This document shows, piece after piece, positions 1-64,000 of a stretch of 64,000 nucleotides of DNA (its first letter is position 1; the number at the start of each line of letters is the position of its first letter). The notes below the pieces were generated by a model. That model worked only from the letters and a program-made list of their open reading frames with translations, was not told the origin of the DNA and did not search any database. Both the position numbers and the translations under genes were made by a program. The DNA comes from Nakamurella alba (GTDB taxonomy: Bacteria; Actinomycetota; Actinomycetes; Mycobacteriales; Nakamurellaceae), in the NCBI RefSeq assembly GCF_009707545.1, contig NZ_WLYK01000001.1:992001-1056000 (forward strand). Reading direction: 5' to 3'.

Positions 1-278
1 TGGCCGGGGCGGAGGCCGAGATCAACGGCCTGCACCTGCTCGGCGAAGCGGGTACCGACCGGCGCGGCCGGCCGCGGGTCCAGTCCCTGCTCGTCCGGCG
101 GCTGGAGCCGGAGGACGACGGGGAGACCGACGACGACGAGGCGGGCGACACGGACGAGGGTGGGCGACGCGGCCACCCCGCCGATCAGGAGAACAGCCGC
201 GGCGAGCGTGCCGCGGCGGACAGCACGTCGCGCGGGCGGTCGTCCCGCAGCGGCGAGGACGAGAAGGTGCATCGGTGA
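1..278 (+). CDS. C-terminal end of a CNNM/CorC-type (hemolysin-like) membrane protein, partial
   Basis: The open frame enters from the left edge and stops at 276-278. The visible 91 residues begin with a short piece resembling the end of the transporter-associated domain of CorC/HlyC proteins (a turn, then VQSLLVRRLEP). They continue as a low-complexity Asp/Glu/Arg/Ser tail. In actinobacteria a CNNM-type gene normally stands just before the deaminase-like gene and era, so the position supports the call. Its stop overlaps the next gene's start by 4 bases (GTGA), which implies translational coupling. The CBS domains and membrane part lie outside the window, so the assignment rests mostly on context. 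Confidence 0.6.
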   Translation, partial: AGAEAEINGLHLLGEAGTDRRGRPRVQSLLVRRLEPEDDGETDDDEAGDTDEGGRRGHPADQENSRGERAAADSTSRGRSSRSGEDEKVHR

Positions 279-619
279 CCGCACAGCCCGCCTCCCTCCC
301 GGCGGAGGACGAGAAGTTGGTGACCCTGGCCAAGGGTGCCCGCGGCCGGGCCGGCGCGGCCGAGGGGGCCGCGGTGCGCGACCAGGACGGACGCACCTAT
401 GCGGCGGCGACCGTCCGGCTGCCCTCGTTCTCACTCACCGCGGTCCAGGCCGCGGTGGCCACGGCGGTGGCCTCCGGGGCGGAGGAACTGGAGGCCGTGG
501 TGCTGTTCGGCAGCACCTCCGCGGATGAGGTATCGATCGCTGCCGCCCGGGACATGTCGGCGCCGCTGCTGATCGCCGTGGGGCCGGACGGCGCGATCGG
601 TGAGACCCTGACGTGGTGA
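275..619 (+). CDS. Cytidine deaminase-like protein without zinc ligands
   Basis: A 114-residue protein between the CNNM gene and era, a place where actinobacteria keep a gene usually labelled cytidine deaminase. The fold-like features are there: a helix rich in Ala/Val near residues 60-70, then a strand VVLFGSTS and a helix. The H/C-A-E and P-C-x-x-C zinc motifs of true deaminases are absent; the sequence contains no Cys or His at all. Catalysis by the normal mechanism is therefore unlikely and the role is unknown. It starts at GTG, overlapping the upstream stop, and ends inside the start region of era, so the three genes look like one operon. Confidence 0.75.
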   Translation: MTAQPASLPAEDEKLVTLAKGARGRAGAAEGAAVRDQDGRTYAAATVRLPSFSLTAVQAAVATAVASGAEELEAVVLFGSTSADEVSIAAARDMSAPLLIAVGPDGAIGETLTW

Positions 620-1584
620 ACGCCCCTGCCGGTCCGGGTTCCGACACCGCTACGCCGGACGCTGCTCCGGAGCAGCCGCACCGGTCCGGCTTCGCCTGTT
701 TCGTCGGCCGGCCGAACGCCGGCAAGTCCACCCTGCTGAACGCGATGGTCGGCCAGAAGGTCGCGATCACCTCGGACAAGCCGCAGACCACCCGGCGTGC
801 GGTGCGCGGGATCATCACCCGCGACGACGCGCAGATGGTCGTCGTCGACACCCCGGGGATGCACAAGCCGCGCACCCTGCTCGGCGAGCGGCTCGGCGAC
901 CTGGTCCGGTCCGTCTGGAGCGACGTGGACGTCATCGGCTTCTGCGTGCCCGCCGACGAGAAGGTCGGGCCGGGGGACCGGCGGATCGCCGCCGAGATCG
1001 CCGAGCAGGCCGGCCGGACGCCGGTGATCGGCGTGATCACCAAGACCGACAAGGCCTCCGCCGACCAGATCGCCGCCCAGCTGCTGTTGCTCTCCGAGGT
1101 GCGGGAGTTCGCCGAGATCGTCCCGGTGTCCGCGGTGCGGCAGGAGCAGGTCGGGCTGCTCGCCGACCTGATGATCGCCCGGTTGCCGGAGGGCCCCCGT
1201 CTCTACCCGGACGGTGAGGTCACCGACGAGCCGGTCGAGACCATGATCTCCGAGATCATCCGGGAGTCCGCCTTGGACGGGGTGCGCGACGAGCTGCCCC
1301 ACTCGCTGGCCGTGCTGGTCGACGAGATGGGACCGCGCGAGGGCCGCCCGGAGAACTCCCCGATGACCGACATCTACGCGACCATCTACGTCGAGCGCGA
1401 CTCACAGAAGGCGATCGTGCTGGGCCGCAAGGGATCCCGGCTCGGTGAGGTCGGCCGGCGCTCCCGCCTGCAGATCGAGAAGCTCCTCGGGCAGCGGGTG
1501 TACCTGAGCCTGCACATCAGCGTCGCCAAGGACTGGCAGCGCGACCCCAAGCAACTCCGCAAGCTCGGGTTCGACCCGCAGTAG
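613..1584 (+). CDS. era: GTPase Era, 30S ribosome assembly
   Basis: A 323-residue GTPase that binds the 3' end of 16S rRNA and helps mature the small ribosomal subunit. The G1 loop GRPNAGKST is at about residues 32-40. A switch region with KPQTTR follows, then G3 DTPG at 79-82 and G4 TKTD at 143-146 (a T in place of the usual N). A C-terminal KH domain covers about residues 230-310, with GRKGSRLGEVGRRSR and the closing VAKDWQRDPKQLRKLGF typical of Era. Length is normal apart from about 20 extra N-terminal residues. It starts at GTG, with a second GTG immediately following, and overlaps the preceding gene by 7 bases. recO, often found downstream, is not here; a repeat-filled gap follows instead. 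Confidence 0.97.
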   Translation: MVNAPAGPGSDTATPDAAPEQPHRSGFACFVGRPNAGKSTLLNAMVGQKVAITSDKPQTTRRAVRGIITRDDAQMVVVDTPGMHKPRTLLGERLGDLVRSVWSDVDVIGFCVPADEKVGPGDRRIAAEIAEQAGRTPVIGVITKTDKASADQIAAQLLLLSEVREFAEIVPVSAVRQEQVGLLADLMIARLPEGPRLYPDGEVTDEPVETMISEIIRESALDGVRDELPHSLAVLVDEMGPREGRPENSPMTDIYATIYVERDSQKAIVLGRKGSRLGEVGRRSRLQIEKLLGQRVYLSLHISVAKDWQRDPKQLRKLGFDPQ

Positions 1585-1647
1585 GTCTTCCTCCAGGCGG
1601 TTGTGTCGGGTTGCTGCAGACGATGGTTGCCGGCTGTCCGTTGCTGA

Positions 1648-2073
1648 GGTGGTCGGGTTCTACCACTGCCTGGACAGGGTGTCGTTGTCGGCCGGGTCAG
1701 GTTGTGGCTTGCGACGTCCGGATCCGCGTCGAGGTGGTCGGTTCAATGTTGCCTGGACAGGGTGCCGTTGGTGGCCGGTCGCTGGCTGGGCGTCGGTCCT
1801 GTAGTGGTGGGGCCGGGGAGGGCATCTTCCGGCGGGGTTCTCGACTCCGGGTCCGTCTGGCGACATCTGTTGTAGCGCAACGGCCCGGGAAGGCTCTTGG
1901 CTGTCGGTGCGCTGGTGGTCAGGTTCTACCGCTGCCGCCTGGACAGGGGTCCGTGGCCGCCGGGTCGGGTCGTCGGGTGTCGGTTGGTGTCGTGGTGGGG
2001 CCGGGGAGGGCATCTTCCGGCGGGATTTTCGACTTCCGGTCCGTCTGGCGACATCTGTTGTAGCGCAACGGCC
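1648..2073 (+). repeat. GT-rich intergenic block with imperfect direct repeats
   Basis: This is most of the 751-bp gap between era and the SIS gene. Three starts of a GGTGGTC-type unit lie at 1648, 1733 and 1914, each followed within about 35 nt by GCCTGGACAGGG. The second and third units also share an 82-bp segment (1804-1885 and 1992-2073) that differs at only about three positions and ends TGTAGCGCAACGGCC. The plus strand is strongly G+T rich, unlike the coding regions around it. Frames that cross it change character from repeat to repeat and show no protein family, so I call it non-coding. The function is not known. Confidence 0.7.
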
Positions 2074-2275
2074 ACCGAGTGGCCGGGTGGTTCCGTCTTC
2101 AGCACGGAAGGGTGGGATTCCCTGCGGCGCAGGCATTCCCTGGCCCGAAAGCCGTCTCACGACCGGCAGGAGGGCCAACGAATGGAGACCATGGGTGTCG
2201 GGGTTGGTGTCGCCGGCCAACAGTGACCCGATGGCAAGGCTGCGCCGCAGCTCCTGCTCGCAACTGATCAGACAG

Positions 2276-2309
2276 TGCACAAATATGCTCGATTGAGCTA
2301 CGATGTGCG
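2276..2309 (+). promoter_or_regulatory. Promoter with nested dyad upstream of the SIS gene
   Basis: Two inverted-repeat pairs share one centre at 2292.5. The inner pair is GCTC (2287-2290) and GAGC (2295-2298); the outer pair is TGCACA (2276-2281) and TGTGCG (2304-2309, five of six matching). A promoter can be read across the same bases: -35 TGCACA, 17-nt spacer, -10 TACGAT (2299-2304). A repressor dimer at this dyad would cover the whole promoter. The AT content is well above its surroundings. The regulator is not identified. Confidence 0.5.
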
Positions 2310-2335
2310 CAACAACGAGCAGAAGGGAGGCTGTC

Positions 2336-3430
2336 ATGTCGTCGGTGATCGATGCCGGTCCGGGCCGGTGGGTGGCTGCGGAGATGGCCGAACAGCCGGC
2401 GGTGCTGGCCGGCATCGCCGGTCGTCGGGACGTCGAGATCGAACGGATCCGGGCGGCGCTGCCGCGGGACCGGGAGGAGCTCGGCGGGATCTCGCTGATC
2501 GCGCGGGGCTCCAGCGACAACGTCGCTGTGCACGCGCGGTACCTGCTGGAGCTGGCCACCGGGTTGCCGGTCAGCCTCGTCGCGCCGAGTCTGGTCACCC
2601 GGTACCACCGGGAGCTGCGGGCCCGGAACCATCTGGCCGTTGCGCTGTCCCAGTCCGGCCGCACACCGGAGATCGTCACGGTGGCCGAGCATCTCGCATC
2701 CCGAGGCGCGACTGTCGTGGCCGTGACCAATCACGACGACTCCCCGCTGGCCGCCGCGTCCGCCGTGACCCTGTCGGTCGGCACCGGGTCCGAGATCGCC
2801 GTCCCGGCGACCAAGACGGTGACCGGTCAACTGGCCCTGGTCACCCTGCTCGCCGAGGCCGTGGCGCCCGACGGTGCCGACATGGACCGGTGGACGGGAG
2901 GCGCGACGGCATGGAATCGGCTCGCCGAGGTGGTGGCCGGCGTCCTGGACGACACCGCCGCCGTGGAGGACGCCGCGGCTCTCGCCCGGGATCACAAGGT
3001 CGGCATCCACCTGGCGCGCGGCCTGACCTACGCCGCAGCACTGGAAGGTGCGCTGAAGTCGAAGGAGACCACCCGGCGGGTGCACGAGGGGTACTCCAGT
3101 GCCGACTTCCTGCACGGACCGCTGACCGTTGCCTCACCCGAGGTGCTGGTCGTCGCCTACGGCGCCGACGGGCCGGTGCTCGGTGACGTGCTCGACACCG
3201 CCTCCGCGGCATCGGATCTGGGATCACCGGTGATCGCCATCGGGGCGCCGGAGCTGCTGTCCGGGCTGCCGTCGGCGGTCGGGCTGCCGGTCGCCGGTGG
3301 GCTCGGGGAGGCGCTGGCGGTGGTGCCGCTGGTGGTCCGCGGGCAGCAACTCGCTGTCAGCACCACCCTTGAGCTCGGCATGGACCCGGACCGCCCGGTC
3401 GGACTGAACAAGGTCACTGCCACCCACTGA
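2336..3430 (+). CDS. SIS-domain sugar isomerase/deaminase-like protein (GlmS isomerase-like)
   Basis: 364 residues with two SIS (phosphosugar isomerase) domains, resembling the isomerase half of GlmS and AgaS/FrlB-type amino-sugar enzymes but without the glutaminase half. The first domain has the ARGSSDN loop (about residue 57) and SQSGRTPE, the usual phosphate-binding Ser/Thr segments. The second runs from about residue 190, with GRGLTYAAALEGALKSKETT and a HEGYSSADFLHGP segment. The ATG at 2336 is preferred over an in-frame ATG at 2303 because AGGGAGG lies 5-6 nt before it. It stands alone, with the repeat block before it and its own regulated-looking promoter. The substrate is unknown; a phosphorylated amino sugar is likely. 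Confidence 0.8.
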   Translation: MSSVIDAGPGRWVAAEMAEQPAVLAGIAGRRDVEIERIRAALPRDREELGGISLIARGSSDNVAVHARYLLELATGLPVSLVAPSLVTRYHRELRARNHLAVALSQSGRTPEIVTVAEHLASRGATVVAVTNHDDSPLAAASAVTLSVGTGSEIAVPATKTVTGQLALVTLLAEAVAPDGADMDRWTGGATAWNRLAEVVAGVLDDTAAVEDAAALARDHKVGIHLARGLTYAAALEGALKSKETTRRVHEGYSSADFLHGPLTVASPEVLVVAYGADGPVLGDVLDTASAASDLGSPVIAIGAPELLSGLPSAVGLPVAGGLGEALAVVPLVVRGQQLAVSTTLELGMDPDRPVGLNKVTATH

Positions 3431-3591
3431 CGACCTCGACCCCACTGATGACTGCGACCGCGACCGCGACCGTGAACACCGGGACCGCTGACGACCGCAA
3501 CCACCGGCAACCGTGATGCATCGAGAATCGTCACGACGGAACACGGCCACCGCGGCCTGACACGGTCGCCACCCACCCATCACCCTTGCCC

Positions 3592-3597
3592 TAGCGT
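3592..3597 (+). promoter_or_regulatory. -10 box TAGCGT of a probable leaderless transcript
   Basis: TAGCGT ends 7 nt before the ATG at 3605, so transcription would begin at or within a base of the start codon. No well-spaced ribosome binding site is present (GGAGG is only 2 nt from the ATG). Confidence 0.45.
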
Positions 3598-3604
3598 GGA
3601 GGTC

Positions 3605-5026
3605 ATGACGCGCGAAAGGGAAGCGGTGGCCGAGGGCGCCGCGCAGTGGCTGGACAAGGTGCAGGACTGGCTCCGGATCCCCTCGGTGAGCGCCGACCCC
3701 GGCCACCACGGCGACGTGGCCGCCTCCGCCCACTACCTCGCGGAGTGGTTGCGGCAGAGCGGCTTCCCGCAGGTGGAGGTCTGGGACGAAGGACCGGCGC
3801 TGCCGGCCGTCTGGGCGCATTGGCCGTCCGGTGATCCGGACGCGGTGCGGGTCACCGTGTACGGCCACCACGACGTCCAGCCGGCGGAGCCGAGCGAGGA
3901 CCCGGCCGCACGGTGGATCCATCCGCCGTTCGAGCCGACGATCGAGGACGGGGTGCTGTACGGCCGCGGGGCCAGCGACGACAAGGGCAACATCGCGATG
4001 CACCTGCTCGGGGTGCAGGCGCATCTTGCCGCCACCGGGCGCACCGCCCCGGCCGTCGATCTCACCCTGCTGGTCGAGGGCGAGGAGGAGTCCGGGTCCG
4101 CGCACATCGCCGAGCTGCTCGAGTCGCACCGGCACCAGCTGGAGACGGACGTCATCGTCGTCTCCGACACCGGTCTGTTCGGCGCCGGCACCCCGTCGAT
4201 CTGCGTCGGCATGCGAGGTCTGGTCGGCGGTCAACTGCACGTGCACGGGCCCGACATCGATTTGCACTCCGGCGTCTTCGGCGGTGCGGTGCCGAACCCG
4301 CTCACCGAGATGGCCCGGATCCTGGCGTCCCTGCACGACGCCGACCACCGCATCACCGTCCCCGGCTTCTACGACGGCGTGATCGAGCCGACGCCGGAGG
4401 AGCGCGCGGCGACGGCCGCGCTGCCGTTCGACGAGTCGGCGTTCCTGTCCGGCCCGGCGTCCTCGCGGGCGGCGGTCGGCGAGGAGGGCTGGAGCACCCT
4501 GGAGCGGATCGGCATCCGGCCGACCGCGGAGATCAACGGGATGTGGGGTGGCTACACCGGTCCTGGTGGCAAGACCATCGTGCCGACGGACGCGTACGCC
4601 AAGCTCAGCTTCCGGCTGGTCGGACATCAGGACCCGGCCACGATCCAGCGGTTGGTGAGCGAGTTCCTCGAAGGCGCAGCGAGTCCCGGTATCGAGGTGA
4701 CCATGGAGTGGGAGGGTGCGGGTGTGGCACCGGTGCACGTGTCGACCACCCATCCGGCGACCCAGGCCACCCGAGCAGCGGTCGGGCTGGCGTTCGACAC
4801 CGACACCGTGCTGCTGACCCGGGAAGGCGGATCCGGTCCAGAGGCGCAGTTGGCCGCGTCGATGGACGCGCCGCTGGTGTTCCTCGGCGTGATGCTGGAC
4901 GATGACCAGATCCACGCGCCGAACGAGAAGACCGCCGTCGACCGGCTGATCAAGGGGTGCGAGGCCACCGCGTACATGTACGCCGGACTCGCCGCCATCG
5001 GCCGGGAAGGTCTGCGGGAGGCCTGA
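3605..5026 (+). CDS. M20 family dipeptidase (carnosinase/CNDP-like)
   Basis: 473 residues of an M20 zinc dipeptidase of the subgroup that contains carnosinase-like and ArgE/DapE-related enzymes. The metal ligands are visible in order: YGHHDVQP (about residues 85-92), GRGASDDKG (about 120-128) with the bridging Asp, EGEEESGS (about 158-165) with the catalytic Glu, SDTG (about 191), and a C-terminal HAPNEK His. The dimerisation (lid) insert sits in the middle, as is usual. There is no signal peptide, so it should be cytoplasmic. An in-frame GTG at 3596 is possible, but the -10 box 7 nt upstream of 3605 favours the ATG. It is monocistronic. Confidence 0.88.
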   Translation: MTREREAVAEGAAQWLDKVQDWLRIPSVSADPGHHGDVAASAHYLAEWLRQSGFPQVEVWDEGPALPAVWAHWPSGDPDAVRVTVYGHHDVQPAEPSEDPAARWIHPPFEPTIEDGVLYGRGASDDKGNIAMHLLGVQAHLAATGRTAPAVDLTLLVEGEEESGSAHIAELLESHRHQLETDVIVVSDTGLFGAGTPSICVGMRGLVGGQLHVHGPDIDLHSGVFGGAVPNPLTEMARILASLHDADHRITVPGFYDGVIEPTPEERAATAALPFDESAFLSGPASSRAAVGEEGWSTLERIGIRPTAEINGMWGGYTGPGGKTIVPTDAYAKLSFRLVGHQDPATIQRLVSEFLEGAASPGIEVTMEWEGAGVAPVHVSTTHPATQATRAAVGLAFDTDTVLLTREGGSGPEAQLAASMDAPLVFLGVMLDDDQIHAPNEKTAVDRLIKGCEATAYMYAGLAAIGREGLREA

Positions 5027-5142
5027 TCCCGCCGACCGGACCCGTCGCGGCTCACTGGGCCGGTCACCCGGTCGTGCGGCCGTTCCGACCGCTCCCGGCG
5101 TGCTGACGGCCCGCTGACCAGCCCCTGTGCCATGATCCGCAC

Positions 5143-6306
5143 ATGGGCAGACACGGTGCACCCGAGGCGCGTTCGACGCGACGGGTGCCGTGGGTGCTGA
5201 TCGGCGTCGTGGTGCTGCTGGTCGCAGCGATCGGCCTCGGCATCTGGTGGTGGACCCTCCGGTCGCAGACCGACCCGATCTCCGCCGACCCGGTCGACGG
5301 TTACGCGGTCGTGGTGTCGTCCCCGGCCTGCCCGGGCGGGGAGGGCACGGTCGTCGACATCGCCGGCACCGACCCGGTGGTCCGCGCAACGATGGACGCG
5401 TGCGGGTACCCGGAGGGCCGGCGTATCGCGGTGCAGTACCTGGCCTCCGACCCGGCCCAGGTGCGCCTCGCCGGGACCGGGACGGCGGCGGGCACGCCGT
5501 CCGCGGCACGCTGGTTGCCGTTGGCCATCCTCCTCACCGGAGGCCTCGCCGTCGCCGCGACCCTGCAGCAGCTGATCGAACGCCGGCGGTCGCGGCACTC
5601 CGGGCGGGGCACCCGCGTGTCGATGGCGGATCTGCGGGCGCGTGGGGAGTCCGCCGCCCCGCCGGGGTCCGGCGCCGTTCTGTCGGCCGCGGCCGGTACG
5701 AGTGCGGCCGGCGTGGCTCCCGGGCAGGGGACCGCCGCGGACGTCGATCCGGCTACGGGCCCGCCGGCTACCTCCGACGCCGGGTGGGTGCCGGAGTCGG
5801 CGGCACCCGAAGCGCCGACCGACGGCACCGAGCCGCCGACCGGGGCGACGGAGTACACCGCGCCGGACGTGACCGAGCCTGCCGTCGACACCGAGCCTGC
5901 TACTGATCCCGCCTCGGCTGCCGACACCTTCCCGGACGGCGACGTCGCTTCGACCGTCCCTGGCGGCGTCAGGGAGCCGGCCGACGCGACGACCGGACCG
6001 GTCGGGTTGCCGGACTCCGGTGGCGGCGCACAGGCAGACACCGGACCGATCGACCTCACCGCGGGCGGAACCACGAGCTCCGGCTGGGTCCCGGAGACGG
6101 GCTGGGTCCCGGAGTCTGGCCCGGCCTGGGCGACCGACGAGCAGCAGGAGTCCGACGGGCCGGCGGCACCCGACCACCTGTCCGACCTCTCCGACGCCGG
6201 CGACCTCGGTCTGTCCGACCAGGAACCCGCGGCGGCCGACCGTGCCGACGGGGACCAGGACGACGACCTGTTCTCCCACCGCGGCCACGAGTTCCCCGGA
6301 CACTGA
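5143..6306 (+). CDS. Membrane-anchored protein with long acidic Pro/Thr tail, unknown function
   Basis: 387 residues that I do not recognise as a named family. Residues 16-38 form a transmembrane helix (VLIGVVVLLVAAIGLGIWWW). A small domain of about 70 residues follows with two Cys (ACPGGEG and DACGYPEG) that could form a disulfide outside the cell. A second helix lies at about 126-145. From about 160 to the end the chain is Ala/Pro/Thr/Asp/Glu rich and surely disordered, and carries GWVPE three times (about residues 208, 314, 321). The helix-domain-helix layout puts the tail in the cytoplasm if the loop is outside. A weak -10 (CATGAT) lies 6 nt before the ATG, again suggesting a leaderless start. 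Confidence 0.6.
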   Translation: MGRHGAPEARSTRRVPWVLIGVVVLLVAAIGLGIWWWTLRSQTDPISADPVDGYAVVVSSPACPGGEGTVVDIAGTDPVVRATMDACGYPEGRRIAVQYLASDPAQVRLAGTGTAAGTPSAARWLPLAILLTGGLAVAATLQQLIERRRSRHSGRGTRVSMADLRARGESAAPPGSGAVLSAAAGTSAAGVAPGQGTAADVDPATGPPATSDAGWVPESAAPEAPTDGTEPPTGATEYTAPDVTEPAVDTEPATDPASAADTFPDGDVASTVPGGVREPADATTGPVGLPDSGGGAQADTGPIDLTAGGTTSSGWVPETGWVPESGPAWATDEQQESDGPAAPDHLSDLSDAGDLGLSDQEPAAADRADGDQDDDLFSHRGHEFPGH

Positions 6307-6380
6307 TCCCTCCCGACACGGGTGTCCGGACGCCGATACCTCCGGACACCGATGCCTCCGGACACCTGTCCCTCCCGGGC
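6296..6380 (+). repeat. Degenerate short repeats (CCGGACAC) after the membrane protein gene
   Basis: The sequence CCGGACAC, or a close variant, recurs about every 16-17 nt across the stop codon and into the intergenic region, with GATNCCTC between copies. It opens the 301-bp gap before the M16 gene. The rest of that gap (6381-6595) shows no gene, hairpin or clear promoter apart from the -10 noted at 6596. Confidence 0.5.
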
Positions 6381-6595
6381 GACGCCGGGCCCGACGACTC
6401 GACCACCGCCTCGATCCCGCCCGGGAAACACCGCGCCGGACATCGCCCGTGCCCCTGGCCTGACGCCCGCCGGAACCCCATGCCGACGCCCGCCCGAACT
6501 CCGGACCGGCACCGGATTCGGACAACCGGTCACACAGGTGCGGAGCGACGCGACACGAACGGTGGGTGGGACCCTGAGCCGGGCGAACGGCTGGT

Positions 6596-6601
6596 TAGTG
6601 T
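6596..6601 (+). promoter_or_regulatory. -10 box TAGTGT of a probable leaderless transcript
   Basis: TAGTGT ends 6 nt before the GTG start at 6608 of the M16 peptidase gene, and there is no Shine-Dalgarno sequence. This is the geometry of a leaderless mRNA. Confidence 0.5.
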
Positions 6602-6607
6602 GGCGGG

Positions 6608-7945
6608 GTGGCCCACACCGTTACGCCGACACGGCGATCCCGCCGCCGATCGGCGATCCCCACCGCCGAGCACCCGGTCAGCAGGCTCCGGCTGGACAAC
6701 GGACTGCGGGTGGTGCTGGCACCCGACCGGACCAGCGGGGTGGTCGGCGTGGCCGTCCACTACGACGTCGGCTTCCGGTCGGAGCCCGAGGGCCGCACCG
6801 GGTTCGCCCACCTCTTCGAGCACCTGATGTTCCAGGGCAGCGAGTCGCTGCCCAAACTCGAGCACTTCCGGCTGGTGCAGTCCTCGGGCGGCATCTTCAA
6901 CGGCTCCACCCACACCGACTACACCGACTACTTCGAGGTGCTGCCCGCCGCGGCCCTGGAACGCGGTCTGTTCCTCGAGGCCGACCGGATGCGCGCACCG
7001 CGGATCACCGCCGAGAACCTGGCCAACCAGGTCGACGTGGTCAGCGAGGAGATCCGGCTGAACGTGCTGAACCGGCCGTACGGCGGGTTCTCCTGGATCT
7101 ACCTGCCGCCGTTGCTGTTCTCCACGTTCGCCAACGCGCACAACGGGTACGGCGATTTCGTCGATCTGCAGGCCGCCACCGTCGCGGACTGCGCCGACTT
7201 CTTCGAGAAGTACTACACACCGGCCAACGCGGTGCTCACGGTGTGCGGTGACTTCGATCCGGACGAGGCCGCGGACCTGGTGCAGCAACATTTCTCGGAC
7301 GTGCCGTACCGCCCGGCCCCGGTCCGGCCGTCCTTCGACGAGCCGGTACCGGACGGTGTGATCAAGGGGCAGCACCCGGATCCGCTCGCGCCGCTCCCGG
7401 CCTTCGCCGTGGGCTGGCGGCTGCCGGACCCGGTGGCCGATCTCGACTCCTACCTGGCGACAGTCCTTCTGGGACAGCTGCTCTCGGACGGCGAGTCGTC
7501 CCGGCTGCAGTCCACCGTGGTGGCCGAGGCCGGCCTGGCGACCGAGATCTGGTCCGGTCCGGGGCTGATGGGCGGCCCGTTCGACGCCCGTGATCCCGAC
7601 ATCTTCGTGCTCGGCGCCCTGCACCCGGCCGAGGTCGACGGGGAGACGGTGCGCGAGGCGGCCTACGAGCAGCTCGCCGCGGTGGCCCAGGACGGGCCGA
7701 CCGAGGAGGAGATGACCAGTGCGGTGGCCCGATTCTCGGCCGGCCACTTCCGGGAGAGCGACTCGATCTCGGCGCGTACCCGGTCGCTCGGCTCGTTCGA
7801 GCTGCTGCACGGCCGCGCCGAACTGCTCAACGAGATCCCGGCGATGATCGCCGCCCTCCCGCCGGAGGCCATCCGGGACGCGGCCGCGCACCTGGACCCG
7901 GGTCGCTGCGCGATCCTCGAGGTCATCCCGGGAGCTGACCGCTGA
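6608..7945 (+). CDS. M16 family zinc peptidase, catalytic subunit
   Basis: 445 residues of a pitrilysin-type (M16B) peptidase. The inverted zinc motif HLFEH is at residues 68-72, and the third ligand Glu is in the VVSEEIR segment near 147-148. The second, inactive half follows after about residue 230, as in other M16B chains. This is the chain that should bind zinc. Its stop overlaps the ATG of a second M16 gene (TGATG), so the two are co-translated and probably form the active/inactive pair known for this family. No signal peptide is visible. The substrates are likely peptides. Confidence 0.9.
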   Translation: MAHTVTPTRRSRRRSAIPTAEHPVSRLRLDNGLRVVLAPDRTSGVVGVAVHYDVGFRSEPEGRTGFAHLFEHLMFQGSESLPKLEHFRLVQSSGGIFNGSTHTDYTDYFEVLPAAALERGLFLEADRMRAPRITAENLANQVDVVSEEIRLNVLNRPYGGFSWIYLPPLLFSTFANAHNGYGDFVDLQAATVADCADFFEKYYTPANAVLTVCGDFDPDEAADLVQQHFSDVPYRPAPVRPSFDEPVPDGVIKGQHPDPLAPLPAFAVGWRLPDPVADLDSYLATVLLGQLLSDGESSRLQSTVVAEAGLATEIWSGPGLMGGPFDARDPDIFVLGALHPAEVDGETVREAAYEQLAAVAQDGPTEEEMTSAVARFSAGHFRESDSISARTRSLGSFELLHGRAELLNEIPAMIAALPPEAIRDAAAHLDPGRCAILEVIPGADR

Positions 7946-9348
7946 TGCCGCCCCGTTCCCGCACCCCGCGGACCCGCACCCCGAAGCCCGGATCCCGTTC
8001 CGCCGAGCAGATCGCGGTGACCGCCACCGGGCCGCGCCCGGTCCCGGCCTTGCGCACCACGCCCACCCGGCGCCCCCCGGCCTACCGCACCGCGGTGCTG
8101 GACAACGGTCTGCAGGTGCTCGCCGTCCGGAAGCCGGGTACACCGCTGGCCGAGCTCCGGCTGCGGGTGCCGTTCGGCAACCGCACGCACGTGCAGGCCG
8201 CACGGGCAGAGCTGCTCGCCGCCACGCTGCTGCTCGGCACCGGCAGCCGATCCCGGGAACGGGTCGACGCGGATCTGGCCACGGTCGGCGGCCATCTGGG
8301 CACCGGGCTGGACCCGCAGCGGCTGGTCATCTCCGGATCCGTGCTGGCGCCGGGTCTGCCGCTGCTGCTGGACGTCCTGGCCGATTCGCTGACAGATCCC
8401 GCCTTCCACAAACGGGACGTGGCCGGCGAGCGCGAACGACTGCTGGAGCATCTCGCGGTCTCCGGCTCGCAGCCGTCGGTGGTCGCCCGGATGCTGTTGC
8501 AGGAGCGGCGTTTCGGCGATCACCCGGCGGCCTGGGACATGCCCGACCCGCAACTGGTCGCCGCGCTCACCCCGGCCGCGGTCCGGGAGCGGCACCGCAA
8601 CGGCGTGGTCCCGCGTGGTTCGATCCTGGTGCTCGTCGGGGACCTCTCCCCGGCGAAGGCCATCGAGCAGGCGGCGACCGCGTTGGCCGGCTGGACCTCC
8701 CGGGGCACCGCCCGGCCGCTCACCACGCCGCCGTGGATCGATGCCGGCCCGGTTCAGCTGCACCACCGCGAGAATGCGGTGCAGACCCAGATCCGGTTGA
8801 CCGCACCGGCGGTGCCGCGGACCGATCCCGGCTACGCCGCGGCCCAGCTGGCGAACCTGGTCTACGGCGGGTTCTTCTCCTCACGCCTGGTGGAGAACAT
8901 CCGGGAGGACAAGGGCTACACCTACTCCGCCCACTCCTCGCTGGAGTTCTGGCCCGGCCGGGCGGCGATCACCGTCGGCTTCGACACCAACACCGCGTCG
9001 ACCGCCGCCGCGCTGCTGGAGACCCGTTACGAGCTCGGACGTCTCGCGCTGACCCCGCCGACGGCTGCCGAGGTGGAGGCGGCCCGGAACTACGCCCTGG
9101 GCACACTGGCCACGTCGCTGTCCACCCAGGCGGGTCTGGCGTCCACGCTGTCCGCGCTCGCCGGTCACGGCCTGGACATCACCTGGCTCCGGGAGCACCC
9201 GGCCCGCCTGCGGGCGGTCGGCGTCGACGACGTGACCGCCGCCGCGGCGCGGGTGCTCGCACCGAGCAACTTCACCGGCGTGGTGCTGGGTGACGCCGAT
9301 GCCGTCGGTTCGGCGCTGGACCGGATCGGGGGAGTGGTGCGCGCATGA
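7945..9348 (+). CDS. M16 family protein, non-catalytic partner subunit
   Basis: 467 residues, homologous in layout to the previous protein but with the zinc site lost. Where HxxEH should stand, the sequence reads ARAELLAATLLLGTGS (about residues 88-105). The C-terminal half keeps the substrate-binding signature, including YGGFFSSRLVENIREDKGYTYSAHS (quoted in part: GGFFSSRL, REDKGYTYS), with the R/Y pair typical of the subunit that completes the active site of its partner. About 45 basic, Pro-rich residues precede the domain. Coupled on both sides: TGATG with the upstream gene and ATGA with nudC. Confidence 0.88.
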   Translation: MPPRSRTPRTRTPKPGSRSAEQIAVTATGPRPVPALRTTPTRRPPAYRTAVLDNGLQVLAVRKPGTPLAELRLRVPFGNRTHVQAARAELLAATLLLGTGSRSRERVDADLATVGGHLGTGLDPQRLVISGSVLAPGLPLLLDVLADSLTDPAFHKRDVAGERERLLEHLAVSGSQPSVVARMLLQERRFGDHPAAWDMPDPQLVAALTPAAVRERHRNGVVPRGSILVLVGDLSPAKAIEQAATALAGWTSRGTARPLTTPPWIDAGPVQLHHRENAVQTQIRLTAPAVPRTDPGYAAAQLANLVYGGFFSSRLVENIREDKGYTYSAHSSLEFWPGRAAITVGFDTNTASTAAALLETRYELGRLALTPPTAAEVEAARNYALGTLATSLSTQAGLASTLSALAGHGLDITWLREHPARLRAVGVDDVTAAAARVLAPSNFTGVVLGDADAVGSALDRIGGVVRA

Positions 9349-10316
9349 CGGGGCTGCCCGGGTGGTTCCCGATCGAGGTGCCGCTGCTGTCCAGGGGGAC
9401 CGCGGACCGCTCCGAGGACCTGCGGGACGCCGACCGGTCGCGGGCCGGATGGGCGACCGCCTCGGTGCTGGTGGTCGACGACAAGGGCAGGGTCGGCACC
9501 GTCACGACCGGCGACGGCCGGGTGGAGCTGGCGTTGCTGCCCGCTGCCGGTCTCGGTGAGGTGCCCCCGGCGGGGGCGGTGCTGCTCGGCCGGGTCACCC
9601 GCGCCGGAACCGAAGGGGCGCACGACGTCTGGGCGCTCTCCGGTGATCTCGACGACACCGTCGCCGACGGTGCGGCCGGCCTGCGTGAGCTCGGTGCGGC
9701 ACTCGACGACACCGATGCCGGGCTGCTGACCGCCGCGGTCTCGGTGCTCGGCTGGCACCGCGCCGGGCGGTTCTGCCCGCGCTGCGGGGAGCCCAGCGAG
9801 CCTCGGTCCGCCGGCTGGTCCCGGCACTGCCCCAACGGGCACGAGGAGTTCCCGCGTACCGACCCCGCGGTCATCGTGCTGGTGCACGACGGCGCGGACC
9901 GGATGGTGCTGGCCCGGCAACCGATCTGGCCGGCCGGGCGGTACTCGGTGCTGGCCGGGTTCGTGGAGGGTGGCGAGTCGTTGGAGGCGACCGTGCTGCG
10001 CGAGATCGAGGAGGAGGTCGGCCTGGTCGTCGAGGACATCACCTACCTCGGCTCGCAGCCGTGGCCGTTCCCCCGGTCGCTGATGCTCGGCTTCTCCGCC
10101 CGCGCCGATCCCGGTGATCCGCTGCGGCCGCGCGACGGCGAGATCGAGGAGGCGATGTGGGTGGACCGGGCGACCGTCCGGGCCGCCCTGGCCGGCGGCG
10201 ACGACTGGACCGCCCCGGACGACCCCCGGGCCACCGGTCCGGGCATCCTGCTGCCCGGTGAGGTCTCCATCGCCCGCCGGATGATCGAGGGCTGGGCCGC
10301 GCTCGACACCCCGTGA
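9345..10316 (+). CDS. nudC: NAD(+) diphosphatase / NADH pyrophosphatase NudC
   Basis: 323 residues. NudC splits NAD(H) into NMN(H) and AMP and can remove NAD caps from RNA. A zinc-ribbon begins with CPRCG near residue 143. Its second half reads C-P-N-G-H, so the fourth ligand is probably His or is supplied elsewhere. The Nudix box (GFVEGGES then REIEEEVGL) spans about residues 205-227. It is followed by the SQPWPFPRSLM motif that separates NudC from other Nudix enzymes. The gene overlaps the M16 partner by 4 bases (ATGA). nudC next to uvrD2 and whiB7 is conserved in Mycobacterium. Confidence 0.95.
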   Translation: MTGLPGWFPIEVPLLSRGTADRSEDLRDADRSRAGWATASVLVVDDKGRVGTVTTGDGRVELALLPAAGLGEVPPAGAVLLGRVTRAGTEGAHDVWALSGDLDDTVADGAAGLRELGAALDDTDAGLLTAAVSVLGWHRAGRFCPRCGEPSEPRSAGWSRHCPNGHEEFPRTDPAVIVLVHDGADRMVLARQPIWPAGRYSVLAGFVEGGESLEATVLREIEEEVGLVVEDITYLGSQPWPFPRSLMLGFSARADPGDPLRPRDGEIEEAMWVDRATVRAALAGGDDWTAPDDPRATGPGILLPGEVSIARRMIEGWAALDTP

Positions 10317-10398
10317 GCCGCTCGGTGCCCGACCGGGTTGTCCACATCTCCCGCGGCGCAGCACCGGCCCGTCGTACATCCGTGCGAAACTGGACGAC

Positions 10399-12450
10399 GT
10401 GACGGTGGACCTGCTGGCGGGACTGGACGACGGGCAACGGGCGGCGGTGCTCGCGCCCTCGGGGCCGGTCTGCGTGCTCGCCGGCGCCGGTACCGGCAAG
10501 ACCCGCACCATCACCCACCGCATCGCGCACCTGGTGGCGACCGGTGCGCACCCGGTGTCGGAGATCCTCGCGGTCACCTTCACCACCCGGGCGGCGGGGG
10601 AGATGCGGATCCGGCTGCGCGATCTGGGCGTGCCCGGTGTGCAGGCCCGCACCTTCCACTCGGCCGCGCTCAAGCAGCTGCGGTACTTCTGGCCCCGTGC
10701 GGTCGGCGGCCAGCTCTGGCCGGTGGTGGAGAACAAGCTGCGGCTGGTCGCCGCCGCCGCCCGCCGGGCCAATGCCGGCACCGACGCCGCGACCCTGCGG
10801 GACCTGGCGTCCGAGATCGAATGGTCCAAGGCCTGCCTGATCACCCCGGACACCTATGTGGCGGAGGTGGCGCGCCGCCGTCGTGACACCCCCGTCGCCG
10901 CCGACCTGGTCGGGAAGGTGTTCGCGAACTACGAGAAGGCCCGGGTGCAGTCCGAGCAGCTCGACTTCGACGACCTGCTGCTGCACACCTGCGCCGTGCT
11001 GGAGGAGGACGAGGACGTGGCCCGGGAGTTCCGGGCCCGGTACCGCTGCTTCGTCGTCGACGAGTACCAGGACGTCACCCCGCTGCAGCAGCGGCTGCTC
11101 GGCGCCTGGCTCGGCGGGCGCGACCAGCTGACCGTGGTCGGTGATGCGAACCAGACCATCTACTCCTTCGCCGGTGCCTCGCCGACCCACCTGCTCGACT
11201 TCGACCGCACCTACCCGAACGCCACCATCGTCCGGCTGGAGCGGGACTACCGGTCGACGCCGCAGGTGGTGACCCTGGCGAACCGGGTGATCGCTGCGGC
11301 CCAGGGACAGTCCGCCCGGCTCCGGCTCAAGCTCACCGCCGTGCTGCCGCCCGGCCCGGAGGCGACCTTCACCGAGCTGCCCGACGAGCCGGCCGAGGCG
11401 CGCAACGTCGCCGAGAAGGCCGCCGCACTCATCGCCGCCGGGCAGCCGGCATCCGGCATCGCCGTCCTCTATCGGATCAACGCGCAGTCCGAGGTCTACG
11501 AGAAGGCGCTGTCCGACGCCGGCGTGCCCTATCTGATCCGCGGCGGCGAGCGCTTCTTCGCCCGGCCCGAGGTGCGGCAGGCGCTCACCGCGCTGCGCCG
11601 CGCGTCGGTGGCGGCCGACGGCGGACTGCCCGAGGGCCGCACCCTGGTCGACGTGGTCCGTGCCGTGCTGGCCGATGTCGGTCTGACGGAGGAGCCACCG
11701 GCCGCCGGTGCCCTGCGGGACCGGTGGGAGTCCCTGCTGGCCCTGGTCGGGGTCGCCGAGGACCTGGCCGCCCTGGAGAGCACCGTCCCGGCCGACCTGG
11801 GCGCGCTGGTGGCCGAGCTGGAGCAGCGGGCCGAGGCGCAGCACGCACCGTCGGTGGAGGGCGTCACGCTGGCGTCGCTGCACGCGGCCAAGGGGCTGGA
11901 GTGGGACGTGGTGTTCCTGGTCGGGCTGACCGACGGCACCCTGCCCATCCAGCACGCCGAGTCGCCGGAGGAGATCGAGGAGGAGCGCCGGCTGCTCTAC
12001 GTCGGGATCACCCGGGCCCGCACCCGACTCGCGCTGTCCTGGGCGCTGTCCCGTGCGGAGGGTGGCCGGCGAACCCGACGGCGCAGCCGCTTCCTGACCG
12101 GGCTGGCGCCGGAGGGCCTGGCCGGTGCGACCCGCGCCCGGCCCGGGCAGAGCCGCTGCCGGATGTGCAACGGGGTGCTCACCGCGCCGGCCGAGATCAA
12201 GATCGGGCGGTGCGAGAACTGCCCGTCCACCGCGGATCCGGCACTGGTGGACGCACTGCGGGCCTGGCGCAAGGACCGCAGCGCCGCCTCGTCGGTGCCG
12301 GCCTACGTGGTGTTCAGCGATGCCACGCTGCTCGCCATCGCCGAGCGCCGGCCGGCCGACGGCGCCGCGCTGCTGGCCATCCCCGGCATCGGCCGGACCA
12401 AGCTCGACACCTACGGCAGCGAGGTCCTCGGCATCATCTCCGCGTCCTGA
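10399..12450 (+). CDS. uvrD2: ATP-dependent DNA helicase UvrD2
   Basis: 683 residues of a superfamily 1A 3'-5' helicase. Walker A GAGTGKT is at residues 29-35, DEYQD lies in motif II near 219, and motif VI (LLYVGITRARTRLAL) is at about 533. After the motor, a four-cysteine zinc element (CRMC near 586 and CENC near 603) is followed by an HRDC domain to the end. This tetracysteine-HRDC tail is what marks UvrD2 in mycobacteria and relatives. It starts at GTG with a weak -10 (GAAACT) 7 nt upstream. It is separated from nudC by 82 bp; the mycoredoxin gene found between them in Mycobacterium is absent. Confidence 0.95.
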   Translation: MTVDLLAGLDDGQRAAVLAPSGPVCVLAGAGTGKTRTITHRIAHLVATGAHPVSEILAVTFTTRAAGEMRIRLRDLGVPGVQARTFHSAALKQLRYFWPRAVGGQLWPVVENKLRLVAAAARRANAGTDAATLRDLASEIEWSKACLITPDTYVAEVARRRRDTPVAADLVGKVFANYEKARVQSEQLDFDDLLLHTCAVLEEDEDVAREFRARYRCFVVDEYQDVTPLQQRLLGAWLGGRDQLTVVGDANQTIYSFAGASPTHLLDFDRTYPNATIVRLERDYRSTPQVVTLANRVIAAAQGQSARLRLKLTAVLPPGPEATFTELPDEPAEARNVAEKAAALIAAGQPASGIAVLYRINAQSEVYEKALSDAGVPYLIRGGERFFARPEVRQALTALRRASVAADGGLPEGRTLVDVVRAVLADVGLTEEPPAAGALRDRWESLLALVGVAEDLAALESTVPADLGALVAELEQRAEAQHAPSVEGVTLASLHAAKGLEWDVVFLVGLTDGTLPIQHAESPEEIEEERRLLYVGITRARTRLALSWALSRAEGGRRTRRRSRFLTGLAPEGLAGATRARPGQSRCRMCNGVLTAPAEIKIGRCENCPSTADPALVDALRAWRKDRSAASSVPAYVVFSDATLLAIAERRPADGAALLAIPGIGRTKLDTYGSEVLGIISAS

Positions 12451-12612
12451 GTCCGATGCCTCCGGGTCCGCCGACCCGGTACGGCGTCGCGCGGCACGTG
12501 CCCGGCCGGAACGCGGGGTCAACGGTGCCGGATCTGTCCCGGATCGCGGCGCCCGCGAAACCCGTTGGCAGTACGCCGGTGTCAGAAGATCAGGAAAAGT
12601 TCGGGAAATCCT

Positions 12613-12652
12613 GGTAATTCGGTTGCGCGCCTCCGCGCGGGCGAACTACTCT
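12613..12652 (+). promoter_or_regulatory. whiB7 promoter: AT-rich element, -35 and -10
   Basis: -35 TTGCGC (12623-12628) and -10 TACTCT (12647-12652) are separated by 18 nt. An AT-rich patch (GGTAATTC, 12613-12620) lies immediately before the -35, in an otherwise GC-rich region. In mycobacteria WhiB7 itself activates promoters with an AT-rich element just upstream of the -35, through its AT-hook and its contact with the primary sigma factor. This arrangement therefore fits positive autoregulation. Transcription would start near 12659, about 410 nt before the whiB7 start codon. Confidence 0.65.
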
Positions 12653-12734
12653 CACACACGTTCCAGAAACAGCCCGGCAACACTGCCGGAGCCTCCCCGG
12701 ACGGGCAGGCAGCGAGAGCGAAGGAGGTGCCACG

Positions 12735-12914
12735 GTGATGATGATCAGCATAACGCCGATGATCGACGATCTGGGCACCCCGCGCGCTGCCGGTTTCCTG
12801 GGCACCGCTGTGTCTCCGATCGTCGTCGGTGCGCGCCTGCGCCACCTCGACAAGATCGAGGCCGCCGGCGCCGGCAACCAGCCCCGTTGGTCCGGGGAGA
12901 ACTCTGTGAGGTAG
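12735..12914 (+). CDS. Upstream ORF in the whiB7 leader (59 codons)
   Basis: It starts at GTG 12735 (ATG at 12738 and 12741 also fit) and stops at TAG 12912-12914. AAGGAGGT (12721-12728) lies 6 nt before it, the best ribosome binding site in the neighbourhood. The peptide begins with several Met/Ile residues, then IDDLGTPRAAGF, and contains AVSPIVVGARLRHLDK. A translated upstream ORF is a known feature of whiB7/wblC leaders. When ribosomes stall on it because of an antibiotic, the RNA fold downstream changes and read-through into whiB7 increases. The reading frame, strong RBS and distance fit that role. The conservation of the peptide itself was not checked. Confidence 0.7.
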   Translation: MMMISITPMIDDLGTPRAAGFLGTAVSPIVVGARLRHLDKIEAAGAGNQPRWSGENSVR

Positions 12915-12937
12915 CACCTCCGAGTATCTCTTCCCGG

Positions 12938-12967
12938 CCGCGGGTCTCTTCAGCAGAGACACCGCGG
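12938..12967 (+). terminator. Attenuator hairpin in the whiB7 leader
   Basis: CCGCGG-GTCTCT (12938-12949), loop TCAGC, then AGAGAC-A-CCGCGG (12955-12967): a 12-bp stem with one bulged A. It lies 24 nt after the upstream ORF stop and 103 nt before whiB7. It is followed by CTTCGGCGTTCCC rather than a clean T-run, so it is either a weak intrinsic terminator or one partner of a terminator/antiterminator switch. A GGAGGT site for whiB7 lies at 13056-13061, outside the hairpin. Confidence 0.55.
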
Positions 12968-13069
12968 CTTCGGCGTTCCCGGACCACACGACCACCCGAT
13001 TCGAGCGGGTCCGTCGCAGGAACCCCGCACATCCACCCGAAGAGATCACACACACGGAGGTGACAACCC

Positions 13070-13363
13070 GTGATCGCACTGACCGACAGCCCTCAGGTGA
13101 TCGAGGAGATCATCGGCGACCCGCAGTTCGCCAGAGAGCTGCCCTGCCACACCGGGGACCCGGACCTGTTCTTCGCCGAGCGGCCCGAGGACCTGGAGAA
13201 GGCCAAGGTGCTCTGCGCCGATTGTCCGCTGCGTGCAGCATGTCTCGCGGCGGCCCTCGAGCGGAGCGAGCCCTGGGGCGTATGGGGCGGCGAGATCTTC
13301 GACCACGGCGTGGTGATCGCCCGGAAGCGGCCCAGGGGCCGGCCCCGGAAGGTCGCCGCGTGA
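13070..13363 (+). CDS. whiB7: WhiB7-type transcriptional regulator of intrinsic antibiotic resistance
   Basis: 97 residues. The four Cys that hold the [4Fe-4S] cluster are C26 (PCHTGDPDLFF), and C-A-D-C plus the following Cys in CADCPLRAAC around residues 46-56. The G-V/I-W-G-G turn appears as GVWGGE. The C-terminal RGRPRK is an AT-hook, which together with the place beside uvrD2 identifies WhiB7 rather than another Wbl protein. WhiB7 binds the sigma-A C-terminal domain and activates export, ribosome-modification and other resistance genes. It starts at GTG with GGAGGT about 8 nt upstream. It is preceded by a 0.4-kb regulatory leader. Confidence 0.93.
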   Translation: MIALTDSPQVIEEIIGDPQFARELPCHTGDPDLFFAERPEDLEKAKVLCADCPLRAACLAAALERSEPWGVWGGEIFDHGVVIARKRPRGRPRKVAA

Positions 13364-13482
13364 ACCGCGACAACCGGCGCATCGTCCGGCAGCTGGACCG
13401 CACTCCACCGGCGGGCAGGAACGGCCTGCACGCCAACAACTCTCCGCGCATCGAGCGCAACCCACGACACAGGAGCATCGAG

Positions 13483-13593
13483 ATGTCACTCATGTTGGAA
13501 GAACTGGCACGTGACCGAATGCGTCAGGTGCAGCGCGACGTCGAGCAGGCCCGGACGGCCCGCCGGCATCGTCGGCAGCGCTCCGCGCGCTGA
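13483..13593 (+). CDS. Small basic protein (36 aa), unknown function
   Basis: It begins MSLMLEELARDRMRQ and continues as a very basic helix ending in RRHRRQRSAR. AGGAG lies 7 nt before the ATG, a better signal than for most genes here. Short proteins beginning MSLM/F-E-ELAR with a basic tail are common in actinobacteria. The same frame is open back to a GTG at 13360 that overlaps the whiB7 stop, giving a 77-residue alternative, but that upper part has no RBS of its own and no protein-like pattern. It may be co-transcribed with whiB7. Confidence 0.55.
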   Translation: MSLMLEELARDRMRQVQRDVEQARTARRHRRQRSAR

Positions 13594-13752
13594 GCACCCA
13601 CCCGGCAGCACCGCCGCGGCAGCGGACAGAACCGTTGCAGCGCACTGCATGTCAGGTCCGGAAGGCGCACCAAGAGGTGCGCCGTCCGGACCGGGCGGCG
13701 GTGATCCGGAAGATCCCGACGAGCACAGCACCAGCACCGTTCACCCACACAC

Positions 13753-13813
13753 CGAACAGCACGACGACCGGACCCGGCGGGGAGACCGCAGGGCCCGGTC
13801 GTCGTGCTGTTCG
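13753..13813 (+). terminator. Strong hairpin downstream of whiB7
   Basis: A perfect 19-bp inverted repeat: 13753-13771 pairs with 13795-13813 (arm begins CGAACAGCACGACGACCGG). The 23-nt loop can pair further (CCC with GGG). There is no T-run, as is usual for actinobacterial hairpin terminators. It is the likely end of the whiB7 transcript. Confidence 0.7.
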
Positions 13814-13930
13814 CGATCCGGAATTCGCCGGACCACCACGCCGTCCGCACTCCGCCTGACACCGTCGCGGGTACCTCGCCGACGTCGCTGCTGCCGGGGC
13901 CTGTCCCGGCCCGATCGTCGACCAGGTTCG

Positions 13931-13974
13931 CCGGCCCTCATCAGCCCGGCCCTCATCAGCCCGGCCCTCTCAGC
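13931..13974 (+). repeat. Short tandem repeat, 15-bp unit
   Basis: CCGGCCCTCATCAGC occurs twice head to tail (13931-13945, 13946-13960), followed by a 14-bp copy lacking one base (13961-13974). It lies in the 456-bp gap between the small basic protein and the zinc-ribbon gene. The rest of that gap holds only the hairpin at 13753 and the -10 box at 14038. Confidence 0.6.
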
Positions 13975-14037
13975 CCGGCACTTCTCCGGCCTTGGCCCGT
14001 CCCGGCGCGGTCACCGCCCCGGCCGGCCTTTCGGTCC

Positions 14038-14043
14038 TATCCT
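14038..14043 (+). promoter_or_regulatory. -10 box TATCCT of a probable leaderless transcript
   Basis: TATCCT ends 6 nt before the GTG at 14050 and no Shine-Dalgarno sequence is present. Confidence 0.45.
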
Positions 14044-14049
14044 GCTGTC

Positions 14050-14226
14050 GTGGAACGGGTTCCGGAGGACACGGTCACTTGCACGATGTGCGGCACCGTC
14101 GCCGCGGCGACCCCGTTGGACTGGGTGAGCGAGCGCGGGCCGCGCGGCCTCACCTGGGTGTGCGCCGTCTGCGCCCGCACCCATCTGCGGGCGATCGAGG
14201 CCAAACTCGACCAGGAGTGGTGGTGA
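14050..14226 (+). CDS. Small zinc-ribbon protein (58 aa)
   Basis: Two Cys pairs, CTMC (about residues 11-14) and CAVC (about 38-41), with 23 residues between them, form a rubredoxin-like zinc knuckle. The end (THLRAIEAKLDQEWW) is a short amphipathic helix. The GTG start sits 6 nt after a good -10 box. It faces the convergent ABC1 kinase gene 15 bp away. The function is unknown; small proteins of this kind bind RNA, DNA or protein partners. Confidence 0.7.
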   Translation: MERVPEDTVTCTMCGTVAAATPLDWVSERGPRGLTWVCAVCARTHLRAIEAKLDQEWW

Positions 14227-14241
14227 CCCGCCCGGGAGCGG

Positions 14242-15558
14242 TCAGCCGTCGTCGCCGAAGCCGGGCTGCCAGCGGGACACGATGTCGCGGAACGGCGCGG
14301 TCGCGTCCAGCTGGCAGAGCACGCCGATCGACCCGAAGGTCACCCGGTGGATCATCAGGTAGGACGGCGGCAGGTTCAGGTGCCGGGCGAGCTGCACGTC
14401 CTTGCTGCTCAGATCCGTCATCCGGGCCGCCCGCTCCTGCATCCAGGCACGGGTGAAGTGGAAGGTCTCGTGCCGCAACGGTTCCGCGAACGGGGCCAGG
14501 TACTCGATCAGGTGCTCCGGATCCGGGTCGAAGCCGGCGGGGATGAACCCCTCCGCGCGCAGACCTTCCACGAACTCGTCGGTGCGGCCGTCCAGCGCGA
14601 GGCGTGACATCCGCCCGATGATCGGCGGCGACCCGTTCGGCAGCCGCGCCACCGAGCCGAAGTCGATGGTGGCGAGCCGCCCGTCGGCGGTCAGCAGGTA
14701 GTTGCCGGGGTGCGGGTCGGAGTGCAGCAGCCCCACCCGCTGCGGCGCCGAGAAGTGCAGTTCGGTGAGCAGCCGACCGGCCAGGTCGCGCTCCGCGACC
14801 GTGCCCTCGCGGATGATGCCGAGCATCCCGGTGCCCTCCACCCACTCGGACACCACCACCTTGGGAGCGCTGGCCAACACCCTCGGCACCAGGATCTCCG
14901 GGTCCCCGGCATAGGCCTTGGCGAAGGCGCGCTGGTTCGCGGCCTCCGCGGTGTAGTCCAGCTCCTCCAGCACCCGTTCCCGCAGTTCGGCGAGCAGCGG
15001 CCGCACCTCGACGCCGGGCAGCATCAACCCCAGCAGCGGGGCCACCCGGTTGAGCTGGTTCATGTCGGCCCGCAGGGCGTCGCCGGCTCCCGGGTACTGG
15101 ATCTTCACCGCGACGTCGCGGCCGTCGTGCCACACCGCCCGGTGCACCTGGCCGATGCTCGCCGCCGCCGCGGCCTCGTCGTCGAAACTGTCGAACCGTT
15201 CCCGCCATGCACCGCCCAGCTGCTCGGCCAGCACCCGGTGCACGGTGGCGGTCGGCATCGGCGGCGCCGCGTTCTGCAGCCGGGACAGCGCCTCCCGGTA
15301 CGGCGCGGCGTGTTCCTCGGGAATCGCGGCCTCGTAGACCGACAGCGCCTGGCCGAACTTCATGGCACCGCCCTTGAGCGTGCCCAGCACGTCGAACACC
15401 TGCTCCGCGGTGCGGCGCTGCATCTCGGCGGTGATCTCCTCGCGGTCCTTGCCGATCAGCCGCTGTCCCCAGCCCTGGGCGACCCGCCCCGCCGCCGACA
15501 GCGGCAGGCCGGCCAGCCGGGCGGTGCGCCCCAGTGCGCCGCGGGGGATGTCGGACAT
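14242..15558 (-). CDS. ABC1/AarF-family (UbiB/ADCK-like) atypical kinase
   Basis: 438 residues. The ABC1 signature KxGQ appears as MKFGQ, near residue 66. The ATP-anchoring Lys is in VAVKIQYPG near 149, the catalytic loop LHSDPHPGN near 274, and the metal-binding DFG in TIDFGS near 298. These kinases act as ATPases in isoprenoid-lipid/quinone metabolism in other organisms; the actinobacterial target is unknown. The gene next to whiB7/uvrD2 is conserved in Mycobacterium (the Rv3197 position). ATG 15558 is favoured over an upstream ATG at 15576 because AACAAT, a -10-like box, ends 6 nt before it. Confidence 0.88.
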   Translation of the reverse strand: MSDIPRGALGRTARLAGLPLSAAGRVAQGWGQRLIGKDREEITAEMQRRTAEQVFDVLGTLKGGAMKFGQALSVYEAAIPEEHAAPYREALSRLQNAAPPMPTATVHRVLAEQLGGAWRERFDSFDDEAAAAASIGQVHRAVWHDGRDVAVKIQYPGAGDALRADMNQLNRVAPLLGLMLPGVEVRPLLAELRERVLEELDYTAEAANQRAFAKAYAGDPEILVPRVLASAPKVVVSEWVEGTGMLGIIREGTVAERDLAGRLLTELHFSAPQRVGLLHSDPHPGNYLLTADGRLATIDFGSVARLPNGSPPIIGRMSRLALDGRTDEFVEGLRAEGFIPAGFDPDPEHLIEYLAPFAEPLRHETFHFTRAWMQERAARMTDLSSKDVQLARHLNLPPSYLMIHRVTFGSIGVLCQLDATAPFRDIVSRWQPGFGDDG

Positions 15559-15701
15559 GACCCCATTGTTCCTCACGACGATCTTCGGCCGGTGGCATTA
15601 ACGGTTCTTCGGTGGTCGCGGGCGGTCTGCAGTGGATTCGTGAGGGGTGTGCAGTGGTCCTCGGTGACTTTCGGACGCCGACGGCCGGACCGCGCCGGCG
15701 T

Positions 15702-16820
15702 TCAGACCCGCCGGCAGTCGCAGTCCGGATGCCGGGACCAGCTGCGTCGCCGCGGCCGGGCCGGCTCCGGTGTCCAGTCGAGGGTGCCGTCGAGGGTCGC
15801 CGGCGCCTGCAGGCCGTCGATGTGGCCGAGTACCTCGACCAGCGCGAGCAGCACCGCGGCCTGCATGACGGTGGCAGGGGAGAGGGCCGCGGTCTCCCGC
15901 ATCCCGGCCTCGACAGCCGGCCACCCGGGGTCCAGGGCCGAACGGTGCCGCAGCACGCAGAGCGCACAGACGCTGCGGCCGGGCAGGGTGAGCGGGCCGA
16001 CGGTGCACCCGTCGACCCCGGTCAGCAGATGCAGGTGCGCGATGCCCCCGGACAGCAGGGACATCACCGTCCACGGTGCGGCCGGCGCGGTGCCGGTCAG
16101 TACGACCAGATCGGTCCGGGAGTCCGCGGCCACCGGGACCGGCGCGGCTGACACCGCCGACGGGCGGGCCGGTCGGCGCTGGGCGGAGGAGCGGTCGGTC
16201 GAGGTGTCCACCACGGTCTGCGGGTCCCGGAGCACCGCGGCGACAGCAGCCTCGGCGTCCTCCACCGGATCGGCAGGTCGCACGGCGACCCGCCGGGTCG
16301 CGGGCCCGGGATGCGCGGCCGTGTCGACCCGCCCGATCCCGGCGGTGGTCAACGCGGCGGCGAGGTGGTGTGCGACGTCGCCGCCGCCGACCACCCGCAC
16401 CACGGCGTCCGCCCGGGCCAGCAGGGTGCGCCGGGCCACGGCCGGACCGTGCCGGTGCTCGAGGGCGGTGCGTTCGGACCATCCGCCGGCGGGTGTCGGG
16501 CCGGTACCCCGGGCGGCCAGCGGCACCACCAGTCCGCGGGCAACCAGTTCGGTCAGCAGCGGGGACCACACCCCCGGGTCCGCGCCGTGCCGGTGCAGCA
16601 CCTCGGCAACGGTGGCGGTCCCGTCGAGGTCGCGCAGCAGGTCGACGCTGCAGGCCGGGGCCTGGTGCAGGATCACCGGACCCGGGCCCCCCGGGCCGTC
16701 GTGTGCGGTGCCGATCTGCACGGCGTCGGCCGAACGGCGCACCACCCGCACCCCCAGCAGCACCATCAACCGGCCGCCCGGATCGATGGTCGCCTGCACC
16801 TGATCCCGCCCACCCCGCAC
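15702..16820 (-). CDS. ThiF/cyclodehydratase-like protein (TOMM partner-type fold)
   Basis: 372 residues. The N-terminal 110 residues look like a winged-helix leader-peptide-binding part (VDLLRDLDGTATVAEVLHRH). A Rossmann-like segment with VVRVVGGGDVAHHLAAAL follows at about 145. A C-terminal block has GPLTLPGRSVCALCVLRHRSALDPGWP with a Cys pair, then a closing HPDCDC with two more Cys: four Cys fit a structural zinc. This is the pattern of proteins labelled bacteriocin cyclodehydratase domain (ThiF-like). They are found at this locus across actinobacteria without any precursor peptide or dehydrogenase, so a peptide-modifying role is doubtful. GTG 16820 is taken as start; ATG at about 16766 is possible. 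Confidence 0.72.
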   Translation of the reverse strand: MRGGRDQVQATIDPGGRLMVLLGVRVVRRSADAVQIGTAHDGPGGPGPVILHQAPACSVDLLRDLDGTATVAEVLHRHGADPGVWSPLLTELVARGLVVPLAARGTGPTPAGGWSERTALEHRHGPAVARRTLLARADAVVRVVGGGDVAHHLAAALTTAGIGRVDTAAHPGPATRRVAVRPADPVEDAEAAVAAVLRDPQTVVDTSTDRSSAQRRPARPSAVSAAPVPVAADSRTDLVVLTGTAPAAPWTVMSLLSGGIAHLHLLTGVDGCTVGPLTLPGRSVCALCVLRHRSALDPGWPAVEAGMRETAALSPATVMQAAVLLALVEVLGHIDGLQAPATLDGTLDWTPEPARPRRRSWSRHPDCDCRRV

Positions 16821-16922
16821 GGTCCACCCCCTGGACGACGTCCTGTCGCAGGTAAGGGTGTCAGGTCTGCGGCCGGCGCCGCGGAGTTGTCCACAGGGCG
16901 CCGGCCGCGCGGGCCTTTCGGA

Positions 16923-17072
16923 TCAGGCCTTGCCCAGGATCCGGTTCATCTTGGTGCCGCAGACGGGGCAGGTGCCCTTCGCCATCCGGCGGCCGTTCGT
17001 CTCGTGGACCTCGCCTTCGAAGTCCCGCTTCTCCTTGCACTTCACGCAGTAGCCGTTGTAGGTCTCGGCCAT
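16923..17072 (-). CDS. DUF5679-type small zinc-ribbon protein (49 aa)
   Basis: It begins MAETYNGYCVKCKEKRDF and has CVKC (residues 9-12) and CPVC (35-38), a compact zinc ribbon with a short acidic/basic linker. AGGAGG lies 7 nt before the ATG. Nearly identical 45-60-residue proteins are found throughout actinobacteria and are described only as DUF5679. It is monocistronic, head-to-head with the aldo/keto reductase gene. Confidence 0.85.
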   Translation of the reverse strand: MAETYNGYCVKCKEKRDFEGEVHETNGRRMAKGTCPVCGTKMNRILGKA

Positions 17073-17217
17073 CGTCGGAGCCTCCTGTCCCGCTCCCGGC
17101 AGGTCCGGGGCTGTGGTGCCGGGCTTCGGCGCCCGGCCGATTCACCGTACCCGGCGCCTCTGGAGCACGGCGGGCGGCGGTGCGGGACATGCCGGGCGGT
17201 GCCACCTGCGGCGGGTG

Positions 17218-17223
17218 CAGAAT
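17218..17223 (+). promoter_or_regulatory. -10-like box CAGAAT, probable leaderless transcript
   Basis: CAGAAT ends 6 nt before the ATG at 17230 of the aldo/keto reductase gene. There is no Shine-Dalgarno sequence. Confidence 0.35.
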
Positions 17224-17229
17224 CGCGCC

Positions 17230-18255
17230 ATGACCTATGTGGCCTCCGCGCAGCGTTACGACGACATGCCCTACCGACGGGTGGGCCGCAGCGGCCTGCA
17301 CCTGCCGACGATCTCCCTCGGCCTCTGGCACAACTTCGGCGACGTCGACGACTTCGACCGGCAGCGGGCGGTGCTGCGCCGGGCGTTCGACCTCGGCGTC
17401 ACGCACTTCGACCTGGCGAACAACTACGGCCCGCCCTACGGCTCGGCGGAGACCAACTTCGGCCGGCACCTGCGGGACGACTTCCGGCCCTACCGCGATG
17501 AGCTGGTGATCTCCAGCAAGGCCGGGTACGACATGTGGCCGGGCCCCTACGGCAACTTCGGCTCCCGCAAGTACCTGCTCGCCTCCCTCGACCAGTCGCT
17601 GGAGCGGATGGGGCTGGACTACGTCGACATCTTCTACTCGCACCGGGCCGACCCGGACACCCCGCTGGAGGAGACGATGGGTGCCCTGCACACCGCCGTC
17701 ACCTCGGGAAGGGCGCTGTACGCAGGGATCTCGTCCTACTCGCCGGAGCGCACCCGGCAGGCCGCCGCGATCCTCGCCGACCTCGGCACGCCGCTGCTGA
17801 TCCACCAGCCGTCGTACTCGATGCTCAACCGCTGGATCGAGGAGGACCTGCTGGACACCCTCGGGGACCTGGGTGTCGGCTGCATCGCGTTCTCGCCGCT
17901 CGCGCAGGGCATGCTCACCGGCAAGTACCTCAACGGGATCCCCGAGGGCTCCCGGGCCTCGAAGGGATCGTCGCTGTCGCCGGATCTGCTCACCGATGCG
18001 GCGATCGGGCACATCCGGTCGCTGAACGAGCTGGCTCAGGGCCGCGGGCAGTCGCTGGCGCAGCTGGCGCTGTCGTGGGCGGCGCGGGACGAGCGGATGA
18101 GCTCGGTGCTGATCGGTGCCTCGTCGGTGGCCCAGCTCGAGGACTCCCTCGCGGCGCTGCAGGGGCCGACGCTCACCGATGACGAGCTGTCGGCGATCGA
18201 CGGACATGCGGTGGAGGCCGGGATCAACCTCTGGTCGAAGTCCAGCGCAGTGTGA
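17230..18255 (+). CDS. Aldo/keto reductase, YghZ/GprA-type (glyceraldehyde-3-phosphate reductase family)
   Basis: 341 residues forming a TIM barrel of the AKR14-like subgroup. The catalytic tetrad can be read as Asp/Tyr in HFDLANNYGPPYGSAE (about 60-75), Lys in ISSKAGYDMWPGPYG (about 97-110), and His in DIFYSHRADP (about 139). The C-terminal NADPH site is in VLIGASSVAQLEDSLAAL (about 295-312). The WPGPYG(N) loop is typical of the L-glyceraldehyde 3-phosphate reductase/methylglyoxal-reducing group. It should reduce small aldehydes with NADPH in the cytoplasm. Followed by a strong terminator. Confidence 0.9.
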   Translation: MTYVASAQRYDDMPYRRVGRSGLHLPTISLGLWHNFGDVDDFDRQRAVLRRAFDLGVTHFDLANNYGPPYGSAETNFGRHLRDDFRPYRDELVISSKAGYDMWPGPYGNFGSRKYLLASLDQSLERMGLDYVDIFYSHRADPDTPLEETMGALHTAVTSGRALYAGISSYSPERTRQAAAILADLGTPLLIHQPSYSMLNRWIEEDLLDTLGDLGVGCIAFSPLAQGMLTGKYLNGIPEGSRASKGSSLSPDLLTDAAIGHIRSLNELAQGRGQSLAQLALSWAARDERMSSVLIGASSVAQLEDSLAALQGPTLTDDELSAIDGHAVEAGINLWSKSSAV

Positions 18256-18260
18256 GACGA

Positions 18261-18297
18261 CAGCTGCCGCACCCGGATCGACCGGGTGCGGCAGCTG
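18261..18297 (+). terminator. Hairpin terminator after the aldo/keto reductase gene
   Basis: A perfect 16-bp stem: CAGCTGCCGCACCCGG (18261-18276), loop ATCGA, then 18282-18297. It starts 5 nt after the stop codon and can serve both this gene and the convergent DUF2342 gene (stop at 18336). Two direct copies of TGTGCGGATCGTGCG-like sequence follow (about 18296-18325). Confidence 0.8.
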
Positions 18298-18335
18298 TGC
18301 GGATCGTGCGCTGTGCGGATCGTGCGGTGCGTGGA

Positions 18336-19673
18336 TCAGAGTGTGCGCGGCGGGTCCCCGGCGTCGCCCTTGTCGTCCCCGGACGCCGCCGGCCCGTCGT
18401 CGTCGGGCAGCGACTCGACGTCCTCGAGCCCGGCGAGCAGGGCGCTGAACTCCTTGTCCCGCTCGACGAATCCGGTCGGATCGTCCAGGTCCTTGGCGGT
18501 CGGCAGCAGGTCCGGCGATCCCCAGAGGGCGTCCCGGCCGTCGGCGCCGCGGGACGCGGTGAGCGCGCTCCACAGCTCGGCGGCGGCGCGCAGCCGCCGC
18601 GGCCGCAGTTCCAGGCCGATCAGGGTGGCGAAGGTCTGCTCCGCCGGACCGCCGGTCGCCCGGCGCCGGCGCAGGGTCTCCTGCAGCGCACCCGCCCCCG
18701 GCAGCCGGTTGCCGACCGCCTCGGCGACGACCGTGTCCACCCAGCCCTCGACGAGGGCGAGCAGGGTCTCCAGCTCGGCCAGCGTGGCCTGCTGGCCCGG
18801 GGTGATCTTCGGCTCGAACATGCCCTTGCCGAGCGCGGACTCGATGCCGGCCAGGTTCGACGGGTCCAGCGATCCGGCGAGCTCCTCGAACGCGGAGAAG
18901 TCGACCTCGATGCCCTTGGCGTAGCCGGCGACCAGGTCGAGCACCCGCTGCCGCAGCCACGGCACCCCGGCGTAGAGCCGGTGGTGCGCCGCTTCCCGGG
19001 CGGCCAGGAACAGCCGGACCTGGTCGTCGGGCAGCGACAGCCCGGACGCGAACTCGTTGATGGCGACCGGCAGCAGCGCGGCGGTGCCCTCCGGCCCGAG
19101 CGGCAGGCCGACGTCGGTGGAGGTGAGGACCTCGACGGCGAGCTGGGCCAGGCCCTGGCCGAGCTGGCTGCCGAAGGCCATGCCGCCCATCGATCCCATC
19201 ATCGCCAGCAACGGACCGGCCTGCTGCCGCGCCTCCTCCGGGAGGCCGTCGACCCAGGCGGTGGACACCCGCTCGGCGATGGGGGAGCAGAGCTTCTCCC
19301 ACAACGGCATGGTGGCGTCGATCCACTGCTTCGCCGTCCAGGCCGTGGCGGTGCGGGCACCGGCCGGGAACGTGGTGGCGTCCTGCAGCCAGACCTCGGC
19401 CAGCGCGACCGCGTCGCGCACCTGCTGGACGTCGACCGAGGACGCCGGGTGCGTGGCTGGGACCTGGGAGGTCGCGAGCTTGCGGGCGAGGTCGTAGTTG
19501 ACCGGGCCGGCGGAGGGCTGGGCGCTGGACATCATCTGTCCGAGCTGCGAGAGCATCGACCCGAGCTGGGACAGGTCGAACCCGCCCGGCAGGCCCCCGG
19601 GACCCTGGCCCTGGCCGGGGCGTTCCGGCTCGTCGTCGCCGGGCTTGGAGAAACCGAAGGGCAGGTTGGTCAT
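18336..19673 (-). CDS. DUF2342 family putative zinc-dependent metalloprotease
   Basis: 445 residues of the family once labelled F420-biosynthesis-associated and now usually called zinc-dependent metalloprotease (DUF2342). The N-terminal 60 residues are Gly/Pro/Gln-rich and disordered. The conserved segment RLFLAAREAAHHRLYAGVPWL is seen near 220-240 (quoted in two parts: REAAHHRLY, AGVPWL), with the His/Glu residues that are the supposed metal site, followed by the DFSAFEEL and ALGKGMFEPK blocks. ATG 19673 is used because -10 TACCGT lies 7 nt upstream; an in-frame ATG 45 nt further up has no such support. Its place beside the PDZ-Lon gene is conserved in mycobacteria. Confidence 0.85.
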   Translation of the reverse strand: MTNLPFGFSKPGDDEPERPGQGQGPGGLPGGFDLSQLGSMLSQLGQMMSSAQPSAGPVNYDLARKLATSQVPATHPASSVDVQQVRDAVALAEVWLQDATTFPAGARTATAWTAKQWIDATMPLWEKLCSPIAERVSTAWVDGLPEEARQQAGPLLAMMGSMGGMAFGSQLGQGLAQLAVEVLTSTDVGLPLGPEGTAALLPVAINEFASGLSLPDDQVRLFLAAREAAHHRLYAGVPWLRQRVLDLVAGYAKGIEVDFSAFEELAGSLDPSNLAGIESALGKGMFEPKITPGQQATLAELETLLALVEGWVDTVVAEAVGNRLPGAGALQETLRRRRATGGPAEQTFATLIGLELRPRRLRAAAELWSALTASRGADGRDALWGSPDLLPTAKDLDDPTGFVERDKEFSALLAGLEDVESLPDDDGPAASGDDKGDAGDPPRTL

Positions 19674-19680
19674 GTCGTCC

Positions 19681-19686
19681 ACGGTA
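19681..19686 (-). promoter_or_regulatory. -10 box TACCGT of a probable leaderless transcript
   Basis: On the minus strand TACCGT ends 7 nt before the ATG at 19673 of the DUF2342 gene. Confidence 0.45.
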
Positions 19687-19811
19687 CTGACCGAGTCGGT
19701 GCAGAGCATGAGGGACAACCCTGAAGTTGATCGCCGTCAGCTGAACCCTGTGCGGGTCCGTGCCCGGCCCCGGCGCACCGCGGGTCGACAGGAGCCGTAC
19801 ACCGGATGCCC

Positions 19812-19817
19812 TAATCT
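19812..19817 (+). promoter_or_regulatory. -10 box TAATCT of a probable leaderless transcript
   Basis: TAATCT ends 6 nt before the ATG at 19824 of the PDZ-Lon protease gene. This is among the best -10 matches in the window, with no RBS. Confidence 0.55.
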
Positions 19818-19823
19818 CGCCGC

Positions 19824-20900
19824 ATGAACTGGTTCCTGTCCCGGTCGCTGCGTGCCCGCACGCTGATCGTGGGCTCGGTCCTCGGTGCGGCACTGATCGC
19901 GGTCGGTTTCACGGTGCCGCTCCCGTACGTCGCCCTCGGCCCCGGTGTCACCTACAACACGTTGGACGACGTCGACGGCACGGAGGTCATCGGCTTCTCC
20001 GGTGACGACATCCCGGCCTCGGTGCAGGAGAACAGCGCGACCGGTCACCTCAACATGACCACCATCTCCATCTACGACCACCAGACGCTGTTCTCCGCGC
20101 TGGGACTATGGGCGCAGGGCGACTTCTCGCTGGTGCCGCGGGAGGAGGTCTACCCGCCGGACAAGACCGTCGAGCAGGTCAACCAGGAGAACGCGGCGCT
20201 GTTCTCCGACTCGCAGTCCAGTGCCGAGATCGCTGCGCTGCGCTACCTGAAGTACCCGAACGTCGTCTACGTGGGCACCATCCCGGACGACTCGCCGAGC
20301 GCGAAGGTGCTCGAGCCGCAGGACCAGATCACCGCGATCGACGGGACGGCGGTCAGTGACTTCGCCTCGCTGCGGACCGCTCTCGCCGACACCACACCCG
20401 GCCAGACGGTGACGGTCACGGTGCTGCGCGACGGCGCCGAGCAGGACGAGAAGGTCGTGCTTCAGGCTGCCGCCGACCCGGCGACCTCCGGCAGCCAGGG
20501 ATTCCTGGGCATCGGCGCGGTCGAACGGCCGAAGGCACCGTTCTCCATCAGCATCTCGCTGGCCAACATCGGCGGCCCGTCGGCCGGACTGATGTTCACC
20601 CTCGGGATCATCGACAAGCTGACCCCGGGCGACCTGACCAGCGGCCACTTCATCGCCGGGACCGGGACGATGGAGGTCGACGACGACAAGGGCACCGTCG
20701 GTGCGATCGGCGGCATCCTGATGAAGCAGGTCGCGGCCCGCGACGCCGGCGCGACGATCTTCCTCGTCCCCGAGGCCAACTGCGCCGAGGCGCTGACCCG
20801 GGTGCCGGACGGCCTGCAGTTGGTCAAGGTCGCCACGCTGGACGACGCGATGAACGCCCTGAAGACCATCGCCGACGGCGGCACCCCGCCCGGCTGCTGA
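19824..20900 (+). CDS. Membrane-anchored PDZ/Lon-like serine protease (YlbL family)
   Basis: 358 residues. A transmembrane helix is at about 13-33, then an extracytoplasmic region with a PDZ domain (about 145-215: VYVGTIPDDSPSAKVLEPQDQI). A Lon-type (S16) proteolytic domain ends the chain. The Ser/Lys dyad is visible: Ser in GGPSAGLMF (about 252) and Lys in GGILMKQVAARDAGA (about 300). The protein should cut substrates at the outer face of the membrane. The gene is paired with the divergent DUF2342 gene and with PPA1309/UPF0182 downstream, as in many actinobacteria. Confidence 0.92.
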   Translation: MNWFLSRSLRARTLIVGSVLGAALIAVGFTVPLPYVALGPGVTYNTLDDVDGTEVIGFSGDDIPASVQENSATGHLNMTTISIYDHQTLFSALGLWAQGDFSLVPREEVYPPDKTVEQVNQENAALFSDSQSSAEIAALRYLKYPNVVYVGTIPDDSPSAKVLEPQDQITAIDGTAVSDFASLRTALADTTPGQTVTVTVLRDGAEQDEKVVLQAAADPATSGSQGFLGIGAVERPKAPFSISISLANIGGPSAGLMFTLGIIDKLTPGDLTSGHFIAGTGTMEVDDDKGTVGAIGGILMKQVAARDAGATIFLVPEANCAEALTRVPDGLQLVKVATLDDAMNALKTIADGGTPPGC

Positions 20901-20909
20901 CCCCGGACC

Positions 20910-21470
20910 TCAGTCCTGGAAGGTCGCCTGCAGCGCGACCAGCAGGTTCGGCGCCAGGTCGGCGCCGCGCAGCGGCTCCGCGCCCGGCTCGCCGTCGGCG
21001 GACCGGACCCGCAGCAGGCAGGCTCCGCCTGGCATCCCGCGCAGCACCCCCGCCACCAACCGGGCCTCCTGCCGGTCGGGGTGCCCGGCCGCGGCGGCGG
21101 CATCGAGCGGCTCGTCCTGGTCGGCGACCGCGGACGGCGGCAGCACCACGATCTCCTGCACCAGCACGCAGCCGGAGACCTCCGGCGGCCAGGACACCCG
21201 GGAGAGCGCGACCGCGAGATCGCCGTCGGGGGCGTCCAGCGGGTCCTGGGCCACCGCGGTGAAGGCGGTGTCGCCGAGCCCGGCGGCGAGCTCCGGCTTC
21301 GCGGCGATCAGGTCGGCACTGGCCACCAGCGCGAACAGCTGTGGTGCCGCGTCCCAGCCGGCACTCGCCACGAACTCCTCGACCTCGGCGACCGCGGTGG
21401 CCAGGTCCGGATCCTCCCACCACTCGGGCCCGGGCTGCGGGGTGTCGCGGTCGGGGTCGGGATCGGCCAT
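20910..21470 (-). CDS. PPA1309 family protein
   Basis: 186 residues of an actinobacterial family known only as PPA1309. Typical features are an acidic Pro-rich start, WWEDPDLATAVAEVEEFVA, the central LSRVSWPPEVSGCVLVQEIVVLPP and a C-terminal DLAPNLLVALQATF. There is no membrane segment or known active site. CAGGAT, a -10-like box, ends 6 nt before the ATG. It is convergent with the PDZ-Lon gene (10 bp apart) and divergent from UPF0182, the neighbourhood usual for the family. The function is unknown. Confidence 0.88.
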   Translation of the reverse strand: MADPDPDRDTPQPGPEWWEDPDLATAVAEVEEFVASAGWDAAPQLFALVASADLIAAKPELAAGLGDTAFTAVAQDPLDAPDGDLAVALSRVSWPPEVSGCVLVQEIVVLPPSAVADQDEPLDAAAAAGHPDRQEARLVAGVLRGMPGGACLLRVRSADGEPGAEPLRGADLAPNLLVALQATFQD

Positions 21471-21590
21471 GCGGCGATCCTGTCACGCGCCGCCCGCACG
21501 TCCGCTGCTGTGCCCGGGGTGGGTGTCTCGTTGGTGTCAGCGGCGTCGGCTCACGGGGAACCCAGCACGCCCCCTTACAGTTGATCGATC

Positions 21591-21608
21591 AGGGTCCGCC
21601 GTGACCCT
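21591..21608. promoter_or_regulatory. Small dyad between PPA1309 and UPF0182 genes
   Basis: AGGGTC (21591-21596) and GACCCT (21603-21608) are separated by 6 nt, with GATC copies just outside. It lies about 120 bp from both divergent starts. It could be an operator or simply a small hairpin; nothing decides between them. Confidence 0.25.
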
Positions 21609-21723
21609 GTGATCGTGCTGGGTCCGGCGTGAGACGGACCTGCGCGGTGTGGTCGCCGGTCATCGGCGGCAGGCAAGCCCCAGGGCCGGTGCGCACCGGT
21701 CCGGCAACGACAGGAGCACGTCA

Positions 21724-24663
21724 GTGGCCCAGCGGCCCCCCATCGGTATGCCGGCCATGTCCAAGCGGGCCAAACGGGTCCTGATCACGCTCGGCGCGCT
21801 CGTGGTGCTCGCGGTGCTGTGGTTCCAGTTCGTCAACATCTACTTCGACTGGGCGTGGTTCGGCGAGGTCGGCTACCGCAACGTCTTCACCACCCAGCTG
21901 ATCACCCGGATCATCCTGTTCCTGATCGGCGCCCTGGTGGCCGGCGGACTGGTGCTCGGCTCGTTGCTGATCGCATTCCGATCCCGGCCGGTGTTCGTAC
22001 CCGGCAACGAGGTCGACCCGCTCGCCCCGTACCGCACCGTCGTCACCGCCCGGCCGAAGCTCTTCAGCTTCGCGATCGCCATCGTCATCGCCCTGGTGTG
22101 CGGCCTGTCCGCGCAGGGGGAGTGGGAGACGGTGCAGCTCTGGCTGAACGCGCAGAGCTTCGGCACGGTCGATCCGCAGTTCGGGCACGACGTCGGCTTC
22201 TACGTCTTCTCCCTGCCGCTGTGGGAGATGCTGCTCGGCTGGCTGCTGGTGCTCACCGGGATCAGCTTCGTGCTGGTGCTGGTGGTGCAGTACCTGTTCG
22301 GCGGCATCCGGGTCTCCGGTCCGGGCCGCAAGATCTCCGCCGCCGCGACCCTGCAGCTCTCGCTGCTGGTCGGGTTCTTCGTGCTCGTCAAGGCGGTCCG
22401 CTACTGGTTCGACCGGTACGACCTGCTCTTCTCCAACCGCGGTGGATCCTTCACCGGTGCGTCCTACACCGACATCAACGCGGTGCTGCCGGCCAAGATC
22501 ATCCTGATGTGCATCGCCGCCATCTGTGCGGTCGGCTTCGTGGTCGGCGCGTTCCTGCGGTCGGTGCGGCTGCCGGCGATCGCGCTGGCCCTGCTGGTGC
22601 TCTCGTCGGTGCTGATCGGCGGCATCTGGCCGCTGGTGCTGCAGCAGGTCGTCGTCAACCCGAACGCGATCTCCCGCGAGCCCCCGTACATCGCACGCAG
22701 CATTGCCGCCACCCAGGCCGCGTACGGGCTCGGTGACGACAAGGTCACCTACGTCGAGTACCCGGACGAGAACGCCGCCAGCCCACGGGATCTGCTGGGC
22801 ACCCAGACGGTCAACAACGCCCGGCTGCTGGACCCGAACATCCTGTCCGACACCTTCACCCAGCGGCAGCAGCAGCAGAACTTCTACGGCTTCGCCGAGC
22901 AGCTCACCATCGATCGGTACCCGACCGAGGACGGCGGGGTGCAGGACTACATCGTGGCGCTGCGCGAGCTCAACGTGGACGGGCTGCAGGCCGAGCAGAA
23001 GAACTGGATCAACGAGCATCTCGTCTACACGCACGGCAACGGCCTCGTCGCCGCGCCGGCGAACTCGGTGGTCGACGGCTATCCGGCCTTCACCGTCTCC
23101 GATCTCAACAACAAGGGCGCGATCCCGGTCGACGAACCGCGGATCTACTACGGCCAGCTGGCCACCGACTACGCGATCGTCGGCTCGGAATCGGCCGACG
23201 TGCAGCGCGAGTACGACACCCCGACGACGAACTTCACCTACACCGGCAAGGGTGGTGTCGGGGTCGGCAACCTGTTGGACCGGTTGATCTTCGCCACGCA
23301 CTACGGCGAGGCCAACTTCCTGTTCTCCAGCGAGATCAACGGGAACTCGAAGATCCTGTACTACCGCGACCCGGCAGAGCGGGTGCAGAAGGCCGCGCCG
23401 TTCCTCACCATCGACACCAAGCCCTACCCGGCGGCGGTCAACGGCCGCATCGTCTGGATCGTCGACGGCTACACCACCGCGCAGCACTATCCGTACTCGC
23501 GCGAGGTGACCCTGTCCGACGCGACCAACAACTCGCAGAGCGCGAGCGGCCAGGCCCAGGGTCAGGTCAACGAGCAGGTCTCCTACATCCGGAACTCGGT
23601 GAAGGCCACGGTCGACGCCTATGACGGCACGGTGACCCTGTACTCGGTGGACGACACCGATCCGGTGCTCAAGGCATGGGAAGGCGTCTTCCCGGGGCTG
23701 ATCAAGCCGTCGACCGACGTGACCCCGGAGCTGCGGGACCACTTCCGCTACCCGCAGGACCTCTTCGAGGTGCAGCGGTCGCTGCTCACCCAGTACCACC
23801 TGGAGAGCGCCGTCGACTTCTTCCAGAACTCCAACTTCTGGCGGGTGCCGGACGACCCGACCGAGTCCGGTGTGACCGCGGCGCAGCCGCCGTACTACCA
23901 GCAGGTGCAGCTGCCGGGGCAGGCCGACTCGTCCTTCCAGCTGACCAGTGCGCTGACCGGGTTCTACCGACAGTTCCTGCAGGCGTACGTGTCGGTGGAC
24001 AGTGATCCCGAGAACTACGGGAAAATAACGGTTCTCCAGCTCAACACGGAGACGACGACACCAGGTCCGCTGCTGATCCAGCAGACCTTCGCCGCCACCG
24101 AGTCGTTCTCGAACTTCATCACCACCAGACAGAACCAGGGCACCCAGGTGATCTACGGCAACCTGCTGACGTTGCCGACGTCCGAGGGTCTGCTGTACGT
24201 GGAACCGCTGTACCTGCGCGGTGTCTCGACCTCCGCCGCGCCGCAGCTGAACAAGGTGGTGGTCTGGTTCAACAAGCGGGTGGGCATCGGCGACACGCTC
24301 ACCGAAGCACTGGAGAGCGCTGCCGCCAGTGCCCCGGTCGAAGTCGTCGAGCCCCCGGGCGACGGGACGCCGACCGTGTCGGGGAGCGCGTCGATCTCCA
24401 GCGGCAGCGTGCCGCCGACCACGACCGACACCACCGGTCCGACCTCGTCGGAGCCGTTGCCGTCCAACGCGGCGGAGGCGCTGGCCGTGGTCGAGCAGGC
24501 CAACCAGCGGCTGGAGGATGCGAAGAGTTCCGGCAACCTGGTGGCGATCGCCGAGGCGACGGACGACCTGTCCCAGGCCGTGGACAACTACATCCGGCTG
24601 GTCGGCCCGGCCACGGCCTCCAGCACCCTGCCCCCGAGCGTCACCTCCAGCTCCGGCGGCTGA
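21724..24663 (+). CDS. UPF0182 family large membrane protein
   Basis: 979 residues. About seven transmembrane helices fill the first 330 residues, starting with VLITLGALVVLAVLWF near residue 20. A large extracytoplasmic domain follows with the family's IYYGQLATDYAIVGS, EANFLFSS and YPQDLFEVQRSLLTQYH segments. A Ser/Thr/Pro-rich spacer precedes a short helical tail (about 910-965: AAEALAVVEQANQRLEDAK, quoted in part). The GTG at 21724 is preferred because AGGAG lies 7 nt before it; a longer frame upstream lacks an RBS. The biochemical role is unknown. Its homologue in M. tuberculosis sits at the same position next to PDZ-Lon. Confidence 0.93.
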   Translation: MAQRPPIGMPAMSKRAKRVLITLGALVVLAVLWFQFVNIYFDWAWFGEVGYRNVFTTQLITRIILFLIGALVAGGLVLGSLLIAFRSRPVFVPGNEVDPLAPYRTVVTARPKLFSFAIAIVIALVCGLSAQGEWETVQLWLNAQSFGTVDPQFGHDVGFYVFSLPLWEMLLGWLLVLTGISFVLVLVVQYLFGGIRVSGPGRKISAAATLQLSLLVGFFVLVKAVRYWFDRYDLLFSNRGGSFTGASYTDINAVLPAKIILMCIAAICAVGFVVGAFLRSVRLPAIALALLVLSSVLIGGIWPLVLQQVVVNPNAISREPPYIARSIAATQAAYGLGDDKVTYVEYPDENAASPRDLLGTQTVNNARLLDPNILSDTFTQRQQQQNFYGFAEQLTIDRYPTEDGGVQDYIVALRELNVDGLQAEQKNWINEHLVYTHGNGLVAAPANSVVDGYPAFTVSDLNNKGAIPVDEPRIYYGQLATDYAIVGSESADVQREYDTPTTNFTYTGKGGVGVGNLLDRLIFATHYGEANFLFSSEINGNSKILYYRDPAERVQKAAPFLTIDTKPYPAAVNGRIVWIVDGYTTAQHYPYSREVTLSDATNNSQSASGQAQGQVNEQVSYIRNSVKATVDAYDGTVTLYSVDDTDPVLKAWEGVFPGLIKPSTDVTPELRDHFRYPQDLFEVQRSLLTQYHLESAVDFFQNSNFWRVPDDPTESGVTAAQPPYYQQVQLPGQADSSFQLTSALTGFYRQFLQAYVSVDSDPENYGKITVLQLNTETTTPGPLLIQQTFAATESFSNFITTRQNQGTQVIYGNLLTLPTSEGLLYVEPLYLRGVSTSAAPQLNKVVVWFNKRVGIGDTLTEALESAAASAPVEVVEPPGDGTPTVSGSASISSGSVPPTTTDTTGPTSSEPLPSNAAEALAVVEQANQRLEDAKSSGNLVAIAEATDDLSQAVDNYIRLVGPATASSTLPPSVTSSSGG

Positions 24664-24691
24664 TCCCCCCGCACCACCCCGCACGACCCAC

Positions 24692-24730
24692 GGACGCCGC
24701 GTCCGGCCCCTCAGGCCGGGCGCGGCGTCC
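24692..24730 (+). terminator. Hairpin terminator after UPF0182
   Basis: A 17-bp stem with one T-G wobble: 24692-24708 pairs with 24714-24730 around the loop CCTCA (arms GGACGCCGCG and CCGGCC). It begins 28 nt after the stop codon. Confidence 0.8.
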
Positions 24731-24791
24731 GCCGTTCACCGGCCCCGGGTTCCTGCGCTGATCTCCCGCCGCCTGGCCCCGGATTCGCGCG

Positions 24792-24870
24792 ATGATCAAC
24801 TTCGCCGACGCGTACGAAGTAGGCGACTCCTGCCTCACCCGTCCCAAAAGCAGCAACTTCCCACGCGCAG
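24792..24870 (+). repeat. 79-bp interspersed-type repeat, copy 1
   Basis: This copy matches 24914-24992 at all but about four of 79 positions. It contains an inverted repeat, CAACTTCG ... CGAAGT, around a 10-nt loop. It is non-coding as far as I can see. Together the two copies fill most of the gap between UPF0182 and the tRNA. Confidence 0.75.
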
Positions 24871-24913
24871 CCCGTGTGCAGCTGGTGCGCGGCCGATGGC
24901 CGGGGTTCCCACC

Positions 24914-24992
24914 ATGATCAACTTCGCCGGCGCGTACGAAGTTGGCGACTCCTGCCTCACCCGTCCCAACGGCAGCAACTTCCCACGCGCAG
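24914..24992 (+). repeat. 79-bp interspersed-type repeat, copy 2
   Basis: Second copy, 43 nt after the first, in the same orientation. Here the inverted repeat is complete: CAACTTCG and CGAAGTTG around 10 nt. The spacer between copies is not related to the spacer after copy 2. The family is not identified. Confidence 0.75.
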
Positions 24993-25042
24993 GCCGCCAT
25001 CCGGCGGCTCGTGGCGTCCGTGCGGCACCCTCACCAGGCGAT

Positions 25043-25072
25043 TTGGATCCTCGTCCATCCGGTGGTTACAGT
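25043..25072 (+). promoter_or_regulatory. Promoter of the initiator tRNA gene
   Basis: -35 TTGGAT (25043-25048), 18-nt spacer, -10 TACAGT (25067-25072). Transcription would begin about 10 nt before the tRNA. Confidence 0.5.
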
Positions 25073-25088
25073 GGTGTCACCACAACGA

Positions 25089-25162
25089 CGCGGGGTGGAG
25101 CAGCTCGGTAGCTCGCTGGGCTCATAACCCAGAGGTCACAGGTTCGAATCCTGTCCCCGCTA
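25089..25162 (+). tRNA. Initiator tRNA-fMet (CAT anticodon)
   Basis: A 74-nt cloverleaf. The acceptor stem pairs GCGGGG with CCCCGC, leaving the first base C opposite T, the unpaired end that marks initiator tRNAs. The anticodon stem has three consecutive G-C pairs (GGG ... CCC) around CTCATAA, and A11-T24 replaces the usual pyrimidine-purine pair in the D stem. All three are initiator features. CCA is not encoded. It is followed directly by a terminator. Confidence 0.96.
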
Positions 25163-25168
25163 CTAGTG

Positions 25169-25210
25169 AAGGGCCCTTGACCTGGGGAAACTCAGGTCGG
25201 GGGCTCTTGT
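25169..25210 (+). terminator. Terminator after tRNA-fMet
   Basis: A stem of about 15 pairs (AAGGGCCCTTGACCTG with CAGGTCGGGGGCTCTT, including wobble pairs) around GGGAAACT, followed by GTCATTTCTGTT. It has the hairpin and T-rich tail of an intrinsic terminator. Confidence 0.75.
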
Positions 25211-25312
25211 CATTTCTGTTCTGAGGTCCTAACCCAGCGGAAACCCAGCGGTTTCGTGGCAGTCCCGGCCCCGCAGTCAGCAGTGGGAGCGCTGACCTGC
25301 GAGGCTGTGCGG

Positions 25313-25570
25313 ATGCCCGACGACCACGACGGCGCCGCAGTCGCGGACCTCCTTCGCCTGCAGATTCTGGGCGCCGTGGAGTCCGCGCTCCGCCGGTGGC
25401 CGGAGGTGATGGCGGTCATTGCCGCGTCGGCGGACCGGGAGGCGGCGACCGTCGCCGTCGGATCCCTGCTCGAGGTCGACCGGATCCAGGCGGCGGCGGT
25501 GTTGGACCTGCAGTGGGGAGCGCTCACCGCCGACCGCAGACGGCAGCTCTCTGCCGGGAGCGCCGGCTGA
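25313..25570 (+). CDS. Small hypothetical protein (85 aa) with a gyrase-A-like helix motif
   Basis: Helical throughout: LLRLQILGAVESALRRWPEVMAVI, then ASADREAATVAVGSLLEVDRIQAAAVLDLQWGALTADRRRQL (each quoted only in part as evidence of helix). The last 35 residues recall the segment of DNA gyrase/topoisomerase IV subunit A that reads xxQAxAILDMxLxxLTxxER. No Tyr or other catalytic residue is present, so at most this is the helical fold. ATG 25313 is chosen; an upstream GTG at 25256 would add 19 unstructured residues. Function unknown. Confidence 0.55.
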   Translation: MPDDHDGAAVADLLRLQILGAVESALRRWPEVMAVIAASADREAATVAVGSLLEVDRIQAAAVLDLQWGALTADRRRQLSAGSAG

Positions 25571-25622
25571 GCGCGACGAGCTCGCGAGATCACCACCACG
25601 CACGGGCCGGCACACCGCGAAA

Positions 25623-26921
25623 TCAGGACAGGGCGCCGCCGGCCATCCGGTGCAGCACCTCGGTGAGGACGTCGACGCCGGTGCAGAGATCCTCGTCGGT
25701 GGTGTACTCGTTCTCGGCGTGGGAGACCCCGTCGACACTGGGCACGAAGAGCATCACAGTCGGCACGGTGTCCTTCATGTTGGTGGAGTCATGGCCGGCC
25801 CGGGTCTGCACCTTCATCGAGGACACCCCGAGGTCGGTGACCACCTGCGCGGCGAGATCCACGCCCTCGGACTGGTACTGCTGACCCTTCCAGGTGTGCG
25901 CGAACCGGCGCTCGATCTGCACGTCGGCCTGCACCTCGATCTCGGCGAACCGGCGGCGCAGCAGGGCATCCGCCTCGTCGAGCAGGTCATCGGAGGGGGA
26001 GCGGAGGTCGAGGTGCAGGTATACCTCGCGGGCCACCACCACCGGCGAGTTCGGGTAGACGGTCAGCTGTCCGCAGGAGGTGTGCAGATCCTCGCCGAAG
26101 CGGTCGGCCAGCTCACGCAGCGCCACCACGACCAGGGCCGCGCCGTAGAGCGCGTCCTGCCGGTCGGCGATCGCCGTCGCGCCGGTGTGCGACTGCGCCC
26201 CGGTCACGGCGATCTCGTACTTGTTCGCGCCCCAGGTGGAGTCGACAAGGCCGAGTACGATGCCACTCTTGTCGAGCTCGCGGCCCTGCTCGATGTGGAT
26301 CTCCGCATAGGCGCCGACCTGCCGGCCGGTGCCGTCGCCGAAGGCGTCGCCCGCGCCGAGGCTGCCGATCGCCCCGAGTGCCTCACCGACGCTGACCCCG
26401 GTGACATCGGTGGTGGTGAGCGCCTTCTCCAGCGGGATCTTGCCGGTGAACACACCGCTGCCCATCATCGACGGCTTGAAGCGGGATCCCTCCTCGTTGA
26501 ACCAGTTGACCACCGCGAAGTTGAAACCCGGCACCGTGCCGGCGGTCTCGTGCCCGCGCACCACCCGGTGCAGGGCGTGGGCGGCGGCCAGAACCCCATA
26601 GGCGCCGTCGTACTTCCCGCCACGCGGCTGGCTGTCCAGGTGCGATCCGGCGAGCAACCAGGGGGCGCCGGGGGCGAACTCTCTCAGCCCGAACATGTTC
26701 CCGACCCGGTCGAACTCGACGGTGAAGCCGTTGCGGTCGAGCCAGGCGGCGAGCCAACTCCGCATCTCCCCGTCCTCTGCCGTCGCCGCCTGCCGCTCGA
26801 CGCCGCCGGCCGGGGTGGCGCCGAAGGCCGACAGCTCGACGAAGTCGTCGATGAAACTGCGGTTGTCACCGGCATCCCGGCCCGGGTGGGTCGCGGCGGG
26901 GGAGAGGGTCTGGTCGGACAC
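25623..26921 (-). CDS. M20 family N-carbamoyl amino acid / allantoate amidohydrolase
   Basis: 432 residues of the hydantoinase/carbamoylase branch of M20, which includes beta-ureidopropionase, N-carbamoyl-L-amino acid hydrolase and allantoate amidohydrolase. Metal ligands: GSHLDSQPRGGKYDG (about 85-99), NWFNEEGSRF (about 130), HIEQG (about 195) and the final His in VSHAENEYT. The substrate-side pattern AGHDSTNM is also present. In the pathway it would hydrolyse the carbamoyl product of the neighbouring ring-opening enzyme to amino acid, CO2 and ammonia. GTG 26921 has GGAGG 6-7 nt before it. It is the last gene of the minus-strand arm of the regulon. Confidence 0.88.
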   Translation of the reverse strand: MSDQTLSPAATHPGRDAGDNRSFIDDFVELSAFGATPAGGVERQAATAEDGEMRSWLAAWLDRNGFTVEFDRVGNMFGLREFAPGAPWLLAGSHLDSQPRGGKYDGAYGVLAAAHALHRVVRGHETAGTVPGFNFAVVNWFNEEGSRFKPSMMGSGVFTGKIPLEKALTTTDVTGVSVGEALGAIGSLGAGDAFGDGTGRQVGAYAEIHIEQGRELDKSGIVLGLVDSTWGANKYEIAVTGAQSHTGATAIADRQDALYGAALVVVALRELADRFGEDLHTSCGQLTVYPNSPVVVAREVYLHLDLRSPSDDLLDEADALLRRRFAEIEVQADVQIERRFAHTWKGQQYQSEGVDLAAQVVTDLGVSSMKVQTRAGHDSTNMKDTVPTVMLFVPSVDGVSHAENEYTTDEDLCTGVDVLTEVLHRMAGGALS

Positions 26922-27006
26922 GGAAACCTCCGGGGGTGCTGACGGGTGCTGTCGGGAACGGCGGGAACAACAACGAGGGCGACCCGGCGGAGGCCGCGAA
27001 CGTAGG

Positions 27007-28023
27007 TCAGGCGACGGCTGCGGTGTGTTCGGCCATCGCCGGGATGATCCGTTCACCGTAGGCCTGCAGGGTGGCGTTCTTGCCGTCGTGCTGCAGGTAC
27101 ACGCCGAACTGGTCGACGCCGAGGGCCTGCAGCTCCTTCATCCGCTCGATGTGCCGGTCGATGTCACCGAGAACGCAGAAGCGTTCGACGATCTCGTCGG
27201 GCACGAAGTCGGTGGACGGGTTGCCGGCCAGGCCGTGGTGGTTGTAGTCGTAGCCCTGCCGGCCGGCGATGTAGTCGGTCAGCGCCCGGGGAACGGTGCC
27301 GTCCGTCCCGTACCGGGTGACCATGTCGGCGACGTGGTTGCCCACCATGCCGCCGAACCAGCGGCACTGCTCGAGCTGGTGCGCCAGGTCGGTCCCGACG
27401 TAGGCCGGCGCCGCGACGCAGATCTTCACGTCCATCGGGTCGCGCCCGGCGTCGGCGGCGGCGTTGCGGACCCGCTCGATCGTCCATTTCGCGATCTCCG
27501 GATCGGCGAGCTGCAGGATGAAGCCGTCGGCGTGCCGACCGGTCAGCTCCAACGCCTTGGGCCCGTACCCGGCCACCCACACGTCCAGCCGGGAGTTCGT
27601 CGCCCACGGCAGCCGCAGCTGCTTGCCCTGCCACTCGACCGCCCGCCCGTTGCCGAGCTCGCGGATCACCTCCACCGAGTCCCGCAGGGTGGCCAGCGTC
27701 GACGGCTGACCGGACAGCACCCGGACCGCGCTGTCGCCGCGGCCGATCCCGCAGATCGTGCGGTTGCCGTACATCGAGTTCAGCGTCGCGTAGGTGCTGG
27801 CGGTCACCGTCCAGTCCCGGGTCAGCGGGTTGGTGACCATCGGGCCGACGACGATGTTGCGCGTCGAGGCCAGGATCTGGCCGTGGATGACGTACGGCTC
27901 CTGCCAGAGGATGTGCGAGTCGAAGGTCCAGAAGTGGGAGAACCCGTAGGTCTCCGCACGGACGGCCAGGTCGACGACCCGGGAGGCCGGCGGGACGCAC
28001 TGCATGACAACACCGAACTGCAC
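27007..28023 (-). CDS. LLM class flavin- or F420-dependent oxidoreductase (TIGR03842-like)
   Basis: 338 residues of a luciferase-like TIM barrel. QFGVVMQCVPPASRVVDLA at the start, FWTFDSHILWQEPYV, and GYGPKALELTGRHADGFILQL (quoted in parts) match the subgroup often annotated as F420-dependent and found beside hydantoinases. It could oxidise or oxygenate the heterocycle or reduce it before ring opening. RutA, another LLM enzyme, opens uracil by oxygenation, but this protein belongs to a different subgroup. GTG 28023 is chosen; the RBS is weak. It lies 47 bp from the hydantoinase stop and 85 bp before the carbamoylase. Confidence 0.82.
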   Translation of the reverse strand: MQFGVVMQCVPPASRVVDLAVRAETYGFSHFWTFDSHILWQEPYVIHGQILASTRNIVVGPMVTNPLTRDWTVTASTYATLNSMYGNRTICGIGRGDSAVRVLSGQPSTLATLRDSVEVIRELGNGRAVEWQGKQLRLPWATNSRLDVWVAGYGPKALELTGRHADGFILQLADPEIAKWTIERVRNAAADAGRDPMDVKICVAAPAYVGTDLAHQLEQCRWFGGMVGNHVADMVTRYGTDGTVPRALTDYIAGRQGYDYNHHGLAGNPSTDFVPDEIVERFCVLGDIDRHIERMKELQALGVDQFGVYLQHDGKNATLQAYGERIIPAMAEHTAAVA

Positions 28024-28070
28024 GGGGAACCAGCTTTCGACGAGGGTGGGGGTCGGTCGGGTACCGGAGG

Positions 28071-29489
28071 TCAGACGAGGGTCTGGGCGAGACCCCTGGC
28101 CACGTAACGGCCGTCGCCGGGACGACCCAGGTAGTGGCCGTGGTCGACGACGACCTTCCCGCGGGACAGCACGGTCCGCACGGCACCGTCGACCTCGAAG
28201 CCCTCGTACGCGGAGTGGTCGAGATTCATGTGATGGGTGGCGTTGATGCCGATCGAGGTGTGCCCGGCCGGGTCGTAGATCACGATGTCGGCATCGCCAC
28301 CGGGGGTGATCGCACCCTTGCGCGGGTACATCCCGAACATCCGGGCCGGGGTGGTGCAGCACAGTTCCACCCACCGCTCCATGGTGATCCGGCCGTCGAC
28401 CACGCCCTGGTACATCAGGTCCATCCGGTGTTCGACGCCGCCGATCCCGTTGGGGATCTTCGAGAAATCGCCGAGCCCCATCTCCTTCTGATCCTTCATG
28501 CAGAACGGGCAGTGGTCCGTCGCGATGCCGGACACGTCGCCGGTCCGGATGAACCGCCACAGCGCGTCCTGGTGACCCTCGGCCCGGGAGCGCAGCGGGG
28601 TGGAGGCCACCCACTTCGCGCCCTCGAAACCCGGTGCGCCCAGCTGCTCCTCGAGACTGAGGTACAGGTACTGGGGGCAGGTCTCGGCGAACACGTTGGC
28701 GCCGTTCCCGCGCGCCCAGGCGATCTGTTCGAGCGCCTGCTTCGCCGACACGTGCACGACGTAGAGCGGTGCGCCCGTCACCTCGGCGAGCATGATCGCC
28801 CGGTGAGTGGCTTCCTCCTCCAACTGCCACGGGCGCGAGATCCCGTGGTAGATCGGGTCGGTCTCCCCGCGCGCCAGGTGCTCCTTGACGATCTCGTCGA
28901 TGGCGATGCCGTTCTCGGCGTGCATCATCATCATCGCGCCGAGACCGGCGGCCCGCCGCATCGCCCGCAGGATCTTGCCGTCGTCGGAGTAGTAGACGCC
29001 GGGATAGGCCATGAACAGCTTGAAGCTGGTGACGCCCTCGGCCATGAGTTCACCCATGGCCGCGAGGGACTCGTCGTTCACGTCGCCGACGATCTGGTGG
29101 AAGCCGTAGTCGATCGCGCACACCCCGGCGGCCTTGTCCTGCCACAGCGCGAAGGTGTCCTGCAGCCGCTCGCCCGGGGTCTGGATCGCGAAGTCCACGA
29201 TGGTCGTCGTGCCGCCGAAAGCCGCTGCCCGGGTACCGGTCTCGAAGGTGTCGGAAGCGGTGGTGCCACCGAACGGCATCTGCATGTGGGTGTGCGCGTC
29301 CACGCCGCCGGGGATCACGTAGGTCCCGGTGGCGTCGATCACCACGTCGGCGGTCGAGCGGAGATCGCCGAGTCGCTGCGAGCCGGGCTCGAGCAGGGCC
29401 ACCACCCGCTCGTCCTCGACCAGCACGTCCAGCAGCTGCCGGCCGATGGCGGAGACGACGGTGCCGCCGGCGATGAGGGTGGTGGTCAT
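28071..29489 (-). CDS. Dihydropyrimidinase / D-hydantoinase
   Basis: 472 residues of a cyclic amidohydrolase. Metal site: DAHTHM (about 64-69), the Lys that is carbamylated in SFKLFMAYPG (about 155), His in MMHAEN, His in VVHVSA, and Asp in ATDHCPFC (about 318). The loop YLYLSLEE and the SKIPNGIGGVEHR segment are typical of dihydropyrimidinase. It opens dihydrouracil/dihydrothymine or 5-substituted hydantoins to the N-carbamoyl acid, which the neighbouring M20 enzyme can hydrolyse. The gene belongs to the minus-strand arm, 163 bp after the second dioxygenase, with a hairpin in that gap. Confidence 0.92.
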   Translation of the reverse strand: MTTTLIAGGTVVSAIGRQLLDVLVEDERVVALLEPGSQRLGDLRSTADVVIDATGTYVIPGGVDAHTHMQMPFGGTTASDTFETGTRAAAFGGTTTIVDFAIQTPGERLQDTFALWQDKAAGVCAIDYGFHQIVGDVNDESLAAMGELMAEGVTSFKLFMAYPGVYYSDDGKILRAMRRAAGLGAMMMMHAENGIAIDEIVKEHLARGETDPIYHGISRPWQLEEEATHRAIMLAEVTGAPLYVVHVSAKQALEQIAWARGNGANVFAETCPQYLYLSLEEQLGAPGFEGAKWVASTPLRSRAEGHQDALWRFIRTGDVSGIATDHCPFCMKDQKEMGLGDFSKIPNGIGGVEHRMDLMYQGVVDGRITMERWVELCCTTPARMFGMYPRKGAITPGGDADIVIYDPAGHTSIGINATHHMNLDHSAYEGFEVDGAVRTVLSRGKVVVDHGHYLGRPGDGRYVARGLAQTLV

Positions 29490-29603
29490 GGGTGCGGTGG
29501 TCCTCCGGGCGGTCGGCTGCCCGACCGCGGGCGCGGCGCACCGGCGGTCGGGTGGAATCGGCGGTGAGAGGTGGTGCGGATGTGAGAAGTGCGGCGGTGC
29601 ACC

Positions 29604-29642
29604 GCGATCCGGCCGGCTGGGACATCCGCCCGACCGGATCGC
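29604..29642 (-). terminator. Hairpin inside the minus-strand arm of the regulon
   Basis: GCGATCCGG (29604-29612) pairs perfectly with CCGGATCGC (29634-29642) across a 21-nt loop. It begins 10 nt after the stop codon of the second dioxygenase. It may terminate part of the transcripts and lower expression of the hydantoinase, LLM and carbamoylase genes relative to the dioxygenases. Confidence 0.45.
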
Positions 29643-29651
29643 AGCAGGCGA

Positions 29652-30707
29652 CTACTGCTGGTTCAACTTCTCCAGGTAGGCCTCGGTGGCGTCACCCGTC
29701 ACCAGGTGCTTGCGTTCGGCGTAGGTCTTCTTGATGAAGCGCTGCTCCCAGTCGTAGACCGAGACCGGGTCGAACTGCGGGCCCTCGGAGCCGTAGGTGG
29801 TCTTCAGCGGCTCGATGACGGTGTCCACCGCCGGCAGGTGGAAGGTGGTCAGCGTGGTGCGGTGGCCCTCCGGGTCCTCGGAGGCGACGACGCGGTGCCG
29901 GGTGGCCGGCCACAGGCCGTTGGTCCACCGCATCATCAGCTCGCCCATGTTGATCACGAGCGCCTCGTCGATCACCGGGACCGGGAACCAGTTGCCCTCG
30001 AGATCGCGGATCTGCAGCCCTTCGTAGGTACCGCGCTGGTGCAGGATCGTCAGCGTCCCACCGTCGAAGTGCTCGTCGAAGATCACCGTCGGGTGCTCGG
30101 TGAGGGGCGCGTGCCGGGCCGGGTAGTAGTTGATCGAGCAGCTGGAGGCGTTCGGCTCGATCAGGGCATCGAAGTAGTCGTCCGGCAGGGACAGGGCGAC
30201 GGCGAAGAGCTTCATCATCGACGCGCCGAGCTGCTGGGTCGCCTCGAACAGGTCGCGGACCGCCTCGTGATACCCGACGACCTCCTCGGGCCAGACGTTG
30301 GGGGAGAAGAAGTCCGAGTAGGCGGCCGGGACACCGGCGGCCTCGGCGTGCGCCGAGTTGTCGAAGTGGCTGGCGTGCATGCGCAGCGAGCGCACCTGAC
30401 CGGCCTTGTCGATGTTGGTCGTCAGTCCGCGGTAGGGGTGGCCGACCGGCGACACCAGGCTGTCCCGGTAGTCCTGCGGCATCTGCGCCAGCTGGATCGA
30501 CTTGGAGTACACGGCGTCCAGCTTCTCGATCGGGATGCCGTGCCCGACGATCTGGAAGAAGCCGGAGTGCACGGCCGCGGTGTTCACCTGCTCCGGCGCG
30601 GTCACCAGGTCGGTGCCGTCCAGGAACGAGGTGATGTCGATGACCGGGATCAGCGGGGTGCCGACCACCACGCCGTCGTCGGATGCGGGGGTCTCGTTGT
30701 CGCCCAT
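29652..30707 (-). CDS. 2-oxoglutarate/Fe(II)-dependent (isopenicillin N synthase-like) dioxygenase 1
   Basis: 351 residues. The N-terminal DIOX_N part contains PVIDITSF and SGFFQIVGHGIP. The jelly-roll core holds the iron ligands His-x-Asp in DEHFDGG (about 228-232) and His in WPATRHRVVAS (about 286), with Arg in HRTTLTTFHLP as the 2-oxoglutarate anchor. This family hydroxylates small molecules, including, in fungi, thymine. RxT replaces the usual RxS. It is adjacent to a paralogue (38 bp apart) with only distant overall similarity, so the two probably act in sequence or on related compounds. A nucleobase-related substrate is an inference from context. Confidence 0.87.
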   Translation of the reverse strand: MGDNETPASDDGVVVGTPLIPVIDITSFLDGTDLVTAPEQVNTAAVHSGFFQIVGHGIPIEKLDAVYSKSIQLAQMPQDYRDSLVSPVGHPYRGLTTNIDKAGQVRSLRMHASHFDNSAHAEAAGVPAAYSDFFSPNVWPEEVVGYHEAVRDLFEATQQLGASMMKLFAVALSLPDDYFDALIEPNASSCSINYYPARHAPLTEHPTVIFDEHFDGGTLTILHQRGTYEGLQIRDLEGNWFPVPVIDEALVINMGELMMRWTNGLWPATRHRVVASEDPEGHRTTLTTFHLPAVDTVIEPLKTTYGSEGPQFDPVSVYDWEQRFIKKTYAERKHLVTGDATEAYLEKLNQQ

Positions 30708-30745
30708 GGGGTTTCCTTCCGTGGAACGGTGCAGCGTGGTGAGGT

Positions 30746-31699
30746 TCAGGCGGTGACGGTGCGGCGGAACTTGCCCATCAGGTGGGGGCCGGCGGTCACC
30801 GGTTCGTACTTCGGCGACTCACCCGGTTCCAGGCACGAGGGCAGGCAGCTCACGACGGCGTCCCAGTTGGCGTTGAAGAAGAACGGCACACTCTGCCGCC
30901 GGGCCGCGGCGGCTGCGCCGCCCACCGGGTTCACCACCCGGTGCAGGGTCGACTGCCAGCGGTCGTTCGTCCACCGGGCCATCAGATCACCGATGTTGAT
31001 GACGTAGCCACCGGGCACGCTCGGCACGTCGACCCAGTTCTGCTCCTTGTCGACCACCTGCAGGCCACCCACCGCGTCCTGCCGCAGGATCGTGAGCAGG
31101 CCGTAGTCCGTGTGCGCGCCGGCCCGCTGCTGGCCGATCGCCAGCGGCTGGTCGGTCTCCGGGTAGTTGATCGCCCGCAGCGCGCTCGGCGCGTGGCTCA
31201 TCATCGGGTCGAAGAAGTCGCGGGGGAGATCCAGGGCGAGGGCGAACAGCCGCATCAGCCGCTCGCTGAGCACGCTCATCTCGGCGTAGTAGTCGGCGCA
31301 CACCTGCTGCAGCTCCGGCAGCGCATCCGGCCAGCGGTTCGGCTGGTACACCGACGCCTCGTCGGGATCGGACAGCTCGTGCGCCGGCGGCTGCATCGGC
31401 CCGAGGTTGATGCTCTCCTTCAGGTCGCCCGGGGTCGCGACGCCGAGGGACTTCGCCAGCGACTCGGCGCTGACCGGGATGTAGCCGTAGGGCTCGCCCG
31501 GCTCTGGGCGCAGCGCGAGCTTGTCCTCGTCCGGCAGGTCGAAGAAGGCGCGCAATGTGCTCCACAGCCGCTCCTCGACAGCGGGATCCACTCCGTGGCC
31601 GACGATCTGGAAGAAGCCCACCTCGGTGCAGACCTCGTCCAGCGCCCGGGCGAGGGTCTCGTCGTCCGAGGTCAGGTCGAGGATGGGAACGTAGGTCAC
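30746..31699 (-). CDS. 2-oxoglutarate/Fe(II)-dependent (isopenicillin N synthase-like) dioxygenase 2
   Basis: 317 residues and a full set of motifs: EVGFFQIVGHGV near residue 27, the iron ligands in AGAHTDYGLLT (HxD, about 197-199) and STLHRVVNP (about 254), and the 2-oxoglutarate-binding RxS in RRQSVPFFFN. It starts at GTG 31699, with GAGAGGG 6 nt upstream. It is the first gene of the minus-strand arm. Its promoter carries the shared GTTATGCGTATAAC operator about 100 bp upstream. The YGYIPV and LGVATPGDLKE segments are typical of bacterial IPNS-like oxygenases of unknown substrate. Confidence 0.89.
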   Translation of the reverse strand: MTYVPILDLTSDDETLARALDEVCTEVGFFQIVGHGVDPAVEERLWSTLRAFFDLPDEDKLALRPEPGEPYGYIPVSAESLAKSLGVATPGDLKESINLGPMQPPAHELSDPDEASVYQPNRWPDALPELQQVCADYYAEMSVLSERLMRLFALALDLPRDFFDPMMSHAPSALRAINYPETDQPLAIGQQRAGAHTDYGLLTILRQDAVGGLQVVDKEQNWVDVPSVPGGYVINIGDLMARWTNDRWQSTLHRVVNPVGGAAAAARRQSVPFFFNANWDAVVSCLPSCLEPGESPKYEPVTAGPHLMGKFRRTVTA

Positions 31700-31793
31700 A
31701 GTGGCCCTCTCAAGCTCTGGTGCCGCACCGGGGCGATCTTCGACCGGTGACGGACAAGGTCCGACGGGTGCAACGCCGGCCGCGAAGCCTGGC

Positions 31794-31839
31794 GTTATGC
31801 GTATAACTCGACGCTAGCCCGCGGAGGGACGGAAGGCAA
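31794..31839 (-). promoter_or_regulatory. Promoter and LacI-type operator of the dioxygenase-hydantoinase arm
   Basis: On the minus strand: -35 TTGCCT (31834-31839), 17-nt spacer, -10 TAGCGT (31811-31816), then after 3 nt the palindrome GTTATACGCATAAC (31794-31807), which covers the predicted start site. On the plus strand the palindrome reads GTTATGCGTATAAC. It has perfect 5-bp arms and a central CG step, as LacI-family operators do. Near-identical sites lie at 34362 and 37560. Confidence 0.75.
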
Positions 31840-31940
31840 CGGTCGATGGCGAGATTCCGGGCGATCCGGTGGACCGAAACAGACCCGAAACAAGTTGGTG
31901 ACGCACCGTTCCCGCCCGGCGAGCGGGCCGCTCCGGCCGC

Positions 31941-33137
31941 TCAGTCGACGATCGCCTGGTGGACCAGCTGCTGCAGCTTCGCCTCCCAGACGAAATTGGT
32001 CGCGGAGCGCACCGACATCAGGTAGGTGGCGGACAGGCCGGACTCCCGGTCGATGAAGAAGGTCCCACCGCCCAGACCGTTCCAGAAGTGCACGCCGCGC
32101 CGGGTCTGGATGCGCCGCGCCGGGGGATCGGTGACCACGGCGAAGCCGAGGCCGAACCCCAGGCCCGACAGGTCGTCCTCCAGCCCGCGGTGGGCGAAGG
32201 CGGCCAGGTCCACGCCGCCGGGGAGGTGGTTGGTGGTCGCGAAGCGCAGCGTCTCCGGGCCGATCAGCCACCGGTCGCCGACCCGGCCGCCGGCGGCCAG
32301 CATCAGCACGAACGCCTGGTAGTCCTCGATGGTCGTGTACAGGCCACCGCCGCCGGCCAGCAGGTTCGGCGGCGCGTCGACGGCCGGGCCGAAGATCGAC
32401 ATCGGCCGGTGCCCGCCGCCGGGCACCGCCTCGTAGAAGGTCGCCAACCGCCCCAGATCGGCACTGCGGACGGCGAACCCGGTGTCCGTCATGCCCAGCG
32501 GACCGAAGATCTCGGCCGCCAGGAACTCGTCCAGCGGACGGCCGGACACCACCTCGACCAGCCGGCCCAGCACGTCGACCGACATGGAGTAGTTCCAGGC
32601 GCTGCCCGGCTGGAACAGCAGGGGCAGGCCGGCCAGACGGCGGACGGACGTCGCCAGGTCCTCGGGGCCGTCCGGATCGCAGATGCGGTGCCGGTGGTAG
32701 GCCTCGGTGACCCCGTTCTGCCCCGACCACTCGTAGCCCAGTCCGGAGGTGTGGGTGAGCAGGTGCCAGGCGCTCAGCGGGTTCGTCATCGGCACGACGT
32801 CGGCGGGGTCGCCGGCGGCCGTCCGGCAGACCGGGGTGTGGGCGAACTCCGGCAGGTAGGTGGCGAGCGGGACCCGGATGTCGAGGTCGCCGCGTTCGTA
32901 CAGCATCAGCGCCGCGACCGAGGTGATCGGCTTGGTCATCGAGAAGGCCCGGAACACCGTGTCCCGCTCGACGGGCAGCGACCGCTCGAGATCGCGCAGC
33001 CCGTCCTGGGTGTCGAGCACCACCTCGGTGCCCTGGTTGATCCGCAGCGCGTAGCCGGGCAGCAGGCCCTCGCCCACGGCGCGGGAGAAGGTCTCGGGCA
33101 CGCGTCGCAGACGCGCGGGGTCCAGGCGGACGGACAT
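31941..33137 (-). CDS. Beta-lactamase-fold serine hydrolase (class C/EstB-like)
   Basis: 398 residues. The nucleophile motif SxxK is in AFSMTKPITS (about 65-69), the second motif Tyr in WNYSMSVD (about 180), and the region that is KTG in beta-lactamases reads WNGLGGGTFF (about 355), as in esterases and D-amidases of this fold. There is no signal peptide, so it is probably a cytoplasmic esterase or amide hydrolase, not a resistance enzyme. The gene ends 134 bp before the operator at 31794, so it is likely transcribed separately, from the region divergent to the LacI gene. Its substrate could be part of the nucleoside pathway, but nothing shows it. Confidence 0.82.
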   Translation of the reverse strand: MSVRLDPARLRRVPETFSRAVGEGLLPGYALRINQGTEVVLDTQDGLRDLERSLPVERDTVFRAFSMTKPITSVAALMLYERGDLDIRVPLATYLPEFAHTPVCRTAAGDPADVVPMTNPLSAWHLLTHTSGLGYEWSGQNGVTEAYHRHRICDPDGPEDLATSVRRLAGLPLLFQPGSAWNYSMSVDVLGRLVEVVSGRPLDEFLAAEIFGPLGMTDTGFAVRSADLGRLATFYEAVPGGGHRPMSIFGPAVDAPPNLLAGGGGLYTTIEDYQAFVLMLAAGGRVGDRWLIGPETLRFATTNHLPGGVDLAAFAHRGLEDDLSGLGFGLGFAVVTDPPARRIQTRRGVHFWNGLGGGTFFIDRESGLSATYLMSVRSATNFVWEAKLQQLVHQAIVD

Positions 33138-33194
33138 CAGGGCAGCTCCCTGCTCTTCGGGTGAGGTGGCCGCAACGCGGCCCGGTGGGCGGAA

Positions 33195-33232
33195 TGCTGG
33201 AACGGCGGAACGCTGGAACGGCGGAGTGCTGC
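33195..33232. repeat. Short repeat in the divergent lacI/beta-lactamase-fold region
   Basis: CTGGAACGGCGGA occurs two to three times in a row, with small changes (33195-33232). It lies between the two divergent starts and could be an additional binding region or simple slippage. Confidence 0.3.
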
Positions 33233-33253
33233 AACATCGGAAAGGCCCGGCCG

Positions 33254-33259
33254 TATGCT
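33254..33259 (+). promoter_or_regulatory. -10 box TATGCT of a probable leaderless transcript
   Basis: TATGCT ends 6 nt before the GTG at 33266 of the LacI-family gene. The GTTATGCGnATAAC operator is not seen at this promoter. Confidence 0.5.
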
Positions 33260-33265
33260 GCCGGG

Positions 33266-34339
33266 GTGAAACGCGATCCGGGGAACCGCGACAACGGGGG
33301 TGCGGTGGCCGGGCGGGGCTCGCGGGTGAAGGCTACCGATGTCGCGAAACATGCGGGTGTGTCGATCGCGACAGTCTCCCTGGTGGCCAACGGCAAGGCG
33401 GAGGGGCGGGTCTCGGAGACCACCCGGCAGCGGGTCGAGTCCTCGATCCGCGAGCTCGGCTACGTGGTGAACCCGTCCGCGCGTTCGCTCGTCACCGGTC
33501 GGTACGGCCGGATCGCCTTGCTCGCGCACGATCTCACCAACCCGTTCATCGCCACCGTGGCCGCCGGTGTGGTCGAGGCGGCGCCGGCCGACCTGCAGGT
33601 GCTGCTGGGCGCCGGTGGCGCCGAGAGCGCCCCGCCGGATGTCGCGATGATCGCCTCGTTCGGCGTGGACGGGATGCTGCTGAACCTCGACGACGGCGAG
33701 TACGACCCGGAGCTGCTGGACTTCCCGGTGGTCGTCGTCGACGAGCACGAGCCGCGGGCCAACGCCTCCCGGGTGTACTTCGATCTCGCGCACGGGACGG
33801 CCATGCTGGCCGGGCATCTCGCCGAGCTCGGTCACCGGACGGTGGTGTACCTGGATTCGACACGGCCGCGGTCGACGTTCACCTCGCGCCGCACGCACTT
33901 CCGCAACCAGTTCCGCAAGGTGGCGGTCGAGGGGAAGGTGCTGCGGGTGCGGTCCGGGATCGACCTCAACGCCGCGGCCGAGGTGACCGCGAGGTCGGTC
34001 GACGACTGGCTGGCCCAGGGCGCCACGGCGATCGTCACCGCCACCGACGTGCAGGCCTACGGCGTGCTGGCCGGGCTGGCCGGCGCCGGCATCGACGTCC
34101 CCGGCCGGATGTCGGTCGCCTCGTTCGACAACAACCTGATGTCGATGATCACCCGACCCCCGCTGACCTCGGTGGACCTGTCGGCACGGGCGCTCGGCCG
34201 GGAGGCGGTCACGTTGCTGGTGGACGAGATCGCCCGCAACGGGCGGCCGGGGCGGTCCGTCCAGCTGCCCACCTCGCTGGTCGTCCGCGGGTCCACCGCG
34301 CCGGCCCCGCGCCGGAAGGTCCGGCAGTCCCGCCCCTGA
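33266..34339 (+). CDS. LacI-family transcriptional regulator, probable regulator of the nucleoside regulon
   Basis: 357 residues. The helix-turn-helix with the family's opening KATDVAKHAGVSIATVSLVANGK is at about 21-43 (quoted in part: ATDVAKHAGVSIATVS), and the hinge helix near NPSARSLVTGR. The periplasmic-binding-like effector domain follows, with IALLAHDLTNPFIATVAAG, a variable sugar/nucleoside pocket, and the closing SVASFDNN ... PPLTSVDLSARALGREAV. It sits between the catabolic arms, and its stop codon overlaps the -35 of the kinase promoter. The three palindromes with central CG in the cluster are of the kind LacI proteins bind, so it is the obvious candidate for the repressor. That link is inferred, not shown. 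Confidence 0.88.
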   Translation: MKRDPGNRDNGGAVAGRGSRVKATDVAKHAGVSIATVSLVANGKAEGRVSETTRQRVESSIRELGYVVNPSARSLVTGRYGRIALLAHDLTNPFIATVAAGVVEAAPADLQVLLGAGGAESAPPDVAMIASFGVDGMLLNLDDGEYDPELLDFPVVVVDEHEPRANASRVYFDLAHGTAMLAGHLAELGHRTVVYLDSTRPRSTFTSRRTHFRNQFRKVAVEGKVLRVRSGIDLNAAAEVTARSVDDWLAQGATAIVTATDVQAYGVLAGLAGAGIDVPGRMSVASFDNNLMSMITRPPLTSVDLSARALGREAVTLLVDEIARNGRPGRSVQLPTSLVVRGSTAPAPRRKVRQSRP

Positions 34340-34375
34340 CAGCACCGCACCGTTCTGCTACGTTAACCGCATAAT
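34336..34375 (+). promoter_or_regulatory. Promoter and LacI-type operator of the kinase-nucleoside hydrolase arm
   Basis: -35 CTGACA (34336-34341), 17-nt spacer, -10 TACGTT (34359-34364). The operator 34362-34375 reads ATTATGCGGTTAAC on the minus strand, differing from GTTATGCGnATAAC at two positions. It overlaps the -10 and the start site. The -35 overlaps the stop codon of the LacI gene. The 34376-34532 leader shows no other feature. Confidence 0.65.
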
Positions 34376-34546
34376 TACCTGCTGCGCCGGCGACACCCGC
34401 CGGGCCTGCGGCCTTCTCCACGGCACCACCTGCTCGTGTTCTACGGCACGTCCGCGCAGCCGCCGCTGCATGTCGACCGGGTACCGCACCCGCACCACCC
34501 ATCACCGCTGATCCCCACCCGCTGATCCTGCCCACGGGAGGTTCTC

Positions 34547-35479
34547 GTGACCCGCTCCGCCGACCGGCGGCCGACCGCCCTGCTGACCTGCGTCGGCGAT
34601 CTCGTCGAGGACATCGTCGTGCGCCGCACCGGGCCCTCCACGCCGGACACCGACAACCCCTCGTCGATCACCCGCGGTCCGGGCGGCAGCGCGGCCAACG
34701 TTGCCACCCTGGCCGCCGCGGAGGTGCCCACGAGGTTCATCGGCCGGGTCGGTGCGGACGCCGTGGGTCGCGATCTCGCGGACCGGTTGCGGGAGTCCGG
34801 GGTGGACGTGCAGGTGCAGACGGGCGGACGCACCGGCACCGTGGTGGTGATCGTGGACGAGGCCGCCGGGCGGACCATGTACCCGGACCGGGCCGCCGCT
34901 GCGGAACTCGCTGCCGTACCGGGCGACTGGGTGATCGACACCGGCATCCTGCACATCTCCGCCTACGCCCTGCAGACCCCCGACAGTGCTGACACCGTTT
35001 GCGATCTCGCCACCGCGGTTCGCCTGGGTGGCGGTCGGGTCTCGCTGGACGCCTCGTCCGCCGACCTCCTTGTGGCCCTCGGGTCGACGTTCACCGGCCT
35101 GCTGGACGTGCTGCGGCCGGACCTGGTGTTCGCCAACGAGGACGAGGCGGCGCTGCTGCCGGTCGCCGAGGTGACCGGGCGCGGCGGCTGCTACGTCGTC
35201 AAGAACGGCGCGGACCCGGTGTTCGTGCACGAGCCCGACGGCACGGTGCTGGAGATCCCGGTGCCGCCGGTCGCCCTGGTGCTGGACACCACCGGTGCAG
35301 GTGACGCGTTCGCCGCCGGATTCCTCACTTCCGTGCTGCAGGGCTCCGGGCACGTTGCCGCCGCAGAACGCGGTAACCATTGGGCAGCAGCGAGTCTCGG
35401 CGTCGCCGGCGCCGCCCGGGCCGTACCTCCCGTCGACCCCGCCCCCGCCAACCGGCACCCCGTCCACCAGTACAGCTGA
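34547..35479 (+). CDS. PfkB-family carbohydrate/nucleoside kinase
   Basis: 310 residues of the ribokinase superfamily. The N-terminal GGSAANVA motif (about 46-53) and the C-terminal catalytic signature DTTGAGDAFAAGF (about 248-260) are both intact. A lid-type beta segment (RTGTVVVIVDEAAGRTM) lies near 95-110. In this setting it could phosphorylate pseudouridine (PsuK), another nucleoside, or ribose freed by the nucleoside hydrolase. PsuG, the usual partner of PsuK, is encoded 9 kb downstream in the same regulon. GTG start with GGGAGG 5-6 nt before it. First gene of its arm; the next gene follows after 14 bp. Confidence 0.87.
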   Translation: MTRSADRRPTALLTCVGDLVEDIVVRRTGPSTPDTDNPSSITRGPGGSAANVATLAAAEVPTRFIGRVGADAVGRDLADRLRESGVDVQVQTGGRTGTVVVIVDEAAGRTMYPDRAAAAELAAVPGDWVIDTGILHISAYALQTPDSADTVCDLATAVRLGGGRVSLDASSADLLVALGSTFTGLLDVLRPDLVFANEDEAALLPVAEVTGRGGCYVVKNGADPVFVHEPDGTVLEIPVPPVALVLDTTGAGDAFAAGFLTSVLQGSGHVAAAERGNHWAAASLGVAGAARAVPPVDPAPANRHPVHQYS

Positions 35480-35493
35480 GGAGCACACCCCTG

Positions 35494-36432
35494 ATGGCCA
35501 CCACGATCATCCTGGACTGCGATCCGGGGCACGACGACGCCTTCGCGATGCTGACCGCCTACGGGCACCCGGCGATCGACCTGGTGGCCGTGACCACCGT
35601 CTGCGGCAACCAGACCGTGGACCTGGTGACGCGGAACGCCTTGGCCGTGGGCGGTCTCGCCGGGATGACCGACGTGCTGTTCGCCCGGGGAGCCGAGCAC
35701 CCACTGGTCCGCGAGCACCGGGCGGCGCCGGACATCCACGGCGACACCGGGCTCGACGGCCCGCCGCTGCCTGATCCCGGCGCGGTCACCCTCGACCCGA
35801 GGTCCGCCGACCAGCTGATCGTCGACCTGGTCATGGCCGCCGAGCCGGGGGAGATCACCCTGGTCGCCACCGCACCGTTGACCAACCTGGCCCTGGCGCT
35901 GCAGCGGGAACCGCTGATCGCCGAGCGGGTCGAGGGGGTGGCGATCATGGGCGGCGCCGTCGGCCAGGGCAACATCACGCCGTCCGCGGAGTTCAACATC
36001 CTGGTCGATCCGGAGGCCGCGGCGGCCGTCTTCGACGCCGGGTGGTCGGTGACCATGATGGGCCTGGAGGTGTCCCACCAGGCTCTCGCGACCCCCGAGA
36101 TCCGCAGCCGGATCGCCGGTCTGGGCACCGATATCGGGGTGTTCGCGGACCAGATGCTCGAGTTCTTCCAGGCCCGCTACCTCGAGCACCAGGGATTCGA
36201 GTCGGCCCCGGTGCACGACCTGTGCCCGGTGGTCGGCCTCATCGACCCGACCATCTTCGAGTTCGTCCGCGGGCCCATCGCCGTCGAGACCGCCGGCCGG
36301 CTGACCGACGGGCGCACCGTGGTCGACCTGCGACTGCCCGCCGGTGACGACTGCCGGCACCGGGCCGGCGTGGGCCTCGACTTCGACCGCTTCTGGGACG
36401 TCGTGATCGACGCGCTGTCCCGGCTCGGCTGA
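35494..36432 (+). CDS. Inosine-uridine preferring nucleoside hydrolase family protein
   Basis: 312 residues. The calcium-binding signature DCDPGHDDA is at residues 8-16. A conserved Thr/Asn segment, VATAPLTNLALAL, lies near 124, AEFNILVDPEAA near 165, and HDLCPVVGLIDP near 240, carrying the His/Asp of the base-side pocket. The enzyme splits ribonucleosides into base and ribose. TGAGGAGCA before the ATG (35494) gives the RBS. It is co-transcribed with the kinase 14 bp upstream. N-glycosidic, not C-glycosidic, nucleosides are its expected substrates, which suggests that the regulon handles more than pseudouridine. Confidence 0.92.
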   Translation: MATTIILDCDPGHDDAFAMLTAYGHPAIDLVAVTTVCGNQTVDLVTRNALAVGGLAGMTDVLFARGAEHPLVREHRAAPDIHGDTGLDGPPLPDPGAVTLDPRSADQLIVDLVMAAEPGEITLVATAPLTNLALALQREPLIAERVEGVAIMGGAVGQGNITPSAEFNILVDPEAAAAVFDAGWSVTMMGLEVSHQALATPEIRSRIAGLGTDIGVFADQMLEFFQARYLEHQGFESAPVHDLCPVVGLIDPTIFEFVRGPIAVETAGRLTDGRTVVDLRLPAGDDCRHRAGVGLDFDRFWDVVIDALSRLG

Positions 36433-36447
36433 CCGCCCGTTCCCCTC

Positions 36448-36480
36448 TTGCCCTCCGCCCGACGTCCGGGCGGAGGGCAA
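36448..36480. terminator. Bidirectional hairpin terminator
   Basis: A perfect 14-bp stem: TTGCCCTCCGCCCG (36448-36461) with 36467-36480 around ACGTC. A second perfect palindrome, CGGCGTTCCGGAACGCCG, follows at 36481-36498. It lies between the convergent nucleoside hydrolase and aldolase genes and can end both transcripts. Confidence 0.8.
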
Positions 36481-36513
36481 CGGCGTTCCGGAACGCCGTG
36501 ACGCAAAGACTTC

Positions 36514-37326
36514 TCAGACCGGCCGGGATGCGGCGAGATCCGGCTGCTCGGCCATGATCCGCTCGTAGAGCGCGGAGAAGCACAGCTCCGCGTACTCGAC
36601 GGTGTGCTGCGACGCGGTCAGTGCCGCCTCCTCGTGGGGGATGGGGGAGGCCTCGCCGGTGGCCAGCACCAGCAACTCGGACTGGAAACACCGTTCCATG
36701 GAGATGAACCACCAGACCGCCGCATCCAGCGAGGTGGCGGCGGTGAGATGCCCGTGGTTGGCCAGGATCAGCGCCCGATCCTCGCCCATGGTCTTGGCGA
36801 TCCGGTCACCGTAACCGCGGTCCAGCACCACACCGCTGAACTCCTCGAACCTGCTGTGCCGGCCGTAGAACGCGCAGGAGTCCTGGGTGAGCGGCCGCAG
36901 TGTCCGGTCGAGCGCGGCGAAGGTCTTGGCGTGCAGGGCATGTGCGTGCGCCGCGCCGTCGACCTCGGGGCGCGCGTCGTGGATTGCGGAGTGGATGAAG
37001 AAGGCGGCCTTGTTCACCGGGCCGGAACCCTCCACCACGTCGCCGTACTGGTCCACCCGGACCAGGTCGGCCACGGTGACCCCGCCGAACCAGCGCCCGA
37101 ACGGCGCGACCCAGAAGGTGTTCCGGTCCAACGGGTCCCGCACGGTGATGTGGCCGGCCGCACCCTCGTCGAAGCCGAACCGGGCGAACAGGCGGTAGGA
37201 CGCGACCAGCTTGTGCTTGCGGACCGCCTGCTCGAACTGCAGGTCGGCCGCGGCGGGATCGGACACGGCGGGATCGGCCGCGGCGGGATCGGACACGGCG
37301 GGATCGGACACGGCGGAATCGGACAC
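36514..37326 (-). CDS. Class II aldolase/adducin family protein
   Basis: 270 residues. The first 25 are a run of SDPA/AADPA repeats encoded by a 15-bp tandem repeat; the fold then starts at QFEQAVRKHKLVASYRLFARFGFDEG (quoted in part: RKHKLVASYRLFARF). Zinc ligands are expected in AAHAHALHAKTFA (about 143) and NHGHLTAA (about 208); GAAGHITVRDP is the usual Gly-rich loop. Members cleave phosphorylated sugars or act on other hydroxy-acids; several actinobacterial ones sit in ring-cleavage clusters. GTG 37326 has GAGGAG 7 nt before it. It is transcribed on its own, divergent from the transporter arm, with no GTTATGCG site of its own in clear view. Confidence 0.85.
   Translation of the reverse strand: MSDSAVSDPAVSDPAAADPAVSDPAAADLQFEQAVRKHKLVASYRLFARFGFDEGAAGHITVRDPLDRNTFWVAPFGRWFGGVTVADLVRVDQYGDVVEGSGPVNKAAFFIHSAIHDARPEVDGAAHAHALHAKTFAALDRTLRPLTQDSCAFYGRHSRFEEFSGVVLDRGYGDRIAKTMGEDRALILANHGHLTAATSLDAAVWWFISMERCFQSELLVLATGEASPIPHEEAALTASQHTVEYAELCFSALYERIMAEQPDLAASRPV
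37246..37320. repeat. 15-bp tandem repeat (5 units) within the aldolase 5' coding region
   Basis: Five head-to-tail units of GGACACGGCGGGATC or the variant GGCCGCGGCGGGATC. Because the unit is a multiple of three, the reading frame is kept. The translated N-terminus is a flexible SDPAV/AADPA stretch, so unit number could vary between strains without harming the enzyme. Confidence 0.85.
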
Positions 37327-37528
37327 GATGAACTCCTCGGCAGGGGTGGACGGTGCCAGGAGCCCGGGGCCGGTCGGCCGCGCCGGGCCCGGATCGCACC
37401 GGGTGTCCGGGCATCGTACGTCCCCGGCACCGCCACCTGCACGCCGAGCGCGCGTGACGGGGCAGGAAACATGCTGGCAATCCACAGGTATCGCCGCGTT
37501 GATGTAGCAGGTCCCGGGTGTTTGCCTA

Positions 37529-37573
37529 TTGTCAGAACCCCTCCGGTTCCCTAAGCTCCGTTATGCGAATAAC
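37529..37573 (+). promoter_or_regulatory. Promoter and LacI-type operator of the transporter-psuG arm
   Basis: -35 TTGTCA (37529-37534), 17-nt spacer, -10 TAAGCT (37552-37557), then the operator GTTATGCGAATAAC (37560-37573), which begins 2 nt after the -10 and covers the start site. Arms GTTAT/ATAAC are perfect and the centre is CG. About 90 nt of leader follow before the GTG of the lipoprotein gene. Confidence 0.8.
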
Positions 37574-37663
37574 GAATGGCCCGGCCGCCGCCCGCCCGAC
37601 CTGATCGGGCCGCCGCCCTCCTTCGCGCTGCCTTTGCCACCCTCCTCATGGAAGCGAGACATC

Positions 37664-38821
37664 GTGTCAGATCTGCACTCTCGGTCCTCCCGGACAGGAT
37701 TCCGGATGCTGGGCCGTGGTCGCGGCCTCGCCGGGATCCTGGCCACCGCCGTACTGCTGATCTCCGCGTGCGGGGACGGCGGGGTCACCGAGTCCACCAC
37801 CACCGGCGCCGCCGCCGACTCGGCCGCCACTTCCGCCTCGTCCGCCGCCGGTTCCAGCGGCTCGGCGGCGGCCCCGGTCGACTACACCGGTTGCCTCATG
37901 GTCAGCAGCGTCGGTGTCGCCGACCGCTCGTTCAACCAGCAGGCGTGGGACGCCATGCAGCAGGCGCAGGACACCCTGGGCATCACGGTCAAGTACCTGG
38001 CCCAGTCCGGCTCGATCGACTACCCGCAGATGGGCGACCAGTTCGTCCAGGAGGGGTGTGACCTGATCGTCGGCATGGGCTTCAACACCACCGAGACGAT
38101 CGAGCGGCTGGCCCCGGAGAACCCGGACACCGACTTCATCCTGATCGACGACGCGATCAGCTCGCCGCAGCCGAACGTGTCCTCGCTGCACTACCAGACC
38201 GACCAGGCCTCCTTCCTGGCCGGCTACCTGGCCGCCGGCATGTCCAAGACCGGCACCATCGGTGTCGTCGGCAACGTGTCGATCCCGCCGGTGGAGCTGT
38301 ACATGGACGGCTACGTCAACGGCGTGAAGTACTACGCCGAGCAGAAGTCCGCCGACGTCAAGGCGATCGGCTGGGACACCGAGGCACGGACCGGCACCTT
38401 CGTCGGCAACTTCACCGACACCAACAAGGGCAAGCTGCTCGTCGAGTCAGAGATCCAGCAGGGCGCGGACATCGTGCTGGCGCTGATCGGTGGCGGCGCC
38501 GAGGCGATCCGCGCCGCCGGTGGTCCGGAGAAGGGCTACTACCTGTTCTGGCCGGACACCGACGGCTGCATCACCAACGAGGCCGACTGCGACCTGTTCC
38601 TGTCCTCCGTCCTGAAGAACATCCAGGTCAGCCTCTTCGACGTGGTCTCGCAGGCCGTGGCCGGCGATCTGCCGGACGGCGTGTACGAAGGCACGCTGGC
38701 CAACGAGGGCGTCGGGATCGCGCCGTTCCACGACGCCGACGCGGCCGTGCCGCAGGCGCTGAAGGACGAGCTCGTGAAGGTCCAGGCGGACATCGTCGCC
38801 GGGACGATCACCACCAGCTGA
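37664..38821 (+). CDS. BMP-family substrate-binding lipoprotein (nucleoside ABC transporter)
   Basis: 385 residues. A basic start, hydrophobic stretch and lipobox LISAC (Cys near residue 40) show a lipoprotein. A Ser/Thr/Ala-rich linker leads to the BMP/Med domain: VGVADRSFNQQAWDAMQQA (quoted in part: DRSFNQQAWDAM), LIVGMGFNTTETIERLA, DDAISSPQPNVSSLHYQTDQASFLAGYLA. BMP proteins of this type (PnrA, BmpA, NupN) bind nucleosides. The GTG at 37664 is chosen for its distance to the signal peptide; ATG 37706 is a possible alternative. First gene of the transporter arm. Confidence 0.88.
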   Translation: MSDLHSRSSRTGFRMLGRGRGLAGILATAVLLISACGDGGVTESTTTGAAADSAATSASSAAGSSGSAAAPVDYTGCLMVSSVGVADRSFNQQAWDAMQQAQDTLGITVKYLAQSGSIDYPQMGDQFVQEGCDLIVGMGFNTTETIERLAPENPDTDFILIDDAISSPQPNVSSLHYQTDQASFLAGYLAAGMSKTGTIGVVGNVSIPPVELYMDGYVNGVKYYAEQKSADVKAIGWDTEARTGTFVGNFTDTNKGKLLVESEIQQGADIVLALIGGGAEAIRAAGGPEKGYYLFWPDTDGCITNEADCDLFLSSVLKNIQVSLFDVVSQAVAGDLPDGVYEGTLANEGVGIAPFHDADAAVPQALKDELVKVQADIVAGTITTS

Positions 38822-38827
38822 TCCGGG

Positions 38828-38864
38828 GACGGGGTCCGGGCGCCGCGAGCGCCCGGACCCCGTC
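38828..38864 (+). terminator. Strong hairpin between lipoprotein and ATPase genes
   Basis: A perfect 16-bp stem (GACGGGGTCCGGGCGC with its complement) around CGCGA, beginning 7 nt after the lipoprotein stop. Such intercistronic hairpins after binding-protein genes protect the upstream mRNA or end part of the transcripts, giving more binding protein than ATPase/permease. Confidence 0.7.
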
Positions 38865-38885
38865 GTCGCAGAGAGGACCGCCGCC

Positions 38886-40463
38886 ATGCCCGAGCACGTC
38901 CCGGCCGACGCAGCCCTGTCGACCGTCGCGCCGTCAGTCACTTCCGAACCGCATGTGCAACTCCGTGGGCTGAGCAAGAACTACGGCACCCTGCGTGCCA
39001 ACGACGCGATCGACCTGTCGGTGCGCAAGGGCGAGATCCATGTGCTGGTCGGCGAGAACGGCGCCGGCAAGAGCACCTTGATGGGCATGCTGTCCGGCAC
39101 GGTCCGCCCTGATGCCGGGCAGGTCGTCATCGCCGGCGAGGACGTGACCGGGTTCGACGCGCGCCAGGCCATCGCCGCCGGGGTGGGCATGGTGCACCAG
39201 CACTTCCGGCTGGTCGGTGCGTTCACCGTGGCCGAGAACATCGCACTGGGCGCGGAACCGGTCAACCGGCGCGGCATGCTCGACCGGGACGCCGCCCGGG
39301 CCAAGGCCCGCGAGGTGTCGGTCCGGTTCGGGCTCTCGCTGGACGCCGACGCGGTGGTCGAGGACATGTCGGTCGGCATGCAGCAGCGTGTCGAGATCGT
39401 CAAGACATTGACCCGTGACGCGGAGATCCTGATCTTCGACGAGCCGACCGCGGTGCTCACCGACGAGGAGTCGGCCTCGCTGTTCGAGGTGCTCCGCCGG
39501 TTGCGCGACGACGGTCGCGCCATCATCTTCATCACCCACAAGCTGCGCGAGGCACTGGCTCTCGCCGACACGGTGTCGGTGCTGCGCCGTGGCCGGCTGG
39601 TCGCCACCCGGGACCCCGCGGCGACAACGGTCGAGGAACTCGGCACCCTGATGGTCGGCCGTCAGGTGGTGGGTACCCGCCGCGAGCCGACCGTGATCCC
39701 TGACGACGCAGCGGTGCTGCTGGAGATCGACGATGTCTCGATGGGCAGCCGGACGCTGCACGGCATGCCGCTGCGCGAGCTGTCGATGCAGGTGCGGGCC
39801 GGCGAGGTGCTGGGGATCCTCGGCGTCGACGGCAACGGGCAGCACGAGATCGTCTCCGTGCTCACCGGTCTCGAGTCACCGGACACGGGCACCGTGCGGC
39901 TGTCCGGCACGGACATGACCGGCCGCGGTGGCCGAGCCTTCCTGGAGGCCGGGCTCGGGGTCATCCCCGCCGACCGACACCACGAGGGCCTGGTGCTGTC
40001 GATGCCGATCTCCCGGAACCTCGTGCTGGACCGGCGCAACGACCCGAGGTTCGTCGGCCGCGGCGGATTCTTCCTGCGCACCAAGGCGATCCGGGAGAAC
40101 GCCCGGGCGATGATCGAGAAGTACGACATCCGCACGCAGTCGGCCGAACAGCCCGCGTCCAGCCTGTCCGGTGGCAACCAGCAGAAGGTGGTCATCGCCC
40201 GGGAGATGGAGCGGGACATCTCGGTGATGATCGCCGCCAACCCGGTCCGCGGGCTCGACGTCGGATCGATCGAGTTCGTGCACCGCCGGCTGCTGGAGCT
40301 CGCCGGCTCCGGCGCCGCGGTGGTGGTGGTGACCTCGGACATCGACGAGGCCATGGCCGTGTCCGACCGCATCGGCGTCGTCGTCGGCGGTCGGTTCACC
40401 GGGTTCGTGCAGGCGCCGTTCGACCGGGACGTCATCGGCATGCTGATGGGAGGCGAGAAGTGA
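38886..40463 (+). CDS. Nucleoside ABC transporter ATP-binding protein (duplicated ATPase)
   Basis: 525 residues with two ABC domains, the pattern of NupO/YufO and sugar-type ATPases. The first has Walker A GENGAGKST (about 54-62), signature-like MSVGMQQRVEI, and Walker B LIFDEPTAVL. The second (from about 275) has a degenerate Walker A, GVDGNGQHE, the intact signature LSGGNQQKV, and a Walker B altered to IAANPVRGLD, so one of the two sites is probably inactive, as in the family. The ATG lies 64 bp after the lipoprotein stop, behind a GAGAGGA-type RBS. The stop overlaps the next gene (GTGA). Confidence 0.92.
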   Translation: MPEHVPADAALSTVAPSVTSEPHVQLRGLSKNYGTLRANDAIDLSVRKGEIHVLVGENGAGKSTLMGMLSGTVRPDAGQVVIAGEDVTGFDARQAIAAGVGMVHQHFRLVGAFTVAENIALGAEPVNRRGMLDRDAARAKAREVSVRFGLSLDADAVVEDMSVGMQQRVEIVKTLTRDAEILIFDEPTAVLTDEESASLFEVLRRLRDDGRAIIFITHKLREALALADTVSVLRRGRLVATRDPAATTVEELGTLMVGRQVVGTRREPTVIPDDAAVLLEIDDVSMGSRTLHGMPLRELSMQVRAGEVLGILGVDGNGQHEIVSVLTGLESPDTGTVRLSGTDMTGRGGRAFLEAGLGVIPADRHHEGLVLSMPISRNLVLDRRNDPRFVGRGGFFLRTKAIRENARAMIEKYDIRTQSAEQPASSLSGGNQQKVVIAREMERDISVMIAANPVRGLDVGSIEFVHRRLLELAGSGAAVVVVTSDIDEAMAVSDRIGVVVGGRFTGFVQAPFDRDVIGMLMGGEK

Positions 40464-41782
40464 GCACAGGAACCACTCCCGATGCCGCCACGGGCGCGGC
40501 CTCGCTGACGAAGCCTTCGCCCGCGGGCGAGGGCGGCACCGGTGCTCCGGCGCCGAAGGAGAACCCGGTCGGCCGGGCCGGCCGGGCGGTGTTCGCCTGG
40601 TTCGGCACGCGGCAGCTGCCGGTCATCGTGCTGCTGTCGGTGATCACCGGTCTGGTGATCTCCTCGGTGCTGGTGATCCTCACCTCCGAGCCGTTGCGGG
40701 TGGCCTGGGGCGGGTTCTTCCGCTACCCGGGCAACGCCCTGTCGAAGACCGGAGATCAGCTCGGCTCCTTCTATTCCGGCCTGTTCAAGGGGTCGATCGT
40801 CGATCCCACCGCGCTGGGCGCCGCCTTCTCCGACCCCAGCACGGCGAACTGGCGCAAGGCGCTGACTCCGTTCGCGAACACGATCACCGCTGCCGTACCG
40901 CTGGCGATCGCCGGTGTGGGGCTGTCCATCTGCTACCGGGCCGGCGCCTTCAACATCGGGTCGCACGCGCAGATCGTCGGTGGTGGCATCGGTGCCAGCT
41001 GGGTCGGGTTCAGCTGGCCGGACATGCCCTGGTTGCCGCACGTGCTACTTGCCTTCCTGGCGGCCGCGATCGGCGGCGCGATCTGCGGCCTGATCCCGGG
41101 TCTGCTGAAGGCCTGGACCGGCGCCAGCGAGGTGATCGTCACGATCATGCTGAACTACGTCCTGGCCAACTTCCTGATCTTCCTGCTGTCCTCGACCTTC
41201 TTCAAGGTGGAGGGTCGCGGCATCGACAACCCCATCGGCAAGACGACTGTCGAGTCCGCGTCGCTGACGTCGATGTTCCCCGCCTTCCCGGTGAACGCCG
41301 GGCTGGTGGTGGCGCTGCTGGTGGTGATCTTCGCGAGTCTGCTGCTGTCCCGCAGCCGGCTCGGCTTCGAGATGCAGATCGCCGGTGCGGGCACCCGGGC
41401 GGCGACGGTGGCCGGCATCAAGGGCAAGGCGGTGTTCGTGTCCGCGTTCGTGATCTCCGGGGCCGTGATCGGCCTGGCCGGCGGTGTCCAGGTGCTGGGC
41501 GTCTCGCACCAGCTGGCCATCGGCTTCGGCACCGACATCGGCACCATCGCCATCCTTGTCGCGTTCGTCGGCAACATCTCACCCTGGGGTGCCGCGGCCG
41601 CGGCCCTGCTCTACGGCGCGCTGCAGGCAGGTGGCATCTCCGCCCAGCTCGCCTCCGGCGTCAGCTACCAGCTGACCGGCGTGATGCAGGCACTCATCGT
41701 CATGTTCGTGACCGCGCCGGCGCTGATCGCCGCGATCTACCGGCTGCGACTGCGCACCAGCTTTCTCGGAGGTGTTCGATGA
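40460..41782 (+). CDS. Nucleoside ABC transporter permease 1
   Basis: 440 residues. A Pro/Ala/Gly-rich cytoplasmic start of about 45 residues, then about 8-10 membrane helices; GLSICYRAGAFNIGSHAQIVGGGI and GASEVIVTIMLNYVLANFL (quoted in part) are the conserved loops of BPD_transp_2 permeases of the nucleoside/branched-chain type. Overlaps the ATPase gene by 4 bases and the second permease by 4 (ATGA). It pairs with the next protein as a heterodimeric channel. Confidence 0.92.
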   Translation: MSTGTTPDAATGAASLTKPSPAGEGGTGAPAPKENPVGRAGRAVFAWFGTRQLPVIVLLSVITGLVISSVLVILTSEPLRVAWGGFFRYPGNALSKTGDQLGSFYSGLFKGSIVDPTALGAAFSDPSTANWRKALTPFANTITAAVPLAIAGVGLSICYRAGAFNIGSHAQIVGGGIGASWVGFSWPDMPWLPHVLLAFLAAAIGGAICGLIPGLLKAWTGASEVIVTIMLNYVLANFLIFLLSSTFFKVEGRGIDNPIGKTTVESASLTSMFPAFPVNAGLVVALLVVIFASLLLSRSRLGFEMQIAGAGTRAATVAGIKGKAVFVSAFVISGAVIGLAGGVQVLGVSHQLAIGFGTDIGTIAILVAFVGNISPWGAAAAALLYGALQAGGISAQLASGVSYQLTGVMQALIVMFVTAPALIAAIYRLRLRTSFLGGVR

Positions 41783-43089
41783 CCGCGATCGACGACGGAC
41801 ACGTCGGGACCTCCGACGAAGCGGACCGGGACGTCGCCGCCCGGTCGCTGACCGCCCGGCTGGACCGGCAGTCCCGGCGCAAGACCGCCTGGTTCTGTGC
41901 GGTGCTCGGGATCGGCGTGCTGGTCCTGGGTTTCACCGCAGGAGGGCTGTCCACCCGGCTCGCCGTCGGCAACGGGTCGGTCAACTCGCTGCCGATCGGT
42001 GCGCCGGTCTGGGTGTTCGGGGTGGTCGCCGGGCTGGTCTGCCTGGTCTCGGCCGTGGTGGTCTTCCGCCAGGACGGCACCGGAGGCCGTCGCGCCGGGC
42101 GGCTGCGCGGTGGGCTGCTGGCCCTGTCCGTGTTCGCCGCGATCGTCGGCGTGGTGGCCTGGGCCGCCCGCGGCGAACAGGCCTCGCTCAGCGGCATCCT
42201 CGCCCTCAGTGTCACCGCCTCGATCCCGATCATCCTGGGCTCGACCTCCGGCGTGCTGGCCGAGCGGGCCGGCACGTTCAACATCGCCATCGAAGGTCAG
42301 ATGCTGATCGGCGCCTTCCTGTCGGCCCTGGTGTCCTCGATCACCGGCAGCGCCTGGATCGGCGTGGCCACCGCGATTCTCGGCGGTCTCGCCTGGGGAT
42401 GCCTGCTCGGCGTCCTGACCATCCGGTACGCCGTGTCGCAGGTGGTCGCCGGGTTCGTGCTGGTCGGTCTCGCCGCCGGGCTCACCGCGTTCCTCACCGA
42501 GCAGGTGATGGTGCCGGACCTGGCGACCTTCAACTCCCCGGAGACCCTGGGCACGCTGACCATCCCGCTGTTGTCGGACATCCCGGTGATCGGGCCGGCG
42601 CTGTTCCGGCAGAGCCCGCTGTTCTACGTCGCGGTGCTCATCGCCGTCGTCACCCAGATCGTGCTGTACCGGACCCGGACCGGGCTGCGCATCCGTGCGG
42701 TCGGCGAGAACCCGGCCGCCGTCGAGAGTTCCGGCGTACAGCCGCGCCGGATCCGGTTCTGGGCCACCGCCGCCTCCGGTGCCATCGGTGGCGTCGGCGG
42801 GGCCGCCTTCACCGTCGGCTCGGCCGGTCAGTTCGTGGCGGGCATGAGCTCGGGGCTCGGGTTCGTCGCACTGGCCGCGGTCATCCTCGGGTCCTGGCGG
42901 GTGCCGCAGGCGGCCGCGTCGGCGCTGCTCTTCGGTTTCGCCACGTCGATCTCGGGCGTGTTCGGCCTGCTGAAGGTCGACATTCCGCCGGCCCTGATGC
43001 TCACGGCGCCGTACGTGATCACCATCCTGGTGGTGTCCGGCGTCGTCGCGAAGGGCAAGGGCCCGGCCGCCGCCGGTGGTTCGATCTGA
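41779..43089 (+). CDS. Nucleoside ABC transporter permease 2
   Basis: 436 residues of the same permease family, about ten membrane helices. GVLAERAGTFNIAIEGQMLIGAF (about 158-180, quoted in part: ERAGTFNIAIEGQM) is the family's key loop and RAVGENPAAVESSGV the EAA-like cytoplasmic loop. It is coupled to permease 1 by ATGA, and its stop lies within the start region of the dehydrogenase gene, so the arm is a tightly packed operon. Confidence 0.92.
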   Translation: MTAIDDGHVGTSDEADRDVAARSLTARLDRQSRRKTAWFCAVLGIGVLVLGFTAGGLSTRLAVGNGSVNSLPIGAPVWVFGVVAGLVCLVSAVVVFRQDGTGGRRAGRLRGGLLALSVFAAIVGVVAWAARGEQASLSGILALSVTASIPIILGSTSGVLAERAGTFNIAIEGQMLIGAFLSALVSSITGSAWIGVATAILGGLAWGCLLGVLTIRYAVSQVVAGFVLVGLAAGLTAFLTEQVMVPDLATFNSPETLGTLTIPLLSDIPVIGPALFRQSPLFYVAVLIAVVTQIVLYRTRTGLRIRAVGENPAAVESSGVQPRRIRFWATAASGAIGGVGGAAFTVGSAGQFVAGMSSGLGFVALAAVILGSWRVPQAAASALLFGFATSISGVFGLLKVDIPPALMLTAPYVITILVVSGVVAKGKGPAAAGGSI

Positions 43090-43106
43090 GCCCGACACTC
43101 GTCGCG

Positions 43107-44012
43107 GTGCCGGACATCGCCATGCTCGAGAGGATCGCTGCCGGATCACCCGCCGGTACGACACTCATCCCGTGGGACTGGCGCACCGCGCCGGCGCCCG
43201 ACCGGATCGCCGACATCGAGCTGCTGGTCTCGGACTTCAGCGTCGCCGGTCCGGGCCCGGAGCTCTACGCCCGGATGCCGGGCCTGACCCACGTCCAACT
43301 GTGCTCCTCCGGGTACGAGGGCTGGGTGCGGGACCTGCCGGCCACGGTCGGGTTGAGCACCGGTCGCGGCCTGCACGGCGCGTCGACGGCCGAGGCGGCG
43401 CTGGCCGGGGTGCTGTCGCTGCTGCGCCGCATTCCGGACGCCGTCGCGCAGCAGCAGCGCCAGATCTGGGACCCGTTGGATGTCAACGTACTCGGCGGTC
43501 GCCGGGTCACGGTGGTGGGTGCCGGCGACATCGGCCGCCGGCTGCGCACCGTGCTGGAGGCGCTGGGCTGCCCGGTCACCACCGTCGGCCGCAGCGCGCG
43601 GGACGGTGTGGCCCCGTCGACGGACCTGCCGGAGTTGGCCCGGACCACGGATGTGCTGGTGCTGGCGGTCCCGCTGGACGACAGCACCAGGGGGCTGGTC
43701 GATGCCCGGGTGCTGGCCGCGCTGCCGGCCGGCGCCGTCGTGGCCAACGTCGCGCGCGGGGCCGTGGTCGACACCGATGCGCTCGCCGCACATGTCAGCG
43801 CCGGGCGGGTCTCGGCCTATCTCGACGTCACCGACCCCGAACCACTGCCGGCCGGCCATCCGCTGTGGACCTGCCCGCAGGTGCTGATCACCCCGCACAC
43901 CGGCGGCGGCGCGATCGACTGGCGGGAGCGGTACGCCGACCTGGTCCGCGACCAGCTCGACCGGCATGCGCGCGGACTGCCGCTGCTGCACACGGTCGGC
44001 ACTCCCGGCTGA
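43107..44012 (+). CDS. D-isomer-specific 2-hydroxyacid dehydrogenase family protein
   Basis: 301 residues. NAD-binding loop VVGAGDIGRRL (about 139-149). The catalytic residues of the family are visible as Arg in VARGAVVDT (about 220), Asp/Glu in LDVTDPEPLPAGHPLW (about 242) and His in ITPHTGG (about 268). It should interconvert a 2-keto acid and a D-2-hydroxy acid with NAD(P). GTG 43107 is used; a CTG at 43086, overlapping the permease stop (CTGA), would add MSPTLVA and complete the first beta strand, so it may be the true start. Its place between permease and psuG suggests that a 2-keto or hydroxy acid arises in the pathway. Confidence 0.85.
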   Translation: MPDIAMLERIAAGSPAGTTLIPWDWRTAPAPDRIADIELLVSDFSVAGPGPELYARMPGLTHVQLCSSGYEGWVRDLPATVGLSTGRGLHGASTAEAALAGVLSLLRRIPDAVAQQQRQIWDPLDVNVLGGRRVTVVGAGDIGRRLRTVLEALGCPVTTVGRSARDGVAPSTDLPELARTTDVLVLAVPLDDSTRGLVDARVLAALPAGAVVANVARGAVVDTDALAAHVSAGRVSAYLDVTDPEPLPAGHPLWTCPQVLITPHTGGGAIDWRERYADLVRDQLDRHARGLPLLHTVGTPG

Positions 44013-44088
44013 CCCACATCCCGGAACCGGCCCGGTTCCACGGATCACCTTCCGCCCGTCCGGGCGGACCGAACGAAGGCGAACGACG

Positions 44089-45000
44089 TTGCCCCCCACC
44101 CTGTTGATCTCCGATCCGGTTGCCGCTGCCCTGGCGGAGAACCGCCCGGTCGTCGCGCTCGAGTCGACGATCTTCACCCACGGCCTGCCGCAGCCGCGCA
44201 ACCTCGAGGTGGCGCTGGAGGCGGAGGACCAGCTCCGGTCCGCCGGCGTCGAACCGGCCACCATCGGCGTTGTCGACGGGGTCCCGGTCGTGGGGCTGTC
44301 CACCGACGAGATCGTCCGGCTGGCAGCGGCCCCGGACAACCTCAAGATCAGCATCCGTGACCTGCCGGTGGCCCGGGCGACCGGCCGCAGCGGCGGCACC
44401 ACGGTGGCCGCCACCGCCCTGTTGGCCCACCGCGCCGGGGTGAAGGTGTTCTCCACCGGCGGGCTGGGCGGTGTGCACCGCGGTGCCTCCGAGACCTTCG
44501 ACGAGTCCGCGGATCTCGTGGCGCTGTCGGTGACCCCGATCGTCGTGGTGAGCGCCGGGGTGAAGTCCATCCTCGACGTCGGCGCGACCCTGGAGCGTCT
44601 GGAGACGCTGAACATCACCGTGCTCGGCTACCGCACCACCACCTTCCCCGGCTTCTACGTGCGCGACTCCGGCTTCGAGATCGGTTTCCGGGTCGACGAT
44701 CCCGCCGAGGTGGCTGCGGTCGCGTCCGCCCGTGACGAGCTCGGGCTGGACTCGGCGGTGCTCGTCGCCAACCCGATCTCCGAGGAGCTGCAGCTCGACC
44801 CGCAGGTGCACGCCGAGGTGCTGGCCCAGGCGATCGCCGGTGCGGAGGCGGCCGGCATCACCGGCAACGCCACCACGCCCTACCTGCTCGACCACATCCA
44901 GCGGGTCACCGGCGGCCGCAGCCTCGACGTGAACGTCGACGTCTACCGCGGCAACGTCGGGCTGGGCGGCGAGATCGCGGCGGCGCTGGCCAAGGGCTGA
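44089..45000 (+). CDS. psuG: Pseudouridine-5'-phosphate glycosidase PsuG
   Basis: 303 residues, the usual length. Family blocks: VALESTIFTHGLPQPRNLEVA (quoted in part: ALESTIFTHGLP) near 22, GRSGGTTVAATA near 101 with the catalytic Lys region GVKVFSTGGLGGVHRGA (about 123), and VVVSAGVKSILDVGATLERLET (in part: SAGVKSILD) with the second essential Lys near 164. PsuG splits the C-C bond of pseudouridine 5'-phosphate to uracil and ribose 5-phosphate, reversibly. The TTG at 44089 is the only start near the conserved N-terminus. Last gene of the transporter arm. Confidence 0.93.
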   Translation: MPPTLLISDPVAAALAENRPVVALESTIFTHGLPQPRNLEVALEAEDQLRSAGVEPATIGVVDGVPVVGLSTDEIVRLAAAPDNLKISIRDLPVARATGRSGGTTVAATALLAHRAGVKVFSTGGLGGVHRGASETFDESADLVALSVTPIVVVSAGVKSILDVGATLERLETLNITVLGYRTTTFPGFYVRDSGFEIGFRVDDPAEVAAVASARDELGLDSAVLVANPISEELQLDPQVHAEVLAQAIAGAEAAGITGNATTPYLLDHIQRVTGGRSLDVNVDVYRGNVGLGGEIAAALAKG

Positions 45001-45070
45001 GCGCCCCGCGCTCCCGAATCCGTTCGTGTGGTGCGCCGAGGTGGGTACCGCACGGCCGGTGCAGTGCCAG

Positions 45071-45109
45071 ATCGGACTCTTTCCCGCGTGAGCGGGAAGG
45101 GGTCCGGGA
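45071..45109 (+). repeat. 39-bp imperfect repeat with internal hairpin, copy 1
   Basis: It begins ATCGGACTCTTTCCCGCGTG and holds the hairpin TTCCCGC-GTGA-GCGGGAA. It resembles 45287-45325 at about 33 of 39 positions. It lies in the 341-bp gap between the convergent psuG and lldD genes. Confidence 0.65.
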
Positions 45110-45197
45110 TCTGTCGTGCAGTTGTCGGAGTCACACTCGGCCGCCGACCCGGCCTGCCGAGCTGTGTCGCGCACCTGGGTACGCCGCCACGCAGAAT

Positions 45198-45232
45198 GGA
45201 CCGAAACCATTGCGTGGCGACGGTTTCGGTCC
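45198..45232. terminator. Hairpin between convergent psuG and lldD
   Basis: GGACCGAAACC (45198-45208) and GGTTTCGGTCC (45222-45232) form a perfect 11-bp stem with a 13-nt loop. Between two convergent genes it is most simply a terminator, though it is 200 nt from psuG and 110 nt from lldD. The T/A-containing stem is unlike the GC-only hairpins elsewhere. Confidence 0.5.
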
Positions 45233-45286
45233 CCGATCCGTGGGGCCGGGTGGGGAATTCGTCTCCCGGACCTCCGGCCCGTAGGA

Positions 45287-45325
45287 ATCGGACTGCTTCC
45301 TGCGTGAGCGGGGAAGGGTTCGGGA
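45287..45325 (+). repeat. 39-bp imperfect repeat with internal hairpin, copy 2
   Basis: Second copy, same orientation, beginning ATCGGACTGCTTCCTGCGTG. It ends 17 bp before the lldD stop codon. With copy 1 it flanks the 45198 hairpin, giving a repeat-hairpin-repeat layout. Confidence 0.65.
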
Positions 45326-45341
45326 GCGCCGGCGCATGGAG

Positions 45342-46604
45342 CTAGCGGGGGAGGTCCTCCGCAGGCGCCTCGAAGCGACCCAGCCGGTGCAGCTGGGTGA
45401 CGTGAGCCGGTGTCAGCTCCGCGACCTCCGACACCTGCAGCAGCTGCATGGTGCGGATGACCTGGTCGGTGAGTATCTGGATGGTCCGGTCGACCCCGGC
45501 GCGGCCACCGGCCATCAGGCCGTACAGGTACGCCCGCCCGATGAGGGTGAACTTCGCGCCCAGCGCGATGCTCGCCACGACGTCGGCGCCGTTCATGATC
45601 CCGGTGTCGACCACCACCTCGACATCGGCCCCGACCTCGCGGACCACCGAGGGCAGCAGGTGGAAGGGGACCGGTGCCCGGTCGAGCTGACGTCCGCCGT
45701 GGTTGGACAGCACGATGCCGTCGACACCGAGATCGGCCAGCCGGCGGGAGTCCTCGACGTTCTGCACGCCCTTGACCACCAGCTTGCCGGGCCAGATCGA
45801 TCGGATCACGTCGAGGTCGTCGAAGGAGATCGTCGGGTCCATCGCCGAGTTGAGCAGCTCGCCGACGGTGCCGCCGGTCGAGGACAGCGACGCGAACTCG
45901 AGCTTCGGAGTGGTCAGGAAGTCCCACCACCACCAGGGCCGCGGGATCGCGTTGACGATGGTGCGCGCGGTCAGCTGCGGCGGGATGGAGAAGCCGTTCC
46001 GCTTGTCCCGCAGCCGGGCGCCGGCCACCGGGGTGTCGACGGTGAAGAACAGGGTGTCGAAACCTGCCTTCGCGGCCCGCTCGACCAGACCGAACGAGAT
46101 CTCCCGCTGGCGCATGACGTACAGCTGGAACCAGTTGCGCCCCAGCGGGTTCGCTGCCTTGACGTCCTCGATGGACGTGGTGCCCAGGGTGGAGAGGGTG
46201 AACGGGATGCCGGCGGCGGCCGCTGCGCCCGCGCCGGCGATCTCGCCCTCGGTGTGCATCAGCCGGGTGAAACCCGTCGGCGCGATGCCGAAGGGCAGCG
46301 CCGACGGGCCGCCGAACACGGTGGTGGAGGTGTCCACCTTGGACACGTCGCGCAGGATCGACGGGTGGAACTCCACGTCCTCGAACGCCTGGCGTGCCCG
46401 GGCCAGTGACAGCTCGCCGTCGGCGGCGCCGTCGGTGTAGTCGAACGCTGCGCGCGGGGTCCGGCGCTTGGCGATCCGCCGCAGGTCCTCGATGGTGAGC
46501 GCCGCTGCCAGCCGGCGCTTCGTGCCGTTGAGCTCGGGCTTCTTGAACGACAGCAGCTCGGCGAAGTCCGACGGCTTGGGCATCTGCCGCTTCACGTTCG
46601 ACAT
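45342..46604 (-). CDS. lldD: L-lactate dehydrogenase (FMN-dependent alpha-hydroxy acid dehydrogenase) LldD
   Basis: 420 residues of the FMN alpha-hydroxy-acid oxidase/dehydrogenase family. Markers are [16 protein letters not shown] near residue 48, [16 protein letters not shown] (about 105), the active-site base in SNHGGRQLD (about 297), and the FMN phosphate loop at [21 protein letters not shown] (in part: [10 protein letters not shown]). It oxidises L-lactate to pyruvate and passes electrons to the respiratory chain; the neighbouring NDH-2 gene fits respiration. ATG 46604 has GGAGA upstream. Two LldR/FadR-like operators lie at 46693-46733. Other 2-hydroxy acids cannot be excluded. Confidence 0.85.
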
Positions 46605-46692
46605 GGGTGACGTCTCCGGTCGTCGGTGCCGCGCGGCAGCTGGGCACGGCGGCGCCGTGCCGACCGCACCGGCCCCGCGCGCACCCGGCCGG

Positions 46693-46709
46693 CTGTGGTC
46701 GGACCACAG
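46693..46709. promoter_or_regulatory. GntR/FadR-type operator 1 upstream of lldD
   Basis: CTGTGGTCGGACCACAG, a perfect 8+1+8 palindrome containing the TGGTCnGACCA core bound by FCD-type GntR regulators such as FadR and LldR. It lies 89 bp before the lldD start and also upstream of the divergent methyltransferase gene. Confidence 0.75.
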
Positions 46710-46718
46710 GGTAGCAGC

Positions 46719-46733
46719 TGTGGTCCGACCACA
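46719..46733. promoter_or_regulatory. GntR/FadR-type operator 2 upstream of lldD
   Basis: TGTGGTCCGACCACA, a perfect palindrome around a central C. It lies 25 bp (centre to centre) from operator 1, so two dimers could bind nearly the same face of the helix. No GntR-family gene is present in the window. Confidence 0.75.
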
Positions 46734-46776
46734 AGAGGGTGGTGCGCGGCGTACCGGGAACCGGCAGGCTGGGCAG

Positions 46777-47211
46777 ATGACGGACACGCGCCGACTGTCG
46801 CCACGGCTGCTGGCGATCGTCGACCAACTCCCGTTGCGCCCGGGGCTCAAGGTGCTGGAGATCGGCGGCGGCACCGGCGCTGCGGCCTGCGCGGTCGCGC
46901 GCCGGGTGGCGCCAGGCGGACGTGTTCTGATGATCGACCGGTCGGAGAAGTCGTTGGCGATCGCCCGGCGGACCGGGGCGGACGTGATCTCGGACGGCCT
47001 GCTCGAGGTGCGAATGGCGGCGGTGGAGGAGTTCGTCCCGGAGCCCGCGGACCGGCCGTTCGAGCTGGCCTTCGCGATCCGGGTCGGCGTGCTCGACGGA
47101 CGGCATCCGCAGGCGGGCACGGCAGCCCTCGACCGACTCCGGGCCGCTGCGGCCCCGGGGGCGCGACTGGCCGTGTGCGGTGACGGACCGCTGCGCTGGC
47201 TCGATCTCTGA
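46777..47211 (+). CDS. Small class I SAM-dependent methyltransferase
   Basis: 144 residues, shorter than most methyltransferases. SAM motif [13 protein letters not shown], is near residue 25; motif II follows in [19 protein letters not shown]-terminal strand pair ends in LAVCGDGPL. It contains the Rossmann core only, without a clear substrate lid. CAGGCT, a -10-like box, ends 6 nt before the ATG. It is divergent from lldD and shares that regulatory region. The substrate is unknown. Confidence 0.75.
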
Positions 47212-47333
47212 CCCCGGCCGGCATCGACGTATCGCGGGTCACAGCCCGTCGCCCTCACACCGGCGACCGGTGTCCGGTCGGAGGGGTGGCGGCCGGGAAC
47301 GACCCGGTCGGCGCTGGACCGGAGGTGCGAACG

Positions 47334-48707
47334 ATGCGGGAGATCGTGATCGTCGGTGGCGGCTATGCCGGCTTCTACACGGCATGGGGGCTGGAGCGCC
47401 GGTTGCGGCGCGGCGAGGCCCGGGTCACCGTCGTGGACCCGTTGCCCTACATGACCTATCAGCCGTTCCTGCCCGAGGTGCTGGCCGGTTCGGTCGAGGC
47501 CAGACACGCCGTCGTCCCGCTGCGCCGACATCTGCGGCGCACCCGGTTGCTCGCCGGCTACGTGACCCGGATCGACCACGCCCGGCGGCTGCTCACCGTC
47601 CGGTTGCCCGACGGGACGTCCACCGAGCTTCCCTACGACGACGTGGTGGTGACCGCCGGCGCGATCACCCGGTCGTTCCCGGTGCCGGGCGTGCCGGAGC
47701 AGGCGATCGGACTCAAGTACGTGGAAGAAGCGGTCGCCGTCCGGGACCACCTGCTCGGCAGCCTGGACCGGGCTGCGGCACTGCCGCCCGGTCCGGAGCG
47801 GCGCCGGCTGCTGACGGTGACGGTCGTCGGCGGCGGATTCGCCGGGGTCGAGGCGTTCGGCGAGGCGCTCTCGCTGTTGACCGACCAGGCACTCCGGTAC
47901 CCCGAACTGGACCCGGGAGAGATCGAGCTGCACCTGGTGGAGGCATCCGGCCGGGTCCTGCCCGAGGTGGGGGAGCGCACCGGCCGCTGGGTGGTCCGCG
48001 AGCTGCAGGGTCGCGGCGGGCGGATCCACCTCCGGACCACCGTGACCTCCGCGGTCGATGGTCACATCGTGCTGTCCGACGGACAGGAGTACGACAGCGG
48101 ACTGCTGCTCTGGACCGCAGGGCTGGCGGCCAACCCGGTGATCGCCCGGCACACCGATCTCCCGCTCGACGGTCGCGGCCTGGTCGTGGTCCGGCCCGAT
48201 CTGCGGGTGGGAACGGCAGGCGAGCCGGTCGACGGTGCGTGGGCCGCCGGGGACGACGCCGCGGTCCCGGACCTGGCGCGCGGGGCCGGTACCTTCACGG
48301 TGCCGAATGCGCAGCACGCCGTCCGTCAGGGCCGACTGCTGGCGGGAAACATCATCCGTTCGTTGCGTGGCCACCCGCTGCAGGACTACCGCCACCGCAG
48401 TCTGGGAGCAGTGGCCACCCTCGGGTTGGGACGTGGCGTCTTCCAATGGGGCCCGCTGGTGGTGAAGGGCTTCCCGGCCTGGCTGATGCACCGCGGCTAC
48501 CACGTGCTCGCGGTGCCCGGCTGGGAGCGCAAGATCCGGGTCGCGGCCGGTTGGCTGACCGCGTTGCTGCTCGGTCGGGACACGGCGTCGCTGGAAGCGG
48601 TGCAGCACCCCCGCCACGGCTTCGTCCACGCCGGAGAACCCTGGCCGGCCGCCTCGGTGAGCGCTGCGCTGCACTCGCTGCCCGACCCGGCCGACCGCAC
48701 CGCATGA
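47334..48707 (+). CDS. Type II NADH dehydrogenase-like FAD oxidoreductase
   Basis: 457 residues. Two Rossmann dinucleotide folds: [18 protein letters not shown] at the N-terminus (FAD) and [18 protein letters not shown] near 165 (NADH). The NDH-2 signatures are present: [14 protein letters not shown] near 40, WTAGLAANP near 258, [11 protein letters not shown] near 300, and [15 protein letters not shown]. The C-terminal part with an amphipathic stretch around [23 protein letters not shown] would bind the membrane. It moves electrons from NADH to quinone without pumping protons. ATG 47334 has GGAGGT 7 nt upstream. The stop is near the sigma-factor start (ATGA at 48704). Confidence 0.88.
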
Positions 48708-48727
48708 CCCGGCAGGAGGATGCAGCG

Positions 48728-49651
48728 ATGCCCGACGACCTGCAGGACGAGTCGCTGTCCGACCTGTTCGACGAACGATCCAGGTTGCTGGCGATGGCCT
48801 TCCGCATCCTCGGCAGTCGGGCGGACGCGGAGGACGCGGTGCAGGACACCTACGCGCGCTGGTACCGGATGACCGACGAGGAGCGCGCTGCGGTCCGGGT
48901 ACCGGCGGCCTGGTTGACCACCGCGTTGGGCCGGGTGTCGCTGAACATGCTCGGGTCCGCCCGCCACCGGCGCGAGCAGTACGTGGGTCAGTGGCTGCCG
49001 GAACCGACGGCCGCCCGCGGCGCCGGACCGGGCACGGTCGCCGGCGCCCCCGGTCCCGTGGATCCGGCCGACCGGGTCACCCTCGACGACGAGGTGTCGA
49101 TGGCGCTGATGGTCGTCCTGGAGTCGCTGACCCCCGCCGAGCGCGTGGTGTTCGTGCTGCACGACGTCTTCCGGCTGCCGTTCGACGAGATCGCCGGCAT
49201 CGTCGGTCGCACCACCCAGGCCTGCCGCACCCTCGCCTCCTCCGCCCGGCGGCACATCGCCGACCGCCGGTCCGGCGACGCCGATCCCGAGCAGCAACGC
49301 CGGGTCGTCGGATCGTTCTGGGCTGCTGCCCGCTCCGGCGACCTGGCGGCCCTGGTCGGGCTGCTCGATCCCCACGCGACCGCGACCAGCGACGGTGGTG
49401 GTCACGTGCGGGCGGCACTGCGGGTGGTCGCCGGCGCGGACCGCGTCGCCAGGTTCCTCCTCGGTGCCCTCGGCAAGTCGGACGACCTCGTCGCGGAGCT
49501 CGAGAACGACGGTGCGGAACCACAACTCGTCATCCGACGCGGCGACATGGTGGTCGGGGTCGGAAGCTTCCACGTCGTCGGCGAGCGGGTGGCGGACATC
49601 TGGTTGGTGCTCAACCCGGAGAAGTTGCGGACCTGGAACCCCGAATCCTGA
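48728..49651 (+). CDS. ECF41-type RNA polymerase sigma factor (SigJ-like)
   Basis: 307 residues. Region 2 is at about 10-75 ([26 protein letters not shown], in part: [13 protein letters not shown]) and region 4 at about 120-180 with [28 protein letters not shown] (in part: [15 protein letters not shown]). A SnoaL-like C-terminal domain of about 100 residues follows, with the SDGGG motif near 218 and NPEKLR near the end. The DGGGK/NPDKL-like signature marks ECF41, where this tail tunes activity instead of an anti-sigma factor. ATG 48728 has AGGAGG 8 nt upstream; ATG 48704 would overlap the NDH-2 stop. ECF41 genes commonly lie next to an oxidoreductase, as here. Confidence 0.9.
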
Positions 49652-49669
49652 GCCGGTCCTGAACGGGTC

Positions 49670-50791
49670 TCAGGGACCGGTGACCGAGAGGACGACCCGT
49701 TGCAGGTCGGAGAACTGCAGACCGTCGTAGGCGCGGTAGAACCAGACGACGGTGCCCGGGGCATCGGCAGGGGCGCGGTAGGTGACGTCCTTCCAGTAGG
49801 TGGTGCCGTCGCTGCGGTCGTAGGGGTCCTGGCTGGTTGTGATCGTGCCCTGACCGGGCCGGATCCAGAACGACAGCGCATCGTGATCGGCGTCGGTGGC
49901 GACCAGCGAGAGGTCCACCGTGCCACCGCGCACCACGGTCGCCGACACCTGCCGGGCCACCGGCGCACTGTTCGTCGCGGTGAACCCGCCGGCGGTCACG
50001 GTCGGGGAGCTCTGGAAGTCCTGACTCGCGATGCGCACCACGGCCGTCAGACCGGCCGCCACCCGCGGAACGACAGTCACGTCGGCGAACTTCCCCAGCA
50101 CCACCACACCGGGACCGGCCGGCACGGTCGACGGAGCGAAACCGCCTCTGGTGGCGAAGGTCCCGCCCAGCGTGGAGTGGCCGCGCAGCGCGGTCACCGG
50201 GACCGTGGCGTGGTTGATCCCGCACACCAATACGGTGGCGCTGCGCCCCGCGTGCGCCGACCGTGTCGACGGTGGGCAGGACTTCCCCGGGGATCCACCG
50301 ACGGCCACTCCGACGCTGCTGATCTGGAGGGAGTAGGCCCTCGTCGTCAGGCCGGAGCCGGCGGGCGTGACCACGGTCCACGGCCCGGACCCGTTGCGCA
50401 CCAGCGTGTACAGGCCGCCCAGCAGGTCCCGGGAACCGGTCGGGCTGCCGAAGTCCAACCGGAACCGGCCGACCGCGCCGGCCGCCAATCCGGTCGAGGA
50501 CGTGGTGAACCGGCAGGTCTGCGCGGCGGCCGACCGGGTCCAGCCGGCCGGGGCGCCCACACACGCCCTCAACGGCCATCCGGTGGGTGCAGCGATCGAG
50601 ACCGACGTGATGGCAACGCTTCCGGTGTTCCGGATGTCGACGTACCGAGGCGTGCCCACCCGGTCGCCCAGGTACTGCGACGGGCCGGACACCGTCCCGG
50701 TGGCAGTCGCGGCGGCGACGGCACCCGCGGCCGGGAACGCGGTCAACAGCGGAACCAGCAGGACGATGATGCACAGCAGCGCACGACGCAT
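49670..50791 (-). CDS. Secreted protein with Ig-like/cadherin-like C-terminal domain
   Basis: 373 residues. A signal peptide (RRALLCIIVLLVPLLTAFPAAGAVA) ends near 27. Beta-rich modules follow: residues 30-150 with a Cys pair (ACVGAP ... TCRF) probably disulfide-bonded, 150-240 with a second pair (SCPPS ... VCG), and a final bacterial Ig/cadherin-type module (APVARQVSATVVRGGTVDLSLVATDADHDALSFWI, in part: VATDADHDALSFW) with the DxDxD calcium-type loop. No catalytic motif is seen. It is probably released or loosely attached to the cell surface. GGGAGGT precedes the ATG by 5-6 nt. Confidence 0.75.
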   Translation of the reverse strand: MRRALLCIIVLLVPLLTAFPAAGAVAAATATGTVSGPSQYLGDRVGTPRYVDIRNTGSVAITSVSIAAPTGWPLRACVGAPAGWTRSAAAQTCRFTTSSTGLAAGAVGRFRLDFGSPTGSRDLLGGLYTLVRNGSGPWTVVTPAGSGLTTRAYSLQISSVGVAVGGSPGKSCPPSTRSAHAGRSATVLVCGINHATVPVTALRGHSTLGGTFATRGGFAPSTVPAGPGVVVLGKFADVTVVPRVAAGLTAVVRIASQDFQSSPTVTAGGFTATNSAPVARQVSATVVRGGTVDLSLVATDADHDALSFWIRPGQGTITTSQDPYDRSDGTTYWKDVTYRAPADAPGTVVWFYRAYDGLQFSDLQRVVLSVTGP

Positions 50792-51039
50792 CGGGTCACC
50801 TCCCGGACGACACCGGCGGACCGTCCACCGGCCGACGGCACCGGACCGGGTCGGCCGCGATGCCGATGGAGATGTCGTCCTCGTCGACGACGCCGTTACC
50901 GTTCCGGCGCGGTCGCCGCCCGCATCGCGGTGTGCAGCAGCTGCAGGTCGCGGGTCAGCGGGTCCGGGCCGGTGTCCGCGCCGAGCAGACGACCCGGTGC
51001 GCCGTCCGCCCGCTTCTGATGGGCGGGATGGGTCGCGTC

Positions 51040-51117
51040 TTCGACATCGCCCACATCCGGGAAGCGCACGCCGTTCTCGAGCAGGGCACCGGCGGGAAGA
51101 TCGTGGTCACCACCTGA
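51040..51117 (+). pseudogene. 3' remnant of a zinc-binding/quinone oxidoreductase-type dehydrogenase
   Basis: The last 25 codons before the stop at 51115 read FDIAHIREAHAVLEQG then GGKIVVTT, the familiar C-terminal end of MDR-type (zinc-binding alcohol/quinone) dehydrogenases. Upstream the same frame is unrelated to the family and has no start with an RBS. It is therefore a broken copy with only its tail left. On the minus strand a short tail ending ATAPER at 50896 may be another remnant. The 346-bp gap between the secreted protein and the isomerase gene holds nothing else. Confidence 0.65.
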
Positions 51118-51137
51118 TCCGCCGGACGACCGATGCC

Positions 51138-52085
51138 TCAGCCGACCCGGGCGGCCATCGCCTCCTGCAGGGTGCGGACCGCCAGGGTCACCGACTCGCT
51201 CTGGCCCAGGGTGTAGTCCTCGTTCTCGATCGACAGCGGACCGTCGTACCCGGCCGCGGCGAGCGCGTCGACGAACGCGGACCAGAAGACCACGCCGTCG
51301 GGGTGCCCGGTACCGACGGCCACGTAGTTCCACGCCCGCTCACCGGTGCGCTCGTTCGGGATGGTCTCCAGGTGCGAGGTGACGGCAGCGGCCGCCTCGA
51401 TCCGGGTGTCCTTGGCGTGCACGTGGTGGATCGCGCCGCCCAACGCACCGATGGCGGCGATCGGGTCGGCGCCCATCCACCACAGGTGACTGGGATCGAA
51501 GTTCACGCCGACGACGTCGCCCACCGCCCGGCGCAGCCGCAACAACGCCGGCACGTTGTACACCAACTGGTTCGCGTGCATCTCCACCGCGATCCGCACA
51601 CCGCGGCGGGCGGCCTCGGCGGCGATCCCGCCCCAGAAGTCCTCCGCCACTGTCCACTGGTGTTCCAGCAGCTCCAGGTTCTCCGGCGGCCAGACCGTGG
51701 TGATCCAGGCCGGGAAGGTGTCGCCGGGCTTCGCGGGCAGGCCCGACATCGTCACCACCGTATCGATGCCGAACTCCTCGGCGAGCTGCAGCGCTCCGCG
51801 CAACACCGCCGCGTCCCGCTTCCCGTGCACCGGGTGCAGCGGGTTCCCGGAGGCGTTCAACGCCTCGAGGCGCAGTCCCCTGGACTCGATGTCGGACCGC
51901 AGCCCCGACCGGGCGCCGGCATCGGCCAGCAGGTCGGCCAGGTCCGCGTGCGGCGCCGGCGACCAGCCGCCGTGCGTCCCGCCCAGGCCGACCTCGACGG
52001 TCTCCACGCCCAGTTCCGCGGCGAGATCCAGCGCGGCGGTGCGGGTCAGCCCGGACAGGCTGTCGGTGAGCAGTCCGATCTGCAT
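51138..52085 (-). CDS. Sugar phosphate isomerase/epimerase (xylose isomerase-like TIM barrel)
   Basis: 315 residues of the AP-endonuclease-2/IolE-IolI fold. Likely metal ligands: Glu in AVEMHANQLVYN (about 187), Asp/His in VNFDPSHLWWMGADP (about 216), His in HHVHAKDTR (about 242) and Glu in LSIENED (about 288). It begins 1 nt after the stop of the Gfo/Idh/MocA gene, so the pair is co-translated. Together they probably convert an inositol- or sugar-type compound, with oxidation first and isomerisation or dehydration next. The substrate is unknown. Confidence 0.85.
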   Translation of the reverse strand: MQIGLLTDSLSGLTRTAALDLAAELGVETVEVGLGGTHGGWSPAPHADLADLLADAGARSGLRSDIESRGLRLEALNASGNPLHPVHGKRDAAVLRGALQLAEEFGIDTVVTMSGLPAKPGDTFPAWITTVWPPENLELLEHQWTVAEDFWGGIAAEAARRGVRIAVEMHANQLVYNVPALLRLRRAVGDVVGVNFDPSHLWWMGADPIAAIGALGGAIHHVHAKDTRIEAAAAVTSHLETIPNERTGERAWNYVAVGTGHPDGVVFWSAFVDALAAAGYDGPLSIENEDYTLGQSESVTLAVRTLQEAMAARVG

Positions 52086-52086
52086 C

Positions 52087-53085
52087 TCAGGCCCCGGCCA
52101 CGCGGACAGTGGCGCCGGTGCGCAGGCTCTCCACCCCGGCATCGGCCAGCGCCAGCGCGGCGCGGCCGTCGTCGAACCCGGGGCTGAACGGCGTGCCGTT
52201 CTCGATACCGGTGACGAAGTGGTCCATCTCGGCGCGGTAGGCCGGGGTGTACCGATCGAGGAAGAAGTTCAGGTACGGCGCGGCCACCTCGGTGGCATCG
52301 GCGCCGGAGAAGCGGGTGCTGGTCGGCAGTTGGTTGGCGGCGGTCAGCATGCCCAGCTCACCGAACGCCTCGATCCGCTGGTCGTACCCGAAGGAGCAGC
52401 GCCGGCTGTTGGTGATGGTGCAGAGCACCCCGGCCGAGTTCCGCAGGACCACGACGGCACCGTCGATGTCGCCGGCCTCGGCGATCTCCGGCGACACCAG
52501 GTTCGAGCCGGCCGCGGTCACCTCGACGACGTCGCCCAGGAAGAACCGGGCCATGTCGAAGTCGTGGATCGTCATGTCCCGGAGAAGACCGCCCGAGGTG
52601 CGGACGTAGGCGGCCGGCGGCGGGGCCGGATCGCGGCTGATGATGATCAGCTGCTCCAGCGCCCCGATCCGGCCGGCGCCGACCTGCGCGTGGATGTCGG
52701 CGAAGGTCGGGTCGAAGCGCCGGTTGAAGCCGACCATCACTCGGTCCGCGAGATCACCGATGACGGAGCGGCACTCGTCCACCTTCGCCAGGTCGAGGTC
52801 GATCGGCTTCTCGCACAGCACGGCCTTGCCGGCGCGGACCGCGCGGGTCAGGAAGTCGACGTGGGTCGGGGTGGGGGAGCCCACCACCACCCCGTCGATC
52901 GCCGGGTCGAGCAGGATCTGGTCGGCGTCGGTGACCCACTCGGTGCCGAACTTCTCACCGACCTCCTTCGCCGCCGCCTCGATCGGGTCGAAGACCTTCA
53001 CCAGGTCGGCCCGCGGATGAACGGTGATCGAGTCGGCGTGCACCCGACCGATACGACCGCAGCCGATGACACCCAGAGCTACCAC
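52087..53085 (-). CDS. Gfo/Idh/MocA family oxidoreductase, inositol 2-dehydrogenase-like
   Basis: 332 residues. The Rossmann loop GVIGCGRIGRVHA is at 5-17 and the catalytic CEKPIDLDL (Lys near 95) follows. DMTIHDFDMARFFLG (about 168) has the Asp/His pair of myo-inositol 2-dehydrogenases. NFFLDRYTPAYRAEMDHFV is the usual C-terminal interface (quoted in part: DRYTPAYRAEMDHF). GTG 53085 has AAGGGAG 7-8 nt before it. The promoter region contains two TGGAACGTTCCA operators, and a divergent LacI gene begins 152 bp away. Confidence 0.88.
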   Translation of the reverse strand: MVALGVIGCGRIGRVHADSITVHPRADLVKVFDPIEAAAKEVGEKFGTEWVTDADQILLDPAIDGVVVGSPTPTHVDFLTRAVRAGKAVLCEKPIDLDLAKVDECRSVIGDLADRVMVGFNRRFDPTFADIHAQVGAGRIGALEQLIIISRDPAPPPAAYVRTSGGLLRDMTIHDFDMARFFLGDVVEVTAAGSNLVSPEIAEAGDIDGAVVVLRNSAGVLCTITNSRRCSFGYDQRIEAFGELGMLTAANQLPTSTRFSGADATEVAAPYLNFFLDRYTPAYRAEMDHFVTGIENGTPFSPGFDDGRAALALADAGVESLRTGATVRVAGA

Positions 53086-53132
53086 GAGCCGCTCCCTTGC
53101 AGCGAGAACCAGGTCGACGGTCGTACCGACGA

Positions 53133-53150
53133 GCCTGGAACGTTCCAGGC
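53133..53150. promoter_or_regulatory. LacI-type operator 1 (18-bp perfect palindrome)
   Basis: GCCTGGAACGTTCCAGGC, a perfect palindrome with central CG. It lies 48 bp before the Gfo/Idh/MocA start and 88 bp before the divergent LacI start. Confidence 0.8.
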
Positions 53151-53195
53151 GGGCTCAGTATGGGACCACCCCCGGTGCGCGTCAACCGGTGTCGC

Positions 53196-53207
53196 TGGAA
53201 CGTTCCA
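53196..53207. promoter_or_regulatory. LacI-type operator 2
   Basis: TGGAACGTTCCA, identical to the core of operator 1, 60 bp away centre to centre and 31 bp before the LacI start. Two identical sites between divergent genes suggest looping and autoregulation by the LacI protein encoded next to them. Confidence 0.8.
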
Positions 53208-53237
53208 TTCGGCGGCGGTTCGTGTCACCATCACAGC

Positions 53238-54263
53238 GTGACGTCCACCGCGGGACCGGGGCGCCGGGTCACCATCATCGACGTGGCGCGGCGGGCCGGC
53301 GTGTCCAAGTCACTGGCGTCCCTGGTGATCCGGAACGCTCCCGGGGCGAGCGCGGCCTCCCGGGAAGCGGTCCTGCTGGCTGTCGCCGAGCTGGGCTACC
53401 AGCCCGATCTTGCCGCCAAGGCGCTGCGCGAACAGCGGTCACGCCTGCTCGGCGTCGTGCTCGATCCCGGCGACCCGTTCCACGCCGACCTGCTGGAGGC
53501 GATCCACCCGGCGGCGGAGGAACGCGGCTTCGACGTGGTGCTCGGCGCCCGGCTGCCCGGACGCGGCGAGAAGCGTGCGGTGGACAGTCTGCTGCGGTCC
53601 CGGTGCGAGGGGCTGATCCTGCTCGGCAGCGAGAGCAGCGCGACCGCCCTGCGGCAGCTGGCGGAGCGGGTGCCGGTCACCCTGATCTCCCGGTCCGGTC
53701 GTGGGACCGGGACCGGGGCGGTGCTGGGCGCCGACGAGAAGGGCGCGGCACTGGCCACCGACCACCTGCTGGGGCTCGGGCACCGCCGGATCCGGTTCGT
53801 CGACGGGGGACGCCGGCCGGGCGCGGTCCCGCGCCGGCGCGGCTACCTGGCCGCGATGCGCCGGGCCGGGGCGGAACCGGACGTGGTGCCCGGCGACCAC
53901 ACCGAGGAGTCCGGGATCCGCGCCGCGCAGCAGCTGCTGGGTGAGCTGCGGGACGGCGACGCCCACCCGGTCACCGCGGTGTTCGGCGGCAACGACCGCT
54001 GCGCCACGGGCGTTCTCGACACCCTGCTCCGGGCGGGAGTCGATGTTCCGCAGCGGGTCTCGGTGGTCGGCTACGACGACTCCCGGCTGGCCCGGATGGC
54101 GCACGTCGATCTGACCACGGTGGCCCAGGATGCGCCGGAGCTGGCCCGGCGGGCCGTCGGATCGCTGGTCGGCCGGGTGGAGGACGGCACACCGCCGGGC
54201 CCGGACGTGCTGCTCGAACCGGCGCTGGTCGTCCGCGGGACCACCGGCCCGCCGCCGGGGTAG
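53238..54263 (+). CDS. LacI-family transcriptional regulator of the inositol/sugar operon
   Basis: 341 residues. HTH: TIIDVARRAGVSKSLASLVIRN (about 12-33, in part: IDVARRAGVSKSLAS), hinge near GYQPDLAAKALREQRS, and a periplasmic-binding-like domain to PALVVRG. It binds, by inference, the twin TGGAACGTTCCA sites just upstream and so controls both itself and the divergent dehydrogenase/isomerase genes. The GTG at 53238 has CACCAT, a weak -10-like box, 6 nt before it. The effector is probably a product or substrate of that operon. Confidence 0.88.
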   Translation: MTSTAGPGRRVTIIDVARRAGVSKSLASLVIRNAPGASAASREAVLLAVAELGYQPDLAAKALREQRSRLLGVVLDPGDPFHADLLEAIHPAAEERGFDVVLGARLPGRGEKRAVDSLLRSRCEGLILLGSESSATALRQLAERVPVTLISRSGRGTGTGAVLGADEKGAALATDHLLGLGHRRIRFVDGGRRPGAVPRRRGYLAAMRRAGAEPDVVPGDHTEESGIRAAQQLLGELRDGDAHPVTAVFGGNDRCATGVLDTLLRAGVDVPQRVSVVGYDDSRLARMAHVDLTTVAQDAPELARRAVGSLVGRVEDGTPPGPDVLLEPALVVRGTTGPPPG

Positions 54264-54282
54264 GAGTTCCCGGCCAGGGCCG

Positions 54283-55575
54283 TCAGGCCAGCGGGTCGGT
54301 GTCCGGCGGCAGGGTGTCGCGGTCGGTGCTGCGCCGTACGGCACGGTCCGGCAGCCAGATCACGAAGGTCGCGCCCGCGCCCGGCGAGCTGTGCACGGCG
54401 AGTGTGCCGCCGTGCGCCTCCACCACCTGCCGGGCGATGGCCAGGCCGATCCCGGTGCCGCCGTTGCCGTTCCGCTCCCGCGCAGGCTGCCCGTTCTGCT
54501 CGGCGGGGGCGCTGAAGTAACGGTCGAAGACCCGGCCGCGCCGGTCCTCGGGAATGCCCGGACCGCTGTCCCGCACCGCGACGAACGCCCAGCCGCGGAC
54601 GGAACCGGTCACGATGTCCAGGCTCCCGCCGTCCGGGGTGAAGCGGATGGCATTGGCCAGCAGGTTGCGGATCGCCCGGACCAGCGTGCTGCGGTCGCCG
54701 TAGACCACCGGGCCGTCGGCCAGTCGCCGGTGCAGCACCAGGCCGCGGTCCTGCAGCATCGGGCCGTACTCGTCGGCGACGGTCCCGGCCAGCGACGGCA
54801 GCGCAAGGTCGGTCTCGTCGAACGCGCCGGACCTCCGTCGGGCGGTGGCCAGCAGATCCTCGATCAGCACGGCCATCTCGTCCGCCGCCCGGGACACCAC
54901 GGTGGTCGCCCGGCGCCGGTCGGCGGGGGAGGCCCCCTCGTCGGAGAGCACCGCGTCGACGTTCGTGCGGATCACCGCGACCGGGTTGCGCAGCTCGTGC
55001 GACACGTCGTCGAGCAGGGCGCGCTGGGCGTCGAACGCCCCCTCGAGCCGGTCCAGCATCTCGTCGATCGTCCGGGCCAGCGTGGTCAGCTCGTCCTCCG
55101 GGCGGTGCGGCCGGTCCGGCGGGCCACCGCTGCCGATCCGTCGGGACAGGTCGGTGGCGGTGATCTCCCGGGTGGTGGTGGTGATCGCGCCGAGCGGGCG
55201 GAGCACCCGGCCGGACACCCACCAGCCGACCAGCAGGCTGAACAGGAACAGCCCGCCGAGCGAGATCGACGTCCAGACCCGGAGCGACTGCAGGGTGCGC
55301 TCGTTCACCGCCCGCTGCACGATGTCCAGGTCGGCGGCGCTGACCAGGCTGCCGTTGGCGGCGGAGGCGCCGTCGAGGAACTTCACCCAGCCGTCGTCGG
55401 AGACCTTGAACTTCTGCAGCGCGACCGAGTCCAGCGGTTCGGCCTCCAGCCCGGCGGCGAGCCCCAGGTACACGACGATCAGCACCACTGCAGCGATGCC
55501 GAACACCAGCCCGGAGTAGGTGAACGCCAGCCGGGCCCGGACCGTGCGGGTCCAGGCCGGGAGCGCCGGCCTCAC
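54283..55575 (-). CDS. Two-component sensor histidine kinase
   Basis: 430 residues. TM1 at about 15-40, an extracytoplasmic part of roughly 65 residues, TM2 at about 104-125, then HAMP. The phosphorylated His is His193 in DDVSHELRNP. N-box RNLLANAIRFTPDGG is near 305, followed by G-box DSGPGIP, F-box DRYFSA and G2 GGTGIGLAIARQV. All kinase motifs are intact. It starts at GTG 55575, overlapping the response regulator stop (GTGA), so the two are coupled. The signal is unknown; the small outer domain could sense the envelope or a ligand. Confidence 0.93.
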   Translation of the reverse strand: MRPALPAWTRTVRARLAFTYSGLVFGIAAVVLIVVYLGLAAGLEAEPLDSVALQKFKVSDDGWVKFLDGASAANGSLVSAADLDIVQRAVNERTLQSLRVWTSISLGGLFLFSLLVGWWVSGRVLRPLGAITTTTREITATDLSRRIGSGGPPDRPHRPEDELTTLARTIDEMLDRLEGAFDAQRALLDDVSHELRNPVAVIRTNVDAVLSDEGASPADRRRATTVVSRAADEMAVLIEDLLATARRRSGAFDETDLALPSLAGTVADEYGPMLQDRGLVLHRRLADGPVVYGDRSTLVRAIRNLLANAIRFTPDGGSLDIVTGSVRGWAFVAVRDSGPGIPEDRRGRVFDRYFSAPAEQNGQPARERNGNGGTGIGLAIARQVVEAHGGTLAVHSSPGAGATFVIWLPDRAVRRSTDRDTLPPDTDPLA

Positions 55576-56297
55576 GGCGCCGGGACCGGGGCGATCGGCC
55601 GGACCGGGGCGCCGTCCCGGAGCCGGTAGCCGCGGCCGACCACCGTTTCCAGCAGCTGCGGCTCGTCGTCGACGGAGAGTTTGCGGCGCAGCGTGCCCAC
55701 GGTGACCCGGACGGTCTGGGTGAACGGGTCGGCGTTCTCGTCCCACACGTGCCGCAGCAACTCCTCCGCGGACACCACGTGACCGGGCAGCGTCAGCAGG
55801 TAGCGCAGCACCGCGAACTCCTTGAGCGTGAGCTGCAGTTCGCGGTCGCCGCGGTGCACCAGCTGGCGGGCGGTGTCCATGGTGATGTCGCCGACCGCCA
55901 CGACCGACGACGCCGCCCGGACCTCGCGCCGCAGCAACGCCCGGATCCGCGCGGTCAGCTCGGCGAGGGCGAACGGCTTGACCAGGTAGTCGTCGGCACC
56001 GGAGTCCAGGCCGAGCACCCGGTCGCGGAGCGCCGAGCGGGCGGTCAGCACCAGGATCCGCACCCCCGGCCCGGACCGGGCGGTGATCCGGCCGGTGCGC
56101 ACGGCGTCGGCCAGGTCGAAGCCGTCCCCGTCCGGCAGGTTGGCGTCCAGCAGCAGCAGGTCGTACTCGACCAGCTGCACCTTCTCGGCGGCGGCGCGGT
56201 GGGTACCGGCGACGTCCACCGCGTACCCCTCGCGGGCCAGCCCCACCTGCAGGGCCGAGGCCAGGCCCTCCTCGTCCTCCACCACCAGTAGCCGCAT
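55572..56297 (-). CDS. OmpR-family response regulator
   Basis: 241 residues. Receiver: acidic pair in VVEDEEG, phospho-Asp51 in LLLLDANLP, Thr/Ser in LVLTARS, Lys107 in LVKPFA. The winged-helix DNA-binding domain ends with TVRVTVGTLRRKL and VVGRGYRL. TACCGT, a -10 box, ends 6 nt before the ATG, so the transcript is probably leaderless. It is divergent from the moxR operon (175 bp between starts), which suggests that it may control that operon as well as itself. Confidence 0.94.
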   Translation of the reverse strand: MRLLVVEDEEGLASALQVGLAREGYAVDVAGTHRAAAEKVQLVEYDLLLLDANLPDGDGFDLADAVRTGRITARSGPGVRILVLTARSALRDRVLGLDSGADDYLVKPFALAELTARIRALLRREVRAASSVVAVGDITMDTARQLVHRGDRELQLTLKEFAVLRYLLTLPGHVVSAEELLRHVWDENADPFTQTVRVTVGTLRRKLSVDDEPQLLETVVGRGYRLRDGAPVRPIAPVPAP

Positions 56298-56303
56298 GAC
56301 ACG

Positions 56304-56309
56304 ACGGTA
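56304..56309 (-). promoter_or_regulatory. -10 box TACCGT of the response regulator gene, leaderless
   Basis: On the minus strand TACCGT ends 6 nt before the ATG at 56297. No RBS is present. Confidence 0.5.
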
Positions 56310-56471
56310 GGGGAACCACGGCGCCGGAGGCAGGCCCTGGCGCGTCCCCTTTCGCCCGCCTTTCGGTCCGGCTTCCGGTGGTTTTCGCCGTCCATCGGTC
56401 CACTGGCCGCATCGCCCCACGGCGACCGCACGCATCACGAGACCGATCCCCAGGACGAGAGGACCCACCCG

Positions 56472-57569
56472 ATGAGCCTGCCGATCCCACCGCACGACGC
56501 CCACCCCGCCGGCACTCCGGCCACCGCTCCCGGCCAGCACGCCTCCCGTGCCGACTCCCAGCATCTCCAGGTCTCACCGTCCGCTGTGCTGGAGCGGGTG
56601 CTCTTCGAGGTCAAGCGGGTGGTGGTGGGGCAGGACCTGATGGTCGAGCGGATGCTGGTGGCCCTGGTCGCCCGCGGCCACCTGCTGCTCGAGGGCGTGC
56701 CGGGCGTGGCCAAGACGCTCGCCGTGCGCACCCTCGCCGCCGCCACCGGCGGCACCTTCCACCGGCTGCAGTTCACCCCGGACCTGATGCCGGGCGACAT
56801 CGTCGGCACCCGGGTGTGGCGGCCGTCGACCGAGTCCTTCGACGTCGAGCTCGGGCCGGTGTTCGCCCACCTGGTGTTGGCCGACGAGATCAACCGGGCG
56901 CCGGCGAAGGTGCAGTCCGCGCTGCTGGAGGCGATGGCCGAACGGCAGGTCAGCATCGGTGGCCGCACCTACCGGCTGCCCGACCCGTTCCTGGTGCTGG
57001 CCACCCAGAACCCGGTCGAGTCCGAGGGCGTGCACGTGCTGCCGGAGGCGCAGCGCGACCGGTTCCTGATGAAGGTCGACGTCGGCTACCCCTCCGACCT
57101 GGAGGAGATGACGATCCTGCAGCGGATGAGCGTCGACCCGCCGGCTGCCGGCGCGGTGCTGGATGCCGCCGGGATCGTGGCCCTGCAGCAGGCCGCGGAC
57201 CGGGTGTTCGTGCACCACGCGGTGGCCCGGTTCGCCGTCGACCTGGTGATGGCCACGCGCGAGCCGGAGCGGTTCGACCTGTTCGGCTGGCGCGAGGTCG
57301 TCGAGTACGGCGTCTCGCCGCGGGCCACGCTCGGCCTGGTCGCCGCAGCCCGCGGACTGGCCCTGCTGCGCGGCCGCGACTACGTGCTGCCGATCGACGT
57401 CGCCGACGTGGCCGGGGACGTGCTGTGCCACCGGCTGGTGCTGACCTTCGACGCCACCGCCGACGGCATCGGCCCGCGGGAGGTCGTGGACCGGCTGCTG
57501 CTCGCGGTGCCCCGGCCGCGGGTGGCGCCGCACGAGGACACCGCCGACGGCGTCCCGGGAGCGGCGTGA
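56472..57569 (+). CDS. MoxR family AAA+ ATPase
   Basis: 365 residues. After 30 disordered residues come Walker A GVPGVAKT (about 75-82), FTPDLMPGDIVGT, Walker B LVLADEINRAP (about 136), the sensor ATQNPVESEG and PEAQRDRFLMKVDVGYP. MoxR ATPases act as chaperones that activate or insert cofactors into VWA-domain partners, and such partners are encoded directly downstream. The stop overlaps the DUF58 start (GTGA). First gene of the operon divergent from the two-component system. Confidence 0.94.
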   Translation: MSLPIPPHDAHPAGTPATAPGQHASRADSQHLQVSPSAVLERVLFEVKRVVVGQDLMVERMLVALVARGHLLLEGVPGVAKTLAVRTLAAATGGTFHRLQFTPDLMPGDIVGTRVWRPSTESFDVELGPVFAHLVLADEINRAPAKVQSALLEAMAERQVSIGGRTYRLPDPFLVLATQNPVESEGVHVLPEAQRDRFLMKVDVGYPSDLEEMTILQRMSVDPPAAGAVLDAAGIVALQQAADRVFVHHAVARFAVDLVMATREPERFDLFGWREVVEYGVSPRATLGLVAAARGLALLRGRDYVLPIDVADVAGDVLCHRLVLTFDATADGIGPREVVDRLLLAVPRPRVAPHEDTADGVPGAA

Positions 57570-58552
57570 GAACCCCACGGCGCCCGGACGCGCCGCCGGC
57601 AGCGACACCGGCTCCGGCCGCCGGCGCCCGCCCGGGCGCGCTGGCCGGGCTGGACCTGCGGGTCCGCCGGCTGGTCCGCGGCCGCGGCACCGGGCTGCAG
57701 ACCGGGTCGACGCTCGGCCCCGGTTCGGACCCGGAGGAGGTGGCGCGGTACCGGCCCGGAGAGGACGACGTCCGCCGCATCGACTGGAACGTCACCGCCC
57801 GCAGCGGCGACACCCACGTCTGGCGCACCCGGGCCGATCACGAGCTGGAGACCTGGGTGCTGCTCGACACCTCCGCCAGCATGTCCTTCGGCACCGTCGA
57901 GATCGACAAGGCCGAGTTGGCCACCGGTGTCGGTGCGGCTGTCGGGCTGCTCACCGACCAGCCGGGCAATCTGACCGGGGTGGCCCGGTTCACCGGGGCG
58001 GACCTCCGGTGGGGGCGGCCGCGCACCAGCAGAACCGCTGCGGCGCAGCTGCTGTCGGGCCGGCCGGAGCGCGGCCGGCAGCGCGCGGAGCCGGCTGCGG
58101 ACCTGGCGGCCGCGATCCGGCTGCTCGACCGGCGGCGCCGCGCGCCCGGGCTGCGCGTGGTGGTGTCGGACTTCCTGCCGCCGGACGGCCGCACCGAGCG
58201 CCCGTTCGACTGGGAGTCACCGCTGCGCCGGCTGGCCGCCCGGCACGACGTGCTGGTGGCGGAGGTGCTGGACCCGCGTGAGCTGACCCTGCCCGACGTC
58301 GGTGCGCTGGTGCTGCAGGACCCGGAATCCGGTGCCCGGCAGGAGTTCTGGACCTCATCCCGGCGACTCCGGGAGGACTACGCCCGGCTGGCGGCCGCGC
58401 ACCGCAAAGCCATCGCGGCTGCGGTGCGCGGGTCCGGCTCGGCCCACGTCGTCCTGCACACCGACCGCGACTGGGTCCGCGACCTGGCCCGGCACGTCAC
58501 CCGGCGCGGTCGGTCCGCGCCCACCGTCCCCACCCCGAGGAGACCCACATGA
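57566..58552 (+). CDS. DUF58 domain protein
   Basis: 328 residues. The DUF58 core YRPGEDDVRRIDWNVTARSG (about 70-90, in part: EDDVRRIDWNVTAR) is followed by a VWA-like fold with LLDTSASMSFG (about 104) and VVVSDFLPP. There is no membrane helix. It is co-translated with moxR upstream (GTGA) and the VWA protein downstream (ATGA). This trio matches the MoxR-DUF58-VWA systems found in many bacteria, whose targets are mostly unknown. Confidence 0.92.
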   Translation: MRTPRRPDAPPAATPAPAAGARPGALAGLDLRVRRLVRGRGTGLQTGSTLGPGSDPEEVARYRPGEDDVRRIDWNVTARSGDTHVWRTRADHELETWVLLDTSASMSFGTVEIDKAELATGVGAAVGLLTDQPGNLTGVARFTGADLRWGRPRTSRTAAAQLLSGRPERGRQRAEPAADLAAAIRLLDRRRRAPGLRVVVSDFLPPDGRTERPFDWESPLRRLAARHDVLVAEVLDPRELTLPDVGALVLQDPESGARQEFWTSSRRLREDYARLAAAHRKAIAAAVRGSGSAHVVLHTDRDWVRDLARHVTRRGRSAPTVPTPRRPT

Positions 58553-59496
58553 CCTTCACCTCGCCCTGGTGGCTGCTGCTGCTGGTGCCGGTGCTGCTGC
58601 TGGTCGTCGCGTACCTGGTCCGGCTCCGCCGGCGCAGCCGGTACGCGGTGCGTTTCGCGGCGCTGCCCATGCTTGAACGGCTGGTCCCGAAGCAGCCAGG
58701 ATGGCGCCGGCACGTGCCGGCCGCGGCCCTGGTCGCCGCCTTCACCGTGCTCGGCCTGGCCGCCGCCGGTCCGCAGGTCTCCGCCCAGGTCCCGCGCGAA
58801 CAGGCCACGGTGATCGTGGCCGTCGACGTGTCCCCGTCCATGGGGGCCACCGACGTGCAGCCGAACCGGCTGGAGGCGGCCACCACCGCGGCCGCCGCCT
58901 TCATCCGGTCGCTGCCGGAGGAGTTCAACGTCGGGGTGATCGCGTTCTCCGGCACCGCGACGGTGATCGCCGCACCGACCACCGACCACGAGAGCGCAGC
59001 GCTGTCACTGGGTTCGGTCCGGCTGTCGAACTCCACCGCGATCGGCGAGGCCGTTTTCACCGCACTCGACCAGGTGGCGGTGCACGCCCGGCTGGCCGGC
59101 CAGGAGTCGGTACCCGCCCGCATCGTGCTGCTGTCGGACGGCAGCAACACCAGCGGCCGGACCACCGGTGCGGCGGCGATCGCCGCGACGGAGGCGGGAG
59201 TTCCGGTGTCCACCATTGCCTACGGCACCGACGAGGGCGAGATCACCACCCAGGGATCACGTGTCGGTACGCCGGTGGACCGGGCGACCCTGGCCGCGCT
59301 CGCCGAGTCCAGCGGCGGCATCCCGTACACCGCGGAGAGCAGCGACCAACTGTCCCAGGTGTACGCGGACATCGGCAGTTCCATCGGCTACCGCACCGAA
59401 CAGGTCGATCTGACCCGCTACGCCGTCGCCGTCGCGCTGGGCACCGGACTGTTGGCCGCAGCCTTCTCCATGCGCTGGTTCGCGCGGATGCCGTGA
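58549..59496 (+). CDS. VWA domain membrane protein (BatA-like)
   Basis: 315 residues. An N-terminal membrane helix (WWLLLLVPVLLLVVAYLV), a second near 52-70, the VWA domain at about 85-285, and a C-terminal helix near 292-310. The metal site DVSPSMG (about 92-98, DxSxS) and the Thr in SNSTAIGEA (about 160) and Asp in LLSDGSN complete MIDAS, so it should bind metal and a ligand or partner. Coupled to DUF58 by ATGA. Membrane topology puts the VWA domain on one face, to be engaged by MoxR. Confidence 0.93.
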   Translation: MTFTSPWWLLLLVPVLLLVVAYLVRLRRRSRYAVRFAALPMLERLVPKQPGWRRHVPAAALVAAFTVLGLAAAGPQVSAQVPREQATVIVAVDVSPSMGATDVQPNRLEAATTAAAAFIRSLPEEFNVGVIAFSGTATVIAAPTTDHESAALSLGSVRLSNSTAIGEAVFTALDQVAVHARLAGQESVPARIVLLSDGSNTSGRTTGAAAIAATEAGVPVSTIAYGTDEGEITTQGSRVGTPVDRATLAALAESSGGIPYTAESSDQLSQVYADIGSSIGYRTEQVDLTRYAVAVALGTGLLAAAFSMRWFARMP

Positions 59497-59527
59497 GACA
59501 CCACGGCAACGAACAGGAGGAACGAGG

Positions 59528-60475
59528 ATGACCGCATCGTGGAACGGGCTCGGCAGCCCGGCCGGCCCGCGCTTCACCGACACACCCCCGCCCGCCGGTG
59601 GGAACGCGAGCGGATGGCCCCGGACGCCCGCGCCGTCCCCACCGCCACCGGTCCGCACACTCTTCGCCACGACCGGGCCGCCGCCGGGATCCGACGGGCC
59701 TGTGCCGCAGCGTGTCCCGGAGCCCCCGCGGCGACGGGGTGCGCGGCTGCCGGCGGTCCTGCTGGTCGCGGTGCTGGCCGGCGGCCTCGGCGGCGCCGGC
59801 GTGGCCACCTACCTGCAGCAGGACGATCCGGCCCCGCTGGTGGCCGCAGCGACCGGTGCACCGTCGGCGCCGGCCCCGTCCGGTGGTTCCGTGGTCGCCG
59901 GCCAGGAGGCCACCGAGACCGCCGCGGCCCGGGTGCTGCCCAGCGTGGTGGAGGTGCGGACCGGCAGCGGCAGCGGGTCCGGCTTCGTCCTGGACGCCGC
60001 CGGGCACGTGGTCACCAACCACCACGTGATCGACGGCGCCGGGTCGGTGAGCCTGCGGCTGCCGGACGGCAGCCGGGTGGCGGCGGAGATCGTCGGGTCC
60101 GACCCGGAGACCGACATCGCCGTGCTGCGCGCCGATCCTGCCGGGCTGCGGCCGGTGGAGCTGGGGTCGTCCGTGAGCCTGCGGATCGGCCAGTCGGTGC
60201 TCGCGATCGGATCGCCGCTGGGGCTGTCCGGCACCGTCACCGCCGGGATCATCAGCGCCACCGACCGGGGATCCGGCGGCGGGTTGGTGCAGACCGACGC
60301 CTCCATCAACCCCGGGAACTCCGGCGGCCCGTTGGTCGACCTGGACGGCCGGGTGATCGGGGTCAACACCTCGATCGCCACCCTGTCCCGCGGCGGCGGC
60401 AACATCGGGATCGGCTTCGCCGTGCCGATCGACGGTGCCGTCACCACCGCCCGGGACATCATCGCCGGCGGCTGA
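59528..60475 (+). CDS. HtrA-like trypsin-fold serine protease without PDZ domain
   Basis: 315 residues. About 75 Pro-rich cytoplasmic residues, one membrane helix (about 74-96), a short linker, then a chymotrypsin-fold protease. The triad is His in VTNHHVI (about 162), Asp in ETDIAVLR (about 194) and Ser in GNSGGPLV (about 264). The usual PDZ domain after the protease is missing: the chain ends at DIIAGG. It is 31 bp after the VWA gene, behind an AGGAGGAACG RBS, so it may belong to the same operon. It should act outside the membrane, on misfolded or regulatory proteins. Confidence 0.91.
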   Translation: MTASWNGLGSPAGPRFTDTPPPAGGNASGWPRTPAPSPPPPVRTLFATTGPPPGSDGPVPQRVPEPPRRRGARLPAVLLVAVLAGGLGGAGVATYLQQDDPAPLVAAATGAPSAPAPSGGSVVAGQEATETAAARVLPSVVEVRTGSGSGSGFVLDAAGHVVTNHHVIDGAGSVSLRLPDGSRVAAEIVGSDPETDIAVLRADPAGLRPVELGSSVSLRIGQSVLAIGSPLGLSGTVTAGIISATDRGSGGGLVQTDASINPGNSGGPLVDLDGRVIGVNTSIATLSRGGGNIGIGFAVPIDGAVTTARDIIAGG

Positions 60476-60493
60476 CCGGCGAACGAGACGTGG

Positions 60494-60528
60494 TGCCGGG
60501 ATCCGTGCCTCGATCACGGATCCCGGCA
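60494..60528. terminator. Bidirectional hairpin terminator
   Basis: TGCCGGGATCCGTG (60494-60507) pairs perfectly with 60515-60528 around CCTCGAT. It lies between the convergent protease and SorC-type regulator genes. Confidence 0.8.
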
Positions 60529-60556
60529 TCACCCGAGCCCGCGAGGAACCCGGATC

Positions 60557-61546
60557 TCAGTCGTCGGCGAGGCGCCGGGCCATCTCCAGATCGGTGATCA
60601 GCACGTTGATCCAGCCGCCGGCCAGGGCGGCGCGGATGGCGGAGAACTTCCGGCTGCCGCCGGCCACGCCGACCCGGCGCGGGATGCGCATGAGCTCGGT
60701 GGGGGTGATGCCGACGAGCCGCTGGTCCAGGTTCGAGGCCACCGGCCGCCCGTCGGCATCGAAGTAGCGGAAGCACACGTCGCCGACGGCGCCGAGCGAA
60801 CGGAGCTCCTCCTGCTCGCCCTCGGCCAGCGCGTTGCCGCTGCGCCGGAGCAGGGGAGAGGGCTCGAGACTGCCGATGCCGACCAGGGCCACGTCGATCT
60901 GGCTCCAGAGCGCCGCGACCTCGCGCACCGACGGGTCGCTCATCAGGGCCTTGCGGATGGTGGTGGAGCCGACCAGGCCCGGCGCGGACAGGAACACCGG
61001 GCTGGCCCCGGTGAGGTCGGCGAGCCGGCCGGTGAGCCGGGTGGCCTGCATCTGCACGGCGGGATCCCCGAGCCCGCCGACGATCTGGACCACCTGCTCG
61101 GCGACGGTGATGTTCTTGGGCCGCATCATGTCCACGGCGGCGATCAGCGTCTCGCTCCACGAGGACACGCCGATCACGTGGCCACCGGTGAGGGTCACGT
61201 CCAGGTACTCGGCGGTGGCCGAGCCGAGCGCGAGCAGGACGTCCTCCCCGGCGCCCTCGGTGTCCACCACCACCACGTCGCGCATGCCGTAGCGCTCCTG
61301 GATGCGGTCCTCGAGGTCGGTGTGGGTGCCCGGTGGCATGGTGACGACGGTGCGCACGATGCCGACCTCGGTGGCCTGGCGCAACAGCCTCGACACCCGG
61401 GGCTGGGACAGGCTCAGCTCGGCCGCGATCTGCGGCTGCCGGATCCCGCGCTCGTAGTACATCCGGGCCACCTTGCCCAGCAGTCGGAGCTGGTCCCGCT
61501 CCGGTTCCCGGCCCGCCCTCGGACGCGACGTCGGTGTCCCCGCCAT
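60557..61546 (-). CDS. SorC-type sugar-binding transcriptional regulator
   Basis: 329 residues. An N-terminal HTH, LLGKVARMYYERGIRQPQIAAELSLSQPRVSRLLRQA (in part: QPQIAAELSLSQPRVSRLL), is followed by the sugar-phosphate-binding domain: GIGVSS-type loop at HVIGVSSWSETL, GGLGDP and FSAPGLVGS, and a C-terminal GGSRKFSAIRAALAGGWINVLITD (in part: GGSRKFSAIRAAL). SorC regulators respond to phosphorylated sugars. ATG 61546 is used; ATG 61555 is equally open, with AGGAG very close to it. It likely controls the sugar kinase and transketolase genes upstream on the same strand and itself. Confidence 0.88.
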   Translation of the reverse strand: MAGTPTSRPRAGREPERDQLRLLGKVARMYYERGIRQPQIAAELSLSQPRVSRLLRQATEVGIVRTVVTMPPGTHTDLEDRIQERYGMRDVVVVDTEGAGEDVLLALGSATAEYLDVTLTGGHVIGVSSWSETLIAAVDMMRPKNITVAEQVVQIVGGLGDPAVQMQATRLTGRLADLTGASPVFLSAPGLVGSTTIRKALMSDPSVREVAALWSQIDVALVGIGSLEPSPLLRRSGNALAEGEQEELRSLGAVGDVCFRYFDADGRPVASNLDQRLVGITPTELMRIPRRVGVAGGSRKFSAIRAALAGGWINVLITDLEMARRLADD

Positions 61547-61622
61547 CGATCTCATCCGCTCCTGTCGCCACGCCGCGTCCTGCCCGGTCCGGATCCGGTC
61601 GCGTGCCACGGTCCGCGCCCCT

Positions 61623-61651
61623 TTTCTACCCGATGCTGACTATCTATTCAA
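61623..61651 (-). promoter_or_regulatory. Promoter and candidate SorC operator
   Basis: On the minus strand: -35 TTGAAT (61646-61651), 17-nt spacer, -10 TAGAAA (61623-61628). The dyad TGACTATCTATTCA (61637-61650, pattern TGAnTAnnTAnTCA) overlaps the -35. It lies just before the regulator gene, so autoregulation is plausible. This is one of the few AT-rich patches in the region. Confidence 0.5.
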
Positions 61652-61681
61652 CTCGGCACGATCCAACCGGGCATCGCCGGG

Positions 61682-63175
61682 TCAGCGGACGACGGCCGGC
61701 GCCGGCAGCAGCCGGGCGCGGGCGACGGCGTCCCGCCAGCCGGTCAGCAGGCGTTCCCGCTGCCCGGCGTCGGAGGTGGGGGTGAAGGTGGTGCGGTCGC
61801 GCGGCATCGCCTCGATGTCGGCCTGCGTCCACAGTCCGGTGCGGAGGCCCGCCAGGTGGGCGGCGCCGAGCGGGGAGAGGTCGGTGTCCGCGGCCTGCTG
61901 CACCAACCGTCCGCTGATGTCGGCCTGCAGCTGCATGAGGTCCGGGTTGGACGACGCACCGCCGTCGGCGTGCAGGGTGTGCACGTCGGCGACCGTGCCG
62001 GCGAACGCCGCGACGACGTCCTCGATCTGGTAGGCGATCGACTCCAGGGCGGCGCGGGCCAGCTGCGGCAGCCCGCTGCCCATGGTGAGACCGCTGATGA
62101 TGCCGACGGCCTCGCGGTCCCAGTACGGGGCGCCGAGACCGTTGAAGGCGGGCACGATGTGCACGCCGTCGGCAGCCGTGGTCCGGGCCAGATCGGCGAG
62201 GTCGGCCGGGGTGGTGCCGTGGGTGCGGGCCAGCCAGGTGAGGGTCGAGCCGGAGGACCGGATGTTGCCCTCGGCGGCGTACCTGGCGCCGGTGCCGTCG
62301 TCCCAGGCGACGGTCAGGCAGAGCCCGGCACCGGCCGCCTCGGGCGAGATGCCGTCCGGGCACAGGCCCATCACCGACGAGCCGGTGCCGTAGGTGGCCT
62401 TCACGGTGCCGGGCCGCCAGCCGGCGTGTGCGAACAGCGCGGCGTGCGAGTCACCCATGACCGCGGCGACGGGAGTGCCCCCGGCGAGTGGCGGCAACCC
62501 GCGGATCGACGGGAAAGGCCCGGCGGAGGGCGCGATCTCGCCGAGCGCGCCCGCGGGCACGCCGAACAGGTCGAGCAGGTCCTGGTCCCACTGCCGGGTG
62601 CCGATGTTCATCAGCTGGGTGCGGGAGGCGTTCCCGACCTCGGTGAGGTGGCGGCCGGTGAGCCGGTGCAGCAGCCAGGCGTCGACGGTACCGAGACAGA
62701 GTTCGCCGGCCCGGCTGCGGGTGCGGTCCGGGTCGAAGGTGTCCAGCAGCCAGGCCGCCTTGGTGGCCGAGAACATCGGGTCCAGCGGCAGTCCCGACCG
62801 TTCGCGGACGGCGTCGGCGTACCCGGCGGCGGTCAGCCGGTCGCACAGTTCCGTGCCGCGCTGGTCCTGCCAGGTGACCAGGGGGCCCACCGGCTCCCCG
62901 GTGCGCCGGTCCCACAGCGCCAGTGACTCCCGTTGTGTGCTCAGCCCGACACCCACCACCCGCAACGGGTCCAGGCCCGCCAGCACCTGCGCCACCGCGG
63001 CCCGGACGCTGTCCAGGATCTCCACCGGTGACTGCTCGACCCAGCCGGGCCGGGGGAACCTGGCGGCCAGCGGCACGGATGCCGACGCCACGACGGCGCC
63101 GCCGGCCGAGACCAGCAGCGCCTTCGTGGAACTCGAACCCTGGTCGACGGCGAGCACAAGGTCGGCGGTGGGCAT
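61682..63175 (-). CDS. FGGY-family sugar kinase (glycerol/xylulose/apulose kinase-like)
   Basis: 497 residues. The N-terminal phosphate loop DQGSSSTKALL is at about 10-20, the substrate-side WQDQRG and ATKAAWLLD blocks follow, and the C-terminal domain has GDSHAALFAHAGW, YGTGSSVMG, and HADGGASSNPDLMQLQADI (in part: HADGGASSNPDLMQLQ). The fold and ATP site are intact. The sugar specificity cannot be read. Next to a split transketolase, a ketose such as xylulose, erythrulose or apulose is likelier than glycerol. The gene starts 2 nt after the transketolase stop. Confidence 0.88.
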   Translation of the reverse strand: MPTADLVLAVDQGSSSTKALLVSAGGAVVASASVPLAARFPRPGWVEQSPVEILDSVRAAVAQVLAGLDPLRVVGVGLSTQRESLALWDRRTGEPVGPLVTWQDQRGTELCDRLTAAGYADAVRERSGLPLDPMFSATKAAWLLDTFDPDRTRSRAGELCLGTVDAWLLHRLTGRHLTEVGNASRTQLMNIGTRQWDQDLLDLFGVPAGALGEIAPSAGPFPSIRGLPPLAGGTPVAAVMGDSHAALFAHAGWRPGTVKATYGTGSSVMGLCPDGISPEAAGAGLCLTVAWDDGTGARYAAEGNIRSSGSTLTWLARTHGTTPADLADLARTTAADGVHIVPAFNGLGAPYWDREAVGIISGLTMGSGLPQLARAALESIAYQIEDVVAAFAGTVADVHTLHADGGASSNPDLMQLQADISGRLVQQAADTDLSPLGAAHLAGLRTGLWTQADIEAMPRDRTTFTPTSDAGQRERLLTGWRDAVARARLLPAPAVVR

Positions 63176-63177
63176 GA

Positions 63178-64000
63178 TCAGGCCAGCTCCCTCGCCGCCG
63201 CAACGATGCCTGCGGTGCTGAGCCCGAAGTGGTCGAGCAGGAAGTCGGTACTGCCGGTCGGTGCGAACTCGCGGTGGATGCCCAGGATCCGCATCCGGGT
63301 GGGCGCATTCTCCGCCAGCAGCGTGGCCACCGCAGCACCGAGACCGCCGGTGGTGGTGGCCTCCTCGGCCGTGATCACCCCGCGGGTCCCGCTCGCGGCC
63401 TGCAGCACGGCGTCGGTGTCCAGCGGCTCGACGTAGGCGACGTTCAGCACCCGCAGGCCGATGCCCTCGGCCCGCAGGATCTCGGCGGCCTCCAGCGCCC
63501 GGGAGACCATGGTGCCGGTGGCGACGACGGCGAGGTCGTCACCATCGGTCAGCCGGATCGCCTTGCCCGGCACGAACTCCGTTCCTTCCGGGTGGACGGC
63601 GGGCACCGGATGTCGGCCGATCCGCAGGAAGCTGGGACCGTCGTTGGCCGCGGCCCAGCGGACGGCGGCGCGGGTCTGTGCCGGGTCGGCGGGCACCACG
63701 ATGGGCAGGTCCGCGACCGCGCGCATCCAGGACAGGTCCTCGATCGAGTGGTGGGTCGGGCCGAGCTCCCCGTAGGCCATGCCCGGGCTCTGGCCGCAGA
63801 GCACCACCTTGGCCCGGCTGTAGGCGACGTCGGCCTTGATCTGCTCCAGCGCCCGCCCGGTGAGGAACGGCGAGGCCGCCGAGACGAAAGGGATCATCCC
63901 GCCGTTGGCCAGACCGGCACCGACGCCGACCAGGTCCTGCTCGGCGATCCCGACGTTGATCAGCCGGTCCGGGAACTCGTCGCGGAACCCGGTCAGGTTC
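63178..64000 (-). CDS. Transketolase C-terminal subunit (split transketolase), partial
   Basis: The frame is open to the right edge; 274 codons are visible and the true start lies outside. The pyrimidine-binding (Pyr) domain is recognised by RLINVGIAEQDLVGVGAGLANGG with the catalytic Glu, and GELGPTHHSIEDLSWMRAVADLPIVVPADP (in part: GPTHHSIEDLSWMRAV) typical of transketolase/DXS-type enzymes. The final domain ends FLLDHFGLSTAGIVAAARELA (in part: DHFGLSTAGIVAA). Split transketolases carry the thiamine-diphosphate-binding half in a separate gene, expected beyond the window. Its product would be used with the kinase product, a ketose phosphate. Confidence 0.9.
   Translation of the reverse strand, partial: NLTGFRDEFPDRLINVGIAEQDLVGVGAGLANGGMIPFVSAASPFLTGRALEQIKADVAYSRAKVVLCGQSPGMAYGELGPTHHSIEDLSWMRAVADLPIVVPADPAQTRAAVRWAAANDGPSFLRIGRHPVPAVHPEGTEFVPGKAIRLTDGDDLAVVATGTMVSRALEAAEILRAEGIGLRVLNVAYVEPLDTDAVLQAASGTRGVITAEEATTTGGLGAAVATLLAENAPTRMRILGIHREFAPTGSTDFLLDHFGLSTAGIVAAARELA

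Follow-up and report, generated by a model that had tools for sequence, protein, structure and literature searches.

Between an lldD-like gene and a small divergent methyltransferase gene of Nakamurella alba, two palindromes resembling operators of FCD-type GntR proteins are placed side by side, and no such regulator is encoded near them. The locus thus raises the questions of which protein would read the pair, which of the flanking genes it would control, and which enzyme is controlled. The window, i.e., the whole stretch of 64,000 nucleotides that was analysed (C1:992001-1056000), was followed up in its own genome, in a genus set of 17 genomes with this one (G000) included, and in wider samples of actinobacteria.

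Twin palindromes and an LldR-type regulator

Both palindromes were located as the initial annotation had described them, i.e., between lldD and the methyltransferase gene and 25 bp apart from start to start, which leaves a gap of 10 bp. The two 15-mers are perfect odd-length palindromes, the central base excepted. Of the coordinates first given, 46693-46733, the end was right, whereas the start was one base early.

Features of the lldD locus and of the SDR operon (window positions, except in the last line)
Feature	Position	Strand	Remarks
lldD-like gene, FMN-dependent L-lactate dehydrogenase / alpha-hydroxyacid oxidase, 420 aa	45342..46604	-	PF01070; proposed regulated gene
Operator palindrome 1 (lldD-proximal)	46694..46708	.	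TGTGGTCGGACCACA, perfect match; core TGGTCnGACCA
Putative lldD -10 hexamer TACCCT	46708..46713	-	between the palindromes, one base into palindrome 1
Operator palindrome 2	46719..46733	.	TGTGGTCCGACCACA, perfect match; 25 bp from palindrome 1
Small SAM-methyltransferase-fold gene, 144 aa	46777..47211	+	PF13649 E=1e-7; divergent neighbour
Two-SDR operon with twin LldR-type sites	L035:6374-8014 = G000:C1:1242373-1244013

With the window at a G+C of 0.716, a first-order model of its sequence predicts 0.00046 perfect TGTGGTCNGACCACA sites per 64 kb. At window composition, 0.043 are expected per 6.05 Mb versus three in the genome. Looser matches were at background level, i.e., three places versus 4.2 expected in the window at up to three mismatches, and 26 places in the genome at up to two. 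Because a reversed control pattern was more frequent (46 places), the 20 two-mismatch places were treated as background and rejected as extra targets. Six of the 20 were checked, and five lay inside candidate reading frames (L007, L008, L009, L010, and L040). At the two-mismatch place in L039, no frame passing the GC3 filter was found. The one-mismatch place at C2:240990 was also rejected as a target, since a GNAT acetyltransferase frame spans it (L006:987-1586, PF13302 E=5.5e-24).

The absence of FCD-type GntR proteins had been named as evidence against the first reading, and the genome contains 23 FCD matches of GntR type. None of them falls in the window, so the regulator is indeed missing from it. 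The 23 loci were scanned to about 1.5 kb on either side of the domain, and the proposed search for a GntR gene with the same site nearby gave one gene. This gene, C1:553527-554222, is encoded elsewhere as had been supposed, 484 kb away, and bears the same 15-mer at C1:553431-553445, 81 bp upstream of its ATG. At two further FCD loci, L012 and L025, the 11-bp core occurs between different outer bases.

The protein of C1:553527-554222 contains an N-terminal GntR winged helix-turn-helix domain (PF00392, E=4e-19) and a C-terminal FCD domain (PF07729, E=1e-19). Residues D147, H151, H199, and H221, which we take to be the LldR metal-site positions, are invariant in 10 aligned LldR sequences of the 13 in the genus. 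The best solved relative is 2DI3, which matches over the full length, i.e., residues 1-230, at E=1.9e-47, and the runner-up is a pyruvate dehydrogenase complex repressor (E=2.2e-14). In PMC4494728, 2DI3 is described as LldR of C. glutamicum. The initial assignment of the pair to an FCD-type, LldR-type regulator is in agreement with this match. With the E. coli LldR model (NCBIfam PRK10421) the protein scored 79.3 bits, and the cut-off of 311 was not reached. The NanR model gave a higher score, 98 of 260 bits. Because the E. coli cut-off was missed and the NanR model scored higher, membership is claimed for the C. glutamicum type only. Judged from its sequence, the protein is an LldR of that type and not the E. 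coli equivalog. The lldR gene adjoins a Ppx/GppA gene here. It is unlinked to lldD, and the two are paired on the strength of the site they share and by comparison.

For this comparison, named actinobacteria were scanned by LldR alignment. The best 80 of 420 relatives include Rhodococcus, Mycobacterium, Nocardia, Arthrobacter, Microbacterium, and Cellulosimicrobium. Among these best 80 of 420, 68 LldR genes have the site (no more than one mismatch) in the 300 bp before them, and 44 of the 68 have two. Of 1303 background stretches of the same length, 4 contained the site. The other 12 of the 80 had no site within that distance, and they include L193, which ends at a contig edge, and L143, where the site is before lutA. 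In the fetched flanks of up to 6 kb, LldD was near LldR in 54 of the same best 80 (counted as homologues of >50% identity to the lldD-like gene), LutB in 20, and neither in 6. Twin exact cores were present in 17 of 393 class-sample genomes, this one included, and the reversed control in three. Of 16 twin loci from other genomes (L211-L226), 13 showed LldR with lldD or lut genes, the exceptions being L217, L221, and L226.

A probable lldD promoter and the divergent methyltransferase gene

The spacing of the twin pairs is narrow, i.e., 21-26 bp in 47 of the 53 distinct pairs collected, and a -10-like hexamer was searched between the palindromes. With three flanking bases on each side, taken symmetrically, all of the 28 twin pairs that precede lldR-lldD operons had a TANNNT oriented towards the operon. 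Only 24 of these pairs are distinct sequences, and many are from closely related genera and therefore not independent. In 7 of the 28, a TANNNT was oriented away from the operon. Shuffled gaps that retained the flanks gave 3.8 +/- 1.8 towards and 3.7 away. The 28 pairs come from 53 operon-type loci listed. The remainder had no pair at the cut-off, and L193 (cut) and L211 (15-mers that differ more) were excluded.

The choice of three flanking bases was a post hoc change of one base, prompted by hexamers that often extended to the third base of the adjoining palindrome. With two flanking bases, the 24 operon-type pairs gave 7 towards versus 9 away, i.e., no direction. The hexamer itself was still enriched with two flanks, as TANNNT in either sense occurred in 27 of 47 twin pairs versus 6.1 +/- 2.3 in shuffled gaps. 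No promoter was found by a sigma-70 consensus scan of 46590-46800. The window hexamer TACCCT has counterparts of the same behavior in TAGGGT of the SDR twin site described below and in TACTGT of the lldD twin site in the congener G002. Because TANNNT between the palindromes points to lldD, the pair is probably placed around the lldD promoter.

The initial annotation had suggested that the methyltransferase gene may belong to the same regulon. The twin operator would then be a shared divergon element, and the methyltransferase would be regulated by lactate together with lldD. The position of the pair is consistent with this suggestion, since it separates the two start codons, and the distance to the methyltransferase ATG (43 bp from palindrome 2) is shorter than that to the lldD ATG (89 bp from the nearer palindrome). 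Also, central pairs of constant spacing in FadR-subfamily divergons are thought to govern both sides, according to PMC4494728. The comparative evidence is against it. No homologue of the methyltransferase was found at E<=1e-12 in the 16 congeners. In the class sample, matches at E<=1e-15 were found in 19 of 393 genomes, this one included, in a search whose first look scored at most 10 candidates per genome and may have missed homologues. At 19 homologue loci from 18 other genomes, no operator site was found (at most two mismatches, 1.5 kb on each side). Between the window palindromes, moreover, no TANNNT is present in the methyltransferase sense. Joint control of both genes is thus unlikely, and the methyltransferase was rejected as a co-regulated gene. 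From these sequence comparisons, it is probably outside the LldR regulon and is most likely a chance neighbour of operators that would serve lldD.

The putatively controlled enzyme in the genus

The LldD-like protein is spanned by an FMN_dh domain (PF01070, E=7e-127, residues 45-403), and its translation contains the stretch SNHGGRQ, presumably the active-site motif of the FMN_dh family. The best NCBIfam match was PRK11197, L-lactate dehydrogenase, with 306 bits (cut-off 376), and the LldD model gave 269 bits (cut-off 550). Because these curated cut-offs were missed, the gene is called lldD-like, on genomic linkage. Two strong hairpins of 15 pairs each are placed between psuG and lldD, at 45060-45110 and 45192-45235 (z -4.3 and -4.0). 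A T run was not seen by eye, and a degenerate second copy of the first hairpin, near 45303, folds poorly. The hairpins are possibly intergenic repeats or terminators.

LldR orthologues (E<=1e-37) were found in 13 of the 17 genus genomes. In G012 the LldR match was of 32% only, and in G004, G006, and G014 there was none at E<=1e-20. Perfect sites were found in 12 of the 13 genomes with LldR versus none of the four without. The remaining genome with LldR, G009, has a one-mismatch site before lldD. G004 and G006 have one one-mismatch place each, of another type. Two pairs of genomes serve as natural controls. G012 and G014 encode lldD orthologues at 80-81% identity with neither an LldR orthologue nor a site near lldD, and G004 and G006 encode lutB (79% and 74%) with neither LldR nor a perfect site. 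Twin exact cores were found in four genomes of the 17 and the control pattern in none, and most other members have a single site.

The gene behind the site differs among the congeners. In seven of them (G001, G003, G007, G008, G010, G011, and G013), the site is between LldR and lutAB of the iron-sulphur system for lactate oxidation, and proteins with CCG, LUD, and Fer4 domains are encoded at these loci. G015 has a perfect site before lutA and a one-mismatch site before LldR. The window species and G002 have LldR beside the Ppx/GppA gene with no lut genes, and their lldD is elsewhere, behind twin sites. The gene order is Ppx, LldR, GPP34, site, lldD in G016 and Ppx, LldR, GPP34, site, lutA, lutB in G007, so that different enzymes are found behind the site in unchanged surroundings. 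Of the loci compared, only those of G007 and G016 have a GPP34-domain gene (L090:7059-7784 and L091:6744-7427) separating LldR from the lactate gene.

The two enzymes were also seldom found together in the genus. The lutB gene was found in 12 of the 17 genomes and was not detected in G000, G002, G012, G014, and G016, which all have lldD of at least 60% identity. Thus, lutB is present in one of six genomes with such an lldD (G009 only) versus 11 of 11 others (Fisher p=0.001, relatedness ignored; G008, with a 54% LldD-like protein and lutB, was counted as having no lldD). No lactate permease (PF02652) was found in the genome of the window species. In contrast to it, G009 encodes four L-lactate permease genes and four copies of lutB besides lldD (L100 and L099).

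These comparisons bear on the substrate. The regulator could be LldR-like while its effector and the substrate are another 2-hydroxyacid, e.g., glycolate or mandelate, and the lldD-like gene would then encode a hydroxyacid oxidase. The scores of the protein under the curated lactate cut-offs fit such a case, and mandelate dehydrogenase and glycolate oxidase are, like L-lactate oxidase, among the solved structures closest to it. Against it, the same regulator and site are found at lutABC (LUD and CCG domains) in relatives, LldR adjoins an L-lactate permease gene in G009, and lldD is mainly in genomes where lutB was not found. Another 2-hydroxyacid is therefore quite improbable, and L-lactate would be the effector and the substrate.

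The paralogue at C5:10646 is also an FCD/GntR protein, is encoded near an LldD paralogue of 50% identity, and has nearby a site, GCTGGTCAGACCAGC, that shares the 11-bp core. It is highly improbable that the palindromes serve this or another FCD regulator, since GCTGGTCAGACCAGC differs in its outer bases (GC..GC versus TG..CA) and the TG..CA version tracks the orthologues of C1:553527 across the genus and the LldR relatives in the named genomes. The locus of this paralogue (L105:4995-8523, G000:C5) also includes an Iso_dh-like gene and a divergent aldehyde dehydrogenase gene. It is possibly a paralogous regulon with a shifted operator.

The predicted regulon and known lactate regulators

A second twin site was found in the genome at C1:1243975-1244013. 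It is composed of CGTGGTCCGACCACA and AGTGGTCCGACCACA, 24 bp apart, with one mismatch in each 15-mer and perfect cores. It is upstream of two adjacent SDR genes, and an LtrA-family gene is on the opposite side. SDR1 orthologues were found in six congeners, with SDR2 adjoining in five. No LldR-type site was found at the SDR1 loci of these six (up to two mismatches, no more than one of them within the core, in flanks of 1.5 kb). The twin site was thus seen in the window species only, and the SDR operon was rejected as a conserved target. From its distribution, the SDR twin site looks like a species-specific addition. The unexpected member of the regulon would be the SDR operon, rather than the methyltransferase.

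The twin palindromes of the window are read here as the LldR operator for the repressor of C1:553527, with control of lldD, lldR, and the SDR operon that would be relieved by lactate. We put the probability of this reading at about 0.9. One LldR dimer would be bound to each palindrome. Upstream of the lldD -10 element, one palindrome would occupy the spacer, whereas the other would lie over the -10 and start region, so that bound LldR would keep RNA polymerase off. Accumulated L-lactate would bind the FCD domain and release LldR. LldD would then be made and would oxidise L-lactate to pyruvate. The same repressor would act on its own gene via one site and, in this species, on the two-gene SDR operon via the second twin operator. 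Binding, repression, and release by L-lactate are carried over by analogy from C. glutamicum.

LutR of Bacillus subtilis is a GntR protein acting on lutABC. Like the regulator proposed here, it represses L-lactate utilisation genes (PMC11734750), whereas the enzyme controlled here would be LldD, and lutB was not detected in this genome. In C. glutamicum, LldR is the repressor of the lactate operon, and L-lactate inhibits its binding (PMC7999487). The likeness to this LldR is one of the regulator protein, over its full length (2DI3, E=1.9e-47). Whereas LldR controls an L-lactate utilisation operon in C. glutamicum, lldR is 484 kb from lldD here, beside the Ppx/GppA gene, and the predicted regulon includes the SDR operon.

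The operator also has known counterparts. According to PMC10272880, the E. coli LldR box is AAnTGGTCnGACCAnTT and occurs in pairs at LldR targets. Its core TGGTCnGACCA and its pairing are the same as here, whereas its outer bases are AA..TT instead of TG..CA. For M. smegmatis MSMEG_0596, a FadR-subfamily operator, GTGTGGTCAGACCACAC, was predicted (PMC2018728, Table 3). It contains the same 15-mer, but it is a single predicted site. In the texts examined, supplements (e.g., the PMC4494728 site tables) excepted, the search for this operator and for an exchange of enzymes behind it returned the box of E. coli and the prediction for M. smegmatis. The mechanism itself is already known, and the small twist would be in which enzymes are controlled.

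A broader reading is offered tentatively, at somewhat less than even confidence. In the genus, the lactate repressor and the operator promoter would be constant, and the enzyme would be exchanged between the unrelated LutABC and LldD. In one species, the element of twin palindromes and -10 hexamer would also have captured the two-SDR operon, which would imply an undescribed lactate-linked step. The exchange of enzymes behind a constant operator is modestly interesting.

What appeared as an orphan operator pair would become a complete lactate regulon of three loci, i.e., lldR, lldD, and SDR1-SDR2, which is predicted and testable. The genus may serve as an example of a repressor and operator that outlive the enzyme they control, as the site precedes lutABC in some sister species and lldD in others, and genomes that lack the repressor also lack the site. 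The order palindrome, TANNNT, palindrome is suggested as a sequence rule by which lactate-controlled promoters may be found in actinobacteria.
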